Part shown: positions 1 through 64,000 of the stretch, in pieces | Position numbering within the stretch: the first letter of the stretch is position 1 | Layout of the letters: every line of letters begins with the position of its first letter | Virus record (IMG/VR): IMGVR_UViG_3300033153_010139 | Location: 1 to 64,000 of that record | DNA from: a virus | Direction: 5' to 3' (one strand) | Length of the DNA stretch: 64,000 bases | Notes under the pieces: generated by a model | The model's database searches: none | What the model was told of the DNA's origin: nothing | The model's input: only the letters and a program-made list of their open reading frames with translations | Program-made: the position numbers and the translations under genes

Positions 1-14
1 CAGAGGTCAACACG

Positions 15-1100
15 ATGCCCACCGACTACCGCAAGTTCACCGCCCGTGACCAAGGCCGGTGGAACAAGAAGATCGCCAGGTCTGCGGTAGACCAGCTTGC
101 GCGCCCAGACGCCTGTGTCCTGTGGACGGCCGGCACGAACACGCGCGGTTACGGCGTGTTTCGGCTGCCGCCGCGCACCGTGCTCGCGCACCGCGCGGCC
201 TACGTGCAGGCACGTGGGCAGATCCCGGACGGCCGGCTGGTGCGCCACACGTGCGATACGCCAGCGTGCGTGAATCCGCGGCACCTGGTGCTGGGCACGG
301 TCGCCGAGAACTCGGCGGACATGGTCGCGCGCGGGCGGAACCTTGGGCTGCGCACTGGCGAGAAGAACGGGCGCGCCAAGCTCGACTGGCCCAAGGTGGA
401 CGAGATTCGCGAGCGCTTGGCCGCGGGTGAATCAGGCCGGTCGCTGGCTCGCGAGTTTGGCGTGACCCAGGCGACGCTTTCCGAGATCAAGCTCGGGCGT
501 ATCTGGCAGAAGCCGGGCGCGGCGATCGTGCCCAAGAAGCCGGGGAAGCCTCGCGGCATAAACCACTCGAAGCGCCGGCCCGTTGCCGATCTCTTCTGGG
601 CGAAGGTCAAGAAGGCCGGCCCAGACGACTGCTGGGAGTGGCAGGCCGGCAAGACGCCGGGCGGCTACGGCGCGTTCCGCTATCATCGCGCCGTTCGTGC
701 GGCCCATCGCGTCGCCTTCAAGCTGGAGCACGGGCGGTGGCCAGTGGATGACGCTGCACACACCTGCGCGAACCGCGCGTGCGTGAACCCCGCTCACCTC
801 GAAGACACGACGCGCACCGCCAACATGCAGAACGAGCAGACCCGCAAGCGGATCGCCTCGAAGGCCCGCGGCGGCCGGCGGAACACCAAGCTCACGGACG
901 ACCAGATCCGCTACGCGAAGGAGCGCTTCCGCGACGATCTTCTTCTATCCGCTCGCAGGCTCGCGGCTGAGATGGGGGATGTTGTTACGCCCGAGTGCCT
1001 GGCCAACATCAGGAAGGGGAAGACCGGGCGGCACGTGAAGGTCAAAGGCTTCCGGGCGCGGAAGGTGACTCCGAAGCAGATCGCGCGGATGCGGGCATGA
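15..1100 (+). CDS. Tandem-domain HNH homing endonuclease
   Basis: This 361-aa protein carries two HNH_3-type nuclease units. The first spans about residues 33-100, with HRAAY, then HTCDTPACVNPRHL. The second spans about residues 203-270, with HRVAF, then HTCANRACVNPAHL. Each unit is followed by a helix-turn-helix segment, about residues 122-165 (ESGRSLAREFGVTQATLSEI) and about 292-345, so the gene looks like a duplicated HNH+HTH cassette. Free-standing HNH enzymes of this type cut phage DNA at specific sites and promote their own spread. The first HTH closely resembles the last HTH of the GIY-YIG enzyme at 20031. The ATG at 15 follows an AGAGGT sequence. The upstream neighbour is outside the window, so any gene it invaded cannot be named. 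Confidence 0.85.
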   Translation: MPTDYRKFTARDQGRWNKKIARSAVDQLARPDACVLWTAGTNTRGYGVFRLPPRTVLAHRAAYVQARGQIPDGRLVRHTCDTPACVNPRHLVLGTVAENSADMVARGRNLGLRTGEKNGRAKLDWPKVDEIRERLAAGESGRSLAREFGVTQATLSEIKLGRIWQKPGAAIVPKKPGKPRGINHSKRRPVADLFWAKVKKAGPDDCWEWQAGKTPGGYGAFRYHRAVRAAHRVAFKLEHGRWPVDDAAHTCANRACVNPAHLEDTTRTANMQNEQTRKRIASKARGGRRNTKLTDDQIRYAKERFRDDLLLSARRLAAEMGDVVTPECLANIRKGKTGRHVKVKGFRARKVTPKQIARMRA

Positions 1101-1318
1101 GCGATCCGGGGGCGATTCTGGCTGTTGGAGACATCGTCCTCGACGCCCACTACGGCGCCTGCGTGGTCGAACACGGGCCCGGCTACGGCGGCGCGCTCAC
1201 CGTGCGCGTCCTGGCATCCGGCAGGACGCTGCGCCAGCACCAGAGCTGGTTCAAGCCCGCGCCCGACGCGATCACTGCGCTCGGATGGCTGCGGCCAGCT
1301 GACGCCAAGGCCGGGTAG
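1097..1318 (+). CDS. Small SH3/KOW-like protein
   Basis: This 73-aa protein starts at an ATGA overlap with the endonuclease stop. Its sequence runs VGDIVLDAHYGACVVEHG, then a Gly-rich turn, TVRVLASGRTLRQHQSW, and a tail DAITALGWL. The GD-V start, alternating beta-like strands and Trp fit a small SH3/KOW barrel. That is a fold guess from the pattern, not an established family hit. Similar small proteins occur at 5558, 8305 (C-terminus), 8242 (N-terminus), 9456 and 9686. No function can be assigned. Confidence 0.6.
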   Translation: MSDPGAILAVGDIVLDAHYGACVVEHGPGYGGALTVRVLASGRTLRQHQSWFKPAPDAITALGWLRPADAKAG

Positions 1319-1330
1319 TCTGCGATGCGC

Positions 1331-1339
1331 GGGTAGAAC
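1331..1339 (+). promoter_or_regulatory. GGGTAGAAC promoter element, leaderless start
   Basis: GGGTAGAAC ends 6 nt before the ATG at 1346. If TAGAAC is the -10 box, transcription would begin at or next to the start codon and the mRNA would be leaderless. An imperfect copy (GGGTAGTC) lies about 20 bp upstream, after GCTGACGCCAAG, a sequence also found before 5838 and near 6455. No convincing -35 hexamer is seen. Confidence 0.6.
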
Positions 1340-1345
1340 GTTGTT

Positions 1346-1858
1346 ATGAGCAACTCAGGCGATAGTTTGGTTCGGGACATCAAGCGTGTCCTGTGTCTCT
1401 ACGGGCACAATAAGCGCGCAGAGGCCGCGCTTCGGAAGAAGCAAGCCGGGCGCATGGCGGTAAAGCTGGAGACCGTGCTCGGTCGGGTTGCTATCGATCG
1501 CGGGGTGTTCGCCGCGCTGCTGATGGCGCTCGCTCGCGGGCCGGTAACCGACGACGCGTGGCGACGCGCGACGAGCCAGCGCGGGACATCATCGCGCATC
1601 ACCAAGCGGGCCTCGTTCGACGCCTTCACCGCGATGCAGATGCCAACGTGCAACGTGAGCCCGCACAGCCAACGGATTGTCACTATTCGGGAACGGTGCG
1701 ACGCGAAGGTGATGAGGAACGTCTTGCTGTGGCTGCTGGACCACAACGCCGACCTGCTAACGACCAAGACCCGCCGCGCGGCGTTGCGGCACGTGTGCCG
1801 ATTCGGCGCGCTCGCTGGCGTGTCGGCCATCGATCAGCTCGCCGCGCTCGGCAAGTAG
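1346..1858 (+). CDS. Hypothetical protein, basic and helical
   Basis: This 170-aa protein is not recognised. It is Arg/Lys-rich and probably mostly helical, with no signal peptide or membrane segment. It ends in AIDQLAALGK, the short C-terminal helix motif that recurs in several small proteins of this region. The ATG at 1346 has no Shine-Dalgarno sequence and sits 6 nt after GGGTAGAAC, consistent with a leaderless transcript. A GTG-rich alternative start cannot be excluded. Confidence 0.65.
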   Translation: MSNSGDSLVRDIKRVLCLYGHNKRAEAALRKKQAGRMAVKLETVLGRVAIDRGVFAALLMALARGPVTDDAWRRATSQRGTSSRITKRASFDAFTAMQMPTCNVSPHSQRIVTIRERCDAKVMRNVLLWLLDHNADLLTTKTRRAALRHVCRFGALAGVSAIDQLAALGK

Positions 1859-1907
1859 TGCTCGTTACCGTTCCATGTGAAGTTTCTCGGAAATTCTCGG
1901 GAGACGC

Positions 1908-1916
1908 GGGTAGAAC
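1908..1916 (+). promoter_or_regulatory. GGGTAGAAC promoter element
   Basis: This is the same GGGTAGAAC element, but 27 nt upstream of the ATG at 1944. A leader containing CCGGAGGCGAGG (a good ribosome-binding site) lies between. The leader AACCAAC...CGGAGGCGAG is repeated almost unchanged before the next gene at about 2457-2480. Confidence 0.55.
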
Positions 1917-1943
1917 GTTAACCAACCCGGAGGCGAGGTAGTC

Positions 1944-2432
1944 ATGAGACAGGAAGCACTGGTCGAGCTGGAGCGGATTCGGAGCGAGGACCCGGACGGC
2001 AAGCTGCACCCCGAAGCGGTCGTGGCCGGGGCCCGGCCCGCAGCCTCACCGCTCCACAGGCACTTCACTTGGGGTAACGACGAGGCAGCGCGGCGCTGGC
2101 GGCTCCACCAAGCGGGCAAGATGATTCGCATGGCGATCACGGTGCTGCCATCGGACAACACGATACCAGTGCGAATGTTCGTCTCGGTCGGCAGCGACCG
2201 AACGGCATCGAGCCCGGTCGGCAGCGGCGGCGGCTACCGCAGTGTCGTGAACGTGATGAGCAGCGAGGAGCTGCTCGCGGAGCTGCTCGACGACGCTCTC
2301 CGCGAGATCAACAATTTCCGCAGGAAGTATCGGCGGCTCACGGCGCTGGCGCCCGTGATCTCCGCAATGGACGACGCTATGGAACTCCTCGGCGATGGAG
2401 ACGACGAGGACGACGAGGACGACGAGGACTAG
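1944..2432 (+). CDS. Conserved phage-type hypothetical protein, acidic tail
   Basis: This 162-aa protein has FTWGNDEAARRWRLHQAGKM near residue 40, a pattern I associate with a small conserved phage family of unknown role. A Ser/Gly-rich middle and a helical part follow. The protein ends in an almost pure Asp/Glu tail (about 13 residues of D and E). The ATG at 1944 is preceded by GGAGGCGAGG. The next gene starts with an equally extreme basic N-terminus, so the two products could interact through charge. That is inference. Confidence 0.7.
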   Translation: MRQEALVELERIRSEDPDGKLHPEAVVAGARPAASPLHRHFTWGNDEAARRWRLHQAGKMIRMAITVLPSDNTIPVRMFVSVGSDRTASSPVGSGGGYRSVVNVMSSEELLAELLDDALREINNFRRKYRRLTALAPVISAMDDAMELLGDGDDEDDEDDED

Positions 2433-2485
2433 GCTTTGCGATTCACCAGGACGGATAACCAACACCACCGGAGGCGAGTGGACAG

Positions 2486-3244
2486 ATGATCGGGACAGTG
2501 GAAAAGAAGGTCAAGAAGAAGGTCAAGAAGGCGGCCAAGAAGGCCAAGAAGAAGGCGAAGAAGAAGGCGGCCAAGAACGGGACCGGCAACGGCGCTGATC
2601 CCGGGTCCAAGGCACTGGCCATCCTCCCGCCAAACTTCCAGTGGATCGAAGTCCCGATCGTGGGCACGACGGTCTACGTGCAGCACAAGTGGAGCGAGAA
2701 GGCCAGGAAGGCCATGCGCGACGCCCAGGCGGCCGGCTCGTCGGCCAAGCGGAAGGGCGGGAAGCGCGCGCCCAAGGACTTCAACGCGCTCTACAAGGAT
2801 GCGATGCACCGCACCACCGACGGTGGCTACGGGATTCCAGCTGGTGCCTTCTTCAAGGCGCTCGTCTCGGCCTGCAGGCTGTGCGAGTTCAAGATGACGA
2901 TCGCGCGGCAGGCCCTCTACATCCAGGCCGACGCCGAGAGCGCCGATCCCGGTGACCGAGGCGGGCTCGTGCGCATCACGAAGGGCAAGCCGTCGCAGTT
3001 CGAGACGGCGGTTCGGATCCAGCAGACCACCGACATTCGCGTTCGGCCTCTGTGGGAGCCGGGCTGGAAGGCCACCGTCAGGGTGCGCTTCGACGCCGAC
3101 ATTCTCTCGATGGCGGACATCGCCAACTTGTTCATGCGGGCCGGGATGCAGGTCGGCGTCGGCGAGGGCCGCCCGGACACGCCGAGCGGCGGCATGGGCT
3201 GGGGCTTGTTCGAGGTGCTGACGCCGCAAGCGGCCAGCGCGTAA
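2486..3244 (+). CDS. Conserved phage protein with Lys-rich N-terminus (copy 1)
   Basis: This 252-aa protein begins with about 28 residues that are nearly all Lys, Ala and Val. The conserved body includes VGTTVYVQHKWSEKARK, GIPAGAFFKALVSACR, LVRITKGKPS, then W.ATVRVRFDADILS and AGMQVGVGEGRP. These motifs match a widespread phage protein family of unknown function that I know as a recurring hypothetical, often near DNA metabolism genes. The following gene is a diverged tandem copy. The start at 2486 has GGAGGCGAG upstream. Confidence 0.75.
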   Translation: MIGTVEKKVKKKVKKAAKKAKKKAKKKAAKNGTGNGADPGSKALAILPPNFQWIEVPIVGTTVYVQHKWSEKARKAMRDAQAAGSSAKRKGGKRAPKDFNALYKDAMHRTTDGGYGIPAGAFFKALVSACRLCEFKMTIARQALYIQADAESADPGDRGGLVRITKGKPSQFETAVRIQQTTDIRVRPLWEPGWKATVRVRFDADILSMADIANLFMRAGMQVGVGEGRPDTPSGGMGWGLFEVLTPQAASA

Positions 3245-3245
3245 G

Positions 3246-3860
3246 GTGAGAGCGGGTCTGAAAGCGCGCAGGGCGAAAGCCCGCAGGAAAGCCGCCCTGA
3301 AGAAAGCGTGGGCGGACAGCTCGAAGACGTGCACTTTCAAGATCAGGGGAACTGCGCGCTACGTGCAGTTCCCCTGGTGCAGCATCGCTCGGCGCTGCTC
3401 TTGCACTAGCCGGATGGTCAGAACGCACGTCGATCCCGAAAAGGGGTTCGACAGCTACGTCAGTCGGGAAGGCTGGGACGGGATTCCGTGGAGTGCGTTC
3501 CTCTACGCCCTAGTTGGGGCGGCATCGCTCGCGGGACTGTCAAAAGTCGCGGCTTATAATCGTCTGGTCGTGAACGCCGACGGGATCGACGCGTTTTACG
3601 AGAAGCCTCTGGTGAGGATCACCAAAGGCACGCCATCGGGTTTTGAGATGATGGGTCGTGTTCTCGCCGCGTGGGAGGCGGGCTGGGAGGCTACCGTCAG
3701 GATGCGCTACGACCCGGAACGCTTCACGTTGGAAGACGTTTTCAATCTGCTCGCGCGGGCGGGAATGCAGGTCGGGATCGGCGAAGGTCGTCCCGGCAGA
3801 CCGGACGGCGGCTGCGGCTACGGCACGTTCGAGGTGCTGACACAGCAGGCCGGCGCGTAG
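3246..3860 (+). CDS. Tandem paralogue of the preceding protein (copy 2)
   Basis: This 204-aa product is clearly homologous to the 2486 gene: GTARYVQFPW, GIPWSAFLYALVGAA, LVRITKGTPSGFEM, W.ATVRMRYDPE, AGMQVGIGEGRP and GTFEVLTQQA align in order. It is shorter, lacks part of the middle, and its N-terminal ~45 residues are basic but differently composed. The GTG at 3246 follows the previous stop directly with no clear ribosome-binding site, so the true start may be internal or translation may be coupled. Decay of a duplicate is possible, but the frame is intact. Confidence 0.65.
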   Translation: MRAGLKARRAKARRKAALKKAWADSSKTCTFKIRGTARYVQFPWCSIARRCSCTSRMVRTHVDPEKGFDSYVSREGWDGIPWSAFLYALVGAASLAGLSKVAAYNRLVVNADGIDAFYEKPLVRITKGTPSGFEMMGRVLAAWEAGWEATVRMRYDPERFTLEDVFNLLARAGMQVGIGEGRPGRPDGGCGYGTFEVLTQQAGA

Positions 3861-3881
3861 AGATACAAACCAGTAGAGGCT

Positions 3882-3909
3882 GCGCGGCGTGCGCTCCTTC
3901 ACGTCGCGC
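3882..3909 (+). terminator. Strong hairpin after the duplicated genes
   Basis: GCGCGGCGTG and CACGTCGCGC form a 10-bp stem with one G-U pair and an 8-nt loop, starting 21 nt after the stop at 3860. There is no T-run, so it may be a processing or stability hairpin rather than an intrinsic terminator. It marks the last unique sequence before the pentamer array. Confidence 0.5.
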
Positions 3910-3930
3910 GGCTCTCTGCCGGTGTGACAT

Positions 3931-5550
3931 GGCAGGCTAGGTTCGGCATGGCGCGGCTAGGTCCGGCCAGGCCCGGCGCGGTCAGGCACGGCAGGCAGGG
4001 TTCGGCGCGGCAGGGTTCGGCCCGGACGTGGCGGGGCAAGGCAGGCTGGGCAGGGCCAGGCTCGATTCGGCGTGGCTCGTTGCGGCGCGGCGGGGCAGGC
4101 ATGGCAAGGCCGGGACGGGTGCGGCGGGGCTAGGACTGGACTGGCAGGCACGGCGCGGTCGGCTCGGAGCGCTACGGTCAGGTCCGGCTCGGTCCGGCAG
4201 GGACTGGCCAGGCAGGCATGGCAGGGCAGGCGCGGTGTGGTCAGGTCCGACAGGGCTGGGCGCGGCGGGGCCAGGCAGGCTTGGTGTGGTAAGGCCCGGC
4301 TTGGCATGGTCTGTCGAGGACCGGTCAGGCGCGGCGCGGTCAGGCAAGGCAGGCAGGGTTCGGCAGGGCCGGTCGGGGTGTGGTCGGGCTCGGTACGGCA
4401 CGGCAGGCAAGGTTAGGCGCGGCTGGGCGCGGTTCGGCACGACTTGGCAGGCATGGCTCGGCAGGACTAGGCGGGGTCCGTCCTGGCCCGACGCGGTTGG
4501 GCAGGCGCGGCGTGGCTGGGCACGGTATTGCTCGGTTTGGCGGGGCTCGGCAGGGCAGGCGGGGTGTGGCCCGTCGAGGTAGCGCAGGGTCAGGCACGGC
4601 CAGGCCCGGTTCGGCAGGCGAGGACAGGTTCGGGACGGCTAGGCACGGCAGGCACGGCAGGCATGGCAGGGCCGCGCTAGGTTAGGCGTGGCGTGGCGAG
4701 ACCCGGCAGGCGTGGCTCGGCAAGGTTCGTCAGGTTTCGGCACGGCCGGGTTCGGCAGGGCAGGCAGGGTAGGGCCGGGCAGTGCGCGGCAGGGTCCGGT
4801 GCGATTCGGCTGGGCAGGCAGGGTCCGGCGCGGTTGGGCACGGTAAGGCACGGCTAGGCTCGGTCCGGTATGGCCGGGCAGGCAGGGTTAGGCATGTCGA
4901 GGCGTGGCGCGGCGCGGCAGGGTTTGGTGCGGCAGGCGAGGTTCGGTTAGGTCGGGCAGGGTTCGGCGCGGCCAGGCCGGGCCGGGCCGGGCAGGCAAGG
5001 TGAGGCACGGCGAGGCGAGGCTGGACCTGGCTGGGTCCGGCAGGCAAGGCTAGGCGCGGTTCGGTACGGCTTGGCGAGGCAGGCATGGTGAGGCCGGGCT
5101 AGGTCGGGAGCGATTTGGCAAGGTTCGGCAGGCATGGTTTGGCTCGGCCAGGTACGGCAAGGCACGGCCTTGGCACGGCCCGGCGCGGCAGGCAAGGTTT
5201 GGCAAGGCCGGGCGCGGCACGGCCTGACGGGGCTCGGCAGGCGTGGCGGGGCTCGGTTCGGCGTGGTCAGGCTTGGCGCGACGCGGCGCGGCAGGCGAGG
5301 ACAGGTTCGGGACGGTTAGGCGCGGCAGGGTCCGGCCAGGTCCGGCAGGCAAGGCTCGGTTAGGCAGGTCATGGCGCGGCAAGGACCGGCTCGGTACTGC
5401 GCGGCAGGGCAGGCAAGGTTTGGCACGGCACGGCATGGCGGGACGGGGCTTGGCTTGGCGAGGCAGGCGGGGTCCGGCATTGCCCGGCGTGGACAGGCAA
5501 GGCATGGCATGGTGAGGCGGGATTCGGCACGGCAGGCAAGGCAAGGAGAA
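3931..5550. repeat. Degenerate GGYNN pentamer array with GGCA punctuation
   Basis: About 1.6 kb is built from 5-bp units of the form GG[C/T]NN with highly variable last two bases. At intervals one unit is only 4 bp, GGCA, giving GGCAGGC. I located GGCAGGC at 3931, 3990, 4040, 4094, 4143, 4211, 4225, 4274, 4348, 4402, 4446, 4500, 4554, 4613, 4647, 4656, 4705, 4759, 4813, 4877, 4931, 4990, 5039, 5078, 5127, 5187, 5236, 5290, 5344, 5408, 5462 and 5531. Most spacings equal 5n+4, and 54 is the commonest. Open frames exist on both strands but are broken by the 4-bp units, whose spacing is not kept in multiples of 3, so the array looks non-coding. I see no gene, promoter or RNA family in it. Confidence 0.9.
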
Positions 5551-5557
5551 CATCAGC

Positions 5558-5827
5558 ATGGACGATCCGGCCGACCTGCAAGGTCCGCCGCGCTACAAGC
5601 GCGGTGATCGCGTCGTGGGCTACTACGACGAACTGGGCGCTGGTGAGGTTACCGAGTTCACCGGCAGTGCGTACGGCGGTCGGTTCGGCGATTTGGCGCA
5701 CGCTTATCGCGTCTTGTGGGATCCAGTGGAGGACTGGGCCTTCGAGGGGGCGGTATTCGACGACGAGATCGAACCAGAGGGTGCCATCGACGGCCTGGCC
5801 GCGCTGGGGCGGCGAACGGCCAGCTGA
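5558..5827 (+). CDS. Small SH3/KOW-like protein
   Basis: This 89-aa protein includes RGDRVVGYYDELGAGEVTEF, then Y.VLWD, and ends AIDGLAALGRRTAS. The GD-V start, the glycine turn and the VLWD strand suggest a small beta-barrel like those at 1097 and 9456. AAGGAG lies 10 nt before the ATG, immediately after the last pentamer of the array, so expression could depend on transcription through the array. Function is unknown. Confidence 0.65.
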   Translation: MDDPADLQGPPRYKRGDRVVGYYDELGAGEVTEFTGSAYGGRFGDLAHAYRVLWDPVEDWAFEGAVFDDEIEPEGAIDGLAALGRRTAS

Positions 5828-5837
5828 CGCCAAGCCC

Positions 5838-5846
5838 GGGTAGAAC
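5838..5846 (+). promoter_or_regulatory. GGGTAGAAC promoter element, near-leaderless start
   Basis: GCTGACGCCAAG, then CCC, then GGGTAGAAC, ends 8 nt before the ATG at 5855. It overlaps the 3' end of the preceding gene, whose TGA is the TGA of GCTGACGCC. Confidence 0.55.
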
Positions 5847-5854
5847 ATTGGTAC

Positions 5855-6475
5855 ATGAGTCGGACCGCAAAGAACCTGTCCTCGGCGCAGGTCGAACGCC
5901 TGTTTCGAGCGGGCGAGAGCACTGTCGAGGAGGAGCGAATCGCCAGGGCGAGACTGCAGCCGTCCAGACGCGGCAGTATGCCCACCGCCGCTCGCGACCT
6001 CGCGCTGGCCCGGCTCGCCACCGCCGGATTTCGGCCCGCCGAGATGGCTCACATGGTGGTCGGGGACCTTGGCGACGCGTCCGTGCGCGTCGTGACGCGA
6101 ACACCGGGGCATGAGGTTGAGGGGCGCGCGGAGTTGAACCAAACGACCGCCGCATGGATCGGCAGGGCCATCCGCGAGACAGGTGTAGCGGGTGACCCAG
6201 AGGCGCCCTTGTTTCCGAGCAGGCACAGCCGCAAGCCGATGAGTACTCGCGCGATTTGGGACTCGATCAAGAAGCTCCTCAAGCGTGCTCGCCTGCGGAA
6301 CCACAGCGCGGAGGATTTGCGGCGGTTCTATCTGAGGCGTGTTGTTGAGGATTTGCGCCAGGAGCCGGGACCGTTCGACCTGGTAAGGTTCGCTGTTCTT
6401 GGCCGCTTCCAGTCGCTCACGCACGCGTTGCGCCACGTCGAGCCGGTGCTGCGCGCTGACGCCAAGCCGGGCTAG
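5855..6475 (+). CDS. Degenerate tyrosine recombinase-like protein
   Basis: This 206-aa protein follows the layout of an integrase catalytic domain. AGFRPAEMAHMVVGDL matches the first catalytic Arg box. PLFPSRHSRKPMSTRAIW and NHSAEDLRRFYLRR match the box normally reading HxLR. In this copy the box His is Glu (EDLRR), and the region where LGHxxxxxTxxY is expected reads LGRFQSLTHALRHV with no Tyr. It therefore probably keeps the fold but cannot perform strand exchange. It may bind DNA or be a relic. It ends DAKPG. The assignment rests on motif order only. Confidence 0.55.
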   Translation: MSRTAKNLSSAQVERLFRAGESTVEEERIARARLQPSRRGSMPTAARDLALARLATAGFRPAEMAHMVVGDLGDASVRVVTRTPGHEVEGRAELNQTTAAWIGRAIRETGVAGDPEAPLFPSRHSRKPMSTRAIWDSIKKLLKRARLRNHSAEDLRRFYLRRVVEDLRQEPGPFDLVRFAVLGRFQSLTHALRHVEPVLRADAKPG

Positions 6476-6527
6476 TCAGCGCTGGCAGCATGCGCCTCTT
6501 GGTAGCATGGCCGACCAGAGGTCGATC

Positions 6528-7427
6528 ATGTCGCTCTACAACCGCATAGTCCTGTCCGAAGGCTCCGGCGACGAGCTGAGCGCCAAGGTAAAGGCGGTGC
6601 TGCACGGCCGCGATCACAAGGCTGCGCACGAGCTGGCCAAGTGGTTCGCCGCCAAGTTCCATATCAAGGTCGGCCGCACCCCCCGCGGCGGCAAGCAGCT
6701 CAAGAAGGACGCCGATGCGTTCTGGCACTTCCTGAGCACGAGCTGGAGCGTCTTTGGTGGCGTGAAACTACATGACCGCCAGCTCGGCGGTCGGGCGATA
6801 ACGAACGACAACTGGAAGGAGATCGAGCGCCGCTGGAAGGCGGACATCGAGCCCAACCTCCCTCAGCTGGTCAAGCTGTTCACCGACGAGGGCGGAACGG
6901 CGGTGCCCAGCGAGCTGAAGGTTGGCCGGCGGATCTACCGCAATCCGCAGGGCTTTACCGAGAAGAAGCTCAAGAGCCTGATCGCAAAGCTGGAGCCGGT
7001 TTGGAAGCAGGCCAAGGGGCGGCGTTCGCACGCGTTCGATGGCGATCTGGTCGTGGTGCTCCAGCGGCCGAAGGAGTTCCGGGGCACGGCCAAGGGCGTC
7101 TACAAGGGGCTGCTCGATGAGCTGTGGGTGCGGGCTACGCCGAAGGTGATGAAGCAGATGGGGAGCTACGGCGCGCTCGACTACATTCTGCTGCACGAGC
7201 TTGGCCACCGCTTCGAGAAGAAGGCGAAGGCGCACATGCCTCCGGTAGACTTCGATCGACCGGAGTGGCACACGACCAAGTACTCGCGCACGGACAGCAT
7301 GGCGGGTAGCGAGTCGTTCGCCGAGCTTTTCGTGCTGGGCATTCGCGACTGGCCGCACACGAACTGGGCCTCATCCGAGGCGGATGGCAAGGAAGTCATC
7401 GCCAGGTTCGAGAAGCTGATGCTTTAG
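6528..7427 (+). CDS. Zinc metalloprotease-like protein with SLYxR N-terminal tag
   Basis: This 299-aa protein has the gluzincin motif LLHELGHRFEKK at about residues 221-232 and a downstream SESFAELF (about 261-268) that can supply the third zinc ligand and its partner. The N-terminal ~190 residues are Lys-rich and helical. The start at 6528 is chosen because AGAGG lies 6 nt upstream; an in-frame ATG at 6507 is poorer. The first residues MSLYNRIVLSE match the N-termini of the proteins at 14377, 21220 and 21506. The substrate is unknown. A role against a host protein is inferred from the protease motif plus the shared tag. Its stop overlaps tail-to-tail with the - strand gene. Confidence 0.7.
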   Translation: MSLYNRIVLSEGSGDELSAKVKAVLHGRDHKAAHELAKWFAAKFHIKVGRTPRGGKQLKKDADAFWHFLSTSWSVFGGVKLHDRQLGGRAITNDNWKEIERRWKADIEPNLPQLVKLFTDEGGTAVPSELKVGRRIYRNPQGFTEKKLKSLIAKLEPVWKQAKGRRSHAFDGDLVVVLQRPKEFRGTAKGVYKGLLDELWVRATPKVMKQMGSYGALDYILLHELGHRFEKKAKAHMPPVDFDRPEWHTTKYSRTDSMAGSESFAELFVLGIRDWPHTNWASSEADGKEVIARFEKLML

Positions 7428-8242
7428 ACCACCAGGTTCTCGCGCCGCTCCTCTTCAACCGAGATCACCTTCCGCACCCGCTCCCAATCGTCCACGTGCA
7501 TGAGCCGGTGGCTGAAGAAGCACGGGCAGCCGTTGATCGAGCGCGGGGCCGCCGTGTCCGTGTACTCGTAGATCAGGCCGACTTTCTCGGCGTAGTCCTC
7601 GGGTATCGGCGGCATCAGCGTGAGGCACATGAAGACCAGTGGCATCGACTCGGGCGCGCAGTGCCGGTGCGAGAAGACGCGCCGGTCCATCCAGGCCAGC
7701 ACGAACTGGCGCAAATCGTCTTCGGTACGCCGGCCGGGCTCCTCTGGGTAGCAGGAGGCCAGGACGGCCTTGTGGAAGCACTCGGCGCAGAGCTTCGCTT
7801 TCCTCGCCAGGTCAGCGCTGCCTTCGGGCAGCTGGCGCGCATCAAGAGGCCGGCTGCGGTCTGCGAGGTCCAGGTCGGTCGCGGTATCGCGGAGCAGCGT
7901 GGACCACACGTCTTTCGCGCGCGCCCTGGCCGCGTGGTGCGACACCAAGGGGTCGAGCGGGCGCAGCTCGGCGCCATCGGAGTCGAGGCCGCCGCAGTAG
8001 CACGCCTTGGCGTCATCGCCGATCAGGTGGTAGAGATCGGGCGGGACCTCGGCGAGCCGATCCACGGCCGAGGTGCGCTTTGCGCCGGCGGGCAGCATCT
8101 TGGCGGGCCCGTCCAGGCGCCCCAGGTCGTCGTATGGGCGGACGCCGAGGGCATTCCCGCTTACCGCGACAACACGCCCGCGCTTGCGGTCCGCCTTGTC
8201 GCGCCACTCGATTTCATCGCCCGGTCGGAACGTCTCGGTCAT
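7424..8242 (-). CDS. Hypothetical protein with SH3/KOW-like N-terminus
   Basis: This 272-aa protein starts FRPGDEIEWRDKADRKRGRV and reaches AVDRLAEVP by about residue 66, the same architecture as the small SH3/KOW-like proteins here. The remaining ~200 residues are an unrecognised helical domain with Cys pairs (CYCGG, LCAECFHK, CPCFFSHR) that could bind metal. It is transcribed divergently from the 8305 gene. The TAGAAC element on this strand ends 6 nt before the ATG, so a leaderless mRNA is likely. Confidence 0.65.
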   Translation of the reverse strand: MTETFRPGDEIEWRDKADRKRGRVVAVSGNALGVRPYDDLGRLDGPAKMLPAGAKRTSAVDRLAEVPPDLYHLIGDDAKACYCGGLDSDGAELRPLDPLVSHHAARARAKDVWSTLLRDTATDLDLADRSRPLDARQLPEGSADLARKAKLCAECFHKAVLASCYPEEPGRRTEDDLRQFVLAWMDRRVFSHRHCAPESMPLVFMCLTLMPPIPEDYAEKVGLIYEYTDTAAPRSINGCPCFFSHRLMHVDDWERVRKVISVEEERRENLVV

Positions 8243-8248
8243 GTGGTT

Positions 8249-8284
8249 GTTCTACCCGGCTCTGTCGCATCGGCAGGGTAGAAC
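8249..8284. promoter_or_regulatory. 36-bp divergent promoter with inverted GGGTAGAAC
   Basis: GTTCTACCC, 18 bp, then GGGTAGAAC. The two 9-bp arms are perfect inverted repeats. Each TAGAAC lies 6 nt from an ATG: 8242 on the - strand and 8291 on the + strand. The same 36-bp design occurs at 9905-9940. It could be two back-to-back promoters, a dyad operator, or both. Confidence 0.7.
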
Positions 8285-8304
8285 ACGGGCATGGAGGTGG
8301 CACG

Positions 8305-8832
8305 GTGCACGCGAAGCGAATGAAGCAGGTGAAGACGAAGATGCCGCTCGGGTACAGATATGCGCCCCGGAAGGGCTCTATTTCCGCGGGCATGCCGCTC
8401 ACCAAAGACGACCTGGTCGCCACGCTGTCCGCGGCCTCGGACATCACGATCGCGGCGGACGAGATCGCCGGGCGGGGCTTGCCCCGAGAGGTGATCGACG
8501 GCCTGCCGCCCGAGTTGCGTAGCGGCTTGCAGCAGTGGCACGCCGAGCTGCACCGGTGGGTGTCGGTCGGCGTCGAGCGGCGCGAGCGCCTCGTGCCTCT
8601 GCTGCGACAACTGCACAAGCTGGTGCGCGCCGAGCACCTGACCGGCGCCAAGTTCCAGATCGGCGATCCCGTGGAGACGCCGCTCGGGCGGGGCATCGTG
8701 CGGGACCTGCTGCGCGACGAGGACTACGATGACAGAACCTACGTGGTGGACGGGCGCATCTGGCCGGAGGACCAGCTCCAGCCAGTGGCCGCCGTGGACC
8801 AGCTGGCGGATCTGCACGGAACGCCGGAATGA
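8305..8832 (+). CDS. Hypothetical protein with C-terminal SH3/KOW-like domain
   Basis: This 175-aa protein has a helical N-terminal ~110 residues. Its C-terminal domain runs FQIGDPVETPLGRGIVRDLL, then TYVVDGRIWPEDQLQPV, ending AAVDQLADLHG. This belongs with the other small SH3/KOW-like proteins of the region. The GTG at 8305 is chosen because GGAGG lies 7 nt upstream. An ATG at 8291 opens only a 10-codon frame that overlaps this start, a possible leader peptide. ATGA overlap with the Nudix gene follows. Confidence 0.65.
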   Translation: MHAKRMKQVKTKMPLGYRYAPRKGSISAGMPLTKDDLVATLSAASDITIAADEIAGRGLPREVIDGLPPELRSGLQQWHAELHRWVSVGVERRERLVPLLRQLHKLVRAEHLTGAKFQIGDPVETPLGRGIVRDLLRDEDYDDRTYVVDGRIWPEDQLQPVAAVDQLADLHGTPE

Positions 8833-9233
8833 GCGCCGACAAGATCGTTGTCGTGGGCCTGCATGCGGACGAAACGGGCATTCTCGTTCAGCAGCGCCTG
8901 GTCGGTTCCCACCTCGGCGGCCTGTGGGAGCTGCCCGGCGGCGGCGTCGAAGAGGGGGAGACCATGCGCGAGGCCCTCGCGCGGGAGTGGTTGGAGGAGC
9001 TGGGCCTGCGCATTGAGGTCGGCAACATCCTGACGATCTGCGAGCTGACCTTCCCGGGCATCGGCAACGTGTTCCTCCCGCTGTTCGAGGTGTTCTTCGG
9101 GGAGCAGCAGACCCCCGAGAGCCGGCTCGGCCAGGTGGTGCGGAGGGTGACGTACGAGGAGATGGTCGCGCTGCCGGGAGTGCCGACGATGAAGCGCTAC
9201 GCCGACACCATCCTGCGCTACACCGCTACTTGA
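8829..9233 (+). CDS. Nudix (MutT-like) hydrolase
   Basis: This 134-aa protein has a complete Nudix box, GGVEEGETMREALAREWLEE followed by LGL, matching GX5EX7REUXEEXGU at about residues 37-60. The ELPGGG segment precedes it. Nudix enzymes hydrolyse nucleoside diphosphate derivatives such as oxidised dNTPs, ADP-ribose or capped RNA. The substrate cannot be told from sequence. It overlaps the previous gene by ATGA and probably shares its transcript. Its 3' end overlaps the convergent - strand gene. Confidence 0.9.
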   Translation: MSADKIVVVGLHADETGILVQQRLVGSHLGGLWELPGGGVEEGETMREALAREWLEELGLRIEVGNILTICELTFPGIGNVFLPLFEVFFGEQQTPESRLGQVVRRVTYEEMVALPGVPTMKRYADTILRYTAT

Positions 9234-9456
9234 CCAGGGCCGCCAGCTCGTCGATGACTGTCCACAGCCGGAGCTTGTCGGCCGTTGGCGATGCGGCGTA
9301 CTCGTGGCCATCGCCCCACCTGATCCACGGCCAGGCGTTAGACATGAGATGAAGCACCGTGCCCTTGCGCCTCCGCTCGCGGTCCTCCATCGGTATGAGC
9401 GGGCCGAAGCACGGCCGGATGTCGTAGACGCGGTCTCCGGGCGAGAACTGGATCAC
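9226..9456 (-). CDS. Small SH3/KOW-like protein
   Basis: This 76-aa protein starts FSPGDRVYDIRPCFGPLI, continues KGTVLHL and WIRWGDGHEY, and ends LRLWTVIDELAALVK, a full match to the small SH3/KOW-like pattern with the C-terminal ID-LA-L helix. The GTG start overlaps the upstream gene's TGA (GTGA), so translation is likely coupled. Function is unknown. Confidence 0.65.
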   Translation of the reverse strand: MIQFSPGDRVYDIRPCFGPLIPMEDRERRRKGTVLHLMSNAWPWIRWGDGHEYAASPTADKLRLWTVIDELAALVK

Positions 9457-9686
9457 AGCAGCTCCAGCGTCTTCCACCACTCGAACTCGACGTAGTGCTC
9501 CTCGTCCGGCGGGCTGCACGGGAACTTGCCGATGTGCTCGGGGTCGAGGCGCACGGTGACGGAACCGTGCTCGGTGGCCGGGTTCTCGGGGCTGGCTGCG
9601 ATAACCTCGGTCACCGTGCCCGTCATTCCGAGCAGGTAGACCGTGTCCTCGACGCGGTCCCCGACCTCCAGCTTCCGCCCGGCCAT
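9453..9686 (-). CDS. Small SH3/KOW-like protein
   Basis: This 77-aa protein starts LEVGDRVEDTVYLLGMTGTV and TEVIAA, has SVTVRLDPEHIGKF, and ends VEFEWWKTLELL, again a GD-V opening and alternating strands. GAGGAGG lies 4 nt before the ATG, which overlaps the stop of the upstream gene (TAATG). It is the middle gene of a three-gene - strand operon, 9898 to 9226. Confidence 0.65.
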   Translation of the reverse strand: MAGRKLEVGDRVEDTVYLLGMTGTVTEVIAASPENPATEHGSVTVRLDPEHIGKFPCSPPDEEHYVEFEWWKTLELL

Positions 9687-9898
9687 TAGCCCTCCTCGCT
9701 GGCCAGGTCGCCCAGCTCCTCGATGGCAGACACGTCCTTGGCGTCGCGAATCGCGTATTCCACCCGCCGATTGCAGTCGAGCAGGTAGTCGGCGTCGGCG
9801 TGCTCCAGGCCGCCGCAGCGGGCCACGTGCTGCGCGGCATCCAGCAAGGCCCCCACGGACTCTGCCACCAGCTCGGCAGCTCGCATCGATTTGCTCAT
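9686..9898 (-). CDS. Hypothetical helical protein
   Basis: This 70-aa acidic protein is probably all alpha, with ELVAESVGALLDAAQHVARC near the N-terminus. No family is recognised. It is first in the - strand operon; TAGAAC ends 6 nt before its ATG, fitting a leaderless start from the divergent promoter at 9905-9940. Confidence 0.6.
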   Translation of the reverse strand: MSKSMRAAELVAESVGALLDAAQHVARCGGLEHADADYLLDCNRRVEYAIRDAKDVSAIEELGDLASEEG

Positions 9899-9904
9899 GT
9901 TGCT

Positions 9905-9940
9905 GTTCTACCCCGCGCTGACGCCTAACCAGGGTAGAAC
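9905..9940. promoter_or_regulatory. Second 36-bp divergent promoter
   Basis: GTTCTACCC, 18 bp, then GGGTAGAAC, the same length and arms as at 8249-8284. The inner bases CGCTGACGCC resemble the sequence before 5838. It serves the - strand ATG at 9898 (6 nt) and the + strand GTG at 9948 (7 nt). Confidence 0.7.
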
Positions 9941-9947
9941 ACACACC

Positions 9948-10202
9948 GTGAGCGATGTAGCCGAGAACCCATGCTGGACGGCCCGCGATGGTCGGGTGAT
10001 TCTGATCACCGAGCTGGCCGACGACCATCTGCAGGCGATCTTCGCGATGATCCGGCGCCGCTGCCGGTTCAACTTCGAGATCTTCGACGAGATGGCCAAG
10101 CGCGGGCTCTGGGCAGCCGATCGCGCCGTGCTCTCGCGCTGCGCGTTCAAGGCGCTGCTGAGCGGCGCGCCGACGACCCGGAACGGGACGGTCCTTGAAT
10201 GA
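9948..10202 (+). CDS. Hypothetical protein
   Basis: This protein of about 84 aa starts at the GTG at 9948 (VSDVAENPCW). No ribosome-binding site is visible; the start lies 7 nt after TAGAAC. The middle is rich in Arg and Phe (MIRRRCRFNFEIFDEMAKRG) and likely helical. ATGA overlap joins it to the next gene. No family is recognised. Confidence 0.6.
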   Translation: MSDVAENPCWTARDGRVILITELADDHLQAIFAMIRRRCRFNFEIFDEMAKRGLWAADRAVLSRCAFKALLSGAPTTRNGTVLE

Positions 10203-10855
10203 CTGAGCCACGGCAGACGCTACTGGCCTACTGCAGAGACCTGGAAGCGCGCAAGAATCTGGGCGTAGTCCTCTGCGTGAAGACCGATCGCCGGACCAGC
10301 GGCATCGTCTGCTGCGATGAGGCCACCGACACCGAGTGGATCGCCGGGCTCGTGGAACTGGCTCTGGCCGGCGCCGCTTGCCCCGAGGGATGGTGCGGCG
10401 GCAGCGGCAGCATCATGGACCACGGATTCTGCCCTCGCTGCAAGGGCAAGGGCGGGGTCGGGTCTCCCCTGGTCCGCATCGCGCTGGCCGTAGCCTGGGC
10501 AACCTTCAAGAAGTGGCACCCGTTCCGGCCCCGCTCCGAGGCGGGACAGGTCGATGCCGTGCTGAAGGCATGCGACGCCTATCTGGAGAACCCGGAGAGC
10601 CCGGCGAACGTGGACTACTGGACGGCGTTCTTGGACTCGGATGGTGGCGGGGCGATCTCCAGCAACATGGTGGCTACGCCGCTGGCGTGGTGGCTTGCGG
10701 TGCAGACGCTCGTCCTGCACGACAGCATGCTGATTCCCGAGTACGCGGGGGCCGGGGCGGACGGAGCGTTCCGCTACGCGCTCACGAGCGCCAGCTGGAC
10801 GCTCGGATTCGATGAGGTTCGCGAGGCCGTGCTAAAGGAGGTGCAATCGTGGTGA
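10199..10855 (+). CDS. Hypothetical protein with zinc-finger-like CxxC motifs
   Basis: This 218-aa protein has CPEGWCGGSGSI, then CPRCKGKGG at about residues 61-85, a pattern like the DnaJ-type CxxCxGxG zinc-binding repeat but with only one full copy. The C-terminal half is helical and acidic. It lies first in a run of small Cys-rich genes. A strong AAAGGAGG at its 3' end serves the next gene. No enzymatic function can be assigned. Confidence 0.65.
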   Translation: MTEPRQTLLAYCRDLEARKNLGVVLCVKTDRRTSGIVCCDEATDTEWIAGLVELALAGAACPEGWCGGSGSIMDHGFCPRCKGKGGVGSPLVRIALAVAWATFKKWHPFRPRSEAGQVDAVLKACDAYLENPESPANVDYWTAFLDSDGGGAISSNMVATPLAWWLAVQTLVLHDSMLIPEYAGAGADGAFRYALTSASWTLGFDEVREAVLKEVQSW

Positions 10856-10995
10856 GATGCGACGACCCCGAGCCGGAAGCCGAGGAGCAGCCCGACTGCC
10901 AGGATCCGGCCAATCCGTACGACCACTACTACGAGAGCGACGACCCGGACGAAGTCGGCTACTACGACTCGGCCGGACGACTGCGACGGAGGTAG
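10852..10995 (+). CDS. Small acidic Tyr-rich protein
   Basis: This is a 47-aa frame from a GTG overlapping the previous TGA. AAGGAGG lies about 10 nt upstream. The sequence is rich in Asp, Glu and Tyr (NPYDHYYESDD, GYYDSAG) and ends RLRRR. An in-frame GTG at 10849 is an equal alternative. It is supported by its strong ribosome-binding site and tight spacing to both neighbours. Confidence 0.55.
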   Translation: MRCDDPEPEAEEQPDCQDPANPYDHYYESDDPDEVGYYDSAGRLRRR

Positions 10996-10999
10996 GCGC

Positions 11000-11254
11000 G
11001 TGGTGGACATCGGTGCCGGCCTTCGGCTGCAGACCAGCGTGTCTCGCATGGACGAGTGGGATACCCGGCGGATCCAGCGTGCCAGCGAGGAGGGCAGCGG
11101 TGGTTGGCCGAGCGACCACGACCGGCACTACCTCATCTGGCTCGCGACCCACGGTCCTGAGATCCTGGCCGAGCTGAAGAAGCGGCGGGAGAGCGCGTGT
11201 CCCGAGTGCGCCGACATCGCCCGGGTCAACGACAAGGATGGCCCCGATGGCTGA
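11000..11254 (+). CDS. Hypothetical protein with C-terminal CxxC
   Basis: This 84-aa protein starts at the GTG at 11000 with GGAGG about 8 nt upstream. The N-terminal part contains WDTRRIQRASEEGS and a His/Asp patch (DHDRHY). Near the end is a single CPEC. It overlaps the following gene. A metal-binding role is possible but half a zinc finger is missing. Confidence 0.6.
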   Translation: MVDIGAGLRLQTSVSRMDEWDTRRIQRASEEGSGGWPSDHDRHYLIWLATHGPEILAELKKRRESACPECADIARVNDKDGPDG

Positions 11255-11510
11255 CCTGTGCCGGTGCGGCAACCCGACCGCGGTGGACGAGGCCGTGCGC
11301 CTCAGCGAGGAGCGCGGCGACGGGCTCTGGGCGCAGATTATGGCCGGGATAGACGCCCAGGTCATCACCGGCCTCGCCGGGAAGGACGGGCCGGGCCTCT
11401 GTCGGGCCTGCTTCGAGGATGCCGAGTGGCTCAACGACGAGGACGACCCGGCTTTCCGGGCGGCCATGGAGAAGGCCGAGAACAGCGAGAATGTGGAGCC
11501 ATGGCCGTGA
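11238..11510 (+). CDS. Small Cys-rich protein, possible zinc ribbon
   Basis: This 90-aa protein (or 87 aa from the ATG at 11247) has CRCGNP near the start and CRACFED near residue 55. The two Cys pairs are about 45 residues apart and could form one zinc site. Acidic C-terminus. It overlaps both neighbours, as is typical of this cluster. Confidence 0.6.
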   Translation: MAPMADLCRCGNPTAVDEAVRLSEERGDGLWAQIMAGIDAQVITGLAGKDGPGLCRACFEDAEWLNDEDDPAFRAAMEKAENSENVEPWP

Positions 11511-11863
11511 TCGGCCAGGAACCGGAGGACTACCGGGTGAGAGGCTTCAAGCACCCCGTCTGGCAGGACAACCGCCGCCTAGTGAAGACCTGCAAGGCTG
11601 TGCCTCACGCTGTCCTGGCCGTCGTCGTTCGCTCGCTGTTCCACGACGGGGCGGTGAAGGTCGTGGTCGAGGACGAGAAGCCGATCGCCCAGCTCGAACA
11701 GGAGGAGGCGATCGAGGATGGCACCTTGTGTCCTACGACGCTCAAGGAGAACTGCGGCGCGTGCTCGGGCGAGGCTTGTTTCCTCTGCGGCGCGGGCTGC
11801 TGGGACGCCTCGGTCCGCAACTGCGAGCACGACGTCATCGAACGGCACCAGGAGAAACCATGA
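11501..11863 (+). CDS. Small protein with C-terminal Cys cluster
   Basis: This 120-aa protein has a mixed N-terminal domain (HAVLAVVVRSLF, VKVVVEDE) followed by CPTTLKENCGACSGEACFLC and further Cys and His residues, seven Cys in about 35 residues. Dense Cys suggests zinc binding. The start ATG lies inside the preceding gene's 3' end; ATGA leads to the next gene. Confidence 0.6.
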   Translation: MAVIGQEPEDYRVRGFKHPVWQDNRRLVKTCKAVPHAVLAVVVRSLFHDGAVKVVVEDEKPIAQLEQEEAIEDGTLCPTTLKENCGACSGEACFLCGAGCWDASVRNCEHDVIERHQEKP

Positions 11864-12078
11864 GCTGCGCCGGCCACTGCCCGACCTGCAACGGACATCT
11901 CGGCTTCTGCTCCGAGCACACCGGCGGTCATCGCCCGTGCGGCTGTCCGCCCGTGGGCTGGACCTGTCCGGTATGCAAGCGCGGGCTCGCGCCGGCAGTC
12001 AAGACGTGCGATCACGGGGCGGCGCAGCTGCAGGATCCGGTCCCGCGCCATGGCTACATATTCAAGACCTTGATGTAA
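11860..12078 (+). CDS. Small zinc-ribbon-like protein
   Basis: This 72-aa protein has CAGHCPTCNGHLGFC, HRPCGCPPVGWTCPVCKRG and CDH. Its CxxC pairs (CPTC, CPVC) fit one or two zinc ribbons. It starts at an ATGA overlap. It is unusually Cys-rich even among its neighbours. No known family is recognised. Confidence 0.6.
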   Translation: MSCAGHCPTCNGHLGFCSEHTGGHRPCGCPPVGWTCPVCKRGLAPAVKTCDHGAAQLQDPVPRHGYIFKTLM

Positions 12079-12092
12079 AGGCAGCGCTGACC

Positions 12093-12245
12093 GTGGCCGA
12101 ACAAACCGAGTGCCTGATCGATGGCTGCTGCGCGTCCGCGACGTTCTGCAACTTCCATGCTGATCCGTGCATGACCGCGGAGATCGCGCGCCTGCGGGAG
12201 CAGGTCGCCCGGTTGCAGGCCGAGATCGCGCGGCTTCGCTCGTAG
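12093..12245 (+). CDS. Small Cys-rich coiled-coil protein
   Basis: This 50-aa frame from a GTG has an N-terminal Cys cluster (CLIDGCCASATFCNFHADPC) and a C-terminal heptad stretch (IARLREQVARLQAEIARLRS). This looks like a minimal dimerising metal-binding peptide. The ribbon-like Cys spacing followed by a leucine-zipper-like helix is clear in the sequence; function is not. The ribosome-binding site is weak. Confidence 0.5.
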   Translation: MAEQTECLIDGCCASATFCNFHADPCMTAEIARLREQVARLQAEIARLRS

Positions 12246-12265
12246 CCGCCACCGTGCTTGATCGG

Positions 12266-12290
12266 TAGGATGGGGCGAGGAGACTCGCCC
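12266..12290 (+). promoter_or_regulatory. TAGGAT box and GNRA hairpin before neck gene
   Basis: TAGGAT (12266-12271) is followed by GGGCGAG, GAGA, CTCGCCC, a 7-bp stem with a GNRA loop that contains the likely ribosome-binding purines and ends 1 nt before the ATG at 12292. The two signals overlap, so either a short transcript starts inside the hairpin or the hairpin controls translation of read-through mRNA. Confidence 0.45.
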
Positions 12291-12291
12291 T

Positions 12292-13143
12292 ATGACCGCA
12301 GAACCTCCCGTTCCTGGTCCGAACGGACTGACGCCCATCTCCGGGCGCGGCCGGACTGAAGAAGAGATGTGGCGCTGGTGCCTGCGTCGGCTGGGCGGCG
12401 GGGTCGTGGACATCGAACTAACCTCCCGCGGGGATACGGATCCGCTCACCGGCAACCCGTTCGCGCCCGGCGAGACGCACCAGGACGACTGCATCGACGA
12501 CACCAAGCGGTGGTACAGCCACCGCGTCGGCTTCAAGCGCGTGCTGCAGATCACGCTCGGCAACGGGCAGGGCGCCTACCTCATGGGGCCCACCGTGACC
12601 GAGGTAATCTCGGTCTGGCTGCCCAGCTTCCAGCTCCCGACGCTGGACGCCGATCAGTACTCCTACACCTACTTCTCGCTCCTCTTCGGGCAGTGGACGA
12701 ACCCGAACGTCGCCCCCATGCCCTATTCGGATCTGGTGCAGCGGCTCCAGTACCTCGAAGAGATCGGACGGATCTTCTCCAGCGACCGCGACTGGCGCTG
12801 GACCAAGGAGACGCGCACGTTGGAGATCCTCCCACCGCCTTCGGCAGGCGGCTCGCTCTATGGAGGATCGGCCAATGTCTCGGCGCTGGTGACCGTGTGG
12901 GATCGCCAGATCGACACGCGGCAGCTCGACCCGATGGAGGAGGACTTCTTCCAGCGCAAGATGCTGGCGGAAGCCTACAAGCGGCTCGGCTCGATTCGCA
13001 GTACGCTTACGTCCTGGCCCTCGATCGGCGGCGAGAAGGACTTGAGCGGCGATCTCTGGTACGACCGGGCGACCGAGATCGAGGACCAGCTCAAGGAGGA
13101 CATCCTCAACTGGAAGCGGCCCCTGGGCATCATCATGGGATAG
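12292..13143 (+). CDS. Neck or head-tail connector-like structural protein
   Basis: This 283-aa protein has WYSHRVGFKRVLQITL, a beta-rich middle, then DLVQRLQYLEEIGRIF and SSDRDWRWTKETRTLEILPP, and a helical C-terminus ending LNWKRPLGIIMG. I associate this pattern with T4-type neck proteins of large myophages, and its place before the sheath agrees. The specific equivalence (gp13 or gp14) is not resolved. The gene begins the structural operon. Confidence 0.5.
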   Translation: MTAEPPVPGPNGLTPISGRGRTEEEMWRWCLRRLGGGVVDIELTSRGDTDPLTGNPFAPGETHQDDCIDDTKRWYSHRVGFKRVLQITLGNGQGAYLMGPTVTEVISVWLPSFQLPTLDADQYSYTYFSLLFGQWTNPNVAPMPYSDLVQRLQYLEEIGRIFSSDRDWRWTKETRTLEILPPPSAGGSLYGGSANVSALVTVWDRQIDTRQLDPMEEDFFQRKMLAEAYKRLGSIRSTLTSWPSIGGEKDLSGDLWYDRATEIEDQLKEDILNWKRPLGIIMG

Positions 13144-13146
13144 CGC

Positions 13147-13614
13147 GTGTCGAAGCAGCCGCCGAAGAAGCTCGATCCTTACGTGCTGCTCCGTGACCCG
13201 GACAGTCTCCCGAGGCTGGTGCGAATGGGGATCGTCGATCTGCTGCGCCGCGAGAAGGGAGGGGGCGACCCCAACGAAGAAGACATGATCAAGTCGTTCA
13301 ACGTGATCTGCTGGTCGCTCCTCACAGCTGGGCCGCAGCGCAACGGCGCAAAGCGTCGGATCAAGGTCAGCCCCAACAACCAGAGCACGGTCGTGCTGAC
13401 GAACCTCGGTGAGATGATCGAGCGCGAGCGGGTGAAGAAGCCGAAGAAGAAGAAGAAGACGACGACGAAGCCCAAGGGCAAGACCGTGCTACCGTGGATT
13501 CCGTTCGCCAAGAAGGCGGCGATGTTGCGGCGGTGGGCCAAGACGGTCTACGACAAGGACCCGGTCAAGTACTCACAGACCTGGTGGGAGGCGAACACGA
13601 ACCGTGCCACCTAA
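13147..13614 (+). CDS. Hypothetical protein with Lys-rich linker
   Basis: This 155-aa protein starts at the GTG at 13147, three bases after the preceding stop. A central run KKPKKKKKTTTKPKGK separates an N-terminal helical domain from a Trp-rich C-terminus (LRRWAKTVY, WWEANTN). The position between two neck-like genes suggests a virion role. No family is recognised. Confidence 0.6.
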   Translation: MSKQPPKKLDPYVLLRDPDSLPRLVRMGIVDLLRREKGGGDPNEEDMIKSFNVICWSLLTAGPQRNGAKRRIKVSPNNQSTVVLTNLGEMIERERVKKPKKKKKTTTKPKGKTVLPWIPFAKKAAMLRRWAKTVYDKDPVKYSQTWWEANTNRAT

Positions 13615-14380
13615 CGTGCGACCCCCGAACGCGACGACTTACGACTACGGCCAGTTCAAAAGCGCGCCCGGCACGATAGGCCCGCCGGGCGTGCCCGACA
13701 CCTTCCTCGGTCCGCGGAACAAGGCGTACGCTGACTTCATCGCACGGCAGATTACGCGAGTGCGCGGCACGAACGCTTACTACTACGTGCTCGACGACAT
13801 GAGCGAGCGCGTGGACGGTGACCGGCCGCTCTCCGACGCTGACCGTCGCGGGCGCGTGGGCGCGGCCGAGGGCAGCGCTGACCTCACGCACGAGGAGGTC
13901 TTCGCGCGCAAGAAACACGCGGGCATGGCGCTCTACGGTGAGCATGTGATCGTGAAGCGGCGCCTCGATTCGGTGCGCCGGGAGATCCAGCCGGACTGGC
14001 CCTACCTCGACCCGATCCTGGTGCGCGGGCTCGTGGACGCCACCGAGCACGAGGACGAGCCGGACGAGCGCGGGACGATTCGCATTCGCCGTTGCGAGTA
14101 CCGGCTTGCGCGCGTGTTGTGCGACCGCGAGTGGGATATGCAGCCGAGGGCCGGCGACGTCGTCCGTTTCCCCAAGCTCCTCGACCAGTACATGGACGTG
14201 GAGAGGGCGGAACGAGAAGAAGCCCGCTTCGGCAGCACCGGCTTCTTCGTGGAATACAAGCTCACGCTGGTCAAGACATCCAAGTTCGAGCCGCAGCGGA
14301 AGATCGCCGAGCGCAAGCTCGCCGACGAACCGCCACCAACCGGGGCGCCCGACGACCCGAGTCCGGGAGATCTCTCATGA
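13604..14380 (+). CDS. Neck-like structural protein
   Basis: This 258-aa protein has an N-terminal Pro-rich arm, then NAYYYVLDDMSERVDGDRPL, GDVVRFPKLLDQYMDVE and STGFFVEYKLTLVKTSKFEP, followed by a disordered tail. The last two segments resemble the conserved half of T4 gp14-type neck proteins. This is pattern recognition supported by location. It overlaps the preceding gene by 11 nt and the next by ATGA. Confidence 0.45.
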   Translation: MPPNVRPPNATTYDYGQFKSAPGTIGPPGVPDTFLGPRNKAYADFIARQITRVRGTNAYYYVLDDMSERVDGDRPLSDADRRGRVGAAEGSADLTHEEVFARKKHAGMALYGEHVIVKRRLDSVRREIQPDWPYLDPILVRGLVDATEHEDEPDERGTIRIRRCEYRLARVLCDREWDMQPRAGDVVRFPKLLDQYMDVERAEREEARFGSTGFFVEYKLTLVKTSKFEPQRKIAERKLADEPPPTGAPDDPSPGDLS

Positions 14381-14733
14381 GCCTTTACGATCGCGTGCTG
14401 GTTGAGGCCAAGACCGCCGGGGCCAAGGTGCCCGCCGCCGAAAGGCGGAAGGTCAACGCCAAGCTGGCCAAGCTGACGAACTACTTCACCAAGCCCGGCG
14501 CCGGACTGGCGTCGGTCGCTCAGGTGCTGAACGGCTTCGGGCTGGAGCTGGACAGCAGCGTCACGCTCGGCGAGCGCGAGGCGAAGACCCGGCTCTACAA
14601 GTTGGACATCGCCAGGTCCGACCCGAAGGACTCGTTCTCGCCCGTGCTGATCACCAACACCCTGCTGGTGCTCTCTGTTCACTACAAGGGCGAGGGCGCG
14701 CACGCCTACGAGGTTTTCGGCCACCTGTCGTGA
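14377..14733 (+). CDS. Hypothetical protein with SLYxR N-terminal tag
   Basis: This 118-aa protein begins MSLYDRVLVEAKTAG, matching the start of the metalloprotease at 6528 and the proteins at 21220 and 21506. L-V-E followed by Ala fits a prohead-protease-type cleavage site. The rest is mixed alpha/beta with a C-terminal SVHYKGEGAHAYEVFG and is not recognised. It starts at ATGA and ends at GTGA with its neighbours, so it is embedded in the neck operon. Confidence 0.65.
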   Translation: MSLYDRVLVEAKTAGAKVPAAERRKVNAKLAKLTNYFTKPGAGLASVAQVLNGFGLELDSSVTLGEREAKTRLYKLDIARSDPKDSFSPVLITNTLLVLSVHYKGEGAHAYEVFGHLS

Positions 14734-15491
14734 AGTTCAAGGTCACGAAGAAGGTCCGCGGCCCGAAGAACTTCAAGAGGGAGGTCCAGCGACGCGTTCG
14801 CGCGGCTGCCACCATCGCCGGGCGCGCGATTGCCGATGGCGTGCGCGACACTGTGCTGACGCGAATCCCGCCCGGCGAGAAGTGGCTCGATCTCTACAGA
14901 GAAGCGATCCAGTACCTGGAGTCGCGCGACCACGACGCCTGGGCCGTTGCAGGACTATCGCCGACAGCGCTGACCACGGTTCCAGCGGAGAGTACCCAGA
15001 TCAAGATCAAGGGCGGCATCGACGCGCACGTCGTAGCCAACATCCTCGCGCAGCACAATCCGTGGACTGTGGACACGCTGCCGGCGGTCTCGGGCGGAAT
15101 TCCCGGGGAGGCCGAGGTGCGCCCGGCCTCGGTTAGCGAGATGGACTCCCACCGGCAGCGGCTGGCCGCCGTCCTTGCCGCGGTCATCGACCAGCTCCAG
15201 GCGGCTGGGGCGCAAATCACCGGCGACTTCCCGGAGGTGAGCGGCCAGGTGTTCATCGACCTGGTGTTCCTCCAGATGCGCTTGGAGCACGGTCTGGGAG
15301 GGTTCCCGCGGGTGCCGCACTGGCTCCCGGCGGCGCGGCAGGCGGCTAATCGGGCGCGGGAGTGGGTAGGCGCCGAGCAGCGGGCCATCGAGGACGCTCT
15401 TGCCGGCAAACCGATCGCAGATCCCGAGCAGGAGATGTCCAGAGCGCTGGAGACCAGGCTTGAGAAACGCAGGGCTGAGGGCTGGTCGTAG
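14730..15491 (+). CDS. Putative neck or tail-completion protein
   Basis: This 253-aa protein has a basic N-terminus (KVTKKVRGPKNFKREVQRR) and then a long helix, resembling small tail-completion proteins of the HK97 gp10 type in layout only. The middle (HVVANILAQHNPWTV) and helical C-terminus are not recognised. It sits directly upstream of the likely tail terminator. The GTG start overlaps the previous stop. Confidence 0.4.
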   Translation: MKFKVTKKVRGPKNFKREVQRRVRAAATIAGRAIADGVRDTVLTRIPPGEKWLDLYREAIQYLESRDHDAWAVAGLSPTALTTVPAESTQIKIKGGIDAHVVANILAQHNPWTVDTLPAVSGGIPGEAEVRPASVSEMDSHRQRLAAVLAAVIDQLQAAGAQITGDFPEVSGQVFIDLVFLQMRLEHGLGGFPRVPHWLPAARQAANRAREWVGAEQRAIEDALAGKPIADPEQEMSRALETRLEKRRAEGWS

Positions 15492-15518
15492 TTTATGGCG
15501 GCCATAGGGCCCTCGCCG

Positions 15519-15524
15519 TAGAAT
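15519..15524 (+). promoter_or_regulatory. TAGAAT promoter element, leaderless start
   Basis: TAGAAT ends 7 nt before the ATG at 15532, in the 40-bp gap after the previous operon. There is no ribosome-binding site, only a C-run (ATCCCCC), matching the spacing seen at 1331, 8249, 9905 and 22417. Confidence 0.55.
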
Positions 15525-15531
15525 ATCCCCC

Positions 15532-16356
15532 ATGCCCTCCCGCGAGTTCGGCCACCGTACCGGCAACATCGACCTGCTCGACTACGACCAGGCGGTCGTC
15601 GAGGGCCTGGGCGCTGTCATGGACACGGAGAAGAACCAGTACTGGCTCTCGCTCGCGGACAAGAACGGCAACGGGATCTTCGTCAAGCCGGGGGGCGGCA
15701 CGGAAGCGCCAATCGAGATCACCCGCGCCCAAGTCCGCTTCAAGCAGGCCGAGCCTGCCCGCGACGAGTGGGATCTGCCGTGCGTCTTAGTTCTGCGCGA
15801 CGACTTCACGCCTGCCCAGGCCCGGTTGATGGGCATCACCGAGAGTTATCGGGTGCCGGCAGAGGGCGCGACGCCCGTGGTCATCGGCGGAAGTCTTGGT
15901 TGGACGGCCTACGAGACCAAGCCGCAGGAAGATCCTTACGACTTCACCTACACCATCGAATGCTGGAGCCGCTACCGAACCGTGGCTCAAGTGCTTCTCC
16001 AGATCGCCTTGGCGCGGTATCCTCTCTTTGGCAAGGTGACGGTGACGGACGGGCTTGGTGTGGAGCGTACCTACCACGCTTATCAGGAGGGGACCGCTGA
16101 TCTCACCGAGATCAACTCGATGGTCGATCGCGTTTGCGGCTTCAGCCTCTCGGTACGCATCGAGGGCGAGATGACGCTCGGGAACACGCCCATCATCACG
16201 CCGGGCTTTACCGGCCCGACGGTGCCCTACGACCCGAACAACCCCGGCAACCCGTTCGAGCCGGGCAACCCGACCGAGCCGAATCCAGGACCCGGTGGCC
16301 TCTACGGTGACGGCCAGCCAGCAAAACGAGTGACCGCCATAGGGAGCGACGAATGA
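15532..16356 (+). CDS. Putative tail terminator or tail-completion protein
   Basis: This 274-aa protein has a beta-rich N-terminal half and YDFTYTIECWSRYRTVAQ, LLQIALARYPLFGKVTV and FSLSVRIEGEMTLG, which look like the strand-helix-strand core of gp15-like tail-terminator proteins. A Pro/Gly/Asn-rich linker follows (about residues 230-260). The order neck, this gene, sheath, tube supports the role; it remains inference. Confidence 0.4.
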   Translation: MPSREFGHRTGNIDLLDYDQAVVEGLGAVMDTEKNQYWLSLADKNGNGIFVKPGGGTEAPIEITRAQVRFKQAEPARDEWDLPCVLVLRDDFTPAQARLMGITESYRVPAEGATPVVIGGSLGWTAYETKPQEDPYDFTYTIECWSRYRTVAQVLLQIALARYPLFGKVTVTDGLGVERTYHAYQEGTADLTEINSMVDRVCGFSLSVRIEGEMTLGNTPIITPGFTGPTVPYDPNNPGNPFEPGNPTEPNPGPGGLYGDGQPAKRVTAIGSDE

Positions 16357-16655
16357 GGACCCAGTACTACCAGGTGACAGGCCGCGGCCCGTTGGCCATC
16401 GACTACCCCGGCGGCGTCGCCAAGGCGCACCGCCCCGGCGAGACCATCGGCCCGATCAGTCCGTCAAACAAGGGCGTGCAGCGCGGGCTGCGCGCGAAGC
16501 GCTTGCGCAAGCTCTCGAAGCGCGAGGCCGATGCGCTGCGCGCGCACGCGACTGTGGTCACGCCAAAGCCGCTCGCCGCGCAACCTGCGCCGACCTCATT
16601 CCGTGACGATACACCAGTCGTTATCGTGGACGACCAGCCGCCTGCGTCGCGGTAG
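16353..16655 (+). CDS. Hypothetical small basic protein
   Basis: This 100-aa protein overlaps the previous stop by ATGA. The N-terminal part (RPGETIGPISPSNKGVQRGL) is followed by an Arg/Lys helix and a Pro-rich tail. It is not recognised, but lies between a likely tail terminator and the sheath gene, so a small neck or tail role is plausible. Confidence 0.55.
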   Translation: MRTQYYQVTGRGPLAIDYPGGVAKAHRPGETIGPISPSNKGVQRGLRAKRLRKLSKREADALRAHATVVTPKPLAAQPAPTSFRDDTPVVIVDDQPPASR

Positions 16656-16658
16656 AAT
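16653..16658 (+). promoter_or_regulatory. TAGAAT promoter element before sheath gene
   Basis: GCGGTAGAATGG overlaps the stop of the preceding gene. A 38-nt leader containing TAGGAG follows, before the GTG at 16697. A dedicated promoter would suit the high demand for sheath and tube protein. Confidence 0.5.
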
Positions 16659-16696
16659 GGCCCCCCAGAGAAACACCAGAGCGTAGGAGCACCACT

Positions 16697-19441
16697 GTGG
16701 CCCAGCTTGAAATTCTGTCCCCCGGTGTCTACGGCTTCGAGAAGGCACCGAACAGGACCCCCGAAGGCATCTCCCCGGCCAAGGCCGCGCTCGTCGGCTG
16801 GACCGACGAGGGCCCGAGCCATACGCCGATCGAGCTTCGGTCCTCCATCGAGGCCGAGAAGGTCTTTGGTCCCATCTCCACACTCGGGCTCGTGCCGATC
16901 TCGTGGCGCGCGTTCTTCGGCAACGGAGGCGAGCGCGTCTACGTCGTGCGGACGCCGGCTGCCGACGCCGTGTCCTCCTACGCGGACATCGACCCGACCC
17001 CTGGGCCGACCAAGTGGACCTTCACCATGTTAGGTGAGGGCCTCTGGGGCAACGTCACCAGGGTCCGCATCAAGGGCAACCGCAACTTCCTCGACCGCAC
17101 GGCCGGGGCCGAGGCGTGGTCGAAGTTCGATCTGCTGATCCTTCGTCCTTCGGAGTACGACGCCTCCATCTACGTCTCCGAGGAGCGCTACGAGGCGGTC
17201 CAGTTCGCCGATCCCGACGCCGGCGACTACATCGGGAACGTGCTGAGTGACCCGCGCAGGCCGTCGATGCTCGTCACGCTGACGGAAGGCGCCGGCGGCG
17301 TTCCCAGCGATCTGGTGGCCGCCTACCGCGCTGACGAGGTTCTCGTCGCCGGGGGCAGCGTCAACGGCATCGACACGCAGTTCGTGGCCTCGTTCGCCGA
17401 GTCCGTTCTCGACGGCGCGCTGCGGATCACCGCTGCCGAGGCCGCCGTGGACGACGAGGTGCAGACCACCACGCCAACGCCCATCGACGGCATCGAGACC
17501 AGCTACGCGATCACGCTGCCGACCATTCCGGTGCTCGACGGCAGCTTGCGGTTGTTCTACGCCCAGCTGGGCGACCAGTTCGACAACCTGGGACCGGGGC
17601 CGTTCGCGACCGGCACGATCAACGGCGGGGACACGGTCTTCCAGATCGCGGCCAGCGCCCTGACGGCGCCCGTCCATCGCGAGAACACCGTCTTCAGGAT
17701 GCGGTTCGCCAAGACCAACGTGGCGGCCGAGCTGATCCACACGGACGGCGGCGGCGGACTGCCCTACGACTTCGTCACCACGGCGCTGACGACCTCGCCG
17801 GTGCACCCTGGCACGGTCGCGATCTCGCTCGACATCGGCGCCGGCGTTGTCGTCGTCCTCGACGACGGGCTCGGCAATCTGGTCGATCCGGGCGGTGTCT
17901 TCGTCGGCGCGGCCACGATCGACTACGCCACTGGCGCCATGACCGGCGTCACCGTCGCGCTGGCCACGTCCTCGACCGTCGTGGGCAACTACGACGTGTC
18001 CGGGACGATCACCAAGGCTGTCGTCACGCTCGGCGACAACATGGAGCAGGGCACCTTGCTCGCGGGCAACGTCACGTCCGGCACGATCGACCACGTTGAC
18101 AGCCTGACTGCCCCGACCGGCAGTGGCGTGATCGATCTCGTGGCCGACAGCGCGCCTCTCGCCGGCACCGATCTCCTGGCGGACTACGTGCCGCTCGGGA
18201 TCGTGGACGGCGATGTCGCCGGAGCGCTGACCGAGCTGGGCGGCGCAGCTGGCGCAGCCGGAACGGCCGATTACGTGTCCGGTGCGGTGGCCCTGACCGC
18301 GCTGGTCGCGCCGCGCGCAACCACCACGATCGACGCCGACTACCAGTCGGGCCAGGTCGCGACCGACGACGGTCTCGGCAATCTGGTGGGCGACGTGGAT
18401 GCGGCCGGCAACAACACGATCGACTACGACACCGGCGCCGTGGACGTCACCTGGGATTCCGCGCCGCCAGCCGGCACGGACATCCTGGCCAACTACACGA
18501 ACCTGGCCGACTACGCCGAGTACAACCTGGCCGGCGGGCTGAACGGATCCGCCGTCAGCCGTGCGGACATCTCGGCGGCGGCTCTGGAGGCGGACAAGAA
18601 GGGCATCTACGCCCTGGACCTCGTGGAGGAGCCCCTCAACGTGGTCGTGCCCGACTTCGAGGGCAGTGAGTTCGTGCAGTTCGATCTGGTGCAGTTCGCC
18701 CGCAACCGCCCGGACATGCGCTACCTGCTCATGGGCTACGCGAACGGGACGACCAGGGACGAGGCGATCAAGTACGTCCAGGTCGAGCAGGCGTGGGACG
18801 AGAAGCTCGGGGCGATGTACTACCCCAACATCTACTACGTCAACCCGCTGACCGACTACCCCGAGCTGGTGCCTTGCACCCCGTTCGTGGCCGGCGTCTA
18901 CGCGCGCACCGCGCGCAACAAGAACGTCGGCAAGGCGCCAGGCGGCGTCGAGGACGGCCAGATCAATGCTCCCGGCGTGGTCGGGCCAGAGTTCAAGCTG
19001 GACCTGGCCGATCGCAACAACCTCTACCAGTCGCGGGTCAACCCGATCCTCAAGAGCGATGCGGCGGGGTTGGCGGTGTGGGGCGTTCGGTCGCTCTCGC
19101 TCGAAAAGCGCTGGAAGTACATCAACACGCGCACCCTGCACAACTTCCTGATGCACGCGATCAGCATGAAGCTGCAGTGGGCCGTGTTCGAGAGCAACGG
19201 GCCGCCGCTCTGGGTCAAGATCGAGACCGCGCTCAAGGGCTACATGGGATCGCTGTTCACGCTCGGCTACTTCTACGGGGAGATCCCCGAGGACGCGTAT
19301 TTCGTCACCTGCAACGGGACGAACAACAACGCGACCACGATCTCCGAAGGCAAGGCGATTGTGGACGTCGGGTTCACGGCCAACACGCCTGCCGAGTTCG
19401 TCACCTTCACGCTCCAGCAGCCTGTCGGCCAGACCGGGTAG
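16697..19441 (+). CDS. Tail sheath protein with large modular insertion
   Basis: This 914-aa protein is a contractile tail sheath. The N-terminus (SPGVYGFEKAPNRTP, KAALVGWTDEGPSHTPIE, FGGNGGERVYVVRT-like segment) and C-terminus (FLMHAISMKLQWAVFESNGP, LGYFYGEIPEDAYFVTCNG) are typical. It is much longer than T4 gp18 (659 aa). The extra length lies at about residues 210-600, where beta-rich modules with the signature DDGLGNLV and IDYATGAMTGVT recur. One such module also occurs in the fibre gene at 41206. These modules probably face outward as decoration. GTG start with AGGAG upstream. Confidence 0.9.
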   Translation: MAQLEILSPGVYGFEKAPNRTPEGISPAKAALVGWTDEGPSHTPIELRSSIEAEKVFGPISTLGLVPISWRAFFGNGGERVYVVRTPAADAVSSYADIDPTPGPTKWTFTMLGEGLWGNVTRVRIKGNRNFLDRTAGAEAWSKFDLLILRPSEYDASIYVSEERYEAVQFADPDAGDYIGNVLSDPRRPSMLVTLTEGAGGVPSDLVAAYRADEVLVAGGSVNGIDTQFVASFAESVLDGALRITAAEAAVDDEVQTTTPTPIDGIETSYAITLPTIPVLDGSLRLFYAQLGDQFDNLGPGPFATGTINGGDTVFQIAASALTAPVHRENTVFRMRFAKTNVAAELIHTDGGGGLPYDFVTTALTTSPVHPGTVAISLDIGAGVVVVLDDGLGNLVDPGGVFVGAATIDYATGAMTGVTVALATSSTVVGNYDVSGTITKAVVTLGDNMEQGTLLAGNVTSGTIDHVDSLTAPTGSGVIDLVADSAPLAGTDLLADYVPLGIVDGDVAGALTELGGAAGAAGTADYVSGAVALTALVAPRATTTIDADYQSGQVATDDGLGNLVGDVDAAGNNTIDYDTGAVDVTWDSAPPAGTDILANYTNLADYAEYNLAGGLNGSAVSRADISAAALEADKKGIYALDLVEEPLNVVVPDFEGSEFVQFDLVQFARNRPDMRYLLMGYANGTTRDEAIKYVQVEQAWDEKLGAMYYPNIYYVNPLTDYPELVPCTPFVAGVYARTARNKNVGKAPGGVEDGQINAPGVVGPEFKLDLADRNNLYQSRVNPILKSDAAGLAVWGVRSLSLEKRWKYINTRTLHNFLMHAISMKLQWAVFESNGPPLWVKIETALKGYMGSLFTLGYFYGEIPEDAYFVTCNGTNNNATTISEGKAIVDVGFTANTPAEFVTFTLQQPVGQTG

Positions 19442-19483
19442 TCGGGAACGAGAACCAGGCACACAGGAATCTAGGAGACCACC

Positions 19484-19969
19484 ATGGCTCGCTCAGCAAG
19501 CACTGACCCTTACCTGAACATGCGGTTCCACCTGGTTGATCCGGGTGGCGGCAATCTCGATCCGATCGCGGGCTTCACTCAGGTGACCACGCCCAACATC
19601 ACCGTGGAGCCGGCAGAGTACCGCGAGGGGGTCTACCGCTGGACGCGGAAGTTCCCTGGTATCACCACCGTCGGCGAGGTCCAGTGCATGACCGGCACCG
19701 TCAAGCGGGAGTCGGCCTTCTACGACTGGATCATGAAGGTCGCCCGCGGCGGCGTCGCCGAGTACCGCACCGACCTCATGATCATGGAGTACCACATCAC
19801 CGACGAGTTCGGGATCGATGGCGCTCCCTCGCGGATCATGCGGATCAAGGAAGCATTCCCCACGGACGTCAAGGCGATGGCCGACAAGGACGCCACCGGT
19901 TCCGAGGTCTCCATCCAGGAGATGACTCTAACCCTAGAAGAACTCGAAATCGAGTTGGTGACCGCTTAG
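19484..19969 (+). CDS. Tail tube protein, C-terminus recoded by homing insertion
   Basis: This 161-aa protein is a T4 gp19-like tail tube: FHLVDPGGGNLDPIAGFTQV near the N-terminus, GITTVGEVQCMTGTV and a C-terminal helix-strand end. It follows the sheath gene with AGGAGACCACC before the ATG. The last codons (LEIELVTA, stop TAG) are duplicated in amino acids but not in bases at 21126-21152, just beyond the GIY-YIG gene. CTA codons at 19926-19937 are unusual here and suggest that the 3' end came in with the endonuclease. Confidence 0.85.
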   Translation: MARSASTDPYLNMRFHLVDPGGGNLDPIAGFTQVTTPNITVEPAEYREGVYRWTRKFPGITTVGEVQCMTGTVKRESAFYDWIMKVARGGVAEYRTDLMIMEYHITDEFGIDGAPSRIMRIKEAFPTDVKAMADKDATGSEVSIQEMTLTLEELEIELVTA

Positions 19970-19975
19970 TAGCCC

Positions 19976-20025
19976 TTGACTTAGGGCGCCCCAGCCGCCA
20001 CTATCGACTAAAGATAGAAGGGCGG
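19976..20025 (+). promoter_or_regulatory. Promoter-like TTGACT and hairpin over endonuclease start
   Basis: TTGACT (19976-19981) lies 7 nt after the tube stop, but its -10 partner is poor. CCGCC, A, CTATC, 7-nt loop, GATAG, AAG, GGCGG folds into a hairpin at 19995-20025 ending 5 nt before the ATG at 20031 and hiding the GAAGGG purines. Homing endonuclease genes of T4 (for example I-TevI) are known to be translationally silenced on read-through mRNA by such hairpins. Confidence 0.5.
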
Positions 20026-20030
20026 TGGCG

Positions 20031-21125
20031 ATGGCTGAGGCGTTCTGGGTCTACACGGGCCGGTCGTCAGCTGGTGTTGTGATCCTGGCGGGGTACACGC
20101 GGATCAAGCACGCGAGCACGGTGCGCTGCAACATCGAGCAGCGCGCGTTCAAGGGCGCGAAGGGCGAACACATGAACGCCGTTCGCGCCCTCCTCGCATC
20201 AGGGCAAAATCTCCAGATCCACGTCGAGGCGCGGGACCTCGCGAAAGAGGGGGCCAAGCGCCTCAAGACGGAGCTGCAAAAGGGGCACAGCTTGCATGGT
20301 CGGCGCGGTTTGCCTTACCGGCGCGTGCACCAACAGAAGGCGCCCAACTCCCCCTACCTCGACCCGAGCCCCGTCTACTACGTCTACGAGCTGGTCAGGC
20401 CGGACACTGGCGCCGTGTTCTACGTGGGCAAGGGTTCCGAGAGGCAGCCGCCACGGGTGGACGACCACGTCAGGCACGCGAAGAACGGGAAGCGCGGCCA
20501 CAAGTTCTCGGTCATCCGCAAGCTCCTGCGCGCCGGGCTGTCGCCCGAGGAGCGTCGCGTGAGCGAGCACCAGTCGGAGCGGCAAGCCCTGCTCGAAGAA
20601 CGCAGGCTGGTCAAGGCGCGCGGCCTCGACCAGCTGACCAACGACGCGCCGGGCGGCCAGAGCCCGCCTACCGGCGACGACCACTGGACGCGCAAGCACC
20701 CCGAGAAGGTCTTGCGGGGGGACAAGCACCCGGCGCGGGCGAATCCAGAGCTGCGGCGCAAGCTGGCCGAGCACTGCCGAACCATGGATCCTGCCTGTCG
20801 CGCTCGCGGCGAGCGTCACGGCATGGTCAAGCTCTCCGACGCGCAAGTGGCCGACCTGCGCGCTCGGTTCAAGGCCGGCGGGGCAACACGGGCAGCTCTG
20901 GCCGAGGAGTTTGGCGTGTCCCCGCGGCACGTAGGCCGTCTGGTGCGCGCGAAGAACCGAGGCGGGCAGGCCGTAGCCGGACCGCAGCACGGCAACGCCA
21001 AACTCAGCCCGGAGCAGCGTGCCGAGATCCGCGAGCGACGGAACGCCGGGGAGAGCGGGCGCGCTTTGGCGAACGCTTTCGGCGTTAGTCCCAGCCTGGT
21101 AAGCTGTATTGCGCATGAGGGATAG
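20031..21125 (+). CDS. GIY-YIG homing endonuclease
   Basis: This 364-aa protein has a GIY-YIG core at about residues 115-190 (VYYVYELVRPDTGAVFYVGKG, then a conserved Arg/His region and E-rich helix LLEERRLVKARGL). NUMOD3-like GDDHWTRKHPEK and GDKHPARANPE follow, then two helix-turn-helix repeats (about 263-310 and 320-364). The N-terminal ~100 residues resemble a second, degenerate GIY-YIG unit. It splits the tail tube gene from its own original 3' end, which remains at 21126-21152. The ATG at 20031 is preferred over the GTG at 20025. Confidence 0.85.
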   Translation: MAEAFWVYTGRSSAGVVILAGYTRIKHASTVRCNIEQRAFKGAKGEHMNAVRALLASGQNLQIHVEARDLAKEGAKRLKTELQKGHSLHGRRGLPYRRVHQQKAPNSPYLDPSPVYYVYELVRPDTGAVFYVGKGSERQPPRVDDHVRHAKNGKRGHKFSVIRKLLRAGLSPEERRVSEHQSERQALLEERRLVKARGLDQLTNDAPGGQSPPTGDDHWTRKHPEKVLRGDKHPARANPELRRKLAEHCRTMDPACRARGERHGMVKLSDAQVADLRARFKAGGATRAALAEEFGVSPRHVGRLVRAKNRGGQAVAGPQHGNAKLSPEQRAEIRERRNAGESGRALANAFGVSPSLVSCIAHEG

Positions 21126-21152
21126 CTGGAGATCGAACTCGTTACCGCGTAA
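21126..21152 (+). pseudogene. Displaced original 3' end of the tail tube gene
   Basis: Directly after the endonuclease stop, the bases encode L E I E L V T A and a TAA. The intact tube gene at 19943-19969 ends with the same eight amino acids. Seven of the nine codons, stop included, differ between the copies, all synonymously. This is the signature of a homing element that carries a recoded copy of its target's end. Confidence 0.85.
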
Positions 21153-21170
21153 CGGTTTCTATCTCTCTTA

Positions 21171-21202
21171 GTTCTGCGCAGAACGCGAGTCAGCGCTGAC
21201 TC
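21171..21202. repeat. Two adjacent perfect palindromes
   Basis: GTTCTGCGCAGAAC (14 bp, 21171-21184) and GAGTCAGCGCTGACTC (16 bp, 21187-21202) are perfect dyads two bases apart, in the 67-nt gap between the tube remnant and the GTG at 21220. Without loops or a T-run they look more like protein-binding sites than terminators. Confidence 0.6.
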
Positions 21203-21219
21203 ACCTGTTGGAGGCCGAC

Positions 21220-21501
21220 GTGAGCTTGTTCAACCGATTGACTGAGGCAAAGTCGGGCGGCGCGTCGCTGCTGCGGGCGGCCAAGGATCTGGAGCAAGCT
21301 GCCAAGGAACTGCGCGGGCTTGCCAAGAGCCATCCCGAGTACTCGATGACCTCCACCGCTCCGCACTCCGGGCTCTACGTCGTGACGCGCTCGGGCGACC
21401 GGATCGCGCGGAGCGCCATGGGCGGCGTCGCCGCGGCTCGGCAGATCGCCTACGACGCGACCGAGGGCGGCAAGTCGCGCAAGGCTCTGTCCGGGAAGTA
21501 G
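21220..21501 (+). CDS. Small protein with SLFxR N-terminal tag
   Basis: This 93-aa protein starts at the GTG at 21220, 5 nt after GGAGG. The N-terminus reads VSLFNRLTEAKSGG, the same tag as at 6528, 14377 and 21506, with L-T-E then Ala. The remainder is helical (LLRAAKDLEQAAKELRGLAK) followed by a short beta part (SGLYVVTRSGDRIARSAMGG). It is not recognised. The gene is 4 nt from the P-loop kinase-like gene and probably co-expressed. Confidence 0.65.
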   Translation: MSLFNRLTEAKSGGASLLRAAKDLEQAAKELRGLAKSHPEYSMTSTAPHSGLYVVTRSGDRIARSAMGGVAAARQIAYDATEGGKSRKALSGK

Positions 21502-21505
21502 CCCG

Positions 21506-22414
21506 GTGCTGGCCTCGCTCTACGAACGCATCGTTCCGCCGGCCGCCCAGCTGCTCCACGAAGGCGTCTTCGATCCGCACATCCTGAAGGCGATCTTCCT
21601 CGGCGGGGGCATGGGGAGCGGCAAGAGCGCCGTCGCCGGCTGGGTGTTCGGCAAGTCCGGCGGCAAGACGGTCCCCGGCGGGCTCAAGCCGCCGAAGGCG
21701 ATCGTTGGCCGGCTCGGCTCGTCGTTCGGGCTCAAGAGCCTGAGCGTAGACGAGGTCTTCGAGCTGCGGGCGGCGCAAATGGGGCTCGATACCAAGACCG
21801 CGTTCCACGAGCCGACCGAGCACCCGGACTACGCTTCGCGCGGGCACGAGGTCCACGACGCGGCCTGGTACACGATGATGAAACAGCGGGACCACTTCAG
21901 CCGCGGTCGGCTCGGGCTCCTCATCGACGGCACGGCCAAGGATCCGGCCTACATCTTGCGCAGCAAGAAGGCCCTGGAGGAACTCGGCTACGACTGCTCG
22001 ATGGTCATGGTGACAACGCCGCTGGGCGTCGCGCGAGCGCGTAACCAGGAGCGCGGGCGCACGGTCACGGACGCGGACCTGAAGGCGTCGCACGACGCGG
22101 TTCGCCGCGCAGCCAATACCTACAAGAAGACGTTCGGCAACCGCTACTACGAGATCGAGAACGCCAGCTCCTACGACACCGGCGGTCGCGCGTTCCGCGC
22201 CGAGGTCGAGTCGTCGTTTCACCGCTACGCCATGAAGATTCTCGCCAAGCCGCTCGCGAATCCCAAGGGCAGGGCGTGGGTCACCCGGCAGCTCGAAGGC
22301 GCGCCGGCCCACCTCAAGAAGAAGGTCTGGCAGGGGCTCGGCGTACGCTGGCGACCGAGCGCTGTGGACAAGCTCGGTGCGCTGGGAAGGCGCACGCTAA
22401 AGACGCCCCGGTGA
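21506..22414 (+). CDS. Zeta-toxin-like P-loop kinase with SLYxR tag
   Basis: This 302-aa protein has a Walker A GGGMGSGKSAVAGWVFG at about residues 33-49. LLIDGTAKDPAYILRSKKAL, EELGYDCSMVMVTTPLGVAR and RGRTVTDADL resemble the zeta-toxin fold, whose members phosphorylate UDP-sugars or act as small-molecule or nucleic acid kinases. The substrate is not evident. The N-terminus VLASLYERIVPPAAQLLHEG has the SLYxR tag with L-H-E then Gly. It ends AVDKLGALGRR, like the small SH3/KOW proteins' tails. GTG start; the ribosome-binding site is weak. Confidence 0.7.
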   Translation: MLASLYERIVPPAAQLLHEGVFDPHILKAIFLGGGMGSGKSAVAGWVFGKSGGKTVPGGLKPPKAIVGRLGSSFGLKSLSVDEVFELRAAQMGLDTKTAFHEPTEHPDYASRGHEVHDAAWYTMMKQRDHFSRGRLGLLIDGTAKDPAYILRSKKALEELGYDCSMVMVTTPLGVARARNQERGRTVTDADLKASHDAVRRAANTYKKTFGNRYYEIENASSYDTGGRAFRAEVESSFHRYAMKILAKPLANPKGRAWVTRQLEGAPAHLKKKVWQGLGVRWRPSAVDKLGALGRRTLKTPR

Positions 22415-22416
22415 GC

Positions 22417-22422
22417 TAGGAT
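22417..22422 (+). promoter_or_regulatory. TAGGAT promoter element, leaderless start
   Basis: TAGGAT ends 6 nt before the ATG at 22429 and begins 2 nt after the previous stop. The spacing matches the other leaderless-type starts in the window. Confidence 0.5.
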
Positions 22423-22428
22423 CGGGCC

Positions 22429-22956
22429 ATGGCGAGATCCCAGAACAGTGATCCCCTTTTATCTCACAATTTCAGTCTGCTTGATGTCCCTGTACCCGGC
22501 GCCCTGCCGCTCGCGTTCTCGATCAAGGCTGCGGAGAGCGCGGTCAGCGGCGGCAACTTCATTGGCGCAAAGTCGGTGACGTACCCGGACGTCACGCTGG
22601 AGATGCGGACGATCAAGGAGGGGACTTCGCACGAGGTTCACCAAACGCCGACCGGCTACGTGACGACCGGCGACGTCACGATCGAGTGGGCGCTGTTCAA
22701 CACCAGTCTCGACATGTGGGCCTGGATGCAGCAAGCGATCCGGGGCAGGATCGCGCCGCGGCGCTCGCTGATTGTCGTGCACACCCGCAACGACAAGATC
22801 GTACCGCAGCGCATGGCGTTGCTGCACGGCTGTCTGCCGACGATGTGGAAGCCGTCGGGCGACATGGACGCGACCGCGTCCGAGGTCTTGCTGGAGTCGC
22901 TGACCCTGCACGTGCACAAGATTTCTCCCATCGCGCTGCCGATCCCACTCTCTTAG
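22429..22956 (+). CDS. Second tail tube-like protein
   Basis: This 175-aa protein belongs to the gp19/tail-region family: HNFSLLDVPVPGALPLAFSI at the start, VTYPDVTLEMRTIKEGTSHE, TGDVTIEWALFNTSLDMWAW, and the ending LLESLTLHVHKISP. It is clearly distinct from the tube at 19484. A second paralogue near the tape measure may form the baseplate-proximal or hub-adjacent tube ring, as T4 gp48/gp54 do. That is inference. Confidence 0.75.
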   Translation: MARSQNSDPLLSHNFSLLDVPVPGALPLAFSIKAAESAVSGGNFIGAKSVTYPDVTLEMRTIKEGTSHEVHQTPTGYVTTGDVTIEWALFNTSLDMWAWMQQAIRGRIAPRRSLIVVHTRNDKIVPQRMALLHGCLPTMWKPSGDMDATASEVLLESLTLHVHKISPIALPIPLS

Positions 22957-22957
22957 G

Positions 22958-23008
22958 TTGTGCTTGCGAATTGCCGCGAGTAGGATTGCCTCAACAGCCG
23001 AGGCAATC
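22958..23008 (+). promoter_or_regulatory. Promoter with overlapping perfect inverted repeat (operator)
   Basis: TTGTGC (22958-22963), 17 bp, TAGGAT (22981-22986) make a sigma70-like promoter. GATTGCCTC (22984-22992) and GAGGCAATC (23000-23008) form a perfect 9-bp inverted repeat with a 7-bp centre covering the -10 box and likely start. The gene that follows encodes ribbon-helix-helix repeats, so this is a natural operator for its own repression. Confidence 0.65.
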
Positions 23009-23014
23009 AGACTC

Positions 23015-23482
23015 ATGCACCGCATCAACTACGTGATCCCGGGCGCGCTGGACGACCAGCTGATCGCCTACTGCGAGCGCACCAGCCGCTCGGCCAGCGA
23101 CGTGGTCCGACAGCTCATCGTGGAGTGGGTCGAGGGGGACCGAAAGCTCCCGGCTCTGGCGAGGGCCCATCCGGTCGGCAGGAGGACCAACGTTGGCCTC
23201 TCCGACGCCGCCAGAGCCGCCCTGGAGGCCAAAATCGAGGAGGAGGGGCACGGAACCGTTGCCGCAGTCGTGGCGGCGCTCCTGGGCCCCTTCTTAGCTC
23301 ATCGGGCCGGCGCCGGAGGGACCACGACCGTGCGTGTCTCGCTCCCCGAGGCGGTCTACACCAACCTGTTCATCTTCTGCGAGAAGTGGAACTGGTCCGT
23401 CGCCGACGGGCTCCGCTTGCTCGCCGAGTCACCCGGCGCCTTCGAGCGCCTGGCCGAAATCGCTCTGCAAAGGGAGGCATAA
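23015..23482 (+). CDS. Triple ribbon-helix-helix-like DNA-binding protein
   Basis: This 155-aa protein contains three similar units: INYVIPGALDDQLIAYCERT and SRSASDVVRQLIVEWV (about 4-40), RRTNVGLSDAARAALEAKIE (about 54-92), and TTTVRVSLPEAVYTNLFIFC (about 106-150). Each has a short strand followed by two helices, as in Arc/MetJ. One chain with three units is unusual because RHH proteins normally dimerise. The ATG at 23015 is chosen because it follows the operator. It sits inside the tail operon, so it may be an independently regulated insertion. Confidence 0.6.
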   Translation: MHRINYVIPGALDDQLIAYCERTSRSASDVVRQLIVEWVEGDRKLPALARAHPVGRRTNVGLSDAARAALEAKIEEEGHGTVAAVVAALLGPFLAHRAGAGGTTTVRVSLPEAVYTNLFIFCEKWNWSVADGLRLLAESPGAFERLAEIALQREA

Positions 23483-24385
23483 GTGCCTGGTATTGTTGAC
23501 GTTCCTGGTGTCGAGATCTTCGGAAAGGGGAGGGGGTTTTATGATTTGCCCTGTGGGCTGATCACCGACGACGGCGTTGCCCACCGAACTGTTGTCCTCC
23601 GGGAGATGACCGGCGAGGAGGAGGACATGATGGACGACGACGAGCTGCTGGTGCACGACAGGACGACCGGTGTCCTGGCGGCCTGCTGCGAGAAGATCGG
23701 CACCATCGACGACAAGACGACCATCCGCGAGGCGATCGGGGGCAACCTCAAGAGCGGGCATCCGCTGACCAGCGCTGACCGGATCGCCATGCTGATCTAC
23801 CTGCGCCGCGTGAGCGTGGGGGACATGTACCACTTCGAGCGCCGCTGCCCGCGGTGCGGCTACGTGAACAAGGGCAAGCACCTCGACCTGCGCCAGCTCA
23901 AGATCTCGCGCGTGCCCAGCGAGCGTGTCGCCAAGCGCAGGGTGAAGATCACGCTCCCGCGTTCCGGGCGCGAGGCTGTTGTGCGCGTGCTCACGGGCGA
24001 TCAGGAGCACAAGATCACCGGACTGCGGATAAACCAGAAGGATCTGCGGTCTGCGGCCATCCTGGCGCGGCTGGAGTCCATCTCGGTCGAGCAGCCGGAG
24101 CTGGACGGCGAAGGCAAGCCGACTGGCAAGGCGAAGATGGTCCAGCAGCTGCTCGACGAGCCGCAGCGGGACATGGCGATCGTCAAGGCACTGCCGGCGC
24201 TGGATCGCGACTACCTGCGCCGCGTCTACGATGCCATGGAGGCCGAGGTGGACACGAAGGTAGAGGTCGTCTGTTCCGGCAGGATCTGCAACGCGGAGTT
24301 CAGTTTCCCGCTCGATCTGGGGCAGGCTTTTTTCTCGAATCTGGGGGCCAAGGACGTTTCTGTCGAGGCGCTGAACTGGTTGTAG
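23483..24385 (+). CDS. Tail assembly chaperone / gp26-like baseplate assembly protein
   Basis: This 300-aa protein lies between tube and tape measure, where tail assembly chaperones are encoded. It has a CPRCGYVNKGKHLDL motif near residue 123 and CSGRICNAEF near 265, together a likely zinc ribbon. MTGEEEDMMDDDELLVHDRT and DRIAMLIYLRRVSVGD are typical of T4 gp26-like (T4_baseplate) proteins of large myophages. A T TTT TTC slippery heptamer near its end allows a -1 shift into a 99-codon extension. GTG start. Confidence 0.7.
   Translation: MPGIVDVPGVEIFGKGRGFYDLPCGLITDDGVAHRTVVLREMTGEEEDMMDDDELLVHDRTTGVLAACCEKIGTIDDKTTIREAIGGNLKSGHPLTSADRIAMLIYLRRVSVGDMYHFERRCPRCGYVNKGKHLDLRQLKISRVPSERVAKRRVKITLPRSGREAVVRVLTGDQEHKITGLRINQKDLRSAAILARLESISVEQPELDGEGKPTGKAKMVQQLLDEPQRDMAIVKALPALDRDYLRRVYDAMEAEVDTKVEVVCSGRICNAEFSFPLDLGQAFFSNLGAKDVSVEALNWL
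24328..24334 (+). promoter_or_regulatory. Programmed -1 frameshift slippery site T TTT TTC
   Basis: T TTT TTC is in the correct phase (codons GCT TTT TTC of the 23483 gene) for the X XXY YYZ rule. The -1 frame is open beyond it to 24633. The 0 frame ends 51 nt later, at 24385. The site lies at codon 284 of 300, much as in lambda G/GT-type chaperones. Confidence 0.65.
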
Positions 24386-24633
24386 GACCACGATTCCATG
24401 CCTTCTTGCCGTTGGGCTCCCGCGCCAACGTAGAGCATGATGTCGTGTTTCTGTTCGAGGCTTACAATCAACCCTACATGGACGTGATGCAAATGCCTTC
24501 GTCGCGACGGCACCGGTTGGTGAAGATCAGGGAGGAGATCGTGCGTTCCCGCAAGCGCGGGCCGGCGGCCCCGCCCTCTTACCACACCGGTTCCTCGCAG
24601 GCGCAGGCTGTCACGCCGCAACCGGGGACGTAA
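24334..24633 (+). CDS. -1 frame extension of tail chaperone
   Basis: Read in the -1 frame from the slippery site, this adds 99 residues including VVFLFEAYNQPYMDVMQMPS, RRHRLVKIREEIVRSRKRG and a Pro/Ser tail. The FEAYNQPYMDVMQMPSSRRH segment resembles the short second chaperone protein seen beside tape measure genes. A fusion of about 383 aa is predicted. The alternative is a separate protein started at an in-frame GTG near 24443, but its ribosome-binding site is weak. Confidence 0.6.
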   Translation, partial: LESGGQGRFCRGAELVVGPRFHAFLPLGSRANVEHDVVFLFEAYNQPYMDVMQMPSSRRHRLVKIREEIVRSRKRGPAAPPSYHTGSSQAQAVTPQPGT

Positions 24634-24637
24634 GCGC

Positions 24638-27600
24638 ATGGCCGAACTCTATAATTTGGGCATAGGTCTCAGCGTTATCGACTCAGCGTCAAAGCCTGTC
24701 CAGGCGGTGGACGCGGCGCTGGTGGCGATGTCCAAGTCCACCGGCCTGGCCGGAGACGCTGCTCGGTCTATCGGCGGCGACCTCGACGGGTTCGCGGCGA
24801 CGCTGCGCGGCGCGACCGCAACGGCCAGCGACTTTGACATGGTCCTGACCGGCAACTCGGTAGACGAGTCGCTGTACGCGGTGGGCGAAGCGGCTGACGA
24901 CACCCAGGACGAGATTGAGGAGCTGACCGGGGCTGCCAAGGAGGCTGTCACGGCGTGGAATCAGTTTGGGCAGTCGCTCGGGCTGGTCGGCTCGCGCATG
25001 GGCGAGATGCAGCAGCACCAGCTCCAAATGCGCGATGCAGCTGGGCGGTTCACGTCGGTCAGGCTGGACGGGTCGCTGGACTCCATTGCGGCGTCGGCGG
25101 CCAACGTCATCGACAAGACGCGCACGATGTTCAGCGAGCTGGGGGGCGGCAGCGGGTTCGCGATGCTCGGGCAGCGGCTCTCTGGCCTGGGCGCCGCGGT
25201 CGATAGCACGGTCAGCAGCTTCGAGTCGCTCCAGTGGCTCGGCTCGACGATGCAGGAAACGTTCCTCGGGTTCGAGGACTCTACGCAGAAGCTGGCAATG
25301 GGGTTCGGCGGCACCTCCGAAGATGCTCACGAGCTGCGGTCAGCCATGCTGGATTTGGGGCTCGACACTCAGTACAGCCTGGGGGAGATTTCCAAGCTCA
25401 CCGGAGAGCTGGCCGAGGCCGGCGTAGACCTGCGCGATGTGGCGAAGGAGGATCAGGCCGCTTTCATATCGCTCAATTCGACGTTCGGCGTCTCTGGCCA
25501 GGACATCGCCGCCATGAGTTCGACCATGCGGTCGTTCGGCGGCAGCATGAAACAGACGCTGGACGAGGCGACGGCGTTCCAGAGGGATTTCGGCATCCCC
25601 GGGGTGTTCGCGGAGCTGCCGGGAATCATCAGCGGCGCGCAAACGGCGGTAATCCAGTTTGGCGAGGCGGTGAAGACCTCGTTGCCGGACATCGAGCGCA
25701 ACGTCATGCGGACAGCGGGCATATTCGCGAAGGCGTACGGCAAGACCATGCGCGACGCGGTGCAGTCCGCGCAGCAAGACTTCAACCGCTTTGCTCAGGG
25801 TAGTCGTCAGCACGAAGACGTGTTCCTCGGCCTGGCCGATAGCTTTGATCCGATACAAATCTCGCTGATGAAGGTCGGTCGGACGCTGGAGGAGTCGAGC
25901 CGGCTGCTTCAGTTGGGCCAGAAGGACTCGATGGCCTACGCCGAGGAGATGCGGGGCGTCTACCTGAGTCTGGGCGAGGGCAGCTTCCAGGCGCGCCTGT
26001 TCCGTCGCGAGATGGAGCAGTCGGGGATGTCGGAAGCGATGATGGGCCTGATCTTTACCGAGAACAAGCTCACGGAGGCGCGGGCCGCGGCGACTGCCGC
26101 AAAAGAGGAGGCGGCTCGCGCTGACCGCGTGGGCATCAAGTCATTCGACGACCTGACCAAGGGAATGCTCTCCACGGTCGATGAGACCAGGAAGATGTGG
26201 CTGAACGTCAAGGAGCTTGGCAAGGCGTTCCTGACGCAGACCGGTCTGACCGATGTGCTCAGGGAAGCATTCGCCGGCGCGAAGGACACGATTACGGGGC
26301 TCGCCAAGACCGTAAAAGGGTTCGTTGACAGCGAAAAGATGCGCGAGTGGGGCAAGACCCTCACACCGATTCTCTCGACAGTCGGCAAGTGGTTCCTGAT
26401 CCTCGGCACGGCGGCTGGCGGCGCTCTCGGGGCTGTGGGGAGCATGGTCAGCGCGATGGGGTCGCTGCGCGGCGCCAAGGCCGGGCTGAAGGCGCTCGGC
26501 AGCGCGGCAGAGCGCTTGCCGATGATCGGCAAGGCGTTTGGCCCAATCACCAAGGGCATCGGCGGCATCACCAAGTTGTTCAGCCGGGCGCTTCCAGGCA
26601 TTGGTACGGTCGTCGCCGCGTTCTCCGGGATCACCACAGCCGTTAGTGACATGGGCGAAGTCCTGAGCAGCCCGCACGCGACGGGTCTCCAGAGGTTCCA
26701 GGCGATCTTCCGCGGCGTACTCAAGGGTGTTGGCTCAGCGTTCAACAGCTTGCTGCTCGGAATCCCCGGGTGGGTTGCCGATCAGTTCTTCCCGGACCTG
26801 GAGGAGAAGTTCAACCAGGGCATCGCTGACCTGTTCGACTTCGACTACGGGCGCTGGGGCCTGGAGAAGCTGCTCGGACTCAAGCAGCTGCTTGTGGACA
26901 ACCTGCCCGACTGGAAGGAAGTGGCAAGCGACTGGGGCAAGGGCATCGGCGGCGCTATTGGCGGGATTGCCAAGACGATCGTGGACTTCATGGTCTGGGG
27001 GCTCAAGAACCAGCTCAGCATGATCCAAGGCACCATCAAGTGGCTGTTCTCCGGCGGCATGTCCGGCGCTAGCGCCGGCATTGAGGACTCGACTAGCGTC
27101 ATTGGCGATGCGCTGTGGAGCGTGCTCGATAGCGCCACCAGGATCGCCAAGGAGGCGCTGGTCGGGCTTGCCGAGGGCTTCGTCGGCGCGTTCGGAACTT
27201 CGCTGAAAACGCTGGGATTCGAGTGGCAACTCATCTGGAGCCACATGCAGGAGTTCGCCCACGTCACGTTCTTGGAGTTCGAGAGCTACGTTGGCTCGCT
27301 ATTGGTCACTCCGATCAAGACGGGGCTGTCTCACGCGCAATTCGCGTTTGAGAGCTTGTGGGTCGGTATCAAGTTTGGCGCCAAGGCGGCTTGGGCCGGC
27401 CTTAATGACGGGCTTGACGACGCCTTGTCGGGCATAAAGATAGCTCTGTTGGGGATTCCCAAGGTTGCACTGGAGATGGTCAGCAAGATCGCCGGCGCCC
27501 TGAACCTGCTTCCTACCGTGGACATCGACACTTCTGGTCTGAAGGAAATGGAGGATGAATTCAAGGCGCAGATCCAGACCGAAAAAGACCTGATGGCGAA

Positions 27601-28288
27601 TCGCGAAAGCGGCGTCGCGAAGGTCGGGCACGAGGCTGTTCTCGCGATTGCGGCGCTCAAGAAGGAGGATGAAATCAGAATCGCCGGCTACGAGTCGGAC
27701 GACCGACGCCAGGAGCGACGGATCGCCGCCGCCAAAGAGCAGTACGCTATCGAGCAGGCCGGAATCACCGCAGAGATGCTCGGACACGAGCAGAACCAGG
27801 TCGAGGCCAACCAGTTCCGCGACCAGTCGGTCAGCGCGATCGATCAGGCGCTCATCGGACTGGCAAAGGGGGCGAAGGGGGAAGAGTTCGACAAGGGACA
27901 ATCGGCTGCGGCCGAGAAGGCGCTGCGCGGCCACATGGACGCCTCGCTGCGCACGCTCGTGAAGCGCATCGGTGCCGGCGAGATCGAGATGGACGAGGCC
28001 ACCAAGGAGCTGGAGGCGGCAAAGAGCGCAGCGCTGCAGAAGGCGCTGAAGGCGGGCCGGGAGACGCAGCGCAAGGCGGGCGATGTCGGCAAGGCCGCCA
28101 AGGGCAAGGACGGGAAGACGGAAGCGGAGAAGAAAGAGTTCGCTTCGATGATGGCGCAGTTCTCGCAGAGTCTCGCGGCCAATCGCCGGCAATCGATCGA
28201 GGTCCGGTTCGCAGATCGCACGGGCGACGCGATCTCGCGCGACATGGCGCGCCGGTCGAGCGTTGCCCAGGCCAGCAAGGGACTGTAG
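24638..28288 (+). CDS. Tail tape measure protein
   Basis: This 1216-aa protein is the longest gene of the window and directly follows the chaperone. It is rich in Ala and helix. A tape-measure-like central part includes FEDSTQKLAMGFGGTSEDAH, and hydrophobic stretches lie around residues 580-690 (WFLILGTAAGGALGAVGSMV). The C-terminal third is coiled-coil-like and charged. At about 1.5 angstroms per residue, the usual rule, this predicts a tail near 180 nm, assuming the whole chain counts. No lysozyme or peptidase domain is seen. Confidence 0.9.
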   Translation: MAELYNLGIGLSVIDSASKPVQAVDAALVAMSKSTGLAGDAARSIGGDLDGFAATLRGATATASDFDMVLTGNSVDESLYAVGEAADDTQDEIEELTGAAKEAVTAWNQFGQSLGLVGSRMGEMQQHQLQMRDAAGRFTSVRLDGSLDSIAASAANVIDKTRTMFSELGGGSGFAMLGQRLSGLGAAVDSTVSSFESLQWLGSTMQETFLGFEDSTQKLAMGFGGTSEDAHELRSAMLDLGLDTQYSLGEISKLTGELAEAGVDLRDVAKEDQAAFISLNSTFGVSGQDIAAMSSTMRSFGGSMKQTLDEATAFQRDFGIPGVFAELPGIISGAQTAVIQFGEAVKTSLPDIERNVMRTAGIFAKAYGKTMRDAVQSAQQDFNRFAQGSRQHEDVFLGLADSFDPIQISLMKVGRTLEESSRLLQLGQKDSMAYAEEMRGVYLSLGEGSFQARLFRREMEQSGMSEAMMGLIFTENKLTEARAAATAAKEEAARADRVGIKSFDDLTKGMLSTVDETRKMWLNVKELGKAFLTQTGLTDVLREAFAGAKDTITGLAKTVKGFVDSEKMREWGKTLTPILSTVGKWFLILGTAAGGALGAVGSMVSAMGSLRGAKAGLKALGSAAERLPMIGKAFGPITKGIGGITKLFSRALPGIGTVVAAFSGITTAVSDMGEVLSSPHATGLQRFQAIFRGVLKGVGSAFNSLLLGIPGWVADQFFPDLEEKFNQGIADLFDFDYGRWGLEKLLGLKQLLVDNLPDWKEVASDWGKGIGGAIGGIAKTIVDFMVWGLKNQLSMIQGTIKWLFSGGMSGASAGIEDSTSVIGDALWSVLDSATRIAKEALVGLAEGFVGAFGTSLKTLGFEWQLIWSHMQEFAHVTFLEFESYVGSLLVTPIKTGLSHAQFAFESLWVGIKFGAKAAWAGLNDGLDDALSGIKIALLGIPKVALEMVSKIAGALNLLPTVDIDTSGLKEMEDEFKAQIQTEKDLMANRESGVAKVGHEAVLAIAALKKEDEIRIAGYESDDRRQERRIAAAKEQYAIEQAGITAEMLGHEQNQVEANQFRDQSVSAIDQALIGLAKGAKGEEFDKGQSAAAEKALRGHMDASLRTLVKRIGAGEIEMDEATKELEAAKSAALQKALKAGRETQRKAGDVGKAAKGKDGKTEAEKKEFASMMAQFSQSLAANRRQSIEVRFADRTGDAISRDMARRSSVAQASKGL

Positions 28289-28297
28289 GAGGACGGC

Positions 28298-28621
28298 ATG
28301 GGACGTATCGCGCGACGAAATCCGAACGGGCCGCTGCGGTTCTCGCTGCTCCGCGAGATCGGCGAGTGCAGGTGGTGGGACAAGACCAGGCCACCGGACA
28401 TCGCGCCGCGCGACGACGACTTCGACCATCTGATCCAGATGGACGAGGCGTACGATGCGCTCGCGTTGCAGGAGCTGGGCGATGACGCCGTCGGGCACCT
28501 GATCATGCACAGGAACGACACCGACGATTACACCTGCCGACTCTGGCCCAACGACTTCGTGCCCGGCAGAACGATCCAGATTCCGACGCGCGAGAGCCTG
28601 AGCCGGCGCAGGATTCTCTAA
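28298..28621 (+). CDS. LysM-like baseplate protein (P2 gpX / gp53 analogue)
   Basis: This 107-aa protein has YDALALQELGDDAVGHLIMH, then WPNDFVPGRTIQIPT, the spacing and final G-x-x-I-x-IP of LysM/tail protein X domains. Such proteins link the tape measure/tube end to the hub. A Trp/Arg-rich N-terminus precedes it. GGAGG lies 5 nt before the ATG. Confidence 0.6.
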   Translation: MGRIARRNPNGPLRFSLLREIGECRWWDKTRPPDIAPRDDDFDHLIQMDEAYDALALQELGDDAVGHLIMHRNDTDDYTCRLWPNDFVPGRTIQIPTRESLSRRRIL

Positions 28622-28623
28622 GC

Positions 28624-30303
28624 ATGTCCGAATGGGGTGCGGACGGAACGTCACCGAGCGAGCAAGCGGAGCGCCCGCGGAACCCGTTTTCGAGCGCGCC
28701 TCCGGTTGGTGACTTCTTCGCCCCATTCTTTACGGTCGAGTTCACGAATCACGAGAAGCAGGGCAAGGTTCAGGGCAGCGGTGGCGAGACGCTCTACAAG
28801 TTCAGCGACGGGCCGCAGCTGCGCAGTTTCGCGAGCAGTCTGGAGGTTGTAAACGTGGGCGACGGCATGTGCACCGCCACGCTCACGCTGGAGCCCCCCT
28901 ACTACGAGGCGGTCCACATCGTCGAGGCGAAGGTGATCCGCCGCAACTCGATCATGTCGTGCCAGTGGGGTTACCTGCCGGGCGGATCCGGCTCCAAGGC
29001 AATCGTCAGCCGCGTGCACCACTTCACGCTCACGGACACGCCGAGGGTCGATGTGGCCGGCACAGACGTGAGCATCACGATCGTTGGTGTTGACACGTTC
29101 AGTAATGCGGCAATGCAACGCGAGGACCGGACCGCCTACGCGCGCAACAAGAGCGCCTACGACAAGAAGCAGGAGGCGACCGAGGCTAAGACCGAGCACA
29201 AGGGGACGCGCGGGAGCGGTAGCGCGACTGGCGGTAGCGCGACTGGCGGCGGTAACGGTGCGACCGGCGCAACCGACGCCGGGGCGACAACGGTCGGCGC
29301 GGTCGGGGCGGATGGCGCCGAGGCCGGCGGCGGCTCCGCGGCCAAAGACCACCACATGCAGGAGGGCGTATTCGAGACCGATCTCAAGATCCTTGAGCAT
29401 CTGGTGGCGAAGGTCGGCATGACGGTAAACACGTCGCTCGTGCCAGCAAGTTCTCAGCTGCTGAAGGAGCGCCCGCTCGAAGGCGAGGAAGACGTACTGG
29501 AACAGGACAAGCTGGACTGGGCGTTCTTCATAGCTCTGTGCAAAAGCAACGGTTGCAATTTCTTCACCGAAGGCGGCGTGGTCTATCTGGTAGACACGAA
29601 CTACATGAAGGTGCAGCAGACGTCGTACCGGCTGCTGCTCATGCAGCAGCCAGAAACGGACCGGGACATCCCGATGCTGGCGTTCTCGACCAACGCGCTG
29701 GAGAATCTGTTCTCCACGCCCGAGGCTGTCGAGGTTCGTGGGGTTAGTGTTGACATGGACAGCGGAACTGTCGTGGACCTCACGATAGATCCGGCGGCCA
29801 CGGACACGCAGGAGTTCCTCGGCAAGCTGACGAACGCGGGTCGCCAGCTGGCGTCCGGGCGCGAGATCAAGCTCTCGGACGACACCTCGCTAATCCCGGC
29901 CCCGGGGTTTTCCGCAACGGAAACCGGCAGACACGTGCCAATACCGCACGGTCAGGAGAATCGCGACAAGCATGTGGAGCAGCTCACGCGCGAAGGCGCT
30001 TTTGCTGTGAACACCGACGCCCAAGCGACCATTCCCGGAGTGCCGTCGCTCATTCCGTTGATGCTCGTGGAGGTGTCGGCCGGGTTTCCGACAACCTTCG
30101 ACGGCCCTTACATAGCCATGAAGGCGACGCACCGCATCGGGACGGACGGATACGACATGGAGCTTGCGCTGCAGCGCGACACGACGTCGGCATCCGCTGA
30201 AGGCGCCGGAACGAGGCCGGCTACCGGCGGGAACACGCCAGATCAGCAGTCGAGCGGCGCCGAAGGTGTTGGTAGCGTAGATGCGGACGGAAAGAAGACA
30301 TGA
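28624..30303 (+). CDS. Baseplate hub protein, gpD/gp27-like
   Basis: This 559-aa protein has a late-control gpD-like N-terminal domain (VVNVGDGMCTATLTLEPPYY, VHHFTLTDTP.VDVAGTDVSI) and a C-terminal half (LDWAFFIALCKSNGCNFFTE, GGVVYLVDTNYMKV) as in hub proteins that hold the spike. A Gly/Ala/Thr-rich linker (about residues 195-245) separates the two halves and is unusually long. It overlaps the spike gene by ATGA. Confidence 0.75.
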   Translation: MSEWGADGTSPSEQAERPRNPFSSAPPVGDFFAPFFTVEFTNHEKQGKVQGSGGETLYKFSDGPQLRSFASSLEVVNVGDGMCTATLTLEPPYYEAVHIVEAKVIRRNSIMSCQWGYLPGGSGSKAIVSRVHHFTLTDTPRVDVAGTDVSITIVGVDTFSNAAMQREDRTAYARNKSAYDKKQEATEAKTEHKGTRGSGSATGGSATGGGNGATGATDAGATTVGAVGADGAEAGGGSAAKDHHMQEGVFETDLKILEHLVAKVGMTVNTSLVPASSQLLKERPLEGEEDVLEQDKLDWAFFIALCKSNGCNFFTEGGVVYLVDTNYMKVQQTSYRLLLMQQPETDRDIPMLAFSTNALENLFSTPEAVEVRGVSVDMDSGTVVDLTIDPAATDTQEFLGKLTNAGRQLASGREIKLSDDTSLIPAPGFSATETGRHVPIPHGQENRDKHVEQLTREGAFAVNTDAQATIPGVPSLIPLMLVEVSAGFPTTFDGPYIAMKATHRIGTDGYDMELALQRDTTSASAEGAGTRPATGGNTPDQQSSGAEGVGSVDADGKKT

Positions 30304-31592
30304 ACGCGTTTGACCTTCTCCTGAAGGTGCGGGACTACGGGCTGGAGGTGGCGCTCGGGCGCTACTACGCCAAGTACGCGGCGACCGTCGAGGACGCGGC
30401 GGATCCGCAGGGTCAGGGGCGCGTGCGGGTGTCGAGTCGCGTGGCGACCGGGCGAACGAACCCGATCGCGAAGTGGGCCTACCCGAGCGCGGACTACGGC
30501 GGGCAGGACAAGGGCATCTTCTTCCCGCCGGACGAGGGCGACCTGGTGTGGGTGTGGTTCGATCAAGGCAAGACCTCGGAGCCGCGCTACTCCGGCGCGT
30601 GGTGGGGGAGCCGCGCCAAGGACGAGAAGAAGCCGGACGACAGCCACGTCCCGGCCGAGTTCCGTCCAGGCGACACGGCGCCCACGAAGCGCGGAATCAA
30701 GACGAAGGGCGGCCTGGGCCTCCTCTTCGATGACACCGAGGACGAGGTCAAGATCGAGCTGTGGACCGGCGAGCAGAAGGAGGCCGGGGCTGCGGCCGAG
30801 CGCAAGCATCTGTTCCAGCTGGACAACACCAACGAGTCGGAGCAGATCGTCATCCTGTCGGAGAGCGGGCACGCGTCCAGGTGGGTTGACATCGCCGGCG
30901 AGGAGCGGATCGAGCACATCACCGCCAAAGAGCACGAGATCATCATCTCGGACAAGGACGACAAGATCACGCTCAAGTGCAAGGACGGGTTCGAGCTGGT
31001 CATCGACCAGAAGAACCAGAAGATCACGGCCGCGACGGCGGCTGGGCAGAAGATCGAGATGCTCGATTCGGGTACCAAGATCAACATCGAGGACTCGACC
31101 GGGAACAAGGTGACGCTCTCGCCAACAGGTGTGGACGTAACGTCCGAGGTTGCCTTGAACGTAACAGCGAAGGCTGCTGCCACGATCCAGGCGCAGGGCG
31201 CCGCCACGGTCGATGCTGGCGGGGCCCTCACGCTTACCGGGGCCAGTCTCGCCTTGTCCTCCAAGAGCGGCACGACATCGCAGACGTCCGCCGGCGCCGC
31301 GACCGGCACCTTCACCGGGATCAAGACGGACACCTACAGCGGCGGCCTGTTCCAGAACGTGACCGGGCTGTTCTCAACGGTCGCGACTAGCGTCATCCTC
31401 GCGGGGCAAGCCGCTGGCGCCGTGCTGGTCGGAAGCGTCGCCGGCGCGAAGTTCAAGCTGGTGGACGAGCGGGCGCTGACCTGGCTTGAGGCGCATACGC
31501 ACACGGCGATCGGGCTCGGTGCGCCCACCTCGAAGCCTATTGAGCCGATCATCGCCGAAGTTCTCACCACCAGCTACCTGAAGGCGGACTGA
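30300..31592 (+). CDS. Baseplate spike, gp5/gpV/VgrG-like
   Basis: This 430-aa protein has an OB-fold gpV-like domain (VEDAADPQGQGRVRVSS, DKGIFFPPDEGDLVWVWFDQ) at residues 20-110. A repetitive beta region follows (EHEIIISDKDDKITLKCKDG, IDQKNQKITAATAAGQKIEM) typical of the spike's triple beta-helix. The C-terminus is Ala/Thr/Gly-rich and ends with a possible tip-binding segment. No lysozyme domain is present, unlike T4 gp5. Located directly between hub and gp25-like wedge. Confidence 0.85.
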   Translation: MNAFDLLLKVRDYGLEVALGRYYAKYAATVEDAADPQGQGRVRVSSRVATGRTNPIAKWAYPSADYGGQDKGIFFPPDEGDLVWVWFDQGKTSEPRYSGAWWGSRAKDEKKPDDSHVPAEFRPGDTAPTKRGIKTKGGLGLLFDDTEDEVKIELWTGEQKEAGAAAERKHLFQLDNTNESEQIVILSESGHASRWVDIAGEERIEHITAKEHEIIISDKDDKITLKCKDGFELVIDQKNQKITAATAAGQKIEMLDSGTKINIEDSTGNKVTLSPTGVDVTSEVALNVTAKAAATIQAQGAATVDAGGALTLTGASLALSSKSGTTSQTSAGAATGTFTGIKTDTYSGGLFQNVTGLFSTVATSVILAGQAAGAVLVGSVAGAKFKLVDERALTWLEAHTHTAIGLGAPTSKPIEPIIAEVLTTSYLKAD

Positions 31593-31975
31593 TGGCGAAG
31601 CGCATCAAAGGGCTCCACGTCCCCTACCGCATGACCGCCGCAGGCTACCCGGAGTCCTCGGAAGACACGGTGCTCCTCGGCCACTCCATCAGCGAAATCC
31701 TCAAGACCGGAATCGGCGAGCGCGTGCGCAACCGCCACTTCGGCTCCGGGCTCCAGCGCCTGCTGTTCGCCAACATGTCCCGGGCCGCGCTGGTGCGGGC
31801 CAAGACGGAGGCCAGGCGCGCCATCGAATTGTGGGAACGGCGTGTCGTGGTGGACGAGATTCTGATCTCATCGAGAGACAGTAGAATCGTGATCGAGGTT
31901 TACTGGCGGCCCAGGGGTGTGAACGCCGAGCCCATGGCCGAGCACGTACCATTCGACGTGGCTGGAACGATATGA
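31592..31975 (+). CDS. Baseplate wedge protein, gp25-like
   Basis: This 127-aa protein matches GPW/gp25: LGHSISEILKTGIGERVRNR, HFGSGLQRLLFANM and VVVDEILISSRDSRIVIEVY. It has the GER...FGSGL core of the family. It nucleates the wedge and sheath in T4. It overlaps spike and J-like genes at both ends, a standard order for contractile baseplates. Confidence 0.85.
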   Translation: MAKRIKGLHVPYRMTAAGYPESSEDTVLLGHSISEILKTGIGERVRNRHFGSGLQRLLFANMSRAALVRAKTEARRAIELWERRVVVDEILISSRDSRIVIEVYWRPRGVNAEPMAEHVPFDVAGTI

Positions 31976-33588
31976 GCAGCGGCATCTCCCTTTCGGTAAC
32001 TGCGCGGGACCTGGTCCGATCCGGGTTGTTTGGTAAGGATTTCGACACCAACGTGGCCGAGCTGGTCTCGTACGTCCAGCTCCGCTTCGGCCCCGAGAAC
32101 TCGTCGAACATCGAGGCGAGCGAGCAGGGCATCAAAGACATCGAGATGTTCGCCTTCGGGCTCGCGACCGCCAACTGGTTTGGCGACCGGCAGGCGGACG
32201 AGACCAACCTCCAGGACTCGCGCCTGCGCGCCTACTCGGTGTCCATTGCCAGGCAGCTGGGCTACAAGCCGTCGGCCGCCGTACCGCCGGCTGTGCAGAT
32301 CACCATGACCCTGGACGTTCCGGCACCGGCCAGGTTCACGATCGAGCGCGGGCGCAAGCTGCAGGGGCCCGGCGGCCTGTTCTTCGAGGTGGCGACCGAG
32401 GTCGTGTTCGACGTGGGCGAGAGCGGCCCCAAGAGCTTCGACGCGATCCAGGGCGAGACCAAGCACGCAACCTACACCTCCACCGGGCTGGCGAGCCAGT
32501 TCTTCTACGTGACGAACGTGCCGTCCGGCACCTCGATCTCGCAGGACTCGCCGCAGCTCTTTGTGGACGTTGCCGAGTGGCCCGAGAACAAATTCCTGAC
32601 GTACGAGCAGATCAACCAGTTCGAGTTCCAGTACGGCTTCGAGCCGACAAGGCTGGTGCTGGGCGATGGCGCGGCCGGCAACATCCCGGAGAAGGACGCC
32701 GAGCTGCGCTTGCAGTTCTTCGTGACCGCCGGCGCGAACGGCGCCGTTGCCGCGAACACGGTGACGGCCTTTACCGAGCCGGTCGTGTCCGGCACGGCCA
32801 TCGTTGATTACGTGCTCGTCCACAACGAGCCGTCCACGCCCGGCTCGCCCAGGGAGTCCATTGACTCCATCAAGGTGAACGCGCCGCAGGTCTACCAGAC
32901 GGCCCAGCGCGCGGTGACCCAGGCTGACCTGGACGGCTGGATCAACAGCTTCTCGGATCCGACGTGGGGTTCGGTAGCGATCGGGCGCGCGACTACGCCG
33001 AGGAGCGTGGAGCAGGACGCCGAGGCGCTCACGATCTTGCAGGAGCTGCGTGACGCCGGCGTTGCTCAGGACACCATCGACCGGCTCTATAACTACTGGA
33101 ACGACGTGCTGGCCTCCAACGGGCAGGCGCAGATCATCGTGGCGCAGGTCTTGGCGGCCGACACCGTGGGGCGCTACGTGCCGGCCTCGCAGGGGCTCGC
33201 CGAAGCGCTGGAGGCGTTCCTCGACACGAAGGCAGAGAGTACCGCCAAGGTGCACGTGTCCGACGGGTCGATCAACCTGCTCTCAGTGGACCTGACGGTC
33301 TCGGTCAAGGTGACGGAGGAGTACTCCAGCTCGGCAGCGCGCGAGACGGTGGCAGAGTCGGTCCTGACGACCCTGGAGACGGAGCTGCTCGGCCGGTCCT
33401 ACGGAGACTCGCTGCGGATCAGCGACCTCTACGCGCTCGTGGACGGGCTCGACGGCGTGGACTGGAGCAACATCGCCATCTCCGGCGATACTACTGCCCT
33501 GGCGCGCGTGAATTCGCACGGCGATCTGGAGATCGAGGACCACGAGGTCATCACACTGGGCCAGCTGCCGTCAATCGTGGTGACGTAG
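31972..33588 (+). CDS. Baseplate J-like wedge protein (gp6 type)
   Basis: This 538-aa protein follows the gp25-like gene. It shows the J-like layout: an N-terminal helical domain (DIEMFAFGLATANWFGDRQA, ETNLQDSRLRAYSVSIARQL, GYKPSAAVPP), a beta-rich centre (APARFTIERGRKLQGPGGLF), and a C-terminal domain (LVDGLDGVDWSNIAI). Such proteins form the hexagonal rim of the baseplate. Start overlaps by ATGA. Confidence 0.8.
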   Translation: MSSGISLSVTARDLVRSGLFGKDFDTNVAELVSYVQLRFGPENSSNIEASEQGIKDIEMFAFGLATANWFGDRQADETNLQDSRLRAYSVSIARQLGYKPSAAVPPAVQITMTLDVPAPARFTIERGRKLQGPGGLFFEVATEVVFDVGESGPKSFDAIQGETKHATYTSTGLASQFFYVTNVPSGTSISQDSPQLFVDVAEWPENKFLTYEQINQFEFQYGFEPTRLVLGDGAAGNIPEKDAELRLQFFVTAGANGAVAANTVTAFTEPVVSGTAIVDYVLVHNEPSTPGSPRESIDSIKVNAPQVYQTAQRAVTQADLDGWINSFSDPTWGSVAIGRATTPRSVEQDAEALTILQELRDAGVAQDTIDRLYNYWNDVLASNGQAQIIVAQVLAADTVGRYVPASQGLAEALEAFLDTKAESTAKVHVSDGSINLLSVDLTVSVKVTEEYSSSAARETVAESVLTTLETELLGRSYGDSLRISDLYALVDGLDGVDWSNIAISGDTTALARVNSHGDLEIEDHEVITLGQLPSIVVT

Positions 33589-33598
33589 GAGACGTAGG

Positions 33599-34582
33599 AT
33601 GGAATCTTCCCCCAGACTGCAGGTGCCGCTCCCGAGCCAGTTCGAGGAGCCCTACTACCAGACGGGCCACGACCGCGACCTGGCGTGGGATGCTGGGATG
33701 TTCGCCAACGCCGAGAACAGCCAGCTCCAGTTCATGTCCATAGGCGACGTCGGCTGGAACAAGGACGGGGCGCCGCCAAGCGCCGGAACCTTGTACTGGA
33801 CCGCGGACATCGAGATCTCCGCGTTCTTCTCGCCGTTCAAGGTGGTGATCGCCGGCGGCGTGTCGGTCGAGATGCAGGACGGCGAACTCCTGTTCTTCAC
33901 CGCGCCGCGACTGCTCCGGGACAACCAAACGGTCACGCTCTACCGCGCCAACAGGATCTTCCTGGAGAGCCAGCGCGCCTACGACTTGCGCCTGTTCGCG
34001 GCGCGCGTGGGGGACACGATCTACTTCCAGAACGGCGCCAGCCTGCTCGATGGCCAGCAGGGTGGCGTGTTCGGCGGCGGACTATTCCCGGCGACGTCCG
34101 TCCCTATTCACGAGCACGAGGACGCGCTGGTGATCGAGCCGCCGTCGGCCGGTATCAGCGCGCTGGACGTGCTCATGACCGGCCCGGACCTGCTCCGGGT
34201 GGACATCTTCCGTAACGGCCAGCTCATCGCCGAGCCGGCCGACTACAGCATGAACTACGTCTCCGGGATCGCCACGCTCGTCGTTCCGACGGCGAGCAGC
34301 GCCGAGCGGTTTGTCGTCTGGCGCGAGACGCGCGATGCGGTGAGCGTGACGCCCACGCACCAGCATCTCGCGCCGCTCGTGATCAACCCGGCGCCGGCAA
34401 CCGCCGTCCTCGACATGCTGGTGACTACGCCGGTACTCGACGCGGTGGACCTGTTCCGCAACGGCCTGCTGCTGTCCGAGCCCGGCGACTACACGCTGGT
34501 GCCGGCGACCGGATTCGTGACTCTGGTGATCCCAACCGTGCCAAGCGAGCGTTTCATGGCGCTCAGAAGGACGTTTGTTTAG
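33599..34582 (+). CDS. Baseplate-peripheral protein with two adhesin-like repeats
   Basis: This 327-aa protein has an N-terminal ~165-residue domain (DRDLAWDAGMFANAENSQLQ, TLYWTADIEISAFFSP) of unknown family. Two repeats of about 75 residues follow, each beginning HEHEDALVIEPP or HQHLAPLVINPA, carrying DIFRNGQLIAEPADY or DLFRNGLLLSEPGDY, and ending in V.W or AL.RR. Repeats of this kind are common in phage fibre networks. A role between wedge and fibres is inferred. Confidence 0.6.
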   Translation: MESSPRLQVPLPSQFEEPYYQTGHDRDLAWDAGMFANAENSQLQFMSIGDVGWNKDGAPPSAGTLYWTADIEISAFFSPFKVVIAGGVSVEMQDGELLFFTAPRLLRDNQTVTLYRANRIFLESQRAYDLRLFAARVGDTIYFQNGASLLDGQQGGVFGGGLFPATSVPIHEHEDALVIEPPSAGISALDVLMTGPDLLRVDIFRNGQLIAEPADYSMNYVSGIATLVVPTASSAERFVVWRETRDAVSVTPTHQHLAPLVINPAPATAVLDMLVTTPVLDAVDLFRNGLLLSEPGDYTLVPATGFVTLVIPTVPSERFMALRRTFV

Positions 34583-35509
34583 GTGGGCAGACCATCGGCA
34601 ATCGGCTACGGTTGGCAGCCTTACGGCCATCCGCAGAGCAGCAGCGCGCTGTGGCGCGCCGGTAATGCGCCGTTCCCGGTCAATGCCGGCTACGGCCGCG
34701 GCGACTGGGCCGAGTACGTCACCTGGCGAATCCTGCCGGAGCACACACGCAACGAGGATGGCGAAGGGAGCCTGGTCCCAGAGCCGCTGCGCGGCATGAT
34801 CGACTGCCTCAAGCCGCTCATGAACGAGTTGGTCGCCAAGTGGACGCTTTTCCCGACGCTCTGGGACGCGAACCTGTGCCCGATCGCGCAGCTCCCGAAG
34901 CTGGCCTACAACGTGGGGATCGCGCTCGACCCGACGAAGTCCGAAGCGCTGCAGCGCTCTGAGGTGCTGAACGCCTCCCAGCTGTTCCTGCACAAAGGCA
35001 CCGATCTCGGCTATACCATCGTCGCCGCGTTCGAGGGTCTGCTGGTCACGATCACGGCACTCTGGGCGGACGGGCAAGAGCCATCGTCAGCGCTGACCGA
35101 CGTCGATCCGACGACGTTCGTTGCGCAGTACGACGAAGTGGCGGCAGACGACATCCCGACCGACGAGGTCTTCGACGACCGCTACGCGCTGTGGCCGAAG
35201 AGTCTCTACGTGACCGGCCCGGTACGGACCATGAAGCTGCGGCTCGTGTTCTACCCGACGGCGGATCAGACACAGGACTTTGACCCGGACGTCGCGGACC
35301 GAATCGTCGCCAGGCTCCTGCGGTTCAAGCCCATCTATGTGGAGATCGATCGGATCACCTTCGATGGGCTGCGCGGGTCTAGCCAGACGTGGGTAGAAGA
35401 CATCAACGCCGGCGAATTGGCGGTAGGCATGTGGACTGCGCCAGTTACGGGCGCCAGCTATGCGGCCAGCGCGACGTGGACGGCTCCGGTCGTGGCGAGC
35501 ACGGTGTAG
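34583..35509 (+). CDS. Tail protein I-like (P2 gpI) baseplate protein
   Basis: This 308-aa protein has CPIAQLPKLAYNVGIALDPT, EALQRSEVLNASQLFLHKGT and DLGYTIVAAFEG, the recognisable middle of tail protein I, plus FYPTADQTQDFDPDVADRIV and LLRFKPIYVEIDRI. A short C-terminal repeat (WTAPVTGASYAASATWTAPV) ends it. It follows J-like and precedes fibre-type genes as in P2. GTG start at 34583 directly after the previous stop. Confidence 0.75.
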   Translation: MGRPSAIGYGWQPYGHPQSSSALWRAGNAPFPVNAGYGRGDWAEYVTWRILPEHTRNEDGEGSLVPEPLRGMIDCLKPLMNELVAKWTLFPTLWDANLCPIAQLPKLAYNVGIALDPTKSEALQRSEVLNASQLFLHKGTDLGYTIVAAFEGLLVTITALWADGQEPSSALTDVDPTTFVAQYDEVAADDIPTDEVFDDRYALWPKSLYVTGPVRTMKLRLVFYPTADQTQDFDPDVADRIVARLLRFKPIYVEIDRITFDGLRGSSQTWVEDINAGELAVGMWTAPVTGASYAASATWTAPVVASTV

Positions 35510-35518
35510 GAGAGATCA

Positions 35519-36934
35519 ATGGCGAAGCTACTGGCGTTCCAGCGAAACGTGGGCAAGGTTGTGACGATCGACACGATCAACAACACGCTCACGGTGCTCG
35601 GGTTGGTGCATCCCACCAATGTCGAGAACACGGACAGGTTCGGGCTCCGCACGCGCAACAACATTGCCGTGTTCAAGGGCGCCCCGTTCTTGCTCTACCG
35701 GGAGTCCGTGGCGATGGAGACGCGCGTAGCGCTCTACGCGACCGGGTTCTGGGTTGACCAGGCAAGCGCAACGCTGTCCGACCCGGCCACCGGCTACCGC
35801 TCGCCGACTGCGCTGCACGTTGAGCAGGACAAGCTCGTGTCCATCACGCAGATCAACCAGGACGGCACGGTGGACGCCATCGAGGCGATGACATCCACCG
35901 ACGGGATCGCTTGGACGGCCGCCGTGTCGCGCGCGATGCCGACGATGCCTGCCGACAGTCGCGGCGGGCACTCCATCAACTGGCGGAACGCCATTTGGGT
36001 CGCGACGCCCGACGGCCTGCTCTACTTCGACGTGGCCGGCAACGCGTGGACGACGACCTTCGATCCGGGCGACGACTCGGGCATCGCCGGGCAGGAAGTC
36101 CTGATGGGCTCCTTCGCCTTCTGGAACAACGACCTCTACTTCGCGCTGCCCGGCGCTTCCGTGCGGATCTACAAGCTGGCGTCCGACTGGGACCTGGCCG
36201 CGCCGGCACCGGCGCCTGCGTGGACGAACATCAGCGCGACGGGCATCGTGAGTGTGGGAACGTTCACGCCGGGCGCCGACTCCAGCGGCGTGTGCCTGTT
36301 CGTTGGGCCAGCTGACGACAGCCTCTACCTGCTCTACTCGGCGCAGCTCGGCACCATGATGGCGAAAACGACGGCCGCGGACTACCCGGCCTTCACGGAC
36401 GTTACGGATCCTTACGTGCCCGCCGCGCTCAGGTCAGAGACGCACTTTGACATCTCGCACTACGTGGACGACAGGCGCAGCGTCGCCGAGCTGCATTCGT
36501 TCCTGTTCCGGTCCCCGATGAGCGGCGACACCCGGCTTCTCTCGTGGGATGGCGTGTCTGAGCTTGACGTGCGTACGACGCTGTCCGGCATCTCGGTCAT
36601 GCCGCCGCACGAGCGGTTCGGCGCGCTGCGCACCTACACCGCGTGGCAGCCAGGCTGCTACATCCTATCGACGTCGGCCCCGTTCCCCGGGCGCGTCCAG
36701 ATTGAGTACGAGGTTCGCGACATCTCGTCGCGTCCGGTGGACATCTTCGGCGAGTACTCGATCGACGGCGACGAGTGGCTGCCCATGTCCCAAGGCGACG
36801 GAGACGACGGCAACGAGCAAATCTCCACCACGCCTCCCGGTCAGCACACGTTCTATTGGGATGCGTGGACGGATCTGACCGGCACCCACGACAATATGCG
36901 TATGCGCATCGTCGCCAGGATCTCTGGGGTCTAA
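35519..36934 (+). CDS. Beta-propeller-like virion protein
   Basis: This 471-aa protein is beta-rich with spaced repeats such as FLLYRESVAMETRVALYATG, GGHSINWRNAIWVATPDGLL, GSFAFWNNDLYFALPGASVR and GDTRLLSWDGVSELD, resembling blades of a propeller, followed by a possible Ig-like C-terminus. No catalytic motif. Probably an outer baseplate or fibre-network protein by location. GGAGA lies before the ATG. Confidence 0.5.
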   Translation: MAKLLAFQRNVGKVVTIDTINNTLTVLGLVHPTNVENTDRFGLRTRNNIAVFKGAPFLLYRESVAMETRVALYATGFWVDQASATLSDPATGYRSPTALHVEQDKLVSITQINQDGTVDAIEAMTSTDGIAWTAAVSRAMPTMPADSRGGHSINWRNAIWVATPDGLLYFDVAGNAWTTTFDPGDDSGIAGQEVLMGSFAFWNNDLYFALPGASVRIYKLASDWDLAAPAPAPAWTNISATGIVSVGTFTPGADSSGVCLFVGPADDSLYLLYSAQLGTMMAKTTAADYPAFTDVTDPYVPAALRSETHFDISHYVDDRRSVAELHSFLFRSPMSGDTRLLSWDGVSELDVRTTLSGISVMPPHERFGALRTYTAWQPGCYILSTSAPFPGRVQIEYEVRDISSRPVDIFGEYSIDGDEWLPMSQGDGDDGNEQISTTPPGQHTFYWDAWTDLTGTHDNMRMRIVARISGV

Positions 36935-36958
36935 GATGGCGCTAATAGGAGGCCGACC

Positions 36959-37426
36959 GTGAGCTTGAGCATTCACCCTGGCGCCACGATGCCGCTGTCG
37001 CTGACCGTCGCCGACGGCGCCACCGGCAAGTACCCGCAGGCCGAGGTCTACGCGGACGACGGCACGCTGCTCGGTACCTACGACCTGACCCACCGAGGGA
37101 ACGGCCTCTACACCAACAACCTGCAGACGATGCCGACGTCCCACGAGTTCGTGACCGCCGTCTACGTCGTCTACAACGACGCCGGCCACACGGTCGAGTC
37201 CACGACGCACCTGCGCGCGTCGGACATCTTCGCGCCGGACCCCACTGTCCGTGGCACCGATGTCGTGGACGGCACCATCGACGTGATGGAAGCGCTGAAG
37301 CGCGGGAACGCGAACGCCGCCGGCAAGATCGTGCGGACGGCGGCGCACTACGCCTACAAGGCCGAAGACGGCGTCACGACGGTCTACGCGTTCGACGACA
37401 ACGACACCGAGCGAACGCCGGCATAG
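36959..37426 (+). CDS. Hypothetical baseplate-region protein
   Basis: This 155-aa protein has an Ig-like N-terminal half (MPLSLTVADGATGKYPQAEV, GTYDLTHRGNGLYTNNLQTM) and a helical DVMEALKRGNANAAGKIVRT near residue 110. The combination resembles small phage proteins that cap fibre attachment sites. GGAGG lies 8 nt before the GTG. Confidence 0.5.
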   Translation: MSLSIHPGATMPLSLTVADGATGKYPQAEVYADDGTLLGTYDLTHRGNGLYTNNLQTMPTSHEFVTAVYVVYNDAGHTVESTTHLRASDIFAPDPTVRGTDVVDGTIDVMEALKRGNANAAGKIVRTAAHYAYKAEDGVTTVYAFDDNDTERTPA

Positions 37427-37437
37427 GGAGAATCTGA

Positions 37438-39012
37438 ATGGCAACTGCTGGCATAGTCGGCGGCGCTGGCGGCGGCGGCGGCTGGATCATGATCAGGGAC
37501 ATTACCCCGACGACCACCGGGGCCGTCGGCACGAAGACCTACCAGACGCCGGAGAACGACGTTCTCCAAACGGCCGTCAGCAGCACGCTCGACATGGACG
37601 TGCTCGTCAACGCAACCGGCCCGAAGGTCACGGTCAATGGCGTCGTCGGGAACCTGACGAAGATCGCCAGCGAGTCCTACTACGCTGGCACCGTGTCCAT
37701 CTCGGTCACCGGCTCCGGCAACGTGGTGGCGATCCAGGTGCTCCCGGACGACTCGAACGGGGCCGAGGCGAGTGTTGTGGTCACGGTCCAAGCCGGGCCG
37801 GTTGTTCTGACCTGCACGTTCGGCGGCGGCTACCCAGGCGGGCAGACCGAGCTGAAGGCCGGCGACACTTTCCAGATCCTCGGCACGACCGACATAGCGG
37901 CCAACCTGATCGAGATCTCGGACTTCGGGGCGTGCGTTTTCGCCTCCATCGCGGTCGTGTCCGGCACCGCCTTCAACATCACCGGCACCATCGCGGATCG
38001 CGGCACGACCGTTCAAGACCTCGCCGCGCGCGTGAGAGCGCGCAACGCCTCGCTCGCGTTCGGCGCCACGTTCGACACGAACACGGCCGGCAGTACCGAC
38101 GGTGTTCACACGGTGAAGTGCAACAACCGCTACCCCGCCTTCACCGACAACGGCACGACGTTCCCCGGCGGGCAGACGGCCTTCAAGGGTACCGAAGCTG
38201 GCAGCCAGGACACGTCGGTCTCGTACTTCGACACGCTCGCCTACTCGTCACCGCATGGCGACTTCGCGATCGGTTCGCCGACGGCTTACGTACAGAACAA
38301 GCCGATCACCTGCACGAACCCTGGCGACTACAACGACTCGGCAACGAACTTCACGATCATCGCCACGCGCTCGGCCAACGCGGCGGTCTCGGTGTTCACC
38401 AAGACGATCGAGGTGGCCGACGTCGCTCCGGTGGTCACGGTCGCCCAGCCAGCTGCCCGCTTGCGCAGCGGCGGGAACGACAGCACGGCGGCCCAGAACC
38501 ACGTGATCACGGCGACCAGCAACCAGAACCTCGCCGCTGCGCCGCCTCTCACCGTGCCGGTTGCCGGCACGTGGCAAGGCGGCGGCTTCGTCGGCGGTCC
38601 CAAGGTCTGGACCAGGACGATCCAGATCCACGACAACGACGCGAAGGGTACGGCGGCGTGGGCCTTCACCGCGCCGCCGGTGAACAACGCCGGAACGTCG
38701 GCGACCATCGCCGGTAACCAGGTCAACGGCGGCTTCGTGGTGCGCAACGTGACGTTCGCCGCGTTCAGCCAGACGGCAACGATCGGCGCCGAGGTCGTCA
38801 CGTACACCAAGCTCACGGCCGGGATCTTCACGGCCACCAGCAACGCCTCGATACGGAACGCTGTCCAAGGCAACACGTCGGACCTCTTGGACACCTACAC
38901 CGTGCTGGCGCTTGCCGTGAACCCGACCACGGTTCACTGGAACGACGTCGCCGCCGCGTCCTCGAACAGCGGCGGCACGGCGCAGCTCCTATCGCTTGAG
39001 GAGGCTGTGTGA
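37438..39012 (+). CDS. Ig-like repeat virion protein (adhesin-like)
   Basis: This 524-aa protein has a Gly-rich start (GGAGGGGGW) and then successive beta domains, for example GPVVLTCTFGGGYPGGQTEL and KAGDTFQILGTTDIAANLIE, with a related PAFTDNGTTFPGGQTAFKGT later. It is Thr/Ala/Val-rich without a catalytic motif. Likely an extended surface-exposed protein of the baseplate. AGGGAG precedes the ATG. Confidence 0.5.
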   Translation: MATAGIVGGAGGGGGWIMIRDITPTTTGAVGTKTYQTPENDVLQTAVSSTLDMDVLVNATGPKVTVNGVVGNLTKIASESYYAGTVSISVTGSGNVVAIQVLPDDSNGAEASVVVTVQAGPVVLTCTFGGGYPGGQTELKAGDTFQILGTTDIAANLIEISDFGACVFASIAVVSGTAFNITGTIADRGTTVQDLAARVRARNASLAFGATFDTNTAGSTDGVHTVKCNNRYPAFTDNGTTFPGGQTAFKGTEAGSQDTSVSYFDTLAYSSPHGDFAIGSPTAYVQNKPITCTNPGDYNDSATNFTIIATRSANAAVSVFTKTIEVADVAPVVTVAQPAARLRSGGNDSTAAQNHVITATSNQNLAAAPPLTVPVAGTWQGGGFVGGPKVWTRTIQIHDNDAKGTAAWAFTAPPVNNAGTSATIAGNQVNGGFVVRNVTFAAFSQTATIGAEVVTYTKLTAGIFTATSNASIRNAVQGNTSDLLDTYTVLALAVNPTTVHWNDVAAASSNSGGTAQLLSLEEAV

Positions 39013-39278
39013 GCGCTGCGGCTCCGATTTACACGGCCGGATGGTTCGGCGTCTCGGACAATGCTCTGACCAGCTCGGCGCTGGCCATCTACACAGAAGG
39101 GTGGTTCCTGCAGCCGCTCCAGCTTCGGCCGATCTGCCCGGGAAACCCGCTTGACGAGATCAACGAGGAGCGGAAGCGTACCGGGCAGCTCAAGGAGTAC
39201 ATCACGCCAGGCACCGGCTCAACGGAGAGTCCCGGGATCATGGGCAGCAGCACCGGCGAAGACCAGGTGGTGCTGTAG
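39009..39278 (+). CDS. Hypothetical small protein with GWF repeats
   Basis: This 89-aa protein starts by GTGA overlap. YTAGWFGVSDNALTSSALAI and YTEGWFLQPL form a short internal repeat of the type YTxGWF. A charged helix (DEINEERKRTGQLKEY) follows. It precedes the fibre genes and overlaps the first by one base, so it may be a fibre connector. Unknown family. Confidence 0.5.
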   Translation: MSAAAPIYTAGWFGVSDNALTSSALAIYTEGWFLQPLQLRPICPGNPLDEINEERKRTGQLKEYITPGTGSTESPGIMGSSTGEDQVVL

Positions 39279-41206
39279 TGCCCCTACCCGCACACGCGTT
39301 CGACAAGACAGAGATCAAGGTCCGCTACGGCGAGCGGTACGTTTCTCAGGCCGTGAACAAGAAGTTCCTGGGCTTCCCGTTCGGCGTCTACCGTGGCTTC
39401 ACGCCCGCGACGACGGCCGGTTCGCTGGTGCTCAGGCTAGAGCCGGACGGCATCACCGGCACCTCCCTCGCGCGGGCGCAATCGACGACCGAGCTGGTCT
39501 CGGTGGACATCGTGATCGATGCGGTCGTCCAGCTGGACTTCAGCGACCACGACTTCGGCACCGAGCCGACGGCCTATGCCATGGTCCGGGCCGCGGCGTC
39601 GCTCGGCGGGGCAACGTCCGGCGAGGTGTTCACGCGCGCGACGGGCCCGGCCGACCTGACCGAACAACTGCTCTGCGTTGTCACGAAGCCGGCGGCCGAT
39701 CTGGAGATCGCTGCCGATCCGGCGGCAGGCCCGGCGGTGGAGAGGGATACCCCCTACGCTTACGCTGGCGCTCCGATGGGCTACGGGTTTATGGCCAGCG
39801 GCGCGGTCGAGCAGATCAGCGCTGCGGTCGCGATGGTCGGCGAAGTCGAGGACAGCCGTACCGATCTTGACGACGTCTACCACGACTGGGATCCGCTGGA
39901 CGTGACCCCGCCGCCAGGGGTCGAGCTTGGCCTGGCGGATCGAATCGTGGCCGACCTGCAACCGGACGCGATAGCTGGCCGACTTGGGCTCGTTTACCGG
40001 GTGGTTCGCAGCAACGAGCACACGACGGCGATCGAAACCAGCGAGGTCAACGTGTCGTCGTCGTTCACGGAGACGGCCAGGCTCCGTCTTCCGGTGCTCA
40101 CGCTCGACGGCGGCGGCTCCGAGACGCAAGTCGGAGTTGTCACCGACGACGACGCCGAGGCCAGGAACGTCTGCTTCGTTGCGGAAGCCGGCACGAACAA
40201 CCGGCCGGTGGACAACGAGCGGCGCGTGGCTTTCGGTCGTCTGGAGTACGCGCAGCTCGATCTCACCGGAACGCTCACGTTCAGCGCCGTGTCGGCAACC
40301 GTAACCGGCAACGGCACCGACTTCGCCGATCCGACTCAGATTCAGATTGGCGACAGCGTGCAGGCGCCGGACGGCCTCCACTACACGGTCATCAACGTTG
40401 TAAATCCGGTCACGTTGACGCTCGACCAGATCCCGACCGCCGGCGGCGTGGCGCTCTCGACGTTGAGGCGACGGTGGCTGCTCAAGCTGTTCACGAGGTC
40501 GGAGTTGGGCGAGTCTCCGTTTTCGCTTGCGGCGGGCCTGACGATTCGGTTCTTCTGCGGCGCGTGGTTCGGCATCGGCGCATCGGTCTACGACGCGACG
40601 CTGGAGATGTTCGAGGGTGGCGAGGACGAGCCGCTGCCTTCAGCGGCACCGAGCATTGAGGGAAAGGTGCAGATGTACCCCGGACTGACGGGGGCCAAGG
40701 CCGGGGCGATCCAGAACATCCAGATTCGCGGCGCTGCAGTCGGGTCCGGCGTTCCGGTGCATTCGCTAGGCTTCGATGGAGCGGCCGATGCAGCCGGCGG
40801 CGTCGTGGACGTCACGATGACCGGCGAAACCGGGGACCAGGGAGATCAGGGAACCGGCACAGGGCCGCCAGGCGATCCCGGCACGCCCGGCACTGGCCTG
40901 AGTACCAGCACGCTGTTCAACGCGGTGTACTTTCCAGGAGGAGGCGACGCGGCGCACGCGCTAACGCACTCGGTCAACTTCGGCGCGCCGATCAAGTACC
41001 TCCACGGCGGGCCATGCTTCTGGCAGCGCTCTGTGGCGTGGCCCGGCGGTCCGGTGGTTTACTGGTGGCGCGGCTCGGACTACTTCGACATAACGTCGGT
41101 CTACAGGACGGGCACGAGCAATGAGATTGGTGTGGTAGACGACACGTATCACGCTACGCAGTGGGGCGGGACCTTCCGAGGTCTGTACCTTAACGGGGCG
41201 ACGTAG
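39278..41206 (+). CDS. Tail fibre A (first of three paralogues)
   Basis: This 642-aa protein shares the body of the next two genes: a conserved FPFGVYRGFTP attachment motif at about residues 34-44, a virion-binding beta region, and a shaft with LDLTGTLTFSAVSATVTGNG. A short collagen-like tract GDQGDQGTGTGPPGDPGTPG lies near 40831-40890. The C-terminal ~100 residues (YLHGGPCFWQRSVAWPGGPV) are unlike those of B or C and are the probable receptor-binding tip. Stop overlaps the next GTG. Confidence 0.75.
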   Translation: MPLPAHAFDKTEIKVRYGERYVSQAVNKKFLGFPFGVYRGFTPATTAGSLVLRLEPDGITGTSLARAQSTTELVSVDIVIDAVVQLDFSDHDFGTEPTAYAMVRAAASLGGATSGEVFTRATGPADLTEQLLCVVTKPAADLEIAADPAAGPAVERDTPYAYAGAPMGYGFMASGAVEQISAAVAMVGEVEDSRTDLDDVYHDWDPLDVTPPPGVELGLADRIVADLQPDAIAGRLGLVYRVVRSNEHTTAIETSEVNVSSSFTETARLRLPVLTLDGGGSETQVGVVTDDDAEARNVCFVAEAGTNNRPVDNERRVAFGRLEYAQLDLTGTLTFSAVSATVTGNGTDFADPTQIQIGDSVQAPDGLHYTVINVVNPVTLTLDQIPTAGGVALSTLRRRWLLKLFTRSELGESPFSLAAGLTIRFFCGAWFGIGASVYDATLEMFEGGEDEPLPSAAPSIEGKVQMYPGLTGAKAGAIQNIQIRGAAVGSGVPVHSLGFDGAADAAGGVVDVTMTGETGDQGDQGTGTGPPGDPGTPGTGLSTSTLFNAVYFPGGGDAAHALTHSVNFGAPIKYLHGGPCFWQRSVAWPGGPVVYWWRGSDYFDITSVYRTGTSNEIGVVDDTYHATQWGGTFRGLYLNGAT

Positions 41207-43365
41207 TGGCCATATTCCCACAGCAGTACTTCACGCGCGACAATGTGCCGATGCGGACCGGTCCGCGTGGCGAGCGCGAGTCGTTCAATTCGGCGGCGCT
41301 CGCTCGCAAGTTCGCCGGACCGCCGAAAGGCGTTTACGTTGGATTCACGCCGACCGCGCTCGGCAGCGTGCTAACGCTCGCGCCGGATCCGACGATGGGC
41401 TACTCGCTGCTGAAGGTCCACTCGTCGGAGGATCCAGCTGGCGTGGACATCGTGATTACCGGCTCGATTACGCTGGACTTCGCGACCGCGTCGCCGTCGG
41501 ACTTCCTCCCCGATGGTGTGCAAGTCGTCGCGCAAGCGGCCTATCGGGAGGCCGCCGAGGCAACGGCTGACATCACGACGCGCCCCAAGACGGCGACGAC
41601 GCTTGAGGCGACCATCGGCGCGTCGGACGCGGCCTTCGATCTGGACTTGGTGTCGGACCTGGCCACGGCGCCGGGCTCCATCAGCATTTCTGTCGTCATG
41701 CCGGGGCCAATCGCGGACACGATTACCGACGACGGGCTCGGTAACCTGGTCAGCGCTGGCGTAGCGCTACCAAGCGGCGGAACGATCGACTACCAGACCG
41801 GCGCGATGACTGGCGTGACGGCTCTGCTCGCCGCCCTCTCGCCGGTCTACCTTACGCGCACGCAAGCTGTTCGTCGTGACGAGGTCTTGCTCTGCCGGAT
41901 CACAGGCATTCCTGGCGCGATCGTTGTGCACAGCACGCTGGCCACGGACCGGGACAGACCGCTGGCGGCCGGTGCGGCGGACTTGGAGTTCGGGTTCATG
42001 CCGCCCACGAGCATGGAAGCGCTCGCCGCCGCAGTCGAGATCGTGAACGAAGTCGGCGATGCTCGTGTTGACCTGCAAAATACGACGCACGCGAGCCTCA
42101 AGGAGCGGATCGACTACGATCTCGGCGCCGAAGCAATGGGCCTGCGGCTCGGGAAGGTGGTCAAGCTCATCCGCAGCAACGCCTATTCTGCTCCGGCTGG
42201 CGCGCCACAGGTCAACATCTCCGGGTCCATGAGCGAAGTCAACCGCGACTACGAGCCCAAGCTCACGTTTGCGGGCAGCGGCTCGGAAACGTCGGCCGGA
42301 GTGATCACTGCACCGGACGATGCCGTGCGGAACGCGGCAATCGTCGTGGATGCCGGAACAGGTGAACGGCTCATCGACAACGCCACCGACAGAAACATCG
42401 TGATCGGCAGAATCGAGCAGGCCGACGACGAGGTGCTCGACGGCGTACTGACATTCACGAACGCGCTGACCATTGTTTCAGGCGACGATTCCTCGGCGTT
42501 CACGGCACAGCTCGAAGCCGGAGACACGATCCAAGGACCGGACGGTCGGCTCTACGAGGTCGGCGCCGTCATCGACGACGGTCAGCTGGTCTTGCGGGAC
42601 GCTTACCTGAGCGCCACCGCGTCAAGCGCGAGTCTGCTCAGGCGACGCTTCCTGCTCAAGTTCATTTCGGCGGCCACCGGCGCGGAGATGGAGCACGAGC
42701 TGGAGGCGGCGGCCACGCTTGAGCTGTTCTTCGCGGTGTTCATGTCGCACGCGCAGGCCAACTTCCACAACGCGCTCGTGATGCAACGATCCGGCGCGCG
42801 TCCGCCTGTGCCGGACGCGTCGCTAACGGTGCCCGGCAAGGTCGAGCTGGCCGGGGCCGTGTCGCCCTACGCCGGCGCCGTCAACCTACAACAGCGCGGC
42901 GCGGACGTCGCGCCGGGCGGGCAGTTCCACACGCTCAACTTCACGGCCGCTGAAGCGCAGCTTGCTGAGCTGTCCGAGGGCAGTGTCGAGGTGCTGGGGA
43001 TCGGGCCGAAGGGGATCAAAGGGCTCGGCGGCGGGCCTGGGCCAAAAGGCCCGGACGGAGACCCCGGCCTGTCTTACAACAACATCTCCACGCTCGTGAC
43101 GAGCGAGGAGCACTATCTCTCCGGCACAGCGACCAGCTCGGTTAGTCTCACGCAGGATTTCGGATTCAACATCGGCATGTTGTCCGGTGGTATTGCTAGA
43201 TTCCGTTCCGGGAACGTCTACACCGGTGGTGACTGGGTTGAGGTTCTCGATATACGGATCGAGAACAACGGGAACGGTGATCCGCAGATCGGCGTAATTG
43301 AGGCGCGAGGCAACGGTGACACCTACGCCGTGCTCTACTTGGATGCGGCGGGATACACAGCCTGA
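41206..43365 (+). CDS. Tail fibre B (second paralogue) with inserted sheath-type module
   Basis: This 719-aa protein is homologous to A and C (PPKGVYVGFTP, LRLGKVVKLIRSNAYSAP, FTNALTIVSGDDSSAF). Relative to both it has an extra block at about 41590-41870 containing TITDDGLGNLV and GGTIDYQTGAMTGVT, the same module found in the sheath. A collagen-like tract GPKGIKGLGGGPGPKGPDGD lies near 42997-43067. The tip (LSYNNISTLVTSEEHYLSGT) is unique and less GC-rich. GTG start overlapping the A stop. Confidence 0.75.
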   Translation: MAIFPQQYFTRDNVPMRTGPRGERESFNSAALARKFAGPPKGVYVGFTPTALGSVLTLAPDPTMGYSLLKVHSSEDPAGVDIVITGSITLDFATASPSDFLPDGVQVVAQAAYREAAEATADITTRPKTATTLEATIGASDAAFDLDLVSDLATAPGSISISVVMPGPIADTITDDGLGNLVSAGVALPSGGTIDYQTGAMTGVTALLAALSPVYLTRTQAVRRDEVLLCRITGIPGAIVVHSTLATDRDRPLAAGAADLEFGFMPPTSMEALAAAVEIVNEVGDARVDLQNTTHASLKERIDYDLGAEAMGLRLGKVVKLIRSNAYSAPAGAPQVNISGSMSEVNRDYEPKLTFAGSGSETSAGVITAPDDAVRNAAIVVDAGTGERLIDNATDRNIVIGRIEQADDEVLDGVLTFTNALTIVSGDDSSAFTAQLEAGDTIQGPDGRLYEVGAVIDDGQLVLRDAYLSATASSASLLRRRFLLKFISAATGAEMEHELEAAATLELFFAVFMSHAQANFHNALVMQRSGARPPVPDASLTVPGKVELAGAVSPYAGAVNLQQRGADVAPGGQFHTLNFTAAEAQLAELSEGSVEVLGIGPKGIKGLGGGPGPKGPDGDPGLSYNNISTLVTSEEHYLSGTATSSVSLTQDFGFNIGMLSGGIARFRSGNVYTGGDWVEVLDIRIENNGNGDPQIGVIEARGNGDTYAVLYLDAAGYTA

Positions 43366-45287
43366 TGGCGAACTTCCCTACATACAGCTTCTCGGAAGAC
43401 AGCGTGGAAGTTCGCTTTCGCGAGCAGCGAATGTCCGACTCTGTGGGCCGCCGCTGCTTCGCGCTACCGCACGGCGTCTACGTCGGCTACGAGCCGCAAG
43501 TTCAGTCGGGTTCCCAAGTGCTCTCGCTGGCGATCGACTCCCGAGTCGGCTTCTCCAGCTTGAAGGTCGGTTCGCAGAGCCTCCCGGTGCAGGTGGACGT
43601 CTTCACGAAGGAGACGGTCACACTCAACTTCACCGGCCACACGCAGTTCCCCGTCTTCGTGATCGCCCGCGCTGACTGCGCAAAGGACTCGCACACGCAG
43701 GGGCGCATCCTCACGAGAACCGCAGGCGCCGCAGGTCCGCAAGAGATCAACATCTGCAAGGTGGACAAGCCGGACGCCGACCTGACCCTGGACGTGTCCA
43801 TTCCAGCGAGCCGCCACTTGCCGGTTGCTCACGAAGGGCAGGCGTTCGGCTACATGCTGCCCGGATCGGCCGAAGACATCATCTTCGCCCAGTCGGTGAC
43901 CGCCGAGGTCATTCGCTCGCGCTACTCGCTCGCGACGCCGGATCCGCTCCCGCCCACTCCACCGCCAGCTGGACAGAAGCTCAACGACCGCTTGGCGCTT
44001 GACCTGTCCGCCGACTACCTCGCATCCCAAATGGGGTTGCGGAACAACATTCTCGTGGCCAACGCTAAGACGCTGCCGGCCGGCGGCAGCTCGGCAAACG
44101 TCTCCGGGTCATTCGCGGGCACCAGCCGCGAGTTCGAGCCGAAGATGACGCTAGCCCCCGGCGGGTCCGAATCCGCCGAGGGCGCGATCACCGCTCCGGC
44201 CGACGCCGTCCGCAACGTCTGTTTCCTGGTGAATGACGCGACCGGTCTGCGGGTCATCGACGCCGGCCGTCACCCGGTCTACGGGCGCCTGTCTGCATCG
44301 GCTGTAACACCGTTCTCCGGCACGATAACGTTCACGAACGCGCAGACGGCCGTGGTGGGCGTGGCGACGAGTTTCCAGACGGAGCTGGAGGTCGGTGACA
44401 TCATTGTCGGCGACGACGGCGTGTGGTACGAGATCGAGGCGATCCCGTCGCAGACCGATCTGGAGCTGTCGGCCGCTTACCAGGGCGTGACCGTGGCCGG
44501 CGTCGGTTCGAGCTACAGGCGCTACACGCTCTCGTTCTTCTCGCGCGGTACCGGGTCTGAGGCGGTGCATACGCTGGCCGAGCCGGTGAACATGCGGTTC
44601 TTCTTCTCCGCTTGGAACCGCGTTGATCGCCCGGCGTTCGACGCTATCGCGTTCATGCACCGCACCGGTGAACGTCCAGTGCTCGGCGAAGCGTCTGGAA
44701 CGCTCGCTGGGCGCATTCTGCTGGCTGCCGCGGGCGCCAAGGCCGGGGCCATCCGCACGGTCACGGACGACCAGGTCTCGGTCGGCGACAACTTCCACAC
44801 GCTCAATTTCTCGGCGGACAACGCGGTAGTCACGCCGGCAGGCACAGGCGTTGCGAACGTCGTTGTGCAGGGCGACCAAGGTCCGCTCGGCCCGGGATCG
44901 ATAGAGGGCCCGCAGGGTCCAATCGGCACAGCCGGACCAGGCATGATCCAGTGCATTCCGTTCGTGGTTTCGTCAGATCTGGCCCACGACCCGGGCGGTC
45001 CACTATCCCCGGAAATTCCAGGGGTAATCGGGCTCGGCGGTTCGGGCAAGCAGGGCACTTATACCGTGGACTTCTCGGCAACTACGCCAACGCTCGCTGG
45101 CGAGATCGTACATGCCGTAGGCGGGTTCGCGCTGCTCAGGGCCGGCGGCGACATTCTGGGCTACTGGTACGATGCCGCCGCGTGGCGCATTGATTCCATC
45201 GTTAAGACTGGTCCACTGGTCGTGACGCTAACGTACAGCTTGGGCGGCGCGTCGTCGGCCAGGTTTTTCATAGGAGCATGTGTGTGA
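43365..45287 (+). CDS. Tail fibre C (third paralogue)
   Basis: This 640-aa protein has the shared N-terminal motif LPHGVYVGYEP and the shaft repeat FTNAQTAVVGVATSFQTELE. A collagen-like tract GDQGPLGPGSIEGPQGPIGT lies near 44871-44942, followed by a third distinct tip (VVSSDLAHDPGGPL, AGEIVHAVGGFALLRAGGDI). Three tandem copies with constant shafts and different tips suggest host-range diversification or mixed fibres. ATG overlaps the B stop. Confidence 0.75.
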   Translation: MANFPTYSFSEDSVEVRFREQRMSDSVGRRCFALPHGVYVGYEPQVQSGSQVLSLAIDSRVGFSSLKVGSQSLPVQVDVFTKETVTLNFTGHTQFPVFVIARADCAKDSHTQGRILTRTAGAAGPQEINICKVDKPDADLTLDVSIPASRHLPVAHEGQAFGYMLPGSAEDIIFAQSVTAEVIRSRYSLATPDPLPPTPPPAGQKLNDRLALDLSADYLASQMGLRNNILVANAKTLPAGGSSANVSGSFAGTSREFEPKMTLAPGGSESAEGAITAPADAVRNVCFLVNDATGLRVIDAGRHPVYGRLSASAVTPFSGTITFTNAQTAVVGVATSFQTELEVGDIIVGDDGVWYEIEAIPSQTDLELSAAYQGVTVAGVGSSYRRYTLSFFSRGTGSEAVHTLAEPVNMRFFFSAWNRVDRPAFDAIAFMHRTGERPVLGEASGTLAGRILLAAAGAKAGAIRTVTDDQVSVGDNFHTLNFSADNAVVTPAGTGVANVVVQGDQGPLGPGSIEGPQGPIGTAGPGMIQCIPFVVSSDLAHDPGGPLSPEIPGVIGLGGSGKQGTYTVDFSATTPTLAGEIVHAVGGFALLRAGGDILGYWYDAAAWRIDSIVKTGPLVVTLTYSLGGASSARFFIGACV

Positions 45288-45874
45288 GGCACCTATTCAG
45301 CTACGGCGCGAATGGCACCATCATCGGCACCCACGCGTACCAGCAGGCTTCGACCGGCCTGCGCGGCTGGCCGGACCACTACGAGTGCGACAATCCGAAC
45401 ACGGAGCAGCCAGACTCTCGCGCGTGGCTTGACGCGCTAACAATGAAACCGGCCGGCGGGTTCATCTTCTACGAATGTCCGCATTCGGGGGCAGAGGACC
45501 CGTGCGTGTGCGCGGCCGAACAGATGGCCGATCACTACGTTGAAGGGAACCTGTTCGTACCGCTTCCAACTGTTGTCGTTCAGCTGAGCGGTGTTGCTGT
45601 AGCAGCGAACACCGTGGTCAGCTATCCAGTCGGAACATTGCTCAAGCTGCAAATCTCTTGTGCCGGGTCTGCCGCTACGGCGGTAGTGGTAGCACAGAGC
45701 AAGAATCCGCAGGTTCTCGATACTACAGAAGCCTGCGTTGAGGCGGTCATGGCCAACGGCATGGCCGAGGAGATCGACGTCTACGCCCCCGCCCAAGGCA
45801 TGGTGGGTGCGCTGTCTATTTCAGGCAGTCGCTTCCGCTCGTTCAATTTCAGCATTCGCGGCTGGGGCTCGTAG
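45278..45874 (+). CDS. Hypothetical fibre-associated protein
   Basis: This protein of up to 198 aa overlaps the end of fibre C. The GTG at 45284 (VRHLFSYG) has better spacing from AGGAG than the ATG at 45278. It has several Cys residues (YECPHSGAEDPCVCAAEQ) and a beta-rich C-terminal half ending RFRSFNFSIRGWGS. The position suggests a fibre tip, chaperone or adhesin. Its stop lies inside a hairpin. Confidence 0.55.
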   Translation: MCVRHLFSYGANGTIIGTHAYQQASTGLRGWPDHYECDNPNTEQPDSRAWLDALTMKPAGGFIFYECPHSGAEDPCVCAAEQMADHYVEGNLFVPLPTVVVQLSGVAVAANTVVSYPVGTLLKLQISCAGSAATAVVVAQSKNPQVLDTTEACVEAVMANGMAEEIDVYAPAQGMVGALSISGSRFRSFNFSIRGWGS

Positions 45875-45881
45875 CCCCAGC
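45861..45881 (+). terminator. Hairpin overlapping the stop of the fibre operon
   Basis: GCTGGGGCT, CGT, AGCCCCAGC is a perfect 9-bp stem with a 3-nt loop. The TAG stop of the preceding gene lies within it. There is no T-run, so it may be a pause, processing or stability element that ends the fibre transcript. Confidence 0.55.
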
Positions 45882-45906
45882 AACCGCTCAACCGACGGAG
45901 GAAGAA

Positions 45907-46224
45907 ATGAGACGACTCGGAGTAGCGGTGCTCGCGGCGGCGCTGCTGTTGTTCCCAGGCTGTTGTGCCTCGGTCAGCGCAGTCCACCCCGACACCAATG
46001 TGAGCATCGGGAGCTACGTCAAAGCGCTCAAGAAGATCAAGGAGAACGTCGCGACAATGCGCGGCGATCACAAGACGGCGTTGGAGCGCGCGCAGCCACC
46101 GTACGTGCCGGAGCTGGTAGAGGCCGAGCTTGGTCTCTACGACACGACGAACACGCTCTGTGACGACGCGCTGAACGGCACCGAGGACGCGGCGCCGTCG
46201 CCGACCGAAGGCGGTGACGAATGA
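45907..46224 (+). CDS. Putative lipoprotein
   Basis: This 105-aa protein starts MRRLGVAVLAAALLLFPGCC, a signal peptide with positive start, hydrophobic core and Cys at a lipobox-like position (the -3 residue is Phe, so not canonical). The rest is helical and charged (YVKALKKIKENVATMRGDHK). Phage lipoproteins act as outer-membrane spanins or superinfection-exclusion factors; which, if either, cannot be told. GGAGGAAGAA precedes the ATG. First of three linked genes. Confidence 0.6.
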   Translation: MRRLGVAVLAAALLLFPGCCASVSAVHPDTNVSIGSYVKALKKIKENVATMRGDHKTALERAQPPYVPELVEAELGLYDTTNTLCDDALNGTEDAAPSPTEGGDE

Positions 46225-46670
46225 GCGCGGACTTCGACAAGCAGGTTCGTGAGATTGCCGAGCCCAAGGTCATGGCCGCGTTGGACCGAGCCAAGACCGC
46301 CTACATGGCCGAGTTCGGGGACTTCGTGGAGGGCATCCACAAGGACGAGCTGGCCGAGCACTTCCAGAAGGCCGGCGAGTGCAAGCTCAAGGCGCTCTTG
46401 GAGTCGGACAAGACCGTGGCGGCTCAGTACGCCAAGGCAGCCGAGCGGCACATGGATTCGATCGAGACGCTGGGCGTTGGCGCCGTGATCATCGCCAAGG
46501 CGAAGACGGCCAGCGTGCTCCGTGTGACAGCTGGCATCATCCTCGACACGCTCGGGGACGTGGCGCTGGCGGTCATCAAGACCGTGGCCGAAGGGCTCGT
46601 GGACGGGCTGATCAAGGGCTTCATGCCCGAGGGAGGGATTGCTGGCGAAGCCGGCAGCTTTCCTGGTTGA
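46221..46670 (+). CDS. Hypothetical helical protein
   Basis: This 149-aa protein starts at an ATGA overlap. The first ~80 residues are charged helices; the last ~55 are apolar (ASVLRVTAGIILDTLGDVAL, IKTVAEGLVDGLIKGFMPEG) and could be an amphipathic or membrane-associated segment. Together with the lipoprotein-like gene upstream this might form an envelope-acting pair. No family is recognised. Confidence 0.55.
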   Translation: MSADFDKQVREIAEPKVMAALDRAKTAYMAEFGDFVEGIHKDELAEHFQKAGECKLKALLESDKTVAAQYAKAAERHMDSIETLGVGAVIIAKAKTASVLRVTAGIILDTLGDVALAVIKTVAEGLVDGLIKGFMPEGGIAGEAGSFPG

Positions 46671-46746
46671 GACTCTGCTCGGCGACAAGGACAAGGACAA
46701 GGACGAATCAACCCCGCTCAGTTCCGAATGGAAGAAGGAGAGAACA

Positions 46747-47073
46747 ATGGCGGAATGGACGCAGGCTCAGTTGAAGGAGATGGCCGGAGGGGTCATCGGG
46801 CTGTTTGACGACGGGTTCCAGTTCAGCGACATCTTCGAGATCGTGCCGAAGGTCATGGAGGTCGTGGCTTTGGTGAAGGACACGACGGGCCCCGAGAAGA
46901 AGGAGCTGGCGATCATGCTCGGTGAGTACATCATCGATGAGACCGACTTCCCCTGGCTCCCGGACGCTCTCGTGGATCCGATCTGCAAGAAGTTCCTGCC
47001 CGGCGCGGTGCAGATGGCATGGGACGCTTCCAAGGGCAAGTTCGCTTTCGGCGGCAACGACGCGAGCGAGTAG
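46747..47073 (+). CDS. Hypothetical acidic helical protein
   Basis: This 108-aa protein starts at the ATG at 46747 with AAGGAGAG about 6 nt upstream. It contains FQFSDIFEIVPKVMEVVALV and ETDFPWLPDALVDPICKKFL, compact helices of an unknown family. A longer reading from a TTG at 46639 is possible but lacks a comparable ribosome-binding site. It is the last gene before the non-coding RNA candidate. Confidence 0.6.
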   Translation: MAEWTQAQLKEMAGGVIGLFDDGFQFSDIFEIVPKVMEVVALVKDTTGPEKKELAIMLGEYIIDETDFPWLPDALVDPICKKFLPGAVQMAWDASKGKFAFGGNDASE

Positions 47074-47106
47074 CCACAAGCACTTGGGAACGTTTTTCGG
47101 AAAGCG

Positions 47107-47135
47107 TTGACTTCGTGTCGGTGAATCCGTAAAAC
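47107..47135 (+). promoter_or_regulatory. Sigma70-type promoter TTGACT-17-TAAAAC
   Basis: TTGACT (47107-47112) and TAAAAC (47130-47135) are separated by exactly 17 bp. This is the best sigma70-like promoter I see in the window and no start codon with a ribosome-binding site follows closely. A small hairpin (47089-47108) overlaps the -35 box. Confidence 0.7.
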
Positions 47136-47141
47136 AGCTCT

Positions 47142-47455
47142 CGCTCAACGAGGTTGGGTGTCGCAGTCAGCAGCGCTGGCGCGAGTCACAGGCGGGACGG
47201 CCGGGGTCTTTCGGGACCTTGGAGAGAGCGGCTGGGCTAGAGGACAACGGCCACCCTGACGGTTGGAACCGGGTCCGAAGGTCGCCGAGCAAGTGCTCGG
47301 TAGGCGCGCGGTGGTGAGGTCGGCAGCTTGGCTGGAGGGGAAACCTGAAGGCCGAGGCGGCGCACGACAACGAATGGGTAGGGTCATTCGCTTCTTCACG
47401 GACGGTGATCCAGGGTAAGGCGGTTCAAGAGTTCGCTCTTGGCCGCCTTTGCTCA
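47142..47455 (+). ncRNA. Candidate structured non-coding RNA, about 310 nt
   Basis: The 450-nt gap between 47073 and 47525 has no gene but has a promoter at one end and a strong hairpin at the other. Inside are local stems: GGTCT-TTCG-GGACC (47205-47218), CCGAGC-AAGT-GCTCGG (47285-47300), GGAC pairing with GTCC around 47242-47276, CGAATG with CATTCG (47371-47390), and TCAC with GTGA near 47397. Many GA-rich joints resemble structured RNA. I compared it by eye with RNase P RNA, tmRNA, SRP RNA and group I introns and found no match. Confidence 0.55.
47417..47450 (+). terminator. UUCG-capped terminator-like hairpin
   Basis: AAGGCGG, TT, CAAGAG, TTCG, CTCTTG, G, CCGCCTT, then T. The stem has 13 bp with a small internal loop and a stable UUCG tetraloop, followed by only three T residues (two in the stem). 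It probably ends the RNA that starts near 47142. Confidence 0.7.
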
Positions 47456-47524
47456 TCCCAGAGAAGAGTAGTCGCTGGTGCTTGTCGCATTCGTGGCCCA
47501 TAATGGTGCGCGGAGGCGCGGCTT

Positions 47525-48250
47525 ATGGCGTGGGATCGCCTGGAACAGCTCAACCGGTTGCTGGGGACTGGCCCACCGGCGAGCGCCTACATCTTCCCCG
47601 AGATGCCAGGAACCTTCAGCCGCACAACGGCGCGGTCGAGCGACGAGATCTTCGTCTTCCAGTACTGGCCCGAGTCGGTAGAGGCCGCCTACACGGTCAA
47701 CTACGCGCAGAAGTCGGTCCCAGGAGGCTCCCACGACCTCCAGCAGTGGACCGGCGGCAGCGGCCGGGACATTACCTTCCCCGTCGTGTTCACCGCTGAG
47801 GTCAGCGCTGACGTGCGCGGCTTGCTTGGCGTGTCGCCGCCCGTGGAGCTGCTGCCATCCGTGCGCTACACCGTAGACGTGCGCGGCGCCGTGTCCTACC
47901 TCCAGTCGCTCATGCTCGGCAGCTACGGCAAAGAGAGACAAGCGGGCGGCGGGCTCAACAACCTCGCGAGGCCGCCAAAGAAGATCTGGCTTGTGCTCGA
48001 AGGCACTGGGCTCGGCGGCAACAAGGACGAGGTGCTGGTCATTCTTCGATCCGCGCCGGTCACTTACGAGGCGTGGTTTCCAAACGGGAAGCCGCGTATC
48101 GTAGCGATGTCGCTCACGTTCACGGAGATCGTGCAGCGGTCAACGGCAACGCAAGGCAAGTCGTCCATCCAGTTCATCGGGCGCGAGGTGTTCGAGCGCG
48201 ACGGCGAGTTCTACAACTACCGAGGCACCGTCGATCGGGCGCTGGGTTAG
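47525..48250 (+). CDS. CIS-tube-like baseplate adaptor protein
   Basis: This 241-aa protein has EIFVFQYWPESVEAAYTVNY, AQKSVPGGSHDLQQWTGGSG and RDITFPVVFTAE. This matches the contractile-injection-system tube/adaptor family (CIS_tube, XkdP-like N-terminus) that bridges tube and LysM protein. It sits far from the baseplate module, after the ncRNA candidate. GGAGG lies about 8 nt before the ATG. Confidence 0.6.
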   Translation: MAWDRLEQLNRLLGTGPPASAYIFPEMPGTFSRTTARSSDEIFVFQYWPESVEAAYTVNYAQKSVPGGSHDLQQWTGGSGRDITFPVVFTAEVSADVRGLLGVSPPVELLPSVRYTVDVRGAVSYLQSLMLGSYGKERQAGGGLNNLARPPKKIWLVLEGTGLGGNKDEVLVILRSAPVTYEAWFPNGKPRIVAMSLTFTEIVQRSTATQGKSSIQFIGREVFERDGEFYNYRGTVDRALG

Positions 48251-48260
48251 GAGAGTCTGA

Positions 48261-48584
48261 GTGGCAGGCACAGGCGAAACGAGCATTCGCTCCTACAACT
48301 ACTACAAGGATGACGTGATCGCCGGCACCGGGGTCTATACCGATGCCGGAAACATCCTCACGTTCGTGGACCAGGACACGACCAAGCCGTTCACCAGCCA
48401 CTCGATCATGCTGGCGAACGACGCGGCGTCCGACATCTACTTCCGAGTCGCGCCGGACGGTGGCGGCGCGCCGGACCACGGTCGCGTGAAGGCTGGTGAG
48501 GTGCTGGTGCAGGACTTCAGGAGGCTCAAGGCGATCTACCTCAAGGGCACTGCTGGAGCCGCCTATCGTTTTTGGGCTTGGTAG
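48261..48584 (+). CDS. Small beta-rich virion protein
   Basis: This 107-aa protein from a GTG has FTSHSIMLANDAASDIYFRV, APDGGGAPDHGRVKAGEVLV and a final YLKGTAGAAYRFWAW, a jelly-like beta pattern seen in phage decoration or fibre-cap proteins. AGGAG lies about 6 nt upstream. Specific role unknown. Confidence 0.5.
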   Translation: MAGTGETSIRSYNYYKDDVIAGTGVYTDAGNILTFVDQDTTKPFTSHSIMLANDAASDIYFRVAPDGGGAPDHGRVKAGEVLVQDFRRLKAIYLKGTAGAAYRFWAW

Positions 48585-48589
48585 TCGTC

Positions 48590-49129
48590 GTGAGCGGGCT
48601 GGGCAAACGCGGACCGGGCGGCTTCACCGTAGGCGCGCTCCAAGGCGTCCACGGCGGCGAGCGCATCTTCGTGCCCGACATGTTCCAGGCGCCGGAGGCA
48701 GCTTGGCCGGTGCCGACGGTTGCGCCAGTCGCGTCGGACGTGCCTTACTCGGCGACCGGTCTCGTGCGCGCCTACGTGGACTCGGGCGAGACCAGCATCG
48801 GGTTCTCGCTCAAGATCCCAGCTGGCGTGACGACGATGGTCATGCGGATGCCGGGCCGTGCGGGAGACGCGCCGGCAGCTCCGGGCCAGGTCGTCATGCG
48901 CCTGCACGCGCGCGTTGGCGTCGGCGCGTGGATCGGGCCGACGGCGCTGGGCGTGTTAGCCGTGCCCAATGACCTGGCGCAGAGCTGGTCCTTCTCGACG
49001 ACGCTCGCCGGTCTTGGCTTGGGCGCCGGCAACGACGCGCAGTTCATTCTGAGCAGGAATCCAGGATCGGCTTCGGATACCCTGGTGGGGCGCTGGTTCC
49101 TGTACGAGCTGGGGGTCAACTTCGCATGA
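48590..49129 (+). CDS. Fibre-region structural protein
   Basis: This 179-aa protein is taken from the GTG at 48590, 5 nt after the previous stop. VRAYVDSGETSIGFSLKIPA resembles the beta domains of the adhesin at 56012. The C-terminus (QFILSRNPGSASDTLVGRWF) ends in a strand. Part of a series of overlapping fibre-type genes. Confidence 0.5.
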   Translation: MSGLGKRGPGGFTVGALQGVHGGERIFVPDMFQAPEAAWPVPTVAPVASDVPYSATGLVRAYVDSGETSIGFSLKIPAGVTTMVMRMPGRAGDAPAAPGQVVMRLHARVGVGAWIGPTALGVLAVPNDLAQSWSFSTTLAGLGLGAGNDAQFILSRNPGSASDTLVGRWFLYELGVNFA

Positions 49130-49749
49130 GCGCGCTCACCAGACCTGGCGGTGGCACCATCGGCACGCCGGTCGATCCGGCGTCGCCGTCCGGGATCCTC
49201 ATCGATCCCTACACCGAGATTGGCCAAACACCGCTGCTCGATGAGGTCATCAAGGGCGACGGGCTTGGCGGCTGGACGATCGGGCTTCCTCCGGGCGGTC
49301 CGCCGAGCGGCGTGGCGGGGGGCGACCTGTCCGGCACCTACGCTAATCCGACGGTCAAGACCAAGCGCCTGGTGCTGGAGTTCGCTTCTCCTGGGCGCGT
49401 GATGTCCGCCGGCGTTCGTTACTTGGACCGAGAGGCCATTGCCTGTTCGCTGATCCCCACGCTGCTGCACGCGGCCTGGAACCTCATCGGTATCTCGATT
49501 GTGGTCGATCTTGTTGACGCTTCGCGGACCTACGACGTCGAGGTCGTCAGCAACCCGCACACCGGATCGCCTGCGATCATCGGGACTGCGCTGACCGTGC
49601 CTCTGAGCACCTTGAGCGCGTCAACGCGAGCGCTCACGACCGCCGTTCCGGTGAACACGCTCTGGGGCGTGCGGATCGTGCGAGCTACCGGTTCGGGGCT
49701 GTCCACCTTCACGCGCGCTCGCGTGGAGATCGAAGTGGAGATGCCATGA
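49126..49749 (+). CDS. Fibre-type protein with GGDLSGTY motif
   Basis: This 207-aa protein has AGGDLSGTYANPTVK, a motif that recurs in phage tail fibre shafts. A C-terminal beta domain (LVLEFASPGRVMSAGVRYLD, NLIGISIVVDLVDASRTYDV) follows, likely a receptor-binding or trimerisation unit. ATGA overlaps on both sides. Confidence 0.6.
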   Translation: MSALTRPGGGTIGTPVDPASPSGILIDPYTEIGQTPLLDEVIKGDGLGGWTIGLPPGGPPSGVAGGDLSGTYANPTVKTKRLVLEFASPGRVMSAGVRYLDREAIACSLIPTLLHAAWNLIGISIVVDLVDASRTYDVEVVSNPHTGSPAIIGTALTVPLSTLSASTRALTTAVPVNTLWGVRIVRATGSGLSTFTRARVEIEVEMP

Positions 49750-50579
49750 GTACGCTCGTCATTCGCTCCAACGCCGATACGATCATTCCCGTTCTGATTG
49801 CCGACCTCGGGTTCCCGATCCCGCCGGCCGGCGGTCAGGAGACGCTGACCGACGACGAAGAGATTGCGGCAGCTGGGGAGTCGGGCAGCCTGGACGCGCT
49901 CACGCAGGACAGTGCCTACGTTGGCGGCGGCGACGCATCCGACCATTCGCTAATCTTGAACGACGGTGCGGCGGACATCACGCACGACGAATTGAAGGCG
50001 GTCGCCGGGACCGCTGTCATGGTCGGCGCCACGCCGACGGACGCCGGTATCCAGGGCCTCGTGCCCGGCTCGACGGCTGGCAGCGAGACCGCCGAGTTCT
50101 TGCGCAAGGACGGCTCATGGGCGCAGCCAGCTGGCGCCGGCACTGGCGATGTCGTTGGCCCGGCCGCCGCGTCCGATCGCGCTGTTGCGCTCTACGACGG
50201 CACGACCGGCAAGCTCATCCAGAACAGCCCGGTGACGGTCTCCGCTGGTGGCGACATCGCGACCGCCGGCACTGTGGACGGCGTGAACGTTTCCGCGCAC
50301 GCGCTGGACGCGAACGCTCATCACACGCGCTATCAGAATAGCGAGGCCGTCACGGCGATGGGCGCCAAGGCTGACGCGAACGCGCTGAACCACGATAGGT
50401 ACGCCAACACCGAAGCCCGTTCGGCAATGGGTTTTGCTGGGGTGTTTACTCAGGCTTCTGAGCCGACTATCGTGCAAGTTCCAAACGATCAGTGGGCCTT
50501 CTGGCTCAACACGACCAGCGGCAAGGATTACTTAGTGAGGCGTCGGGCCGGCGCTCTCAAGAAGGTTGAGATGCGCTAG
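49746..50579 (+). CDS. Tail fibre protein
   Basis: This 277-aa protein contains GSETAEFLRKDGSWAQPAG, the shaft motif also found at 52028 and 52718. GDASDHSLILNDGAADITHD and YQNSEAVTAMGAKADANALN are repeat-like shaft segments. The C-terminal QWAFWLNTTSGKDYLVRRRA resembles the end of the 50597 fibre. Probably a short trimeric fibre. Confidence 0.6.
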   Translation: MSTLVIRSNADTIIPVLIADLGFPIPPAGGQETLTDDEEIAAAGESGSLDALTQDSAYVGGGDASDHSLILNDGAADITHDELKAVAGTAVMVGATPTDAGIQGLVPGSTAGSETAEFLRKDGSWAQPAGAGTGDVVGPAAASDRAVALYDGTTGKLIQNSPVTVSAGGDIATAGTVDGVNVSAHALDANAHHTRYQNSEAVTAMGAKADANALNHDRYANTEARSAMGFAGVFTQASEPTIVQVPNDQWAFWLNTTSGKDYLVRRRAGALKKVEMR

Positions 50580-50596
50580 ACGCGCAAGGAGCAGAC

Positions 50597-51982
50597 ATGG
50601 CGATCAACACTTCCGGGACTACGACGGTCCAGCACGACAAGGACCACTACATTTCCGATCACAACCACGACGGCTCGGACGTCTTAGTCGGCGCCAGTGG
50701 CGGGAACCCGGCCGAGATCGACTGGTCGCACGCTGCGGCCACCGCGCTGACCGTCGCTATCCGCGACGCCAACGGCGATCTGATCGTTCCGGCGACCCCG
50801 ACCAACGACAACGCCGCGGTCTCCAAGGTCTACGCCGAGGGACTCGTCTCCGGTCTGCAGATCAAGGACGCCTGTAGCGTGGCGACCGCCGCCGCTCTCC
50901 CAGCCTACACGGGCGGCGGAACAGGTACGCTCACGGCAACCAGCGTTGGCGTCCTTACGATCGACGGCATTGCGACGGTGCTTGGCGACCGCATTCTCCT
51001 GAAGGACGGCGCCTCCGCGATCGACAACGGCATTTACGAAGTCACTACCGAGGGCACTGTCGGCGTCGCCTATGTGCTGACGCGTACTGCGGACCTGGAC
51101 ACCGGTGACAGCGCCGCCAACGCCTTCACGTTCGTCGGTCAAGGCACGGCCAACGGAGAGACCGGCTGGGCTTGCACCAGCGTGTCCGGTTCCGACACCG
51201 TGGACACCCACGCGCTGACCTGGGTCCAGTTCAATGGCGGCACGACGGTCACTGGCGGCGACGGTATCCGCAAGACCGGCACCTCACTTGACATCGAGCC
51301 GACCGACTTCGCCGGCAACGGCCTGACCACAACCGGCGCAGTTCCCGCGCAGGACATGCTGGTCGAGCACGACGTGACCACAGGCGGGAACATCCAGCCT
51401 GTCAACGTAGCCGCCAACGGCGTGGGTGTGGACATCAACGCCATTGCCGGCACGGGTATCGAAGCTGACGGCAGCGCGAACCTGCGCTTGGCGCTCCAGG
51501 GCAACGGTATCGCTGGCGGCGCCGGCAGCACGCTATCGGTGGACGCCGACACGGAAACCGGCGGGAACATCCAGGGCGCGAACGTCACGGCCAACGGCGT
51601 GGGCGTAGACGTCAGCGCCATTGCCGGCAACGGCCTGGCCGCAGACGGCAGCGCCAACTTGGACGTGAGCCCGGACACGACCGGAGGCGCGAACCTGGCC
51701 GAGGCCATCAACGTCAGCGCCAACGGCGTGGCCGTCAAGATCGATGACGTCGGCGTCAAGGAGAACGGGAGCGGCCAGCTGGTGGTGGCCGGATTCCATG
51801 GCTTCGGCGCCTACGCCGGCTCGAAGCCGACCTACACCGAGGCGCACACCACGCTGGGTATGGCTGCCGTGAACGACTGGGCCTTCTTCCTCAAGGCCGC
51901 CTCGAACAAGGTCTACCTGCTGATTCGCCAGTCGGTCGGGGCCTCCGACATCACCGACTTCAGCATGGTCCAGATGACCTAA
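50597..51982 (+). CDS. Repeat-rich tail fibre
   Basis: This 461-aa protein has an N-terminal SDHNHDGSDVLVGASGG segment (common in fibres), a beta region, and then two to three copies of a ~48-residue shaft unit with ANGVGVDINAIAGTGIEADG and GNGIAGGAGSTLSVDADTET. The same unit builds the 822-aa fibre at 58496. The end (NDWAFFLKAASNKVYLLIRQ) is close to that of 49746, suggesting shared tips. AAGGAG precedes the ATG. Confidence 0.7.
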   Translation: MAINTSGTTTVQHDKDHYISDHNHDGSDVLVGASGGNPAEIDWSHAAATALTVAIRDANGDLIVPATPTNDNAAVSKVYAEGLVSGLQIKDACSVATAAALPAYTGGGTGTLTATSVGVLTIDGIATVLGDRILLKDGASAIDNGIYEVTTEGTVGVAYVLTRTADLDTGDSAANAFTFVGQGTANGETGWACTSVSGSDTVDTHALTWVQFNGGTTVTGGDGIRKTGTSLDIEPTDFAGNGLTTTGAVPAQDMLVEHDVTTGGNIQPVNVAANGVGVDINAIAGTGIEADGSANLRLALQGNGIAGGAGSTLSVDADTETGGNIQGANVTANGVGVDVSAIAGNGLAADGSANLDVSPDTTGGANLAEAINVSANGVAVKIDDVGVKENGSGQLVVAGFHGFGAYAGSKPTYTEAHTTLGMAAVNDWAFFLKAASNKVYLLIRQSVGASDITDFSMVQMT

Positions 51983-52027
51983 TCGTCCTCGGGCGACGGT
52001 AGGAGGTAGCCCGGCTCAGGAGGCTCT

Positions 52028-52717
52028 GTGTCACACGACGATCATGCTGAACAGGTGGGAGTGGCGAACGGACTCGCCACCCTCGGCGCCGGGGCCACGC
52101 ATCCTGCAGCCCAATACACCGAGATGGTCGGCGATTCAGGCGCTGGCGGCACCAAAGGGGCGGTCCCCGCCCCAGCCGCTGGCGATGCCGCCGCCGGCAA
52201 ATTCCTCAAGGCCGATGGGACGTGGGCGGCTGCCGGCAGCGGCCCGCGAACCGATTACGGCGCTCTGGCGGCCGACCCCGGCGGTACCCCGAGCGACGGC
52301 GACATCTACTACAACACGGCGCTCGACATGGAAATGCGCTACGACGCCGGGCGCACGAAGTGGTTGAGCATCGAGTCCCAGGTCTTCCAGTTCGGTCGGA
52401 GCGGTAACACCGCTGATGGCGCCTATTACAAGCACGTCGATGCGATGACCATGTCGGCGACGGCAGGGTTCATGGTGCCGCACAATGGCACGCTGATCGG
52501 CGTCGGCTATACGCGTACGGACACCGACGCGGCCACGTTCGAGATTCAAGACGACGGCGTTAGCCTTGGAACGCTCGCGTCTGCCGCTGTAGCCGGGTCC
52601 GTTATGGCTCTGAATGGCGATTTTGCCGCGAGCAGCGTTCTTTCCGCGTTGAACCAAACGGGGAGTGCTACCACAAGCGGCGTGCTCGGTTGGTTCAAGG
52701 TGAAGTGGAGGGCGTAA
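52028..52717 (+). CDS. Tail fibre-type protein
   Basis: This 229-aa protein starts at the GTG at 52028 with AGGAGG upstream. It contains the shaft segment APAAGDAAAGKFLKADGTW encoded by a 60-bp sequence repeated exactly in the next gene. A beta-rich C-terminal domain (PHNGTLIGVGYTRTDTDAAT) may bind the receptor or the next fibre section. Confidence 0.6.
   Translation: MSHDDHAEQVGVANGLATLGAGATHPAAQYTEMVGDSGAGGTKGAVPAPAAGDAAAGKFLKADGTWAAAGSGPRTDYGALAADPGGTPSDGDIYYNTALDMEMRYDAGRTKWLSIESQVFQFGRSGNTADGAYYKHVDAMTMSATAGFMVPHNGTLIGVGYTRTDTDAATFEIQDDGVSLGTLASAAVAGSVMALNGDFAASSVLSALNQTGSATTSGVLGWFKVKWRA
52166..52225 (+). repeat. 60-bp exact direct repeat, copy 1
   Basis: This sequence, starting CCCGCCCCAGCC and ending GGGACGTGG, is identical to 53072-53131 although the genes around it differ. 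It encodes the shaft motif ending FLKADGTW. Confidence 0.8.
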
Positions 52718-53509
52718 GTGGCAGCCACAATCATCGCCAAGAACCAGACGGCGGGGGACCTGGCCCTCACCCAGCTGATCGCGCCGGACCGGAAGATCCC
52801 GGCCTCCGGCCAAGTCCAGCTCACAGACTGGAACACGGTTTCTGAGATCCAGAGCGACAAACAGCTCAAGGCTTACATCACCAGCGACGACGTTCTGCTC
52901 AATATCAACGGAACAGATCAGAACAAGGCGCAGAGCCTTGCCGAGGGTATCGCTTCCGTTGCGCCTGTTGCTGACGGAGTTCCGCGAGCCGATGACGGCG
53001 CCGAGCTGGCCGCCGCGTGGCTCAAGAATTTCGTCGGAGACTCTGGATCCGGCGGTACCAAGGGCGCCGCGCCCGCCCCAGCCGCTGGCGATGCCGCCGC
53101 CGGCAAATTCCTCAAGGCCGATGGGACGTGGTCAACCGCGCCCAGCGGCGGGTCGCCGACAAGCCAGCTCGTGGCCGCGACGGCTGGCGCGACCACCACC
53201 TCGACAGATCCTGTCCTGGTTCCGGGCGCAACGATAACACCAGCAGCTGGCACCTACCTCGTATGGTTCACCGGCTCTGCCGCGCAGTCCAATAAGAACA
53301 ACAGTGCGTGGACGTCCGTGCATTCTGGTGGCGTGATCGAGCAGGCGTCAGAGCGACTACTCGACTTTGCCGGAGCCTTGCAGTACGTGCCGTTCTCTTG
53401 TGTGGCCCGCGTAACGGTCGATGGCGCGCAGGCGATCGAAGGCAGGTGGCGGGTCGATGGCGTCCAGGCGACGCTTGCCGAAGCAACCCTCGCGATTCTG
53501 AGGACGTAA
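52718..53509 (+). CDS. Tail fibre-type protein
   Basis: This 263-aa protein follows without a gap (GTG at 52718). The N-terminal domain (AKNQTAGDLALTQLIAPDRK) is unlike its neighbours. The APAAGDAAAGKFLKADGTW shaft is shared with 52028. The C-terminal ~130 residues (TITPAAGTYLVWFTGSAAQS) form a jelly-roll-like beta domain, plausibly a receptor-binding head. TAATG overlap with the next gene. Confidence 0.6.
   Translation: MAATIIAKNQTAGDLALTQLIAPDRKIPASGQVQLTDWNTVSEIQSDKQLKAYITSDDVLLNINGTDQNKAQSLAEGIASVAPVADGVPRADDGAELAAAWLKNFVGDSGSGGTKGAAPAPAAGDAAAGKFLKADGTWSTAPSGGSPTSQLVAATAGATTTSTDPVLVPGATITPAAGTYLVWFTGSAAQSNKNNSAWTSVHSGGVIEQASERLLDFAGALQYVPFSCVARVTVDGAQAIEGRWRVDGVQATLAEATLAILRT
53072..53131 (+). 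repeat. 60-bp exact direct repeat, copy 2
   Basis: Identical to 52166-52225, 906 bp downstream and in the same reading frame of the adjacent fibre gene. Recombination between the copies would fuse the two genes and delete about 0.9 kb. Confidence 0.8.
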
Positions 53510-54765
53510 TGGCGGAACACACCTATACCTACAGCAAGGCAACCGACTTCGGCGGCGCGATCAACTCGCACACGCTTGAGACCGCGATTTACGCGTCATC
53601 CATCGAAACCGCGCTGGCCCGGATCGACACCGCCGGCGACGTCGTCGAGGTCGTCTTCAAGGCGCAGCCGTCTCAGGCCGACAAGACGACGCTGGACGGC
53701 GGCGCATCGCAGACCGAGGAATCTCCCCCCGCGGCCGACAGCCTGCTCGACGAGCACGACGGCTCTGTTGTGACGATCCCCGACCAAACGCTGATCGTCA
53801 ACGAGGACGAGACGAAGTGGTACCAGCCGCAGACGAGCAACAAGACGCCGATCGTGAACCCGGACACGATCCCGCCCGGGTATATGCTCTACCTGACCGG
53901 AGCCTTCGACGACCTCGAAACCGGGAAGCGAGGAGTAGGTGCTCAGATAGAGAAGGCGGTGACCAACGACGCAGGTCCGATCACGGAGTACGTCGAGGGG
54001 CAGTTCTGCGAGCACGCCTATATTGTTGGGGGCGAGTTTGGCGTTCAGAACGACAACTTCGGCGACTGGGTCTCGATGCTCGCCTACGCTCCCGCGTCGG
54101 CGCCTACGAACGTGCCCACCGGAACAGGCAACGCCAACAAGGGTGGCGTGCTCGCCATCGACAACAAGAACGGCACCTTCCAAGCCGGTGACGTACTGAC
54201 CGGGGGAACGTCAGGGCATACAGCGGCAGTCGCAGCGGTACTGGCGGACACCGAGCTGCAGGTAGCGCACATCGGAACCGGCGCGTTCGAGGACGACGAA
54301 GAGGTGACCGGGAGCATCAGTAGCGCTACGGCCGACGTGGACGGCCTGATAGCCGGCAACATGTTCGTGCCGGCCGCGGACAACGGCTTCTGGAACGTGG
54401 ACGGCTCGGCGCTCACGGTGGGCGAGATCAACGAGAACCTCGTGCCTGTTCCAAACCCCGGCACGCCACAAGCGGGCTTCTGGAACTGGGATCCCGATGT
54501 GGACCCGTCGATTACGCCAGCTCCTAGCCAAGACGGAAGCTACGACCTCTACGACATCGACATTCCGCTGGTGCGCCAGGCGAACCGGATCAGCGTGCTC
54601 ATGCACGAGAAGGGGTGTTGCCCGCCAAACATCAGAGGCAAGAAGCTGCTTCCGCATTGGATATTCCGCTTCTACGTGCACAGGGAAGCGGCCGGGCCCG
54701 TTTCCGTCGCTTTCGTCATGAAGTTCGGTCGCCGCAGTACTGTCAACTCCACTGACCTGCTGTGA
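53509..54765 (+). CDS. Large virion protein of fibre cluster
   Basis: This 418-aa protein starts MAEHTYTYSKATDFGGAINS. It has VVEVVFKAQPSQADKTTLDG and a domain GNANKGGVLAIDNKNGTFQA, GDVLTGGTSGHTAAVAAVLA, common in phage surface proteins. The C-terminal part resembles a capping domain. No catalytic residues. It follows the fibre series directly and overlaps the next gene by GTGA. Confidence 0.5.
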   Translation: MAEHTYTYSKATDFGGAINSHTLETAIYASSIETALARIDTAGDVVEVVFKAQPSQADKTTLDGGASQTEESPPAADSLLDEHDGSVVTIPDQTLIVNEDETKWYQPQTSNKTPIVNPDTIPPGYMLYLTGAFDDLETGKRGVGAQIEKAVTNDAGPITEYVEGQFCEHAYIVGGEFGVQNDNFGDWVSMLAYAPASAPTNVPTGTGNANKGGVLAIDNKNGTFQAGDVLTGGTSGHTAAVAAVLADTELQVAHIGTGAFEDDEEVTGSISSATADVDGLIAGNMFVPAADNGFWNVDGSALTVGEINENLVPVPNPGTPQAGFWNWDPDVDPSITPAPSQDGSYDLYDIDIPLVRQANRISVLMHEKGCCPPNIRGKKLLPHWIFRFYVHREAAGPVSVAFVMKFGRRSTVNSTDLL

Positions 54766-55322
54766 TCGTCGTTGTCCTGTCAACGCCGTCTTCCCCCAGC
54801 CTGGTGTCCTGGCTGATCCGAAAGATCACCCGGTTTAAGGCCACCCACGCCTCGATTCACATCAAAGGGCGCGGCATGTTCGCCGGCTCGCGGCTGATCT
54901 TCGAGAGCACGTCGCACGGCGTCAGCCTGGTGCACCCTTCGACCTGGGACAAGAACAACCGCGCCGTGTTCGCTTACGAGATGGTCGGCGAGAACGAGGC
55001 CGGCGCAGTGGGGCTCCGCGAGACGTGGAAGCTCCTGGGCGCGGACTACGACTACCTGGGGTTGTTCCACTTTGGCTGGAGGATGCTCATGGACCGCATC
55101 TTCGGCGTGAAGGTGGACGCTCCCATCACCCAAGACACGTTGTTTTGCAGCGAGCTGGTCGCGCGGTGGCTGAACGAGGTGAAGACACAGCTCGGTATTC
55201 CTCTTGGAACGCTCCGACCCGACGAAGTGTCGCCAGCTGGGCTGTCGATCGAGCTGGAGCGCTCCGACCTGTTCAGGAGCCTGCCGTGCGAGGAACTCTC
55301 ATTGTCAGCGATCTTCACTTAG
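54762..55322 (+). CDS. Permuted papain-like (YiiX/NlpC-P60-like) hydrolase
   Basis: This 186-aa protein has ATHASIHIKG near residue 29, where the His is a likely catalytic residue, and DTLFCSELVARWL near 128, with the Cys as nucleophile. His before Cys is the order in circularly permuted NlpC/P60-type enzymes. DYDYLGLFHFGWRM lies between. Such enzymes cut peptide or amide bonds, sometimes in peptidoglycan or lipids. It may serve lysis or entry. The last 37 nt overlap the phosphoesterase gene. Confidence 0.65.
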   Translation: MIVVVLSTPSSPSLVSWLIRKITRFKATHASIHIKGRGMFAGSRLIFESTSHGVSLVHPSTWDKNNRAVFAYEMVGENEAGAVGLRETWKLLGADYDYLGLFHFGWRMLMDRIFGVKVDAPITQDTLFCSELVARWLNEVKTQLGIPLGTLRPDEVSPAGLSIELERSDLFRSLPCEELSLSAIFT

Positions 55323-55975
55323 GGGCGCCCAGCCGTTACCCGCAGGCCGACGGCGAACTGTGCCGGATCCTCTGGCAGCCCTGGGAGCGCATTATCCTGG
55401 CCGGCGACGTCTTCGACCTGTGGCGCTCGTCCTACTGGGCGATCCGCAAGGTCCACACGACCGTGCTGGAGACCATCGCAGCGGCCAAGTGCCCGGTAAT
55501 CTTCATCCCTGGGAACCACGATGACGTATACCGCGGCGTGACCGACCTCGAAGGCATGGAAGTCGTGTGGCCCAGCTACACGTTCACCAGCGGCGGGAAG
55601 AAGGTCACCGTCTGCCACGGCGATACCTACGACACCGCCAGCCCGGCGCTGTCGGGTTTCGGGGCTTGGCTGGGTAACGCGGCCGACCGGATCGCGACCT
55701 GGCTCGCCGGTCCGGGGGCGTCGATCCAGCGGTCGGTGCGCCACTCATTCGTAGACCGTGGCCCAGGGCGCGAGCGCTACGCCAGACCAATCCTGGAGGC
55801 CGCGGCGCGCGATATTGACGCCGATCTGGTGGTGCTCGGCCACACGCACCTCCCGAGCGGGCCGGAGGAGATTGCCGGCAAGATCGTAGTCAACTCGGGA
55901 GACTTCGGCTCCGAGCACATGACCTACGTGGTGGTTTCTGAGGGAAAGGCAGAGCTTCGTGACCTACAGGCATGA
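55286..55975 (+). CDS. Calcineurin-like metallophosphoesterase
   Basis: This 229-aa protein has the full motif series: SDLHLG, GDVFDLW, GNHDD, CHGDTYD and LGHTHLP. This places it in the metallophosphoesterase superfamily, closest in layout to LpxH/YbbF-type enzymes. The substrate is not determined. The GTG at 55286 is chosen because AGGAG lies 7 nt upstream, although this overlaps the papain-like gene. The pair looks like a co-transcribed accessory cassette in the fibre region. Confidence 0.8.
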   Translation: MRGTLIVSDLHLGAPSRYPQADGELCRILWQPWERIILAGDVFDLWRSSYWAIRKVHTTVLETIAAAKCPVIFIPGNHDDVYRGVTDLEGMEVVWPSYTFTSGGKKVTVCHGDTYDTASPALSGFGAWLGNAADRIATWLAGPGASIQRSVRHSFVDRGPGRERYARPILEAAARDIDADLVVLGHTHLPSGPEEIAGKIVVNSGDFGSEHMTYVVVSEGKAELRDLQA

Positions 55976-55980
55976 TGCCG

Positions 55981-55986
55981 TAGAAT
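55981..55986 (+). promoter_or_regulatory. TAGAAT promoter element
   Basis: GCCGTAGAATG begins 5 nt after the phosphoesterase stop. A 25-nt leader with GAGGGAG follows before the ATG at 56012. It matches the TAGAAT elements at 15519 and 16653. Confidence 0.5.
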
Positions 55987-56011
55987 GTCGTGGAGATAGG
56001 CGAGGGAGCTG

Positions 56012-57988
56012 ATGACGACTACCAAAGCGGTCCTCGACATTCAGTCGGATCTCGACCAGCCCAACGCCCCGTCGGTCGCGACCGACGTGGCGAACAAGGG
56101 TTACGTGGACTCGGTCGCGGGCGGCGTGGACGCCACTTCCGCATCTGGCGGCGGAATCAAGGGCAAGGCCACGTACGACGAGGACAAGGGGCTTCTCGTT
56201 GCGGCGGGCATCGCCGAGGTCAAGGTCGATACGGCGGCCGGCGTCGAATTCAACGGCTCGGGCGCGATCAGGGCCAAGGTCTCGCCGACAGAGGCCATCG
56301 AGTTCAACGGCAGCGGGGAGATCAGGACCAAGATCGACGGCAGCTCGGTCACCTTGAACGGCTCTGGCCAGCTGGCCGTCCCAGAGGCTGCCGCGGCGTC
56401 CGGTGGCGGGGCCAAGGGGCTGGCGACCTACGATTCCGATAAGGGCATTGCCGTGACGTCTGGGGTCGCCGAGGTCAAGCTCGACTCGACGCTCCACTTC
56501 GACGGTCTGGGCCGAGTGGGAATCGTCGGCGCCGGAGGCGGTGGCGGCGCGATCGGCACCGTGTCGCAGCGGGCGCAGGTCATTCGGACCATCACAGCCA
56601 TTACCCCGGCCACGCCGATCACGATCGGAACCGGGATCGACGCCCTGTCGCACCCGAACGGCTCGATCACGGGACAACGAATCGAGGTGGCTGTTCCGCC
56701 CGACTACTACACGGGTACGCTGGACCTGCGGCTGACCTACCGCATGTCGTCGGCAGTCGGAGGTCCGAACAACCAGGTCCGGTTGAGCCTGGCAGCCGAG
56801 ATCGCCCAAGTGACCACCGGGCTGATCGACTTCACGTCGTACCCAGACACGGGCCAGGATCTCATCACGCCGACGAACACCGACATCGTGCGGCAGTTAG
56901 TGATGTCGCTGACCGCCGGCTCGTTCGATACCGGGGCCACGATCGCGTTCTACGTGAAGCGTCTGGGCACGCACGCGAACGACCTGCACACGGGCGCCCT
57001 CGACATCATCGCCTACGAGTGGGCCTACACGTCGATCGTCGATTCGCGGATGGCTACCCAGACCCTTGACGTGCTCGTGGCCGCGCCGCCCGAGGCGGCT
57101 ACCACGCCCAACACGCTGGGCTCCGGGATCGACGCGTGGGACTTCGTGACCGGCACGGACAACTCACTGAAGGGCTCGTTCATCGTCCCGGAGAACTGGG
57201 ACGGGGTGACCGACGCGATCATCTACGCCACCTACGCGATGTCCTCCGGGTCCGCTTCGGTGGTGCGGCTGGAGACGAGCGGGGAGATCGCCAACGTCAC
57301 GACCGGCGCCATAGACGTGGTGGTGGCCCAGAACTACGACGTGGGCACAACGGCGGACACGAACGTCCACAAGGCCGCGATCCGTTCGATTCCGGCGTCG
57401 GCGCTCCAGACCGGGAGCCATATCACTGCGAAGCTCGTGCGGCGCGTGTCCGTGGGCAGCAACCACCCCGGCAGCTTCCAGCTGATCGGGCTGTCCGTCG
57501 CCTTCAGCACGGCGCCGGTCTCCGGCTTCACGGCGATCACGACCGAGGAGCACTTCATCGACGAGTTCGGGTTCAACATCATCACGACCGACGGCGTCTG
57601 GGGCGACTCGGAGTATCCGAGCTTCGCTACAACCTTCGACCAGTACGTCAAGATGAACTCGACCGTCTCGTCCGGCCGACTCGACGTGGCCTTCTCCGGC
57701 CGACTGATGAGTGCGCAGGCCACGGTCGCCCAGGTGAAGATGAACATCATGGGCGTCGGGGCCACGCCGAGGCACAAGCTGCTGATCTACGCGGAAGGTT
57801 CGGGGGCCACGGCCGTCTACGACTCCGGCCTTGTGCCGTCGCCGGTCGCGCCGACCGAGTACGTCATTACGGCTGCTATGATGTCGGCCCAACCGCTCGT
57901 GCAGAAGCGTTTTCACGTGGTCGTGGAGGCGTATATCGACTCGGGCGAGGTGGTCAAGTGTAGCCTTCCGTTCGTGCGGCAGGAGTAG
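56012..57988 (+). CDS. Multidomain tail adhesin
   Basis: This 658-aa protein has an N-terminal shaft (ANKGYVDSVAGGVDATSASG; a KxYVDSA motif common in fibres) and two copies of a ~150-residue beta domain starting ITIGTGIDALSHPNGS and ANTLGSGIDAWDF-type sequence. Its C-terminal domain (KLLIYAEGSGATAVYDSGLV) is homologous to the 61539 protein. The first beta domain recurs at 63698. Strong domain mosaicism. Confidence 0.65.
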   Translation: MTTTKAVLDIQSDLDQPNAPSVATDVANKGYVDSVAGGVDATSASGGGIKGKATYDEDKGLLVAAGIAEVKVDTAAGVEFNGSGAIRAKVSPTEAIEFNGSGEIRTKIDGSSVTLNGSGQLAVPEAAAASGGGAKGLATYDSDKGIAVTSGVAEVKLDSTLHFDGLGRVGIVGAGGGGGAIGTVSQRAQVIRTITAITPATPITIGTGIDALSHPNGSITGQRIEVAVPPDYYTGTLDLRLTYRMSSAVGGPNNQVRLSLAAEIAQVTTGLIDFTSYPDTGQDLITPTNTDIVRQLVMSLTAGSFDTGATIAFYVKRLGTHANDLHTGALDIIAYEWAYTSIVDSRMATQTLDVLVAAPPEAATTPNTLGSGIDAWDFVTGTDNSLKGSFIVPENWDGVTDAIIYATYAMSSGSASVVRLETSGEIANVTTGAIDVVVAQNYDVGTTADTNVHKAAIRSIPASALQTGSHITAKLVRRVSVGSNHPGSFQLIGLSVAFSTAPVSGFTAITTEEHFIDEFGFNIITTDGVWGDSEYPSFATTFDQYVKMNSTVSSGRLDVAFSGRLMSAQATVAQVKMNIMGVGATPRHKLLIYAEGSGATAVYDSGLVPSPVAPTEYVITAAMMSAQPLVQKRFHVVVEAYIDSGEVVKCSLPFVRQE

Positions 57989-57992
57989 GCCG

Positions 57993-58448
57993 ATGAGCGC
58001 CTTCGAGGACTTTGTTGCTCTTGAGCTGCCCAGGCGCTCGACGCTGCTCACCAAGGCGATCACCTCCTACGATGCCGATCCGAACCTCGGCGGCGCGCCG
58101 GCCATCGTCCAGAGCGCGCCGCTCGGCACCTGGTTCTACGAGGAGACCGCAAACAAGTGGTGGCGAAGGCGCGGGGCGGCGCCGACGACGTGGTCCGACC
58201 AGACGTCCGGTGGCGCTGCGACCTTCGACCGCCGAGAGGAGACCTTCGTTCCGACGCTTGGGCAGACGGTGTTCACTTTGTCGGCCACGCCGGCAACACC
58301 GAACGACACGAGCGTGTTTGTGAACACGGTCAAATACATCTACGGGACCGACTTCTCGGTCGCCGGCAATCAGGTTACTTGGATCCCCGGCGCCGCCGGG
58401 TTTGCGCTGGACGCGCTGGACGTGGTGGAGATCATCTACTTCGTCTAA
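57993..58448 (+). CDS. Hypothetical fibre-region protein
   Basis: This 151-aa protein includes APLGTWFYEETANKWWRRRG and a beta-rich C-terminus (VFVNTVKYIYGTDFSVAGNQ, VTWIPGAAGFALDALDVVEI), resembling structural connector domains of phage fibres. The ATG lies 5 nt after the adhesin stop. No catalytic motif. Function inferred from location only. Confidence 0.5.
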   Translation: MSAFEDFVALELPRRSTLLTKAITSYDADPNLGGAPAIVQSAPLGTWFYEETANKWWRRRGAAPTTWSDQTSGGAATFDRREETFVPTLGQTVFTLSATPATPNDTSVFVNTVKYIYGTDFSVAGNQVTWIPGAAGFALDALDVVEIIYFV

Positions 58449-58495
58449 CGGACGGCGGCTTTCGCAACACACCACGCAGGGAGTTTTAGGAAGAC

Positions 58496-60964
58496 ATGGC
58501 AATCCGAGCAAAGCAAATGCTGTCGAGCACTTTCGACAGCACCCAGGTCACCCGGCTGTTCGCGGCACAAGCAATCGCCGGCTCCAAAATCGCCAATGGC
58601 GACATCACCGGAACGCAGTTAGCGACGTCGGTGGCCGGCTCCGGCCTGACCGGCGGCGGCGGTTCGGCGCTGGCTGTCGAGCCCAACGTTACCGACAACG
58701 GCCAGGTTCCCGGGCTGGAGGCCGCGGCCAACGGCGTACGGATCGCGGCTGCGGCAGCTGGCAATGGCCTCGCGGGCGGCGGTGGCACGGCGCTGTCCGT
58801 GGATGTGGACTCGGAGACGGGTTCCAACATCCAGCCGGCCAATCTCACCGCCAACGGCGTGGGCGTGGACATCAACGCCATCGCCGGCACCGGTGTCGAA
58901 GCCGACGGTTCCGCCAACCTGCGCCTCGCAACCCAAGGCAACGGTATCGCCGGCGGCAACGGTTCGACCCTGAGCGTGGACCCGGACTCCGAGAGCGGCG
59001 GCAACACCGAGCCAGTGTCCGTGGGCGCCAACGGCGTCGGGCTCAACGTGTCCGGCATTGCCGGCACCGGCATCGAGGCCGATGGGTCGGCGAACCTGCG
59101 CCTCGCCGCACAGGGCAACGGCATTACCGGTGGCGCCGGTTCGACCTTGTCGGTCGATCCTGACACCGGCATTGCTGTTGGCGCGAGCGGCGTTGCCGTC
59201 GATGTCGGATCGACGGTGGACTTCTCCGGCGACACTCCAGTCTGGACATTCGGCAACGAGACCACGGCCGAGGGGCTATTCGTCACAGGTACGCCGCAAG
59301 ACGCCAACCACGTGCCCAACAAGAGCTACGTGGACAACGCAATCACTGGACTCACCTGGCTGCCGCCGGTGCATGTCAAGGAGATGATCGGCTCGGACGC
59401 TGCGCTGGACATCGAGGGGTTCTCCCCAGCTGCCGGCGACGCCTACGTGATCGACACGGCCAACGGCGCCGGCGTGCTCGCCGGTGCGACAGTGGGCGAC
59501 ATCTGGGAGTACAGCGGATCCGCGTGGGCGCTGATCATCGCCGGCGACGGCGGCTATGTAGCCAACGGCTACCGAGCACTCGCCTCGATCCAGACGGCGC
59601 TCAACGGTTCCATCGGGTTGGTGAACGACACCGACGACGGCAAGGTGTTGGAGTGGGATGGCACGAGCCTGACCCCGGCCAAGACCTCGCCGTCCAGTGG
59701 CGACGCGGCCCTGATCACAGATCAGGACGCGGACGGCGACTCGATCTACGCCAACAGCGCCTTCACGTTCGAGGGCGCGGTCCCGACCGGAACGTGGATC
59801 CAGTTCTCTGGCGCGGGGTCGATCAACGCTGGCGCTGGCCTCAGCAAGGACGGCAACACGATCAACGTTGGCGACGCCAACAAGGGCGTCCAGGCTAACG
59901 CGGACGACCTGGAAATCGCCGCCAGCGAGATCGTCAGCAACGGTCTTGGCGTAGGCGCCAGCTCACACCTGCTGGCCGTCAAGCCGAACACCGCCGACAA
60001 CGGTGGTGTTCCTGGCGTGGAGGTCGCGGCCAACGGGCTGAGGCTCGCGGCTGCGGCAGCTGGCGATGGCCTGGCCGGAGGCGCGGGCGACGCGCTCTCG
60101 GTGGATTCCGACACGGAGACCGGCGGAAACATCCAGGGCGTCAACGTCACAGCGAACGGCGCTGGGCTCGATGTCTCGGCCGTTGCCGGTACTGGCGTTG
60201 AGGCGGACGGTTCCGCGAACCTGCGCCTCGCGACGCAGGGCAACGGCATCGCCGGCGGCAACGGTTCGACGTTGAGCGTCGATTCCGACACGGAAACTGG
60301 CGGGAATGTCCAGGGCGCCAACGTCACGGCCAACGGCGTAGGTGTAGACATCAACGCAATCGCCGGCACCGGTCTCGAAGCCGACGGCAGCGCGAACCTT
60401 CGTCTGGCGACGCAGGGCAATGGCATCTCCGGCGGCAACGGTTCGACGTTGAGCGTGGATCCCGACACCGGCATTGCCGTCGGCGCCAGCGGCGTCGCTA
60501 TCGATGTCGGCTCGACGGTGGACTTCTCCGGCGATACGCCGGTTTGGACCTTCGGCAACGAGACCACTGCTGAGGGGCTATTCGTCACCGGCACGCCGCA
60601 AGACGCCAACCACGTGCCCAACAAGAGCTACGTGGATACCGCTGTCGGGAACGTCAACACGGCGGCCCTGACCGCATCCGACAAGGCCAGGATCCCGTCG
60701 TCCGCGACGTCCGGGAACTACTCAACGACTGGCCTCACGATTTCGGCCACGCCGCTCGGCTGGGTCGGGATCTACGTCAACGGTATCCTCTACGAGCTGG
60801 GCGCCGACCGCACGAAGGCGTGCTACTTCAGCTCGGACGGCGGCACGACCGCCAAGGCGATTGCGGCCATCGCCAGTGGCGACACGCTCTACTGGAACGG
60901 TTCGATCATTGGCTGGGAACTCGACGACTCCACCGACGTGGTGGACATGGTTTACGAGACCTAG
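58496..60964 (+). CDS. Large repeat-rich tail fibre with internal duplication
   Basis: This 822-aa protein starts IRAKQMLSSTFDSTQVTRLF, then has many ~48-residue units with ANGVGVDINAIAGTGVEADG and GNGIAGGNGSTLSVDPD. A block (IAVGASGVAVDVGSTVDFSG, then FVTGTPQDANHVPNKSYVD) occurs twice, encoded at about 59162-59338 and 60464-60640, with similar but not identical bases. The C-terminus (LGWVGIYVNGILYELGADRT) is a likely tip. Related to the 50597 fibre. GGAAGAC precedes the ATG. Confidence 0.75.
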   Translation: MAIRAKQMLSSTFDSTQVTRLFAAQAIAGSKIANGDITGTQLATSVAGSGLTGGGGSALAVEPNVTDNGQVPGLEAAANGVRIAAAAAGNGLAGGGGTALSVDVDSETGSNIQPANLTANGVGVDINAIAGTGVEADGSANLRLATQGNGIAGGNGSTLSVDPDSESGGNTEPVSVGANGVGLNVSGIAGTGIEADGSANLRLAAQGNGITGGAGSTLSVDPDTGIAVGASGVAVDVGSTVDFSGDTPVWTFGNETTAEGLFVTGTPQDANHVPNKSYVDNAITGLTWLPPVHVKEMIGSDAALDIEGFSPAAGDAYVIDTANGAGVLAGATVGDIWEYSGSAWALIIAGDGGYVANGYRALASIQTALNGSIGLVNDTDDGKVLEWDGTSLTPAKTSPSSGDAALITDQDADGDSIYANSAFTFEGAVPTGTWIQFSGAGSINAGAGLSKDGNTINVGDANKGVQANADDLEIAASEIVSNGLGVGASSHLLAVKPNTADNGGVPGVEVAANGLRLAAAAAGDGLAGGAGDALSVDSDTETGGNIQGVNVTANGAGLDVSAVAGTGVEADGSANLRLATQGNGIAGGNGSTLSVDSDTETGGNVQGANVTANGVGVDINAIAGTGLEADGSANLRLATQGNGISGGNGSTLSVDPDTGIAVGASGVAIDVGSTVDFSGDTPVWTFGNETTAEGLFVTGTPQDANHVPNKSYVDTAVGNVNTAALTASDKARIPSSATSGNYSTTGLTISATPLGWVGIYVNGILYELGADRTKACYFSSDGGTTAKAIAAIASGDTLYWNGSIIGWELDDSTDVVDMVYET

Positions 60965-60994
60965 CAGAGCGGGTTAGGGTAGAGGTCCAAGCGC

Positions 60995-61528
60995 ATGAAA
61001 CAGCTGAAACCTGGACAACGCGGGCTCAAAGCTGCGCAGATTCGCAACGCACCGGACTTCCCGGTGCAGAACCTCTACCCGTGCGCCCAGGGGCCGGAGC
61101 CGTTCGTGGCCTGGCTCCTGGGAGATCTGCAGCTCGCCGAAGGCATCCTGTTCCGCTCGGACGGCTACGTCTCTTACGTTCCGGCAATGATCGCCAGAAT
61201 GAAGATCAAGCGTGTTCTCGTCATCGCCCATGTCGATGGTTTCGACGAGGAATGCGAGTACCGGCTTCGGCTGGTCTACACGAGCAAGACGGGTGAGTAT
61301 TTCGAGATCGTTTCGGTCGTGCTTCGTGCCGCCGAAACCGAGCGCTTCCCGTTCGAGATTCCGCTGGAGCACGTGGATCCGGCAGGCTGGCTCACATGCG
61401 CGCTCAACGTCGAGCTGCTCACGCCCATGCCGGCTGGACCCGCCTATGACGCTGCTGTCGCCATCGGCTGCGAGGCTCCCCATATGCCTGTGAGCATTCG
61501 CGGTTCTTACTTGGAGATCACCGGATGA
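60995..61528 (+). CDS. Hypothetical protein
   Basis: This 177-aa beta-rich protein (ILFRSDGYVSYVPAMIARMK, FDEECEYRLRLVYTSKTGEY) begins at an ATG preceded by TAGGGTAGAGG, a weak version of the TAGAAC-type element 10 nt upstream. An Ig-like or jelly-roll fold is possible. It stands between two fibre genes. No family recognised. Confidence 0.5.
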   Translation: MKQLKPGQRGLKAAQIRNAPDFPVQNLYPCAQGPEPFVAWLLGDLQLAEGILFRSDGYVSYVPAMIARMKIKRVLVIAHVDGFDEECEYRLRLVYTSKTGEYFEIVSVVLRAAETERFPFEIPLEHVDPAGWLTCALNVELLTPMPAGPAYDAAVAIGCEAPHMPVSIRGSYLEITG

Positions 61529-61538
61529 GGAAACGGTA

Positions 61539-62006
61539 GTGCCAGGTCCAAGGCAAAAGCAGCTCCGCGTCCAGCACTACCTGCCATTGGGCATTTACGG
61601 CATCGTTTCGGAGAGCGGCATCACCGTCGATTCGCAAGCTCCGAGCTTGGCTGGCGACTTCGAGATCTACGACCGCTTCACGGCCACAGAGGACTCTCGC
61701 CGGGCTGATGTCTACTACCAAGGGAGTCTTGAAGCGAGCGAGGGGAAGATCGCCGAGATCAAGATCCCGATCAAGGGCAGCAGCACCAACGCGCAGTACC
61801 GTGTGCTCGTCTACGCCGAGGGCTCTGGCGCTTCGGCGGTCTACGACAGCTCACTGTCGGCGGCGTCAGTCACACGGACGGTCACGACGATCACGTCATT
61901 CTCCGCGCCTCCCACCGGGGAGAAGCGTTACCATATCAAGGTCGAAGCGCACCTGGACACCGGCGAGATTCTCTACGTCGGCCGACCGCGCGTCAGGCAC
62001 GGGTGA
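61539..62006 (+). CDS. Adhesin domain protein, paralogous to the C-terminus of 56012
   Basis: This 155-aa protein from a GTG has DRFTATEDSRRADVYYQGSL and YRVLVYAEGSGASAVYDSSL, then EKRYHIKVEAHLDTGEILYV, aligning along its length with the last ~150 residues of the 56012 protein. It looks like a stand-alone copy of that domain, consistent with domain exchange in host-recognition genes. Confidence 0.65.
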   Translation: MPGPRQKQLRVQHYLPLGIYGIVSESGITVDSQAPSLAGDFEIYDRFTATEDSRRADVYYQGSLEASEGKIAEIKIPIKGSSTNAQYRVLVYAEGSGASAVYDSSLSAASVTRTVTTITSFSAPPTGEKRYHIKVEAHLDTGEILYVGRPRVRHG

Positions 62007-62010
62007 TCAC

Positions 62011-63399
62011 ATGCCGCTTACCGTAGGGAACCAGAACATCCGCACCAGCCGCATGGTCTCGGCCAACATCACCGAGGCCACGCACGGGTTTACCGTTGGC
62101 GAGCCCGTCTCCTACGACGGCTCCAACTGGGTCCAGGCTAAAGCGGACGACGTCACCACAGAGGCCCTCGGCCTCGTCTACGAGGTAGTCGATACCAACA
62201 CGTTCACCTACCTCAGTCGCGGGAGCTTCTCGCGCACAACGCCGCAGTGGGACGCGCTCGTCGGCACGACCGGCGGCCTGGTCGCCGGCTCGGACTACGC
62301 CGTGTCGCAAACCACGGCTGGCCAGTACGAAACGACGGAACCGACGTCGGGCGTCATTCAGTTCATGTTCCGCGCGATCAGCACGACCGAGGTCGAGGTC
62401 TATTGCGCCACGCCGAGGTTCAACTCGTGGACCGGTGCGCACGTCCACGACGCGAATCTCGGCGGCTTTTCGACCGTGCTTCCGGCGGGCTCCTCGTACG
62501 CCGAGGTGCAGGCGGCGCTGGACGCCTACCAGATCGTCTACCTGCAACAAGGGGAATACAACACCTGGGGGACCGGCTACCTCCGGCTCCGCATCCCGAG
62601 CTACACACACCTGATCGGCCTGTCCCTCGGCTACCAGTACATAACCAGCAGCTACACGCCTCGGATAACCTTGTCCGGGTCCAACCAGGGCGTAGAGCTG
62701 CAAGCCGGTGCGTCGATCAGGAACGTAGGCTTCTACTGCAGCTACAGCGGCACGTCGTCCGCGTCAGCCCTCTTCACCTGCAGCTACAGCAGCCGGAACT
62801 TGATCAAGAACTGCTGGGCGGACTTCGCCAACCAGTGCGCACAGAACTTCCTTACGGCGAATGGGCCGTGCCGTGTGGAGGACTGCACGGCTTACCGGCT
62901 TCCGAACACCTCTAGTCCGGGCGGCTACGTGATCAGCATAGCGGGTTACAGCGCCGCGACGCTGGTTCCGTACCACGGCGTCCACAACTGCCGCATTTAC
63001 TTCACCAGCTCGCCGACGCTCGGGAGCAGGGGCGGGATCAGCTGCACCTACGGCGGGCAGATCAAGGACACCCTCGTATTCAATGCCCCAGGTCACGGGT
63101 TCTACATGACCTCGTCCAACGGGTACCAGCCGGGCCAGATCAACGGCTGTTACGCCTACAACTGTGGGGTTTCCACCGCCTACCACGGGTTCTATATGCT
63201 CGGCGCCGGGGATGCGAGCTGGCTTACCTGTATCAACAACAAGGCGGCTGATTGCAACGGTTGGGGGTTCTGGTTTCCGTCCGGTTACTCCGGTAGCCAC
63301 GGCGGCGCTGCGACCAACAACCACTCACATCAATGCCCGGCCGGCGCTTATCAATTCAGCGGCAGTTTCCTAAACAATAACGGGAACCACAGCAACTAG
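62011..63399 (+). CDS. Right-handed beta-helix tailspike-like protein
   Basis: This 462-aa protein has an N-terminal ~150-residue domain (VGNQNIRTSRMVSANITEAT) and then short repeating coils (LRLRIPSYTHLIGLSLGYQY, IRNVGFYCSYSGTSSASALF, NLIKNCWADFANQCAQNFLT, HNCRIYFTSSPT) typical of a parallel beta-helix, as in depolymerase spikes. It is remarkably rich in Cys, Asn, Ser and Tyr. Active-site acids cannot be located by eye. ATG at 62011, 2 nt after the previous stop. Confidence 0.65.
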   Translation: MPLTVGNQNIRTSRMVSANITEATHGFTVGEPVSYDGSNWVQAKADDVTTEALGLVYEVVDTNTFTYLSRGSFSRTTPQWDALVGTTGGLVAGSDYAVSQTTAGQYETTEPTSGVIQFMFRAISTTEVEVYCATPRFNSWTGAHVHDANLGGFSTVLPAGSSYAEVQAALDAYQIVYLQQGEYNTWGTGYLRLRIPSYTHLIGLSLGYQYITSSYTPRITLSGSNQGVELQAGASIRNVGFYCSYSGTSSASALFTCSYSSRNLIKNCWADFANQCAQNFLTANGPCRVEDCTAYRLPNTSSPGGYVISIAGYSAATLVPYHGVHNCRIYFTSSPTLGSRGGISCTYGGQIKDTLVFNAPGHGFYMTSSNGYQPGQINGCYAYNCGVSTAYHGFYMLGAGDASWLTCINNKAADCNGWGFWFPSGYSGSHGGAATNNHSHQCPAGAYQFSGSFLNNNGNHSN

Positions 63400-63409
63400 G
63401 GGAATGGGC

Positions 63410-63694
63410 ATGAGTACATTCGCTTGCCACTGCGGCGGGATCGTCACGGGAACCTCCGATCCCGACCCGGAACGCGACGACAACCCTACCTGGACCTTCG
63501 CCTGCAACGATCACCGGGGCGCCGGTCCGCGCGAACTGCTCATTGTTCGCGTCAGCGGAACGCCGACCGGCGAGAGGGCTCTTGCGCTGACCGAGGAAGA
63601 TCGCATGGCGGTCATGAAGGACGCCATCGACGTTAACGGGCAGTGGTTGCTCGACAACCCGACGACTCCGCTCACATCAGACGTGATACTGTGA
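63410..63694 (+). CDS. Small protein with N-terminal Cys/His cluster
   Basis: This 94-aa protein starts MSTFACHCGGIV, with further CNDH near residue 32, possibly a single metal site. The C-terminal half is helical (TEEDRMAVMKDAIDVNGQWL). The ATG at 63410 is chosen over 63404 for spacing from AGGGG. Unknown family. Confidence 0.5.
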   Translation: MSTFACHCGGIVTGTSDPDPERDDNPTWTFACNDHRGAGPRELLIVRVSGTPTGERALALTEEDRMAVMKDAIDVNGQWLLDNPTTPLTSDVIL

Positions 63695-63697
63695 CAC

Positions 63698-64000
63698 ATG
63701 CCCAGACTTGTTGTTGACGGAACGATCCCAGGCAGCGGTGGCGCCGGCAGCGTACAGGTCACCGGCTCCATTTCGCACCTCGTGCCGTTCACCGAGAACA
63801 TCCCGACGGTTTCGGCACCGACCCTGGGGACAGCGGGAACCGCTACCGGTACGTTGGACCACCCAGACGCTGCCACGACGGGCCAGAAGTTCGAGATCAC
63901 CGTCCCGGACGACTACGATTCCGGCAATCTGACCGTCAGCATCACCTACGCCATGTCCACGTCGTACTCCGGCAACGTGCGGCTGGAGACGACCGCCGAG
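63698..64000 (+). CDS. Adhesin, partial at window end
   Basis: The frame is open from the ATG at 63698 to the window end (101 codons). LDHPDAATTGQKFEITVPDD, then YDSGNLTVSITYAMSTSYSG and VRLETTAE, match the repeated beta domain of the 56012 adhesin. The N-terminus is a short Gly-rich arm. The C-terminus lies beyond the window. Confidence 0.6.
   Translation, partial: MPRLVVDGTIPGSGGAGSVQVTGSISHLVPFTENIPTVSAPTLGTAGTATGTLDHPDAATTGQKFEITVPDDYDSGNLTVSITYAMSTSYSGNVRLETTAE

What the first reader, a model, noticed from the sequence alone, without database searches (positions are those of the whole stretch)
3931..5550. 1.6-kb array with a two-level grammar: GGYNN pentamers reset by a GGCA tetramer
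The stretch is neither random low-complexity nor an ordinary tandem repeat. Base positions 1-2 of each 5-mer are almost always GG, position 3 is C or T, and positions 4-5 look free. At 29-30 places the unit is cut to 4 bp, always GGCA, giving GGCAGGC. Spacings between these marks are almost all 5n+4: 54 most often, also 44, 49, 59, 64, 69, 74, with rare 50, 60 or 68. Keeping a strict anchor while the rest varies means something reads the phase, whether a protein on DNA, an RNA fold or a replication process. I know of no described phage element with this grammar. It lies between an accessory gene pair ending in a hairpin and a small SH3-like gene.
Basis: seen in the sequence. Interest (0 to 1): 0.9.

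Follow-up and report, generated by a model that had tools for sequence, protein, structure and literature searches.

The report
Phage RNA-guide array (VIPR type)
The strange 1.6-kb repeat is a library of about 30 short RNA guides that a virus of bacteria carries beside a CRISPR-like protein, most likely to shut down rival viruses; the system was first described in a 2026 preprint, and this is an unusually large, tail-less, punctuated example.

Summary
In detail: window 3926-5550 is a chain of GGYNN units with 32 GGCAGGC marks, and 28 of 31 spacings are 5n+4. The two N positions are essentially free (1.99 and 1.94 bits).

It is a VIPR (Viral Interference Programmable Repeat) guide array. The gene just upstream (2486-3244, with a diverged copy at 3246-3860) belongs to the same family as the SUSP1 Vipr protein and is predicted to have a CRISPR RAMP fold. 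The same gene-array pair recurs in Mycobacterium and Gordonia phages, a cyanophage, most IMG/VR relatives and several bacterial genomes, with GCAGG-type marks.

In this clade the GGCA mark delimits guides. One inter-mark guide of Mycobacterium phage Quico, read by the published 1-nt-skip rule, matches the tape-measure gene of Che8, Squirty, Minnie and Wachhund at 19/20 letters, skipped bases falling on codon wobble positions. Quico's own copy scores 14/20. None of 348,956 shuffled guides did as well.

No target of the window's own guides was identified. VIPR is described in a preprint (PMC13142463). Size, absence of tails and tetramer punctuation differ from the characterised type II; its supplement was unreadable here.

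The parts
1944..2432 (+). Candidate vipr-accessory gene (phrog_15946), 162 aa; its homologues lie next to vipr and the array in other phages (Cy-LDV1 g33, UmaThurman gp41, Mattes gp53, ODay gp20)
   Evidence: hmmscan phrog_15946 3.9e-18; different family from the gene next to vipr in SUSP1 (phrog_5926)
2486..3244 (+). vipr gene: RAMP-fold guide-RNA-binding protein, 252 aa, Lys-rich N-terminal helix, Gly-rich loop GMQVGVGEGRP..GGMGWG
   Evidence: phrog_4652 4e-17, the same family as SUSP1 Vipr (1.4e-96); profile hits PDB 36pp 'SUSP1 Vipr protein' 1.8e-8; AF2 pLDDT 85.5; top 50 Foldseek hits are Csm3/Cas7-type CRISPR subunits
3246..3860 (+). diverged tandem vipr copy, 204 aa, 39% identical, lacking about 8 residues (TTDIRVRP) and the conserved CR..FKMT motif; degenerate or a specialised subunit
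   Evidence: phrog_4652 6.2e-6; BLASTP 4e-37 to 2486-3244
3926..5550 (+). vrRNA (guide) array: GGYNN units, 32 GGCAGGC marks, 31 inter-mark blocks; 26 of them are in phase and 34-74 nt long, about 10 NN pairs on average
3931..3937 (+). first punctuation mark GGCA|GGC (array start)
5531..5537 (+). last punctuation mark GGCA|GGC, followed by AAGGCAAGGAGA and the ATG of the next gene
5558..5827 (+). small downstream ORF, 89 aa, no family match; probably not part of the system

Best explanation
This is the guide-RNA array of a phage-encoded VIPR system. A precursor RNA is read from the + strand. Vipr subunits (2486-3244) bind it one per pentamer, holding GGY and exposing NN. Each stretch between two GGCA marks is one guide of about 7-14 NN pairs; the concatenated NN letters, with one skipped base between pairs, specify a double-stranded DNA site, preferentially along codons with the skip at the wobble base. 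The 4-nt unit breaks the register and ends the guide, so one transcript carries about 30 guides without separate tails. The complex then binds rival phages or prophages and blocks their transcription. Shown here: the grammar, protein family, predicted fold, recurrent pairing of gene and array, and one natural target obeying the rule for a relative's inter-mark block. Taken from the preprint: RNA expression, binding, repression. Inferred: that the window's array is expressed, that one subunit covers one pentamer, that GGCA acts as guide boundary in the RNA, and that its targets are competing phages.
For: (1) The protein is in the same PHROG family as SUSP1 Vipr, hits the solved SUSP1 Vipr by profile, and has a RAMP fold. 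(2) The array is next to this gene on the same strand in the array-bearing GenBank phages examined, in 63 of 80 IMG/VR loci by a strict parser (1 of 80 on the opposite strand), in 10 of the 12 loci from bacterial genome assemblies, and looser arrays occur in most of the rest. It stays GC-rich in 41-44% GC genomes and becomes GGTNN in a 33% GC genome. (3) GGY is constrained and NN is free. (4) The Quico guide between two GGCA marks matches the Che8 tape-measure gene at 19/20 under the 1-nt skip; the first 9 pairs match 18/18, the skip is at the wobble base, and matching stops at the block edges. It hits Squirty, Minnie and Wachhund equally despite synonymous differences at skipped bases, but Quico's own site only at 14/20. 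None of 348,956 permutations reaches it. (5) None of the window's guides hits its own genome above chance. (6) The published mechanism: PMC13142463.
Against: No target was identified for any guide of the window itself. Four exact IMG/VR scans gave 0, 0, 0 and one match; one of the zeros was a guide of another phage. The single match lies out of the wobble frame with mismatching ends, as chance would give. Relatives of the window phage gave nothing above controls. Only 1 of 30 mycobacteriophage and Gordonia phage guides found a target in the few mycobacteriophage genomes tried. No transcription data exist, and no promoter-like site was found by a sigma-70 consensus scan. Vap family membership cannot be checked without the supplement.
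Confidence: 0.93

Rival explanations
1. The array is a dedicated DNA or RNA landing site (origin, centromere or decoy) for a phage protein; the NN letters carry no message and drift freely.
For: Strict GG phase, free NN, proximity to early-region genes (excisionase, Bet, antirepressor) in other phages.
Against: A decoded block of a relative matches a rival phage gene in four genomes and not the phage's own copy. The adjacent protein belongs to the Vipr family, shown experimentally in the preprint to use such RNAs as guides.
Confidence: 0.04
2. The array is a G-rich structural element (two-tier G-quadruplexes or an R-loop-forming tract like immunoglobulin switch regions).
For: GG every 5 nt on the transcript strand and GC skew of about 0.3.
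Against: Neither structure needs a phase-exact pyrimidine at position 3 or a tetramer reset. L038 keeps the grammar with AGYNN units, which lack GG runs. No Rfam match.
Confidence: 0.02
3. The array is a decayed, non-functional VIPR array in this phage, since some units are broken and the second vipr copy looks degenerate.
For: Some units deviate (GA, GT, CG starts); three blocks have lost phase; 3246-3860 lacks conserved residues.
Against: 28 of 31 spacings and about 90% of GG anchors are intact over 1.6 kb; the first vipr copy is intact and folds confidently.
Confidence: 0.1

Closest known systems
VIPR systems, type II (Escherichia phage SUSP1, Pseudomonas fulva prophage; PMC13142463)
   Same: Vipr protein family (phrog_4652), RAMP fold, GGY/NN guide RNA encoded beside vipr, 1-nt skip reading confirmed here for a relative's guide, phage-borne.
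   Different: SUSP1 has 4 separate guides of about 100 nt with a structured 3' tail, mostly GGTNN and no tetramers. Here about 30 guides are fused head to tail with no tail, separated only by GGCA. The accessory gene is phrog_15946 instead of phrog_5926.
VIPR types with 'staggered arrays with overlapping vrRNAs' (named in PMC13142463, fig. S18)
   Same: Multi-guide arrays; probably the class to which this array belongs.
   Different: Cannot be compared: the supplement is not readable here and the main text gives no sequence or tetramer rule.
CRISPR Class 1 RAMPs (Csm3/Cas7, types III-A and VII)
   Same: Predicted fold (Foldseek E down to 7.8e-5) and a repeating protein backbone on a guide RNA.
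   Different: No CRISPR repeats, no spacers, no Cas genes; the guide is interrupted every 5 nt; TM-scores below 0.5.
TRAP (11 NNGAG-type repeats bound by an 11-mer ring)
   Same: 5-nt RNA periodicity with about 11 units per block (from memory, not tested).
   Different: The neighbouring protein is a RAMP, not TRAP.

Membership tests
VIPR | Vipr protein, single-RRM RAMP with glycine-rich loop | tested here: met
   phrog_4652 shared with SUSP1 Vipr; hmmsearch to PDB 36pp 1.8e-8; RAMP fold; conserved GxGxxRP..G loop in 51 sequences
VIPR | GGY/NN tandem pentamers in an intergenic stretch beside vipr, with hypervariable NN | tested here: met
VIPR | 9-16 repeats per guide | tested here: met
   inter-mark blocks in the window mostly hold 9-12 units (7-14 overall), average 10.1 NN plus the tetramer
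VIPR | Guide matches DNA targets in competing elements with a 1-nt skip | tested here: inconclusive
   Met for a relative with the same punctuation (Quico against Che8, Squirty, Minnie, Wachhund); not found for the window's own guides
VIPR | vipr-accessory gene (vap1-6) | tested here: inconclusive
   phrog_15946 is consistently adjacent but its vap class cannot be checked
VIPR | vrRNA expressed and bound by Vipr | not testable with these tools
   needs RNA sequencing and pull-down
VIPR type II | guides capped by an invariant structured 3' tail | tested here: not met
   blocks are contiguous, no tail sequence; so not type II
CRISPR-Cas | identical repeats with unique spacers and cas genes | tested here: not met
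   no identical repeat-spacer pattern and no cas family hits among the neighbouring ORFs
Hammerhead-interspersed VIPR arrays | hammerhead ribozymes between guides | tested here: not met
   Rfam scan of 3200-5700 with E up to 1: no match

The most novel reading that the evidence does not exclude
The GGCA tetramer is a one-unit punctuation code: a single 4-nt step breaks the 5-nt register of the Vipr filament, so one unprocessed or simply cut transcript holds a library of about 30 independent, tail-less guides. This would be a VIPR architecture not spelled out in the preprint, and the second vipr copy could be a dedicated end subunit.
Probability: 0.3. Interest if true: 0.75.

Novelty: new member of a known kind. 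Interest (0 to 1): 0.62.

Why it matters
VIPR is proposed as the ancestor of CRISPR and is known from one recent preprint. This finding adds a phage with about 30 guides (the largest array among all loci fetched here), and a punctuation rule conserved from actinophages to Bacteroidota assemblies. It also gives independent support for the skip rule in a tail-less clade, with a natural target in lab-tractable mycobacteriophages (Quico against Che8, Squirty, Minnie and Wachhund), including spared self DNA and tolerance of synonymous changes. That makes guide boundaries, guide turnover and self/non-self choice directly testable in M. smegmatis.

Tried and rejected
Target search for the window's guides: own 119 kb and about 0.7 Mb of VIPR loci; relatives of the phage found by tail sheath (best 18/20, about the level expected from the number of windows tested, not accepted); exact IMG/VR scans of the cores of blocks 4817, 3935 and 4935 and of one L081 guide (one 18/18 match in a Dam-type methylase gene, out of wobble frame with mismatching ends, taken as chance). 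Guides of Bradyrhizobium and Rhodanobacteraceae prophages against 266 and 234 genomes: only 2-mismatch hits equal to controls, or none. One UmaThurman 8-pair sub-guide matches Che8 exactly but is short and from a phage of another host, so treated as chance. Rfam, hammerhead: none. Sequence search for the window's own Vipr in IMG/VR found nothing by strict patterns; the alignment-based search did. Literature search by 'pentanucleotide repeat' or GGCAGGC found nothing useful; the PDB hit led to the preprint. TRAP-ring, G-quadruplex/R-loop and iteron ideas were dropped once the Vipr link and a natural target appeared.

Full report
OBSERVATION. Window 3926-5550 is a run of pentamers GGYNN interrupted by GGCA tetramers. 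I count 32 GGCAGGC marks; 28 of the 31 spacings are 5n+4 and 54 is commonest. Dinucleotide shuffles give 3.6 +/- 1.9 marks, lag-5 identity 0.329 +/- 0.011 (observed 0.55) and lag-54 identity 0.329 +/- 0.011 (observed 0.54); P for the phase is 6e-17. Entropy per unit position is 0.17, 0.52, 1.02, 1.99 and 1.94 bits, so GGY is held and NN is free. There is no second array in the 119-kb record.

SAME GRAMMAR ELSEWHERE. blastn against GenBank phages found 33 records with similar sequence: Mycobacterium Cheoctovirus phages, Gordonia phages and cyanophage Cy-LDV1. In each phage examined the array adjoins a gene of phrog_4652. It lies 5' of the array in Gordonia, the cyanophage and the window, and 3' in the mycobacteriophages. 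IMG/VR relatives show the same: by a strict parser, 63 of 80 loci have an array on the coding strand and 1 of 80 on the other strand. Most of the remainder carry a looser version with GCAGG marks. Loci from bacterial genome assemblies (among them Roseococcus, Bradyrhizobium, Azohydromonas and a Bacteroidota MAG) also have it. Arrays stay GC-rich in genomes of 41-44% GC. Variants keep the logic: AGYNN with AGCA|GGC in L038 and GGTNN with GGCA|GGT in the 33% GC locus L135.

IDENTITY. A profile of the neighbouring proteins hits one PDB sequence, 36pp 'SUSP1 Vipr protein', E = 1.8e-8. SUSP1's protein is itself phrog_4652 (1.4e-96). AlphaFold2 on 51 relatives gives pLDDT 85.5 and pTM 0.73; the top 50 Foldseek hits are all CRISPR RAMP subunits, mostly Csm3/Cas7-type, best E 7.8e-5, TM below 0.5. 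The preprint PMC13142463 describes VIPR: Vipr oligomerises on an RNA of alternating GGY/NN, the NN letters pair with DNA with one skipped base between pairs, usually at codon wobble positions, and the complex represses rival phages and prophages.

DOES THE BLOCK BETWEEN TWO GGCA MARKS ACT AS ONE GUIDE? I decoded 258 blocks from all loci. Against the mycobacteriophages Che8 and Tweety, a Quico block (AA-TT-AT-TT-TT-AT-GC-CC-TC-AT) matched Che8 gene 14 (tape measure) at 19/20 with a 1-nt skip, against 13, 17 and 14 with 0, 2 and 3 nt. The first nine pairs are perfect. The one mismatch is the last letter of the closing AT unit, which is common just before GGCA in these phages. The letters beyond the block edges do not continue the match (flanks, read by eye). 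Skipped bases are codon third positions of LEGAINNMNF. Squirty, Minnie and Wachhund match equally, with synonymous differences only at skipped bases. Quico's own tape measure has VDGALSNMNA and scores 14/20. None of 348,956 permutations of the pairs reaches one mismatch or fewer in the same 591-kb (both-strand) set; 30 guides were tried in that set. This is the natural-target test the family needs, passed by a relative of the window's array with the same punctuation.

THE WINDOW'S OWN GUIDES. They show no match to their own genome above permuted controls, which is expected for a weapon against others. No target was found: the closest relatives of the phage that could be fetched are at most 56% identical in tail sheath, and searches there and in IMG/VR scans were negative or at chance. 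The statement that it targets rivals is therefore inferred.

ANATOMY. The locus is: candidate accessory gene 1944-2432 (phrog_15946); vipr 2486-3244; a diverged copy 3246-3860 (39% identical, missing conserved residues); then the array. Arrays begin and end with a mark. In all loci together the first pair after a mark favours a purine first letter (p = 6e-14) and the last pair before a mark favours A first (p = 7e-28); in the window only the first effect is seen (p = 0.002). A stretch recurs inside the array (24-27 nt shared at 4612 and 5289), so the array probably grows partly by recombination. SUSP1 guides by contrast are separate, have structured tails and no tetramers, so this is not type II. 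No hammerhead was found.

VERDICT. A VIPR guide array, confidence 0.93. What may be new is the tetramer punctuation, about 30 fused guides in one large myophage, and the mycobacteriophage target. The preprint mentions 'staggered arrays with overlapping vrRNAs', which may be this class; its supplement could not be read.

Noticed in passing
L038:5607-5900: A 43%-identical Vipr relative has AGYNN units with AGCA|GGC marks instead of GGYNN; position 1 appears able to change between guanine and adenine.
   Followed up: partly
L135:1699-1980: A 33% GC Bacteroidota MAG carries a GGTNN version with GGCA|GGT marks, a contrast useful for finding which bases the protein needs.
   Followed up: partly
L139:1433-1461 (Che8 gene 14): Natural target of a Quico guide; also present in Squirty, Minnie and Wachhund, absent from Quico, Tweety and Fruitloop.
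   Followed up: yes
window:5855-6475: ORF with a phage integrase catalytic domain (Pfam 1.6e-7) but only 206 aa, close to the array in a myophage with phiKZ-like tail sheath relatives.
   Followed up: no
window:15-1100: HNH homing endonuclease-like protein with two HNH_3 domains just upstream of the VIPR locus.
   Followed up: no
window:16697-19441 and 37438-39012: Two different tail-sheath-like proteins in one phage (phrog_23/17610 and phrog_15433); the second is 38% identical to that of jumbo Pseudomonas phage PhiPA3.
   Followed up: partly
window:60104-60468: 177-bp tandem repeat, 2.1 copies, 79% matches, inside the ORF 58496-60964.
   Followed up: no
L026:2967-3148 and 3774-3906 (Cy-LDV1): Two arrays flank the phrog_15946 gene in one phage; several other loci (L032, L043, L108, L126) also carry more than one array near vipr.
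   Followed up: partly

Follow-up and report, generated by a model that had tools for sequence, protein, structure and literature searches.

Some homing elements replace the 3' end of the gene they invade. In the WHO elements of yeast, the 3' end of FBA1 is replaced at each integration, 3' fragments lie behind the endonuclease, and allele-specific cleavage has been shown (Coughlan et al. 2020, PMC7282813). The mORFs of the fungal mitochondrial genes atp6, atp9, cox2 and nad3 supply a foreign C-terminus, and the native one persists downstream of them (Beaudet et al. 2013, PMC3630166). In T4-like phages, the free-standing endonucleases of the seg and mob kind are described as intergenic or as splitting a gene, as mobE does in the nrdA gene of Aeh1 and mobA in gene 60 (PMC2988022).

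Here we present a locus that combines a WHO/mORF-like working, in phages, with a free-standing GIY-YIG enzyme of the T4 kind. It lies in a 64,000 nt stretch (the window) of a virus record of 119,266 bp. As in WHO (PMC7282813), the endonuclease sits directly downstream of an essential gene, the incoming 3' end appears to replace that of the host gene, the old end is left behind the endonuclease, and no intron or intein splicing is involved. The displaced native end is found directly behind the endonuclease at 21126-21152 of the window, and also in two relatives, L018 and L022. In WHO, the sequence difference of the incoming 3' end confers resistance (PMC7282813). WHO enzymes are yeast proteins related to HO and inteins, with a zinc finger and with cleavage shown, whereas the enzymes here are GIY-YIG proteins of phages. 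Because the window enzyme joins GIY-YIG to helix-turn-helix units, and is not an HO/intein-related protein with a zinc finger, we take the element to be WHO-like in its working and not a member of WHO. Also unlike WHO (PMC7282813), the replaced segment is only about 14 codons long, and the relic of the old end is fused in frame to the endonuclease in two phages.

A first-pass annotation of the window had compared this arrangement with atp6 of Allomyces. The comparison is apt (PMC3630166), and WHO, which it did not name, is an equally close parallel (PMC7282813). As in atp6 of Allomyces macrogynus and in the atp6, atp9, cox2 and nad3 hybrids of Glomus, the native end is nearer to relatives than the inserted one, and the Glomus atp9 mORF is GIY-YIG, as here (PMC3630166). 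The fungal mORFs differ in being mitochondrial, mostly LAGLIDADG, mostly with longer replaced ends, and with transcripts tested; ours is a phage case read from sequence. With T4 seg and mob the locus shares a free-standing GIY-YIG homing gene beside an essential phage gene; in the T4 cases flanking DNA is co-converted, but the parts of that source used here mention no case in which a 3' end is replaced and its predecessor persists behind the insertion (PMC2988022). We found no earlier phage report of a 3'-end-replacing homing element in the open-access literature, as far as the available portions go.

The tube gene, its two tails and the endonuclease

The features of the locus are collected in Table 1. 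The final 27 nt of the tube ORF (19943-19969) and the 27 nt that begin at the base right after the endonuclease stop both encode LEIELVTA, the first ending in TAG and the second in TAA, exactly as the first-pass annotation had read them. The present expressed codons are CTCGAAATCGAGTTGGTGACCGCTTAG and those of the relic are CTGGAGATCGAACTCGTTACCGCGTAA. Paired as tail/relic, the codons are CTC/CTG, GAA/GAG, ATC/ATC, GAG/GAA, TTG/CTC, GTG/GTT, ACC/ACC, GCT/GCG and TAG/TAA, so that 19/27 nt are identical and 8/27 different. The annotated count of seven changed codons out of nine (six sense codons and the stop), every change synonymous, is borne out by this comparison. Translation of the window in six frames yields LEIELVTA at two places, the tail and the relic, and nowhere else.

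Table 1. Features of the invaded tube locus, in window coordinates.
Feature	Position	Strand	Evidence
Tail tube protein gene (T4 gp19-like), 161 aa, 3' end invaded	19484..19969	+	Pfam PF06841 (Phage_T4_gp19) E 9.9e-16; relatives 51-76% aa identical
Putative replacement (recoded) tube 3' end, about codons 148-161 and stop	19925..19969	+	Atypical codon usage, lower likeness to relatives; 5' boundary approximate
Hairpin-forming leader, tube stop to endonuclease start, 61 nt, over likely ribosome-binding site	19970..20030	+	Folding compared with shuffles
Free-standing homing endonuclease: degenerate N-terminal GIY-YIG-like domain, LEM-3-like GIY-YIG domain, C-terminal helix-turn-helix units	20031..21125	+	PF22945 E 2.4e-8, HTH families, structure matches, orthologs
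Relic, most likely the displaced original tube 3' end, LEIELVTA-TAA, without its own start	21126..21152	+	Two-copy comparison; fused relic IVVELVVN at the same position in L018 and L022
Next native gene (VSLFNRL...)	21220..21501	+	Counterpart 32-41 nt past the tube stop in endonuclease-free relatives

Were 8 substitutions placed at random in the relic, the chance of leaving its peptide unchanged would be about 7.5e-6. Amongst 34 tail pairs of endonuclease-free relatives that differ by 5-9 of 24 nt, none (0/34) has an unchanged peptide, and codons that alter the amino acid account for 79% of the differing bases. The window pair, with 7 changes in 24 nt and 0 of them amino-acid-changing, is outside the range of these 34 pairs. 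An identical peptide at such a distance, unmatched in the endonuclease-free pairs, suggests that the DNA changed while constraint on the protein kept the peptide. A search for the relic by DNA alone is marginal in the window (22/36, equalled in 2/200 shuffles) and gives no significant match in L018. The relic signal resides at the protein level and in its position, not in DNA similarity alone.

The two copies also differ in codon usage. Usage in the tube gene turns atypical at codon 148 (ACT, CTA, ACC, CTA, GAA, GAA...), and the last 14 codons, with CTA twice, TTG, ACT and three GAA, are amongst the rarest 1.8% of codon windows; the relic has usage near the gene average. CTA makes up 3% of leucine codons, and the earlier remark on rare CTA codons just upstream holds.

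The endonuclease ORF starts at GTG 20025 or ATG 20031 and stops at TAG 21125. Its main nuclease domain (residues about 116-212) matches the Pfam family LEM-3_GIY-YIG above cut-off, and its C-terminus matches HTH families, giving the combination of nuclease domain and DNA-binding modules that characterises GIY-YIG homing endonucleases. The first 90 residues match the main domain by profile comparison (95% probability, E 1.9e-8), revealing a second GIY-YIG-like domain. The confident part of the N-terminal model resembles the I-TevI catalytic domain (Z 9.6, rmsd 2.7, 85 residues), and the model of the main domain resembles PD-T4-3 (Z 9.6, rmsd 3.6, 92 residues). The extra domain (20031-20310) appears to be a tandem duplication of the nuclease domain, seemingly catalytically dead; as we see by eye neither GIY-YIG nor catalytic residues in it, it is probably a binding or spacing module. 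The leader folds more stably than shuffles in the window (z -2.7) and in L018 (-3.8), L022 (-5.1) and L024 (-2.5), and in 4/4 carriers stable hairpins extend to the start codon. T4 endonuclease genes offer an analogy by which these hairpins may restrain endonuclease translation.

The AlphaFold model of the tube protein has low confidence (pLDDT 40) and we leave it out of our conclusions. Elsewhere in the window, positions 3-1091 at the start of the record encode an endonuclease that has a pair of HNH_3 domains as well as a helix-turn-helix, which resembles its counterpart in the tube endonuclease (47% over 55 aa). Between the invaded tube gene and another gp19-like tube gene at 22429-22956, an odd spot for it, lies the gene of a P-loop kinase-like protein (21506-22414) that matches Zeta_toxin in Pfam.

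Relatives with and without the endonuclease

The presence of the endonuclease is polymorphic at a fixed site: it is absent in L003, L004, L009-L013 and L195, and present in the window, L018, L022 and L024. Tube proteins of the endonuclease-free L003 and L004 are 75-76% identical in amino acids to that of the window, and those of L009-L011, L012/L013 and L195 are 66-71% identical. In these relatives a normal tube end is followed by 32-41 nt and then by a MSLFDRL-type gene, and in the window the VSLFNRL gene starts 67 nt past the relic. Endonuclease and leader are therefore an insertion, and the relic is joined to native downstream sequence. The first-pass annotation had proposed an alignment with endonuclease-free relatives: the tube gene does run directly into the downstream gene in them, and no near-identical endonuclease-free relative was found. 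In a scan of viral contigs, from which near neighbours of the window record may be missing, we found no match to DNA encoding LEIELVTA-stop, and no endonuclease-free phage with the LEIELVTA tail that would represent the pre-insertion allele of the window. Lacking such a near-identical relative, the direction of replacement in the window itself rests on moderate evidence.

Profile scans identify full-length orthologs of the endonuclease, 43-45% identical to that of the window, in L018-L020, in L022/L023 and in L024 (the same as L005). In all three of these lineages the endonuclease is directly 3' of the same tube gene. Three records contain the L018 stretch and two contain that of L022, at 99.99% identity. 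The endonuclease frame of both L018 and L022 terminates in ...YYAKK-IVVELVVN-stop, and the L022 tube gene ends in ...VEE-IVVELVVN-stop. The shared peptide tells us that the endonuclease has the old tube tail joined to its own end. This fused relic corresponds to the tube sequence from just after the conserved EE, matching the start point of the window relic. The L018 relic thus encodes the tail peptide of L022, and it differs in protein as well as DNA from the tail of L018 itself (VSIELVVT). In L022, tail and relic differ at only 2/27 nt, so strong recoding is not universal amongst carriers. The near-identity in L022 may reflect a recent event between near-identical alleles, a target with few critical bases, or homogenisation by recombination. 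In L024 the endonuclease is present, and we find no recognisable relic.

Wider screens give no additional cases. A tblastn search of isolated-phage records finds no tube relative, the endonuclease has only nuclease-domain matches in those records, and genome contigs give only distant nuclease matches. We searched about 77 other GIY-YIG loci, separately from L018, L022 and L024, for a repeated C-terminus of the preceding gene and found no further case (next best score 18, compared with 35). In 2.8 Mb of loci, exact downstream repeats of 8-residue C-termini are those of the window, of L022 and of an unrelated set in L039, where several adjacent small genes (L039:1067-2202) share the peptide end AKLKEKN and are apparently paralogous repeats.

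The other end of the tube gene carries mobile DNA as well. A group I intron (Rfam RF00028; L005:3015-3291 and L018:4689-4965) splits the tube gene after about codon 11, and a gene for an endonuclease with a helix-turn-helix and a Phage_endo_I-like domain is found just upstream of the split gene in both. In L022 the upstream endonuclease is present and the tube gene is intron-free. With an intron and endonuclease at 5' and a GIY-YIG element at 3', the tube gene is targeted at both ends in these phages. In L024 (3801-4700) the frame of the upstream endonuclease continues in frame into the tube start (...PKESAMARAIDTDFYH), so that its C-terminus would include the tube N-terminus.

Which 3' end was replaced

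To compare tails (the last 8 codons, 24 nt) with gene bodies, we regressed tail identity on body identity over 45 endonuclease-free pairs and obtained a z for each tail. The clearest case is L018. Its tube body is 86% identical in DNA to that of L022, but the last 8 codons match at 11/24 (46%) where 0.78 is predicted (z -4.6). When the L018 relic is substituted for the tail, the match to L022 is 18/24 (z -0.5). The L022 and L024 tails are normal relative to each other (19/24, z +0.7), so that mere variability of the tail within this clade does not account for the L018 value. Compared with L024, the L018 relic (13/24, z -3.1) fits no better than the L018 tail (z -2.5). Codon by codon, the drop in L018 identity starts about seven codons before the start of the relic; in the window, the codon anomaly precedes the relic start by a similar distance, six codons.

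For the window alone the discordance is moderate. The present tail has z of -2.0 (L004), -1.3 (L003), -1.0 (L012), -2.1 (L009) and +0.3 (L195), and the relic +0.4, +0.4, +0.8, -0.3 and -0.9, respectively. The relic is closer than the present tail to 4/5 of these close endonuclease-free tubes; the exception is L195, closer to the present tail. With only 24 nt, every single tail comparison is weak. Taken together, the discordant tail of L018 and the agreement of its relic with L022 indicate that replacement of tube 3' ends has taken place and that the former end stayed on past the endonuclease. Most likely, judging from these identities, the element brought the 3' end that is now expressed, and the native end was displaced to become the downstream copy. 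The core claim of the first-pass annotation, that an endonuclease sits within the tube 3' end and a changed tail restores the protein, is thus supported by the endonuclease-free relatives, by the orthologs in three lineages, and by the L018 identity drop and relic.

A variant compatible with the main part of this reading is that the tail was replaced, but simply imported from a diverged phage, its difference never having been selected for resistance to cutting. We lean against this variant while granting it real weight. The L018 tail differs from its relic in both protein and DNA, as expected of an import, and horizontal acquisition is described in the fungal cases (PMC3630166); the synonymous-only divergence in the window is unlike any endonuclease-free pair at that distance.

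Another possibility is that nothing was replaced, and that the element entered next to the 3' end of an intact tube gene and duplicated ~27 bp of target site, the downstream untranslated copy having drifted since. The two L022 copies do look like a recent duplication. A drifting untranslated copy should gain amino-acid changes, however, and the window relic has 0 in 8 differences; moreover, it is the expressed tail in L018, not the relic, that departs from the sister L022, and in the window it is the expressed tail that is atypical, the relic having normal codons and being nearer to most endonuclease-free relatives. We consider this scenario unlikely.

More doubtful still is an intron, of group I, group II or another kind, that would run unrecognised from the tube interior to 21125, with splicing joining the body to the relic and the upstream tail as an unspliced backup. 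Introns are a frequent home of phage homing endonucleases, and L018 and L005/L024 do have a group I intron at the tube 5' end. But the tube gene is already complete upstream, with its whole tail and a stop; in L018 and L022 the relic continues the endonuclease reading frame; and the region 19400-21400 matches no intron family at relaxed thresholds, nor group I even at E up to 5, with the same library that detects the introns in L005 and L018. By this search the window endonuclease is not inside a group I intron, in agreement with the earlier description of the insertion as intron-free.

Finally, although the contigs are metagenome-derived, chance similarity or an assembly artefact is hardly credible given that 8 residues match exactly from the codon next to the endonuclease stop, that the match returns at the homologous position in two other lineages (three and two records), and that P is about 1e-5 for synonymous-only change.

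A proposed homing cycle

We regard it as probable that the locus is a self-contained phage homing element that homes by replacing the tube 3' end. Its parts would be the roughly 14 replacement tube codons, the hairpin leader and the GIY-YIG endonuclease gene. In a co-infecting phage whose native tube tail is uninterrupted, the enzyme is predicted to cut that tail near the EE/LEIE codons. The break would be repaired from the element-bearing genome, with the tube body as the left homology and the relic and downstream sequence as the right homology. The recipient would acquire the endonuclease and the element-derived tube 3' end, and its own old tail would end up, as a fragment, past the endonuclease. 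Interruption could not destroy the target, since the replacement tail has to stay attached to the gene; a synonymous change in the tail would destroy it and keep the protein, and would also lower the direct-repeat recombination that would delete the element. The recoding would likely protect against self-cleavage; in L022, with 2 nt between tail and relic, such protection is not clearly displayed.

We are evenly divided on the broader proposal that phages have their own class of 3'-end-replacing homing elements, each pairing a GIY-YIG endonuclease with the synonymously recoded tail found in an essential gene for a structural protein, in which selection by the enzyme would drive the codon changes and the displaced tail could become the C-terminus of the endonuclease.

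If the proposed cycle is true, a homing strategy of yeast and fungal mitochondria extends to phages and to a structural gene. The locus would also be a compact natural test of nuclease-driven synonymous recoding of a host gene, an idea for which other systems offer few easy tests. Beside homing endonucleases, the final codons of a phage gene may not share the ancestry of its body, and phylogenies should mask tails of this kind.
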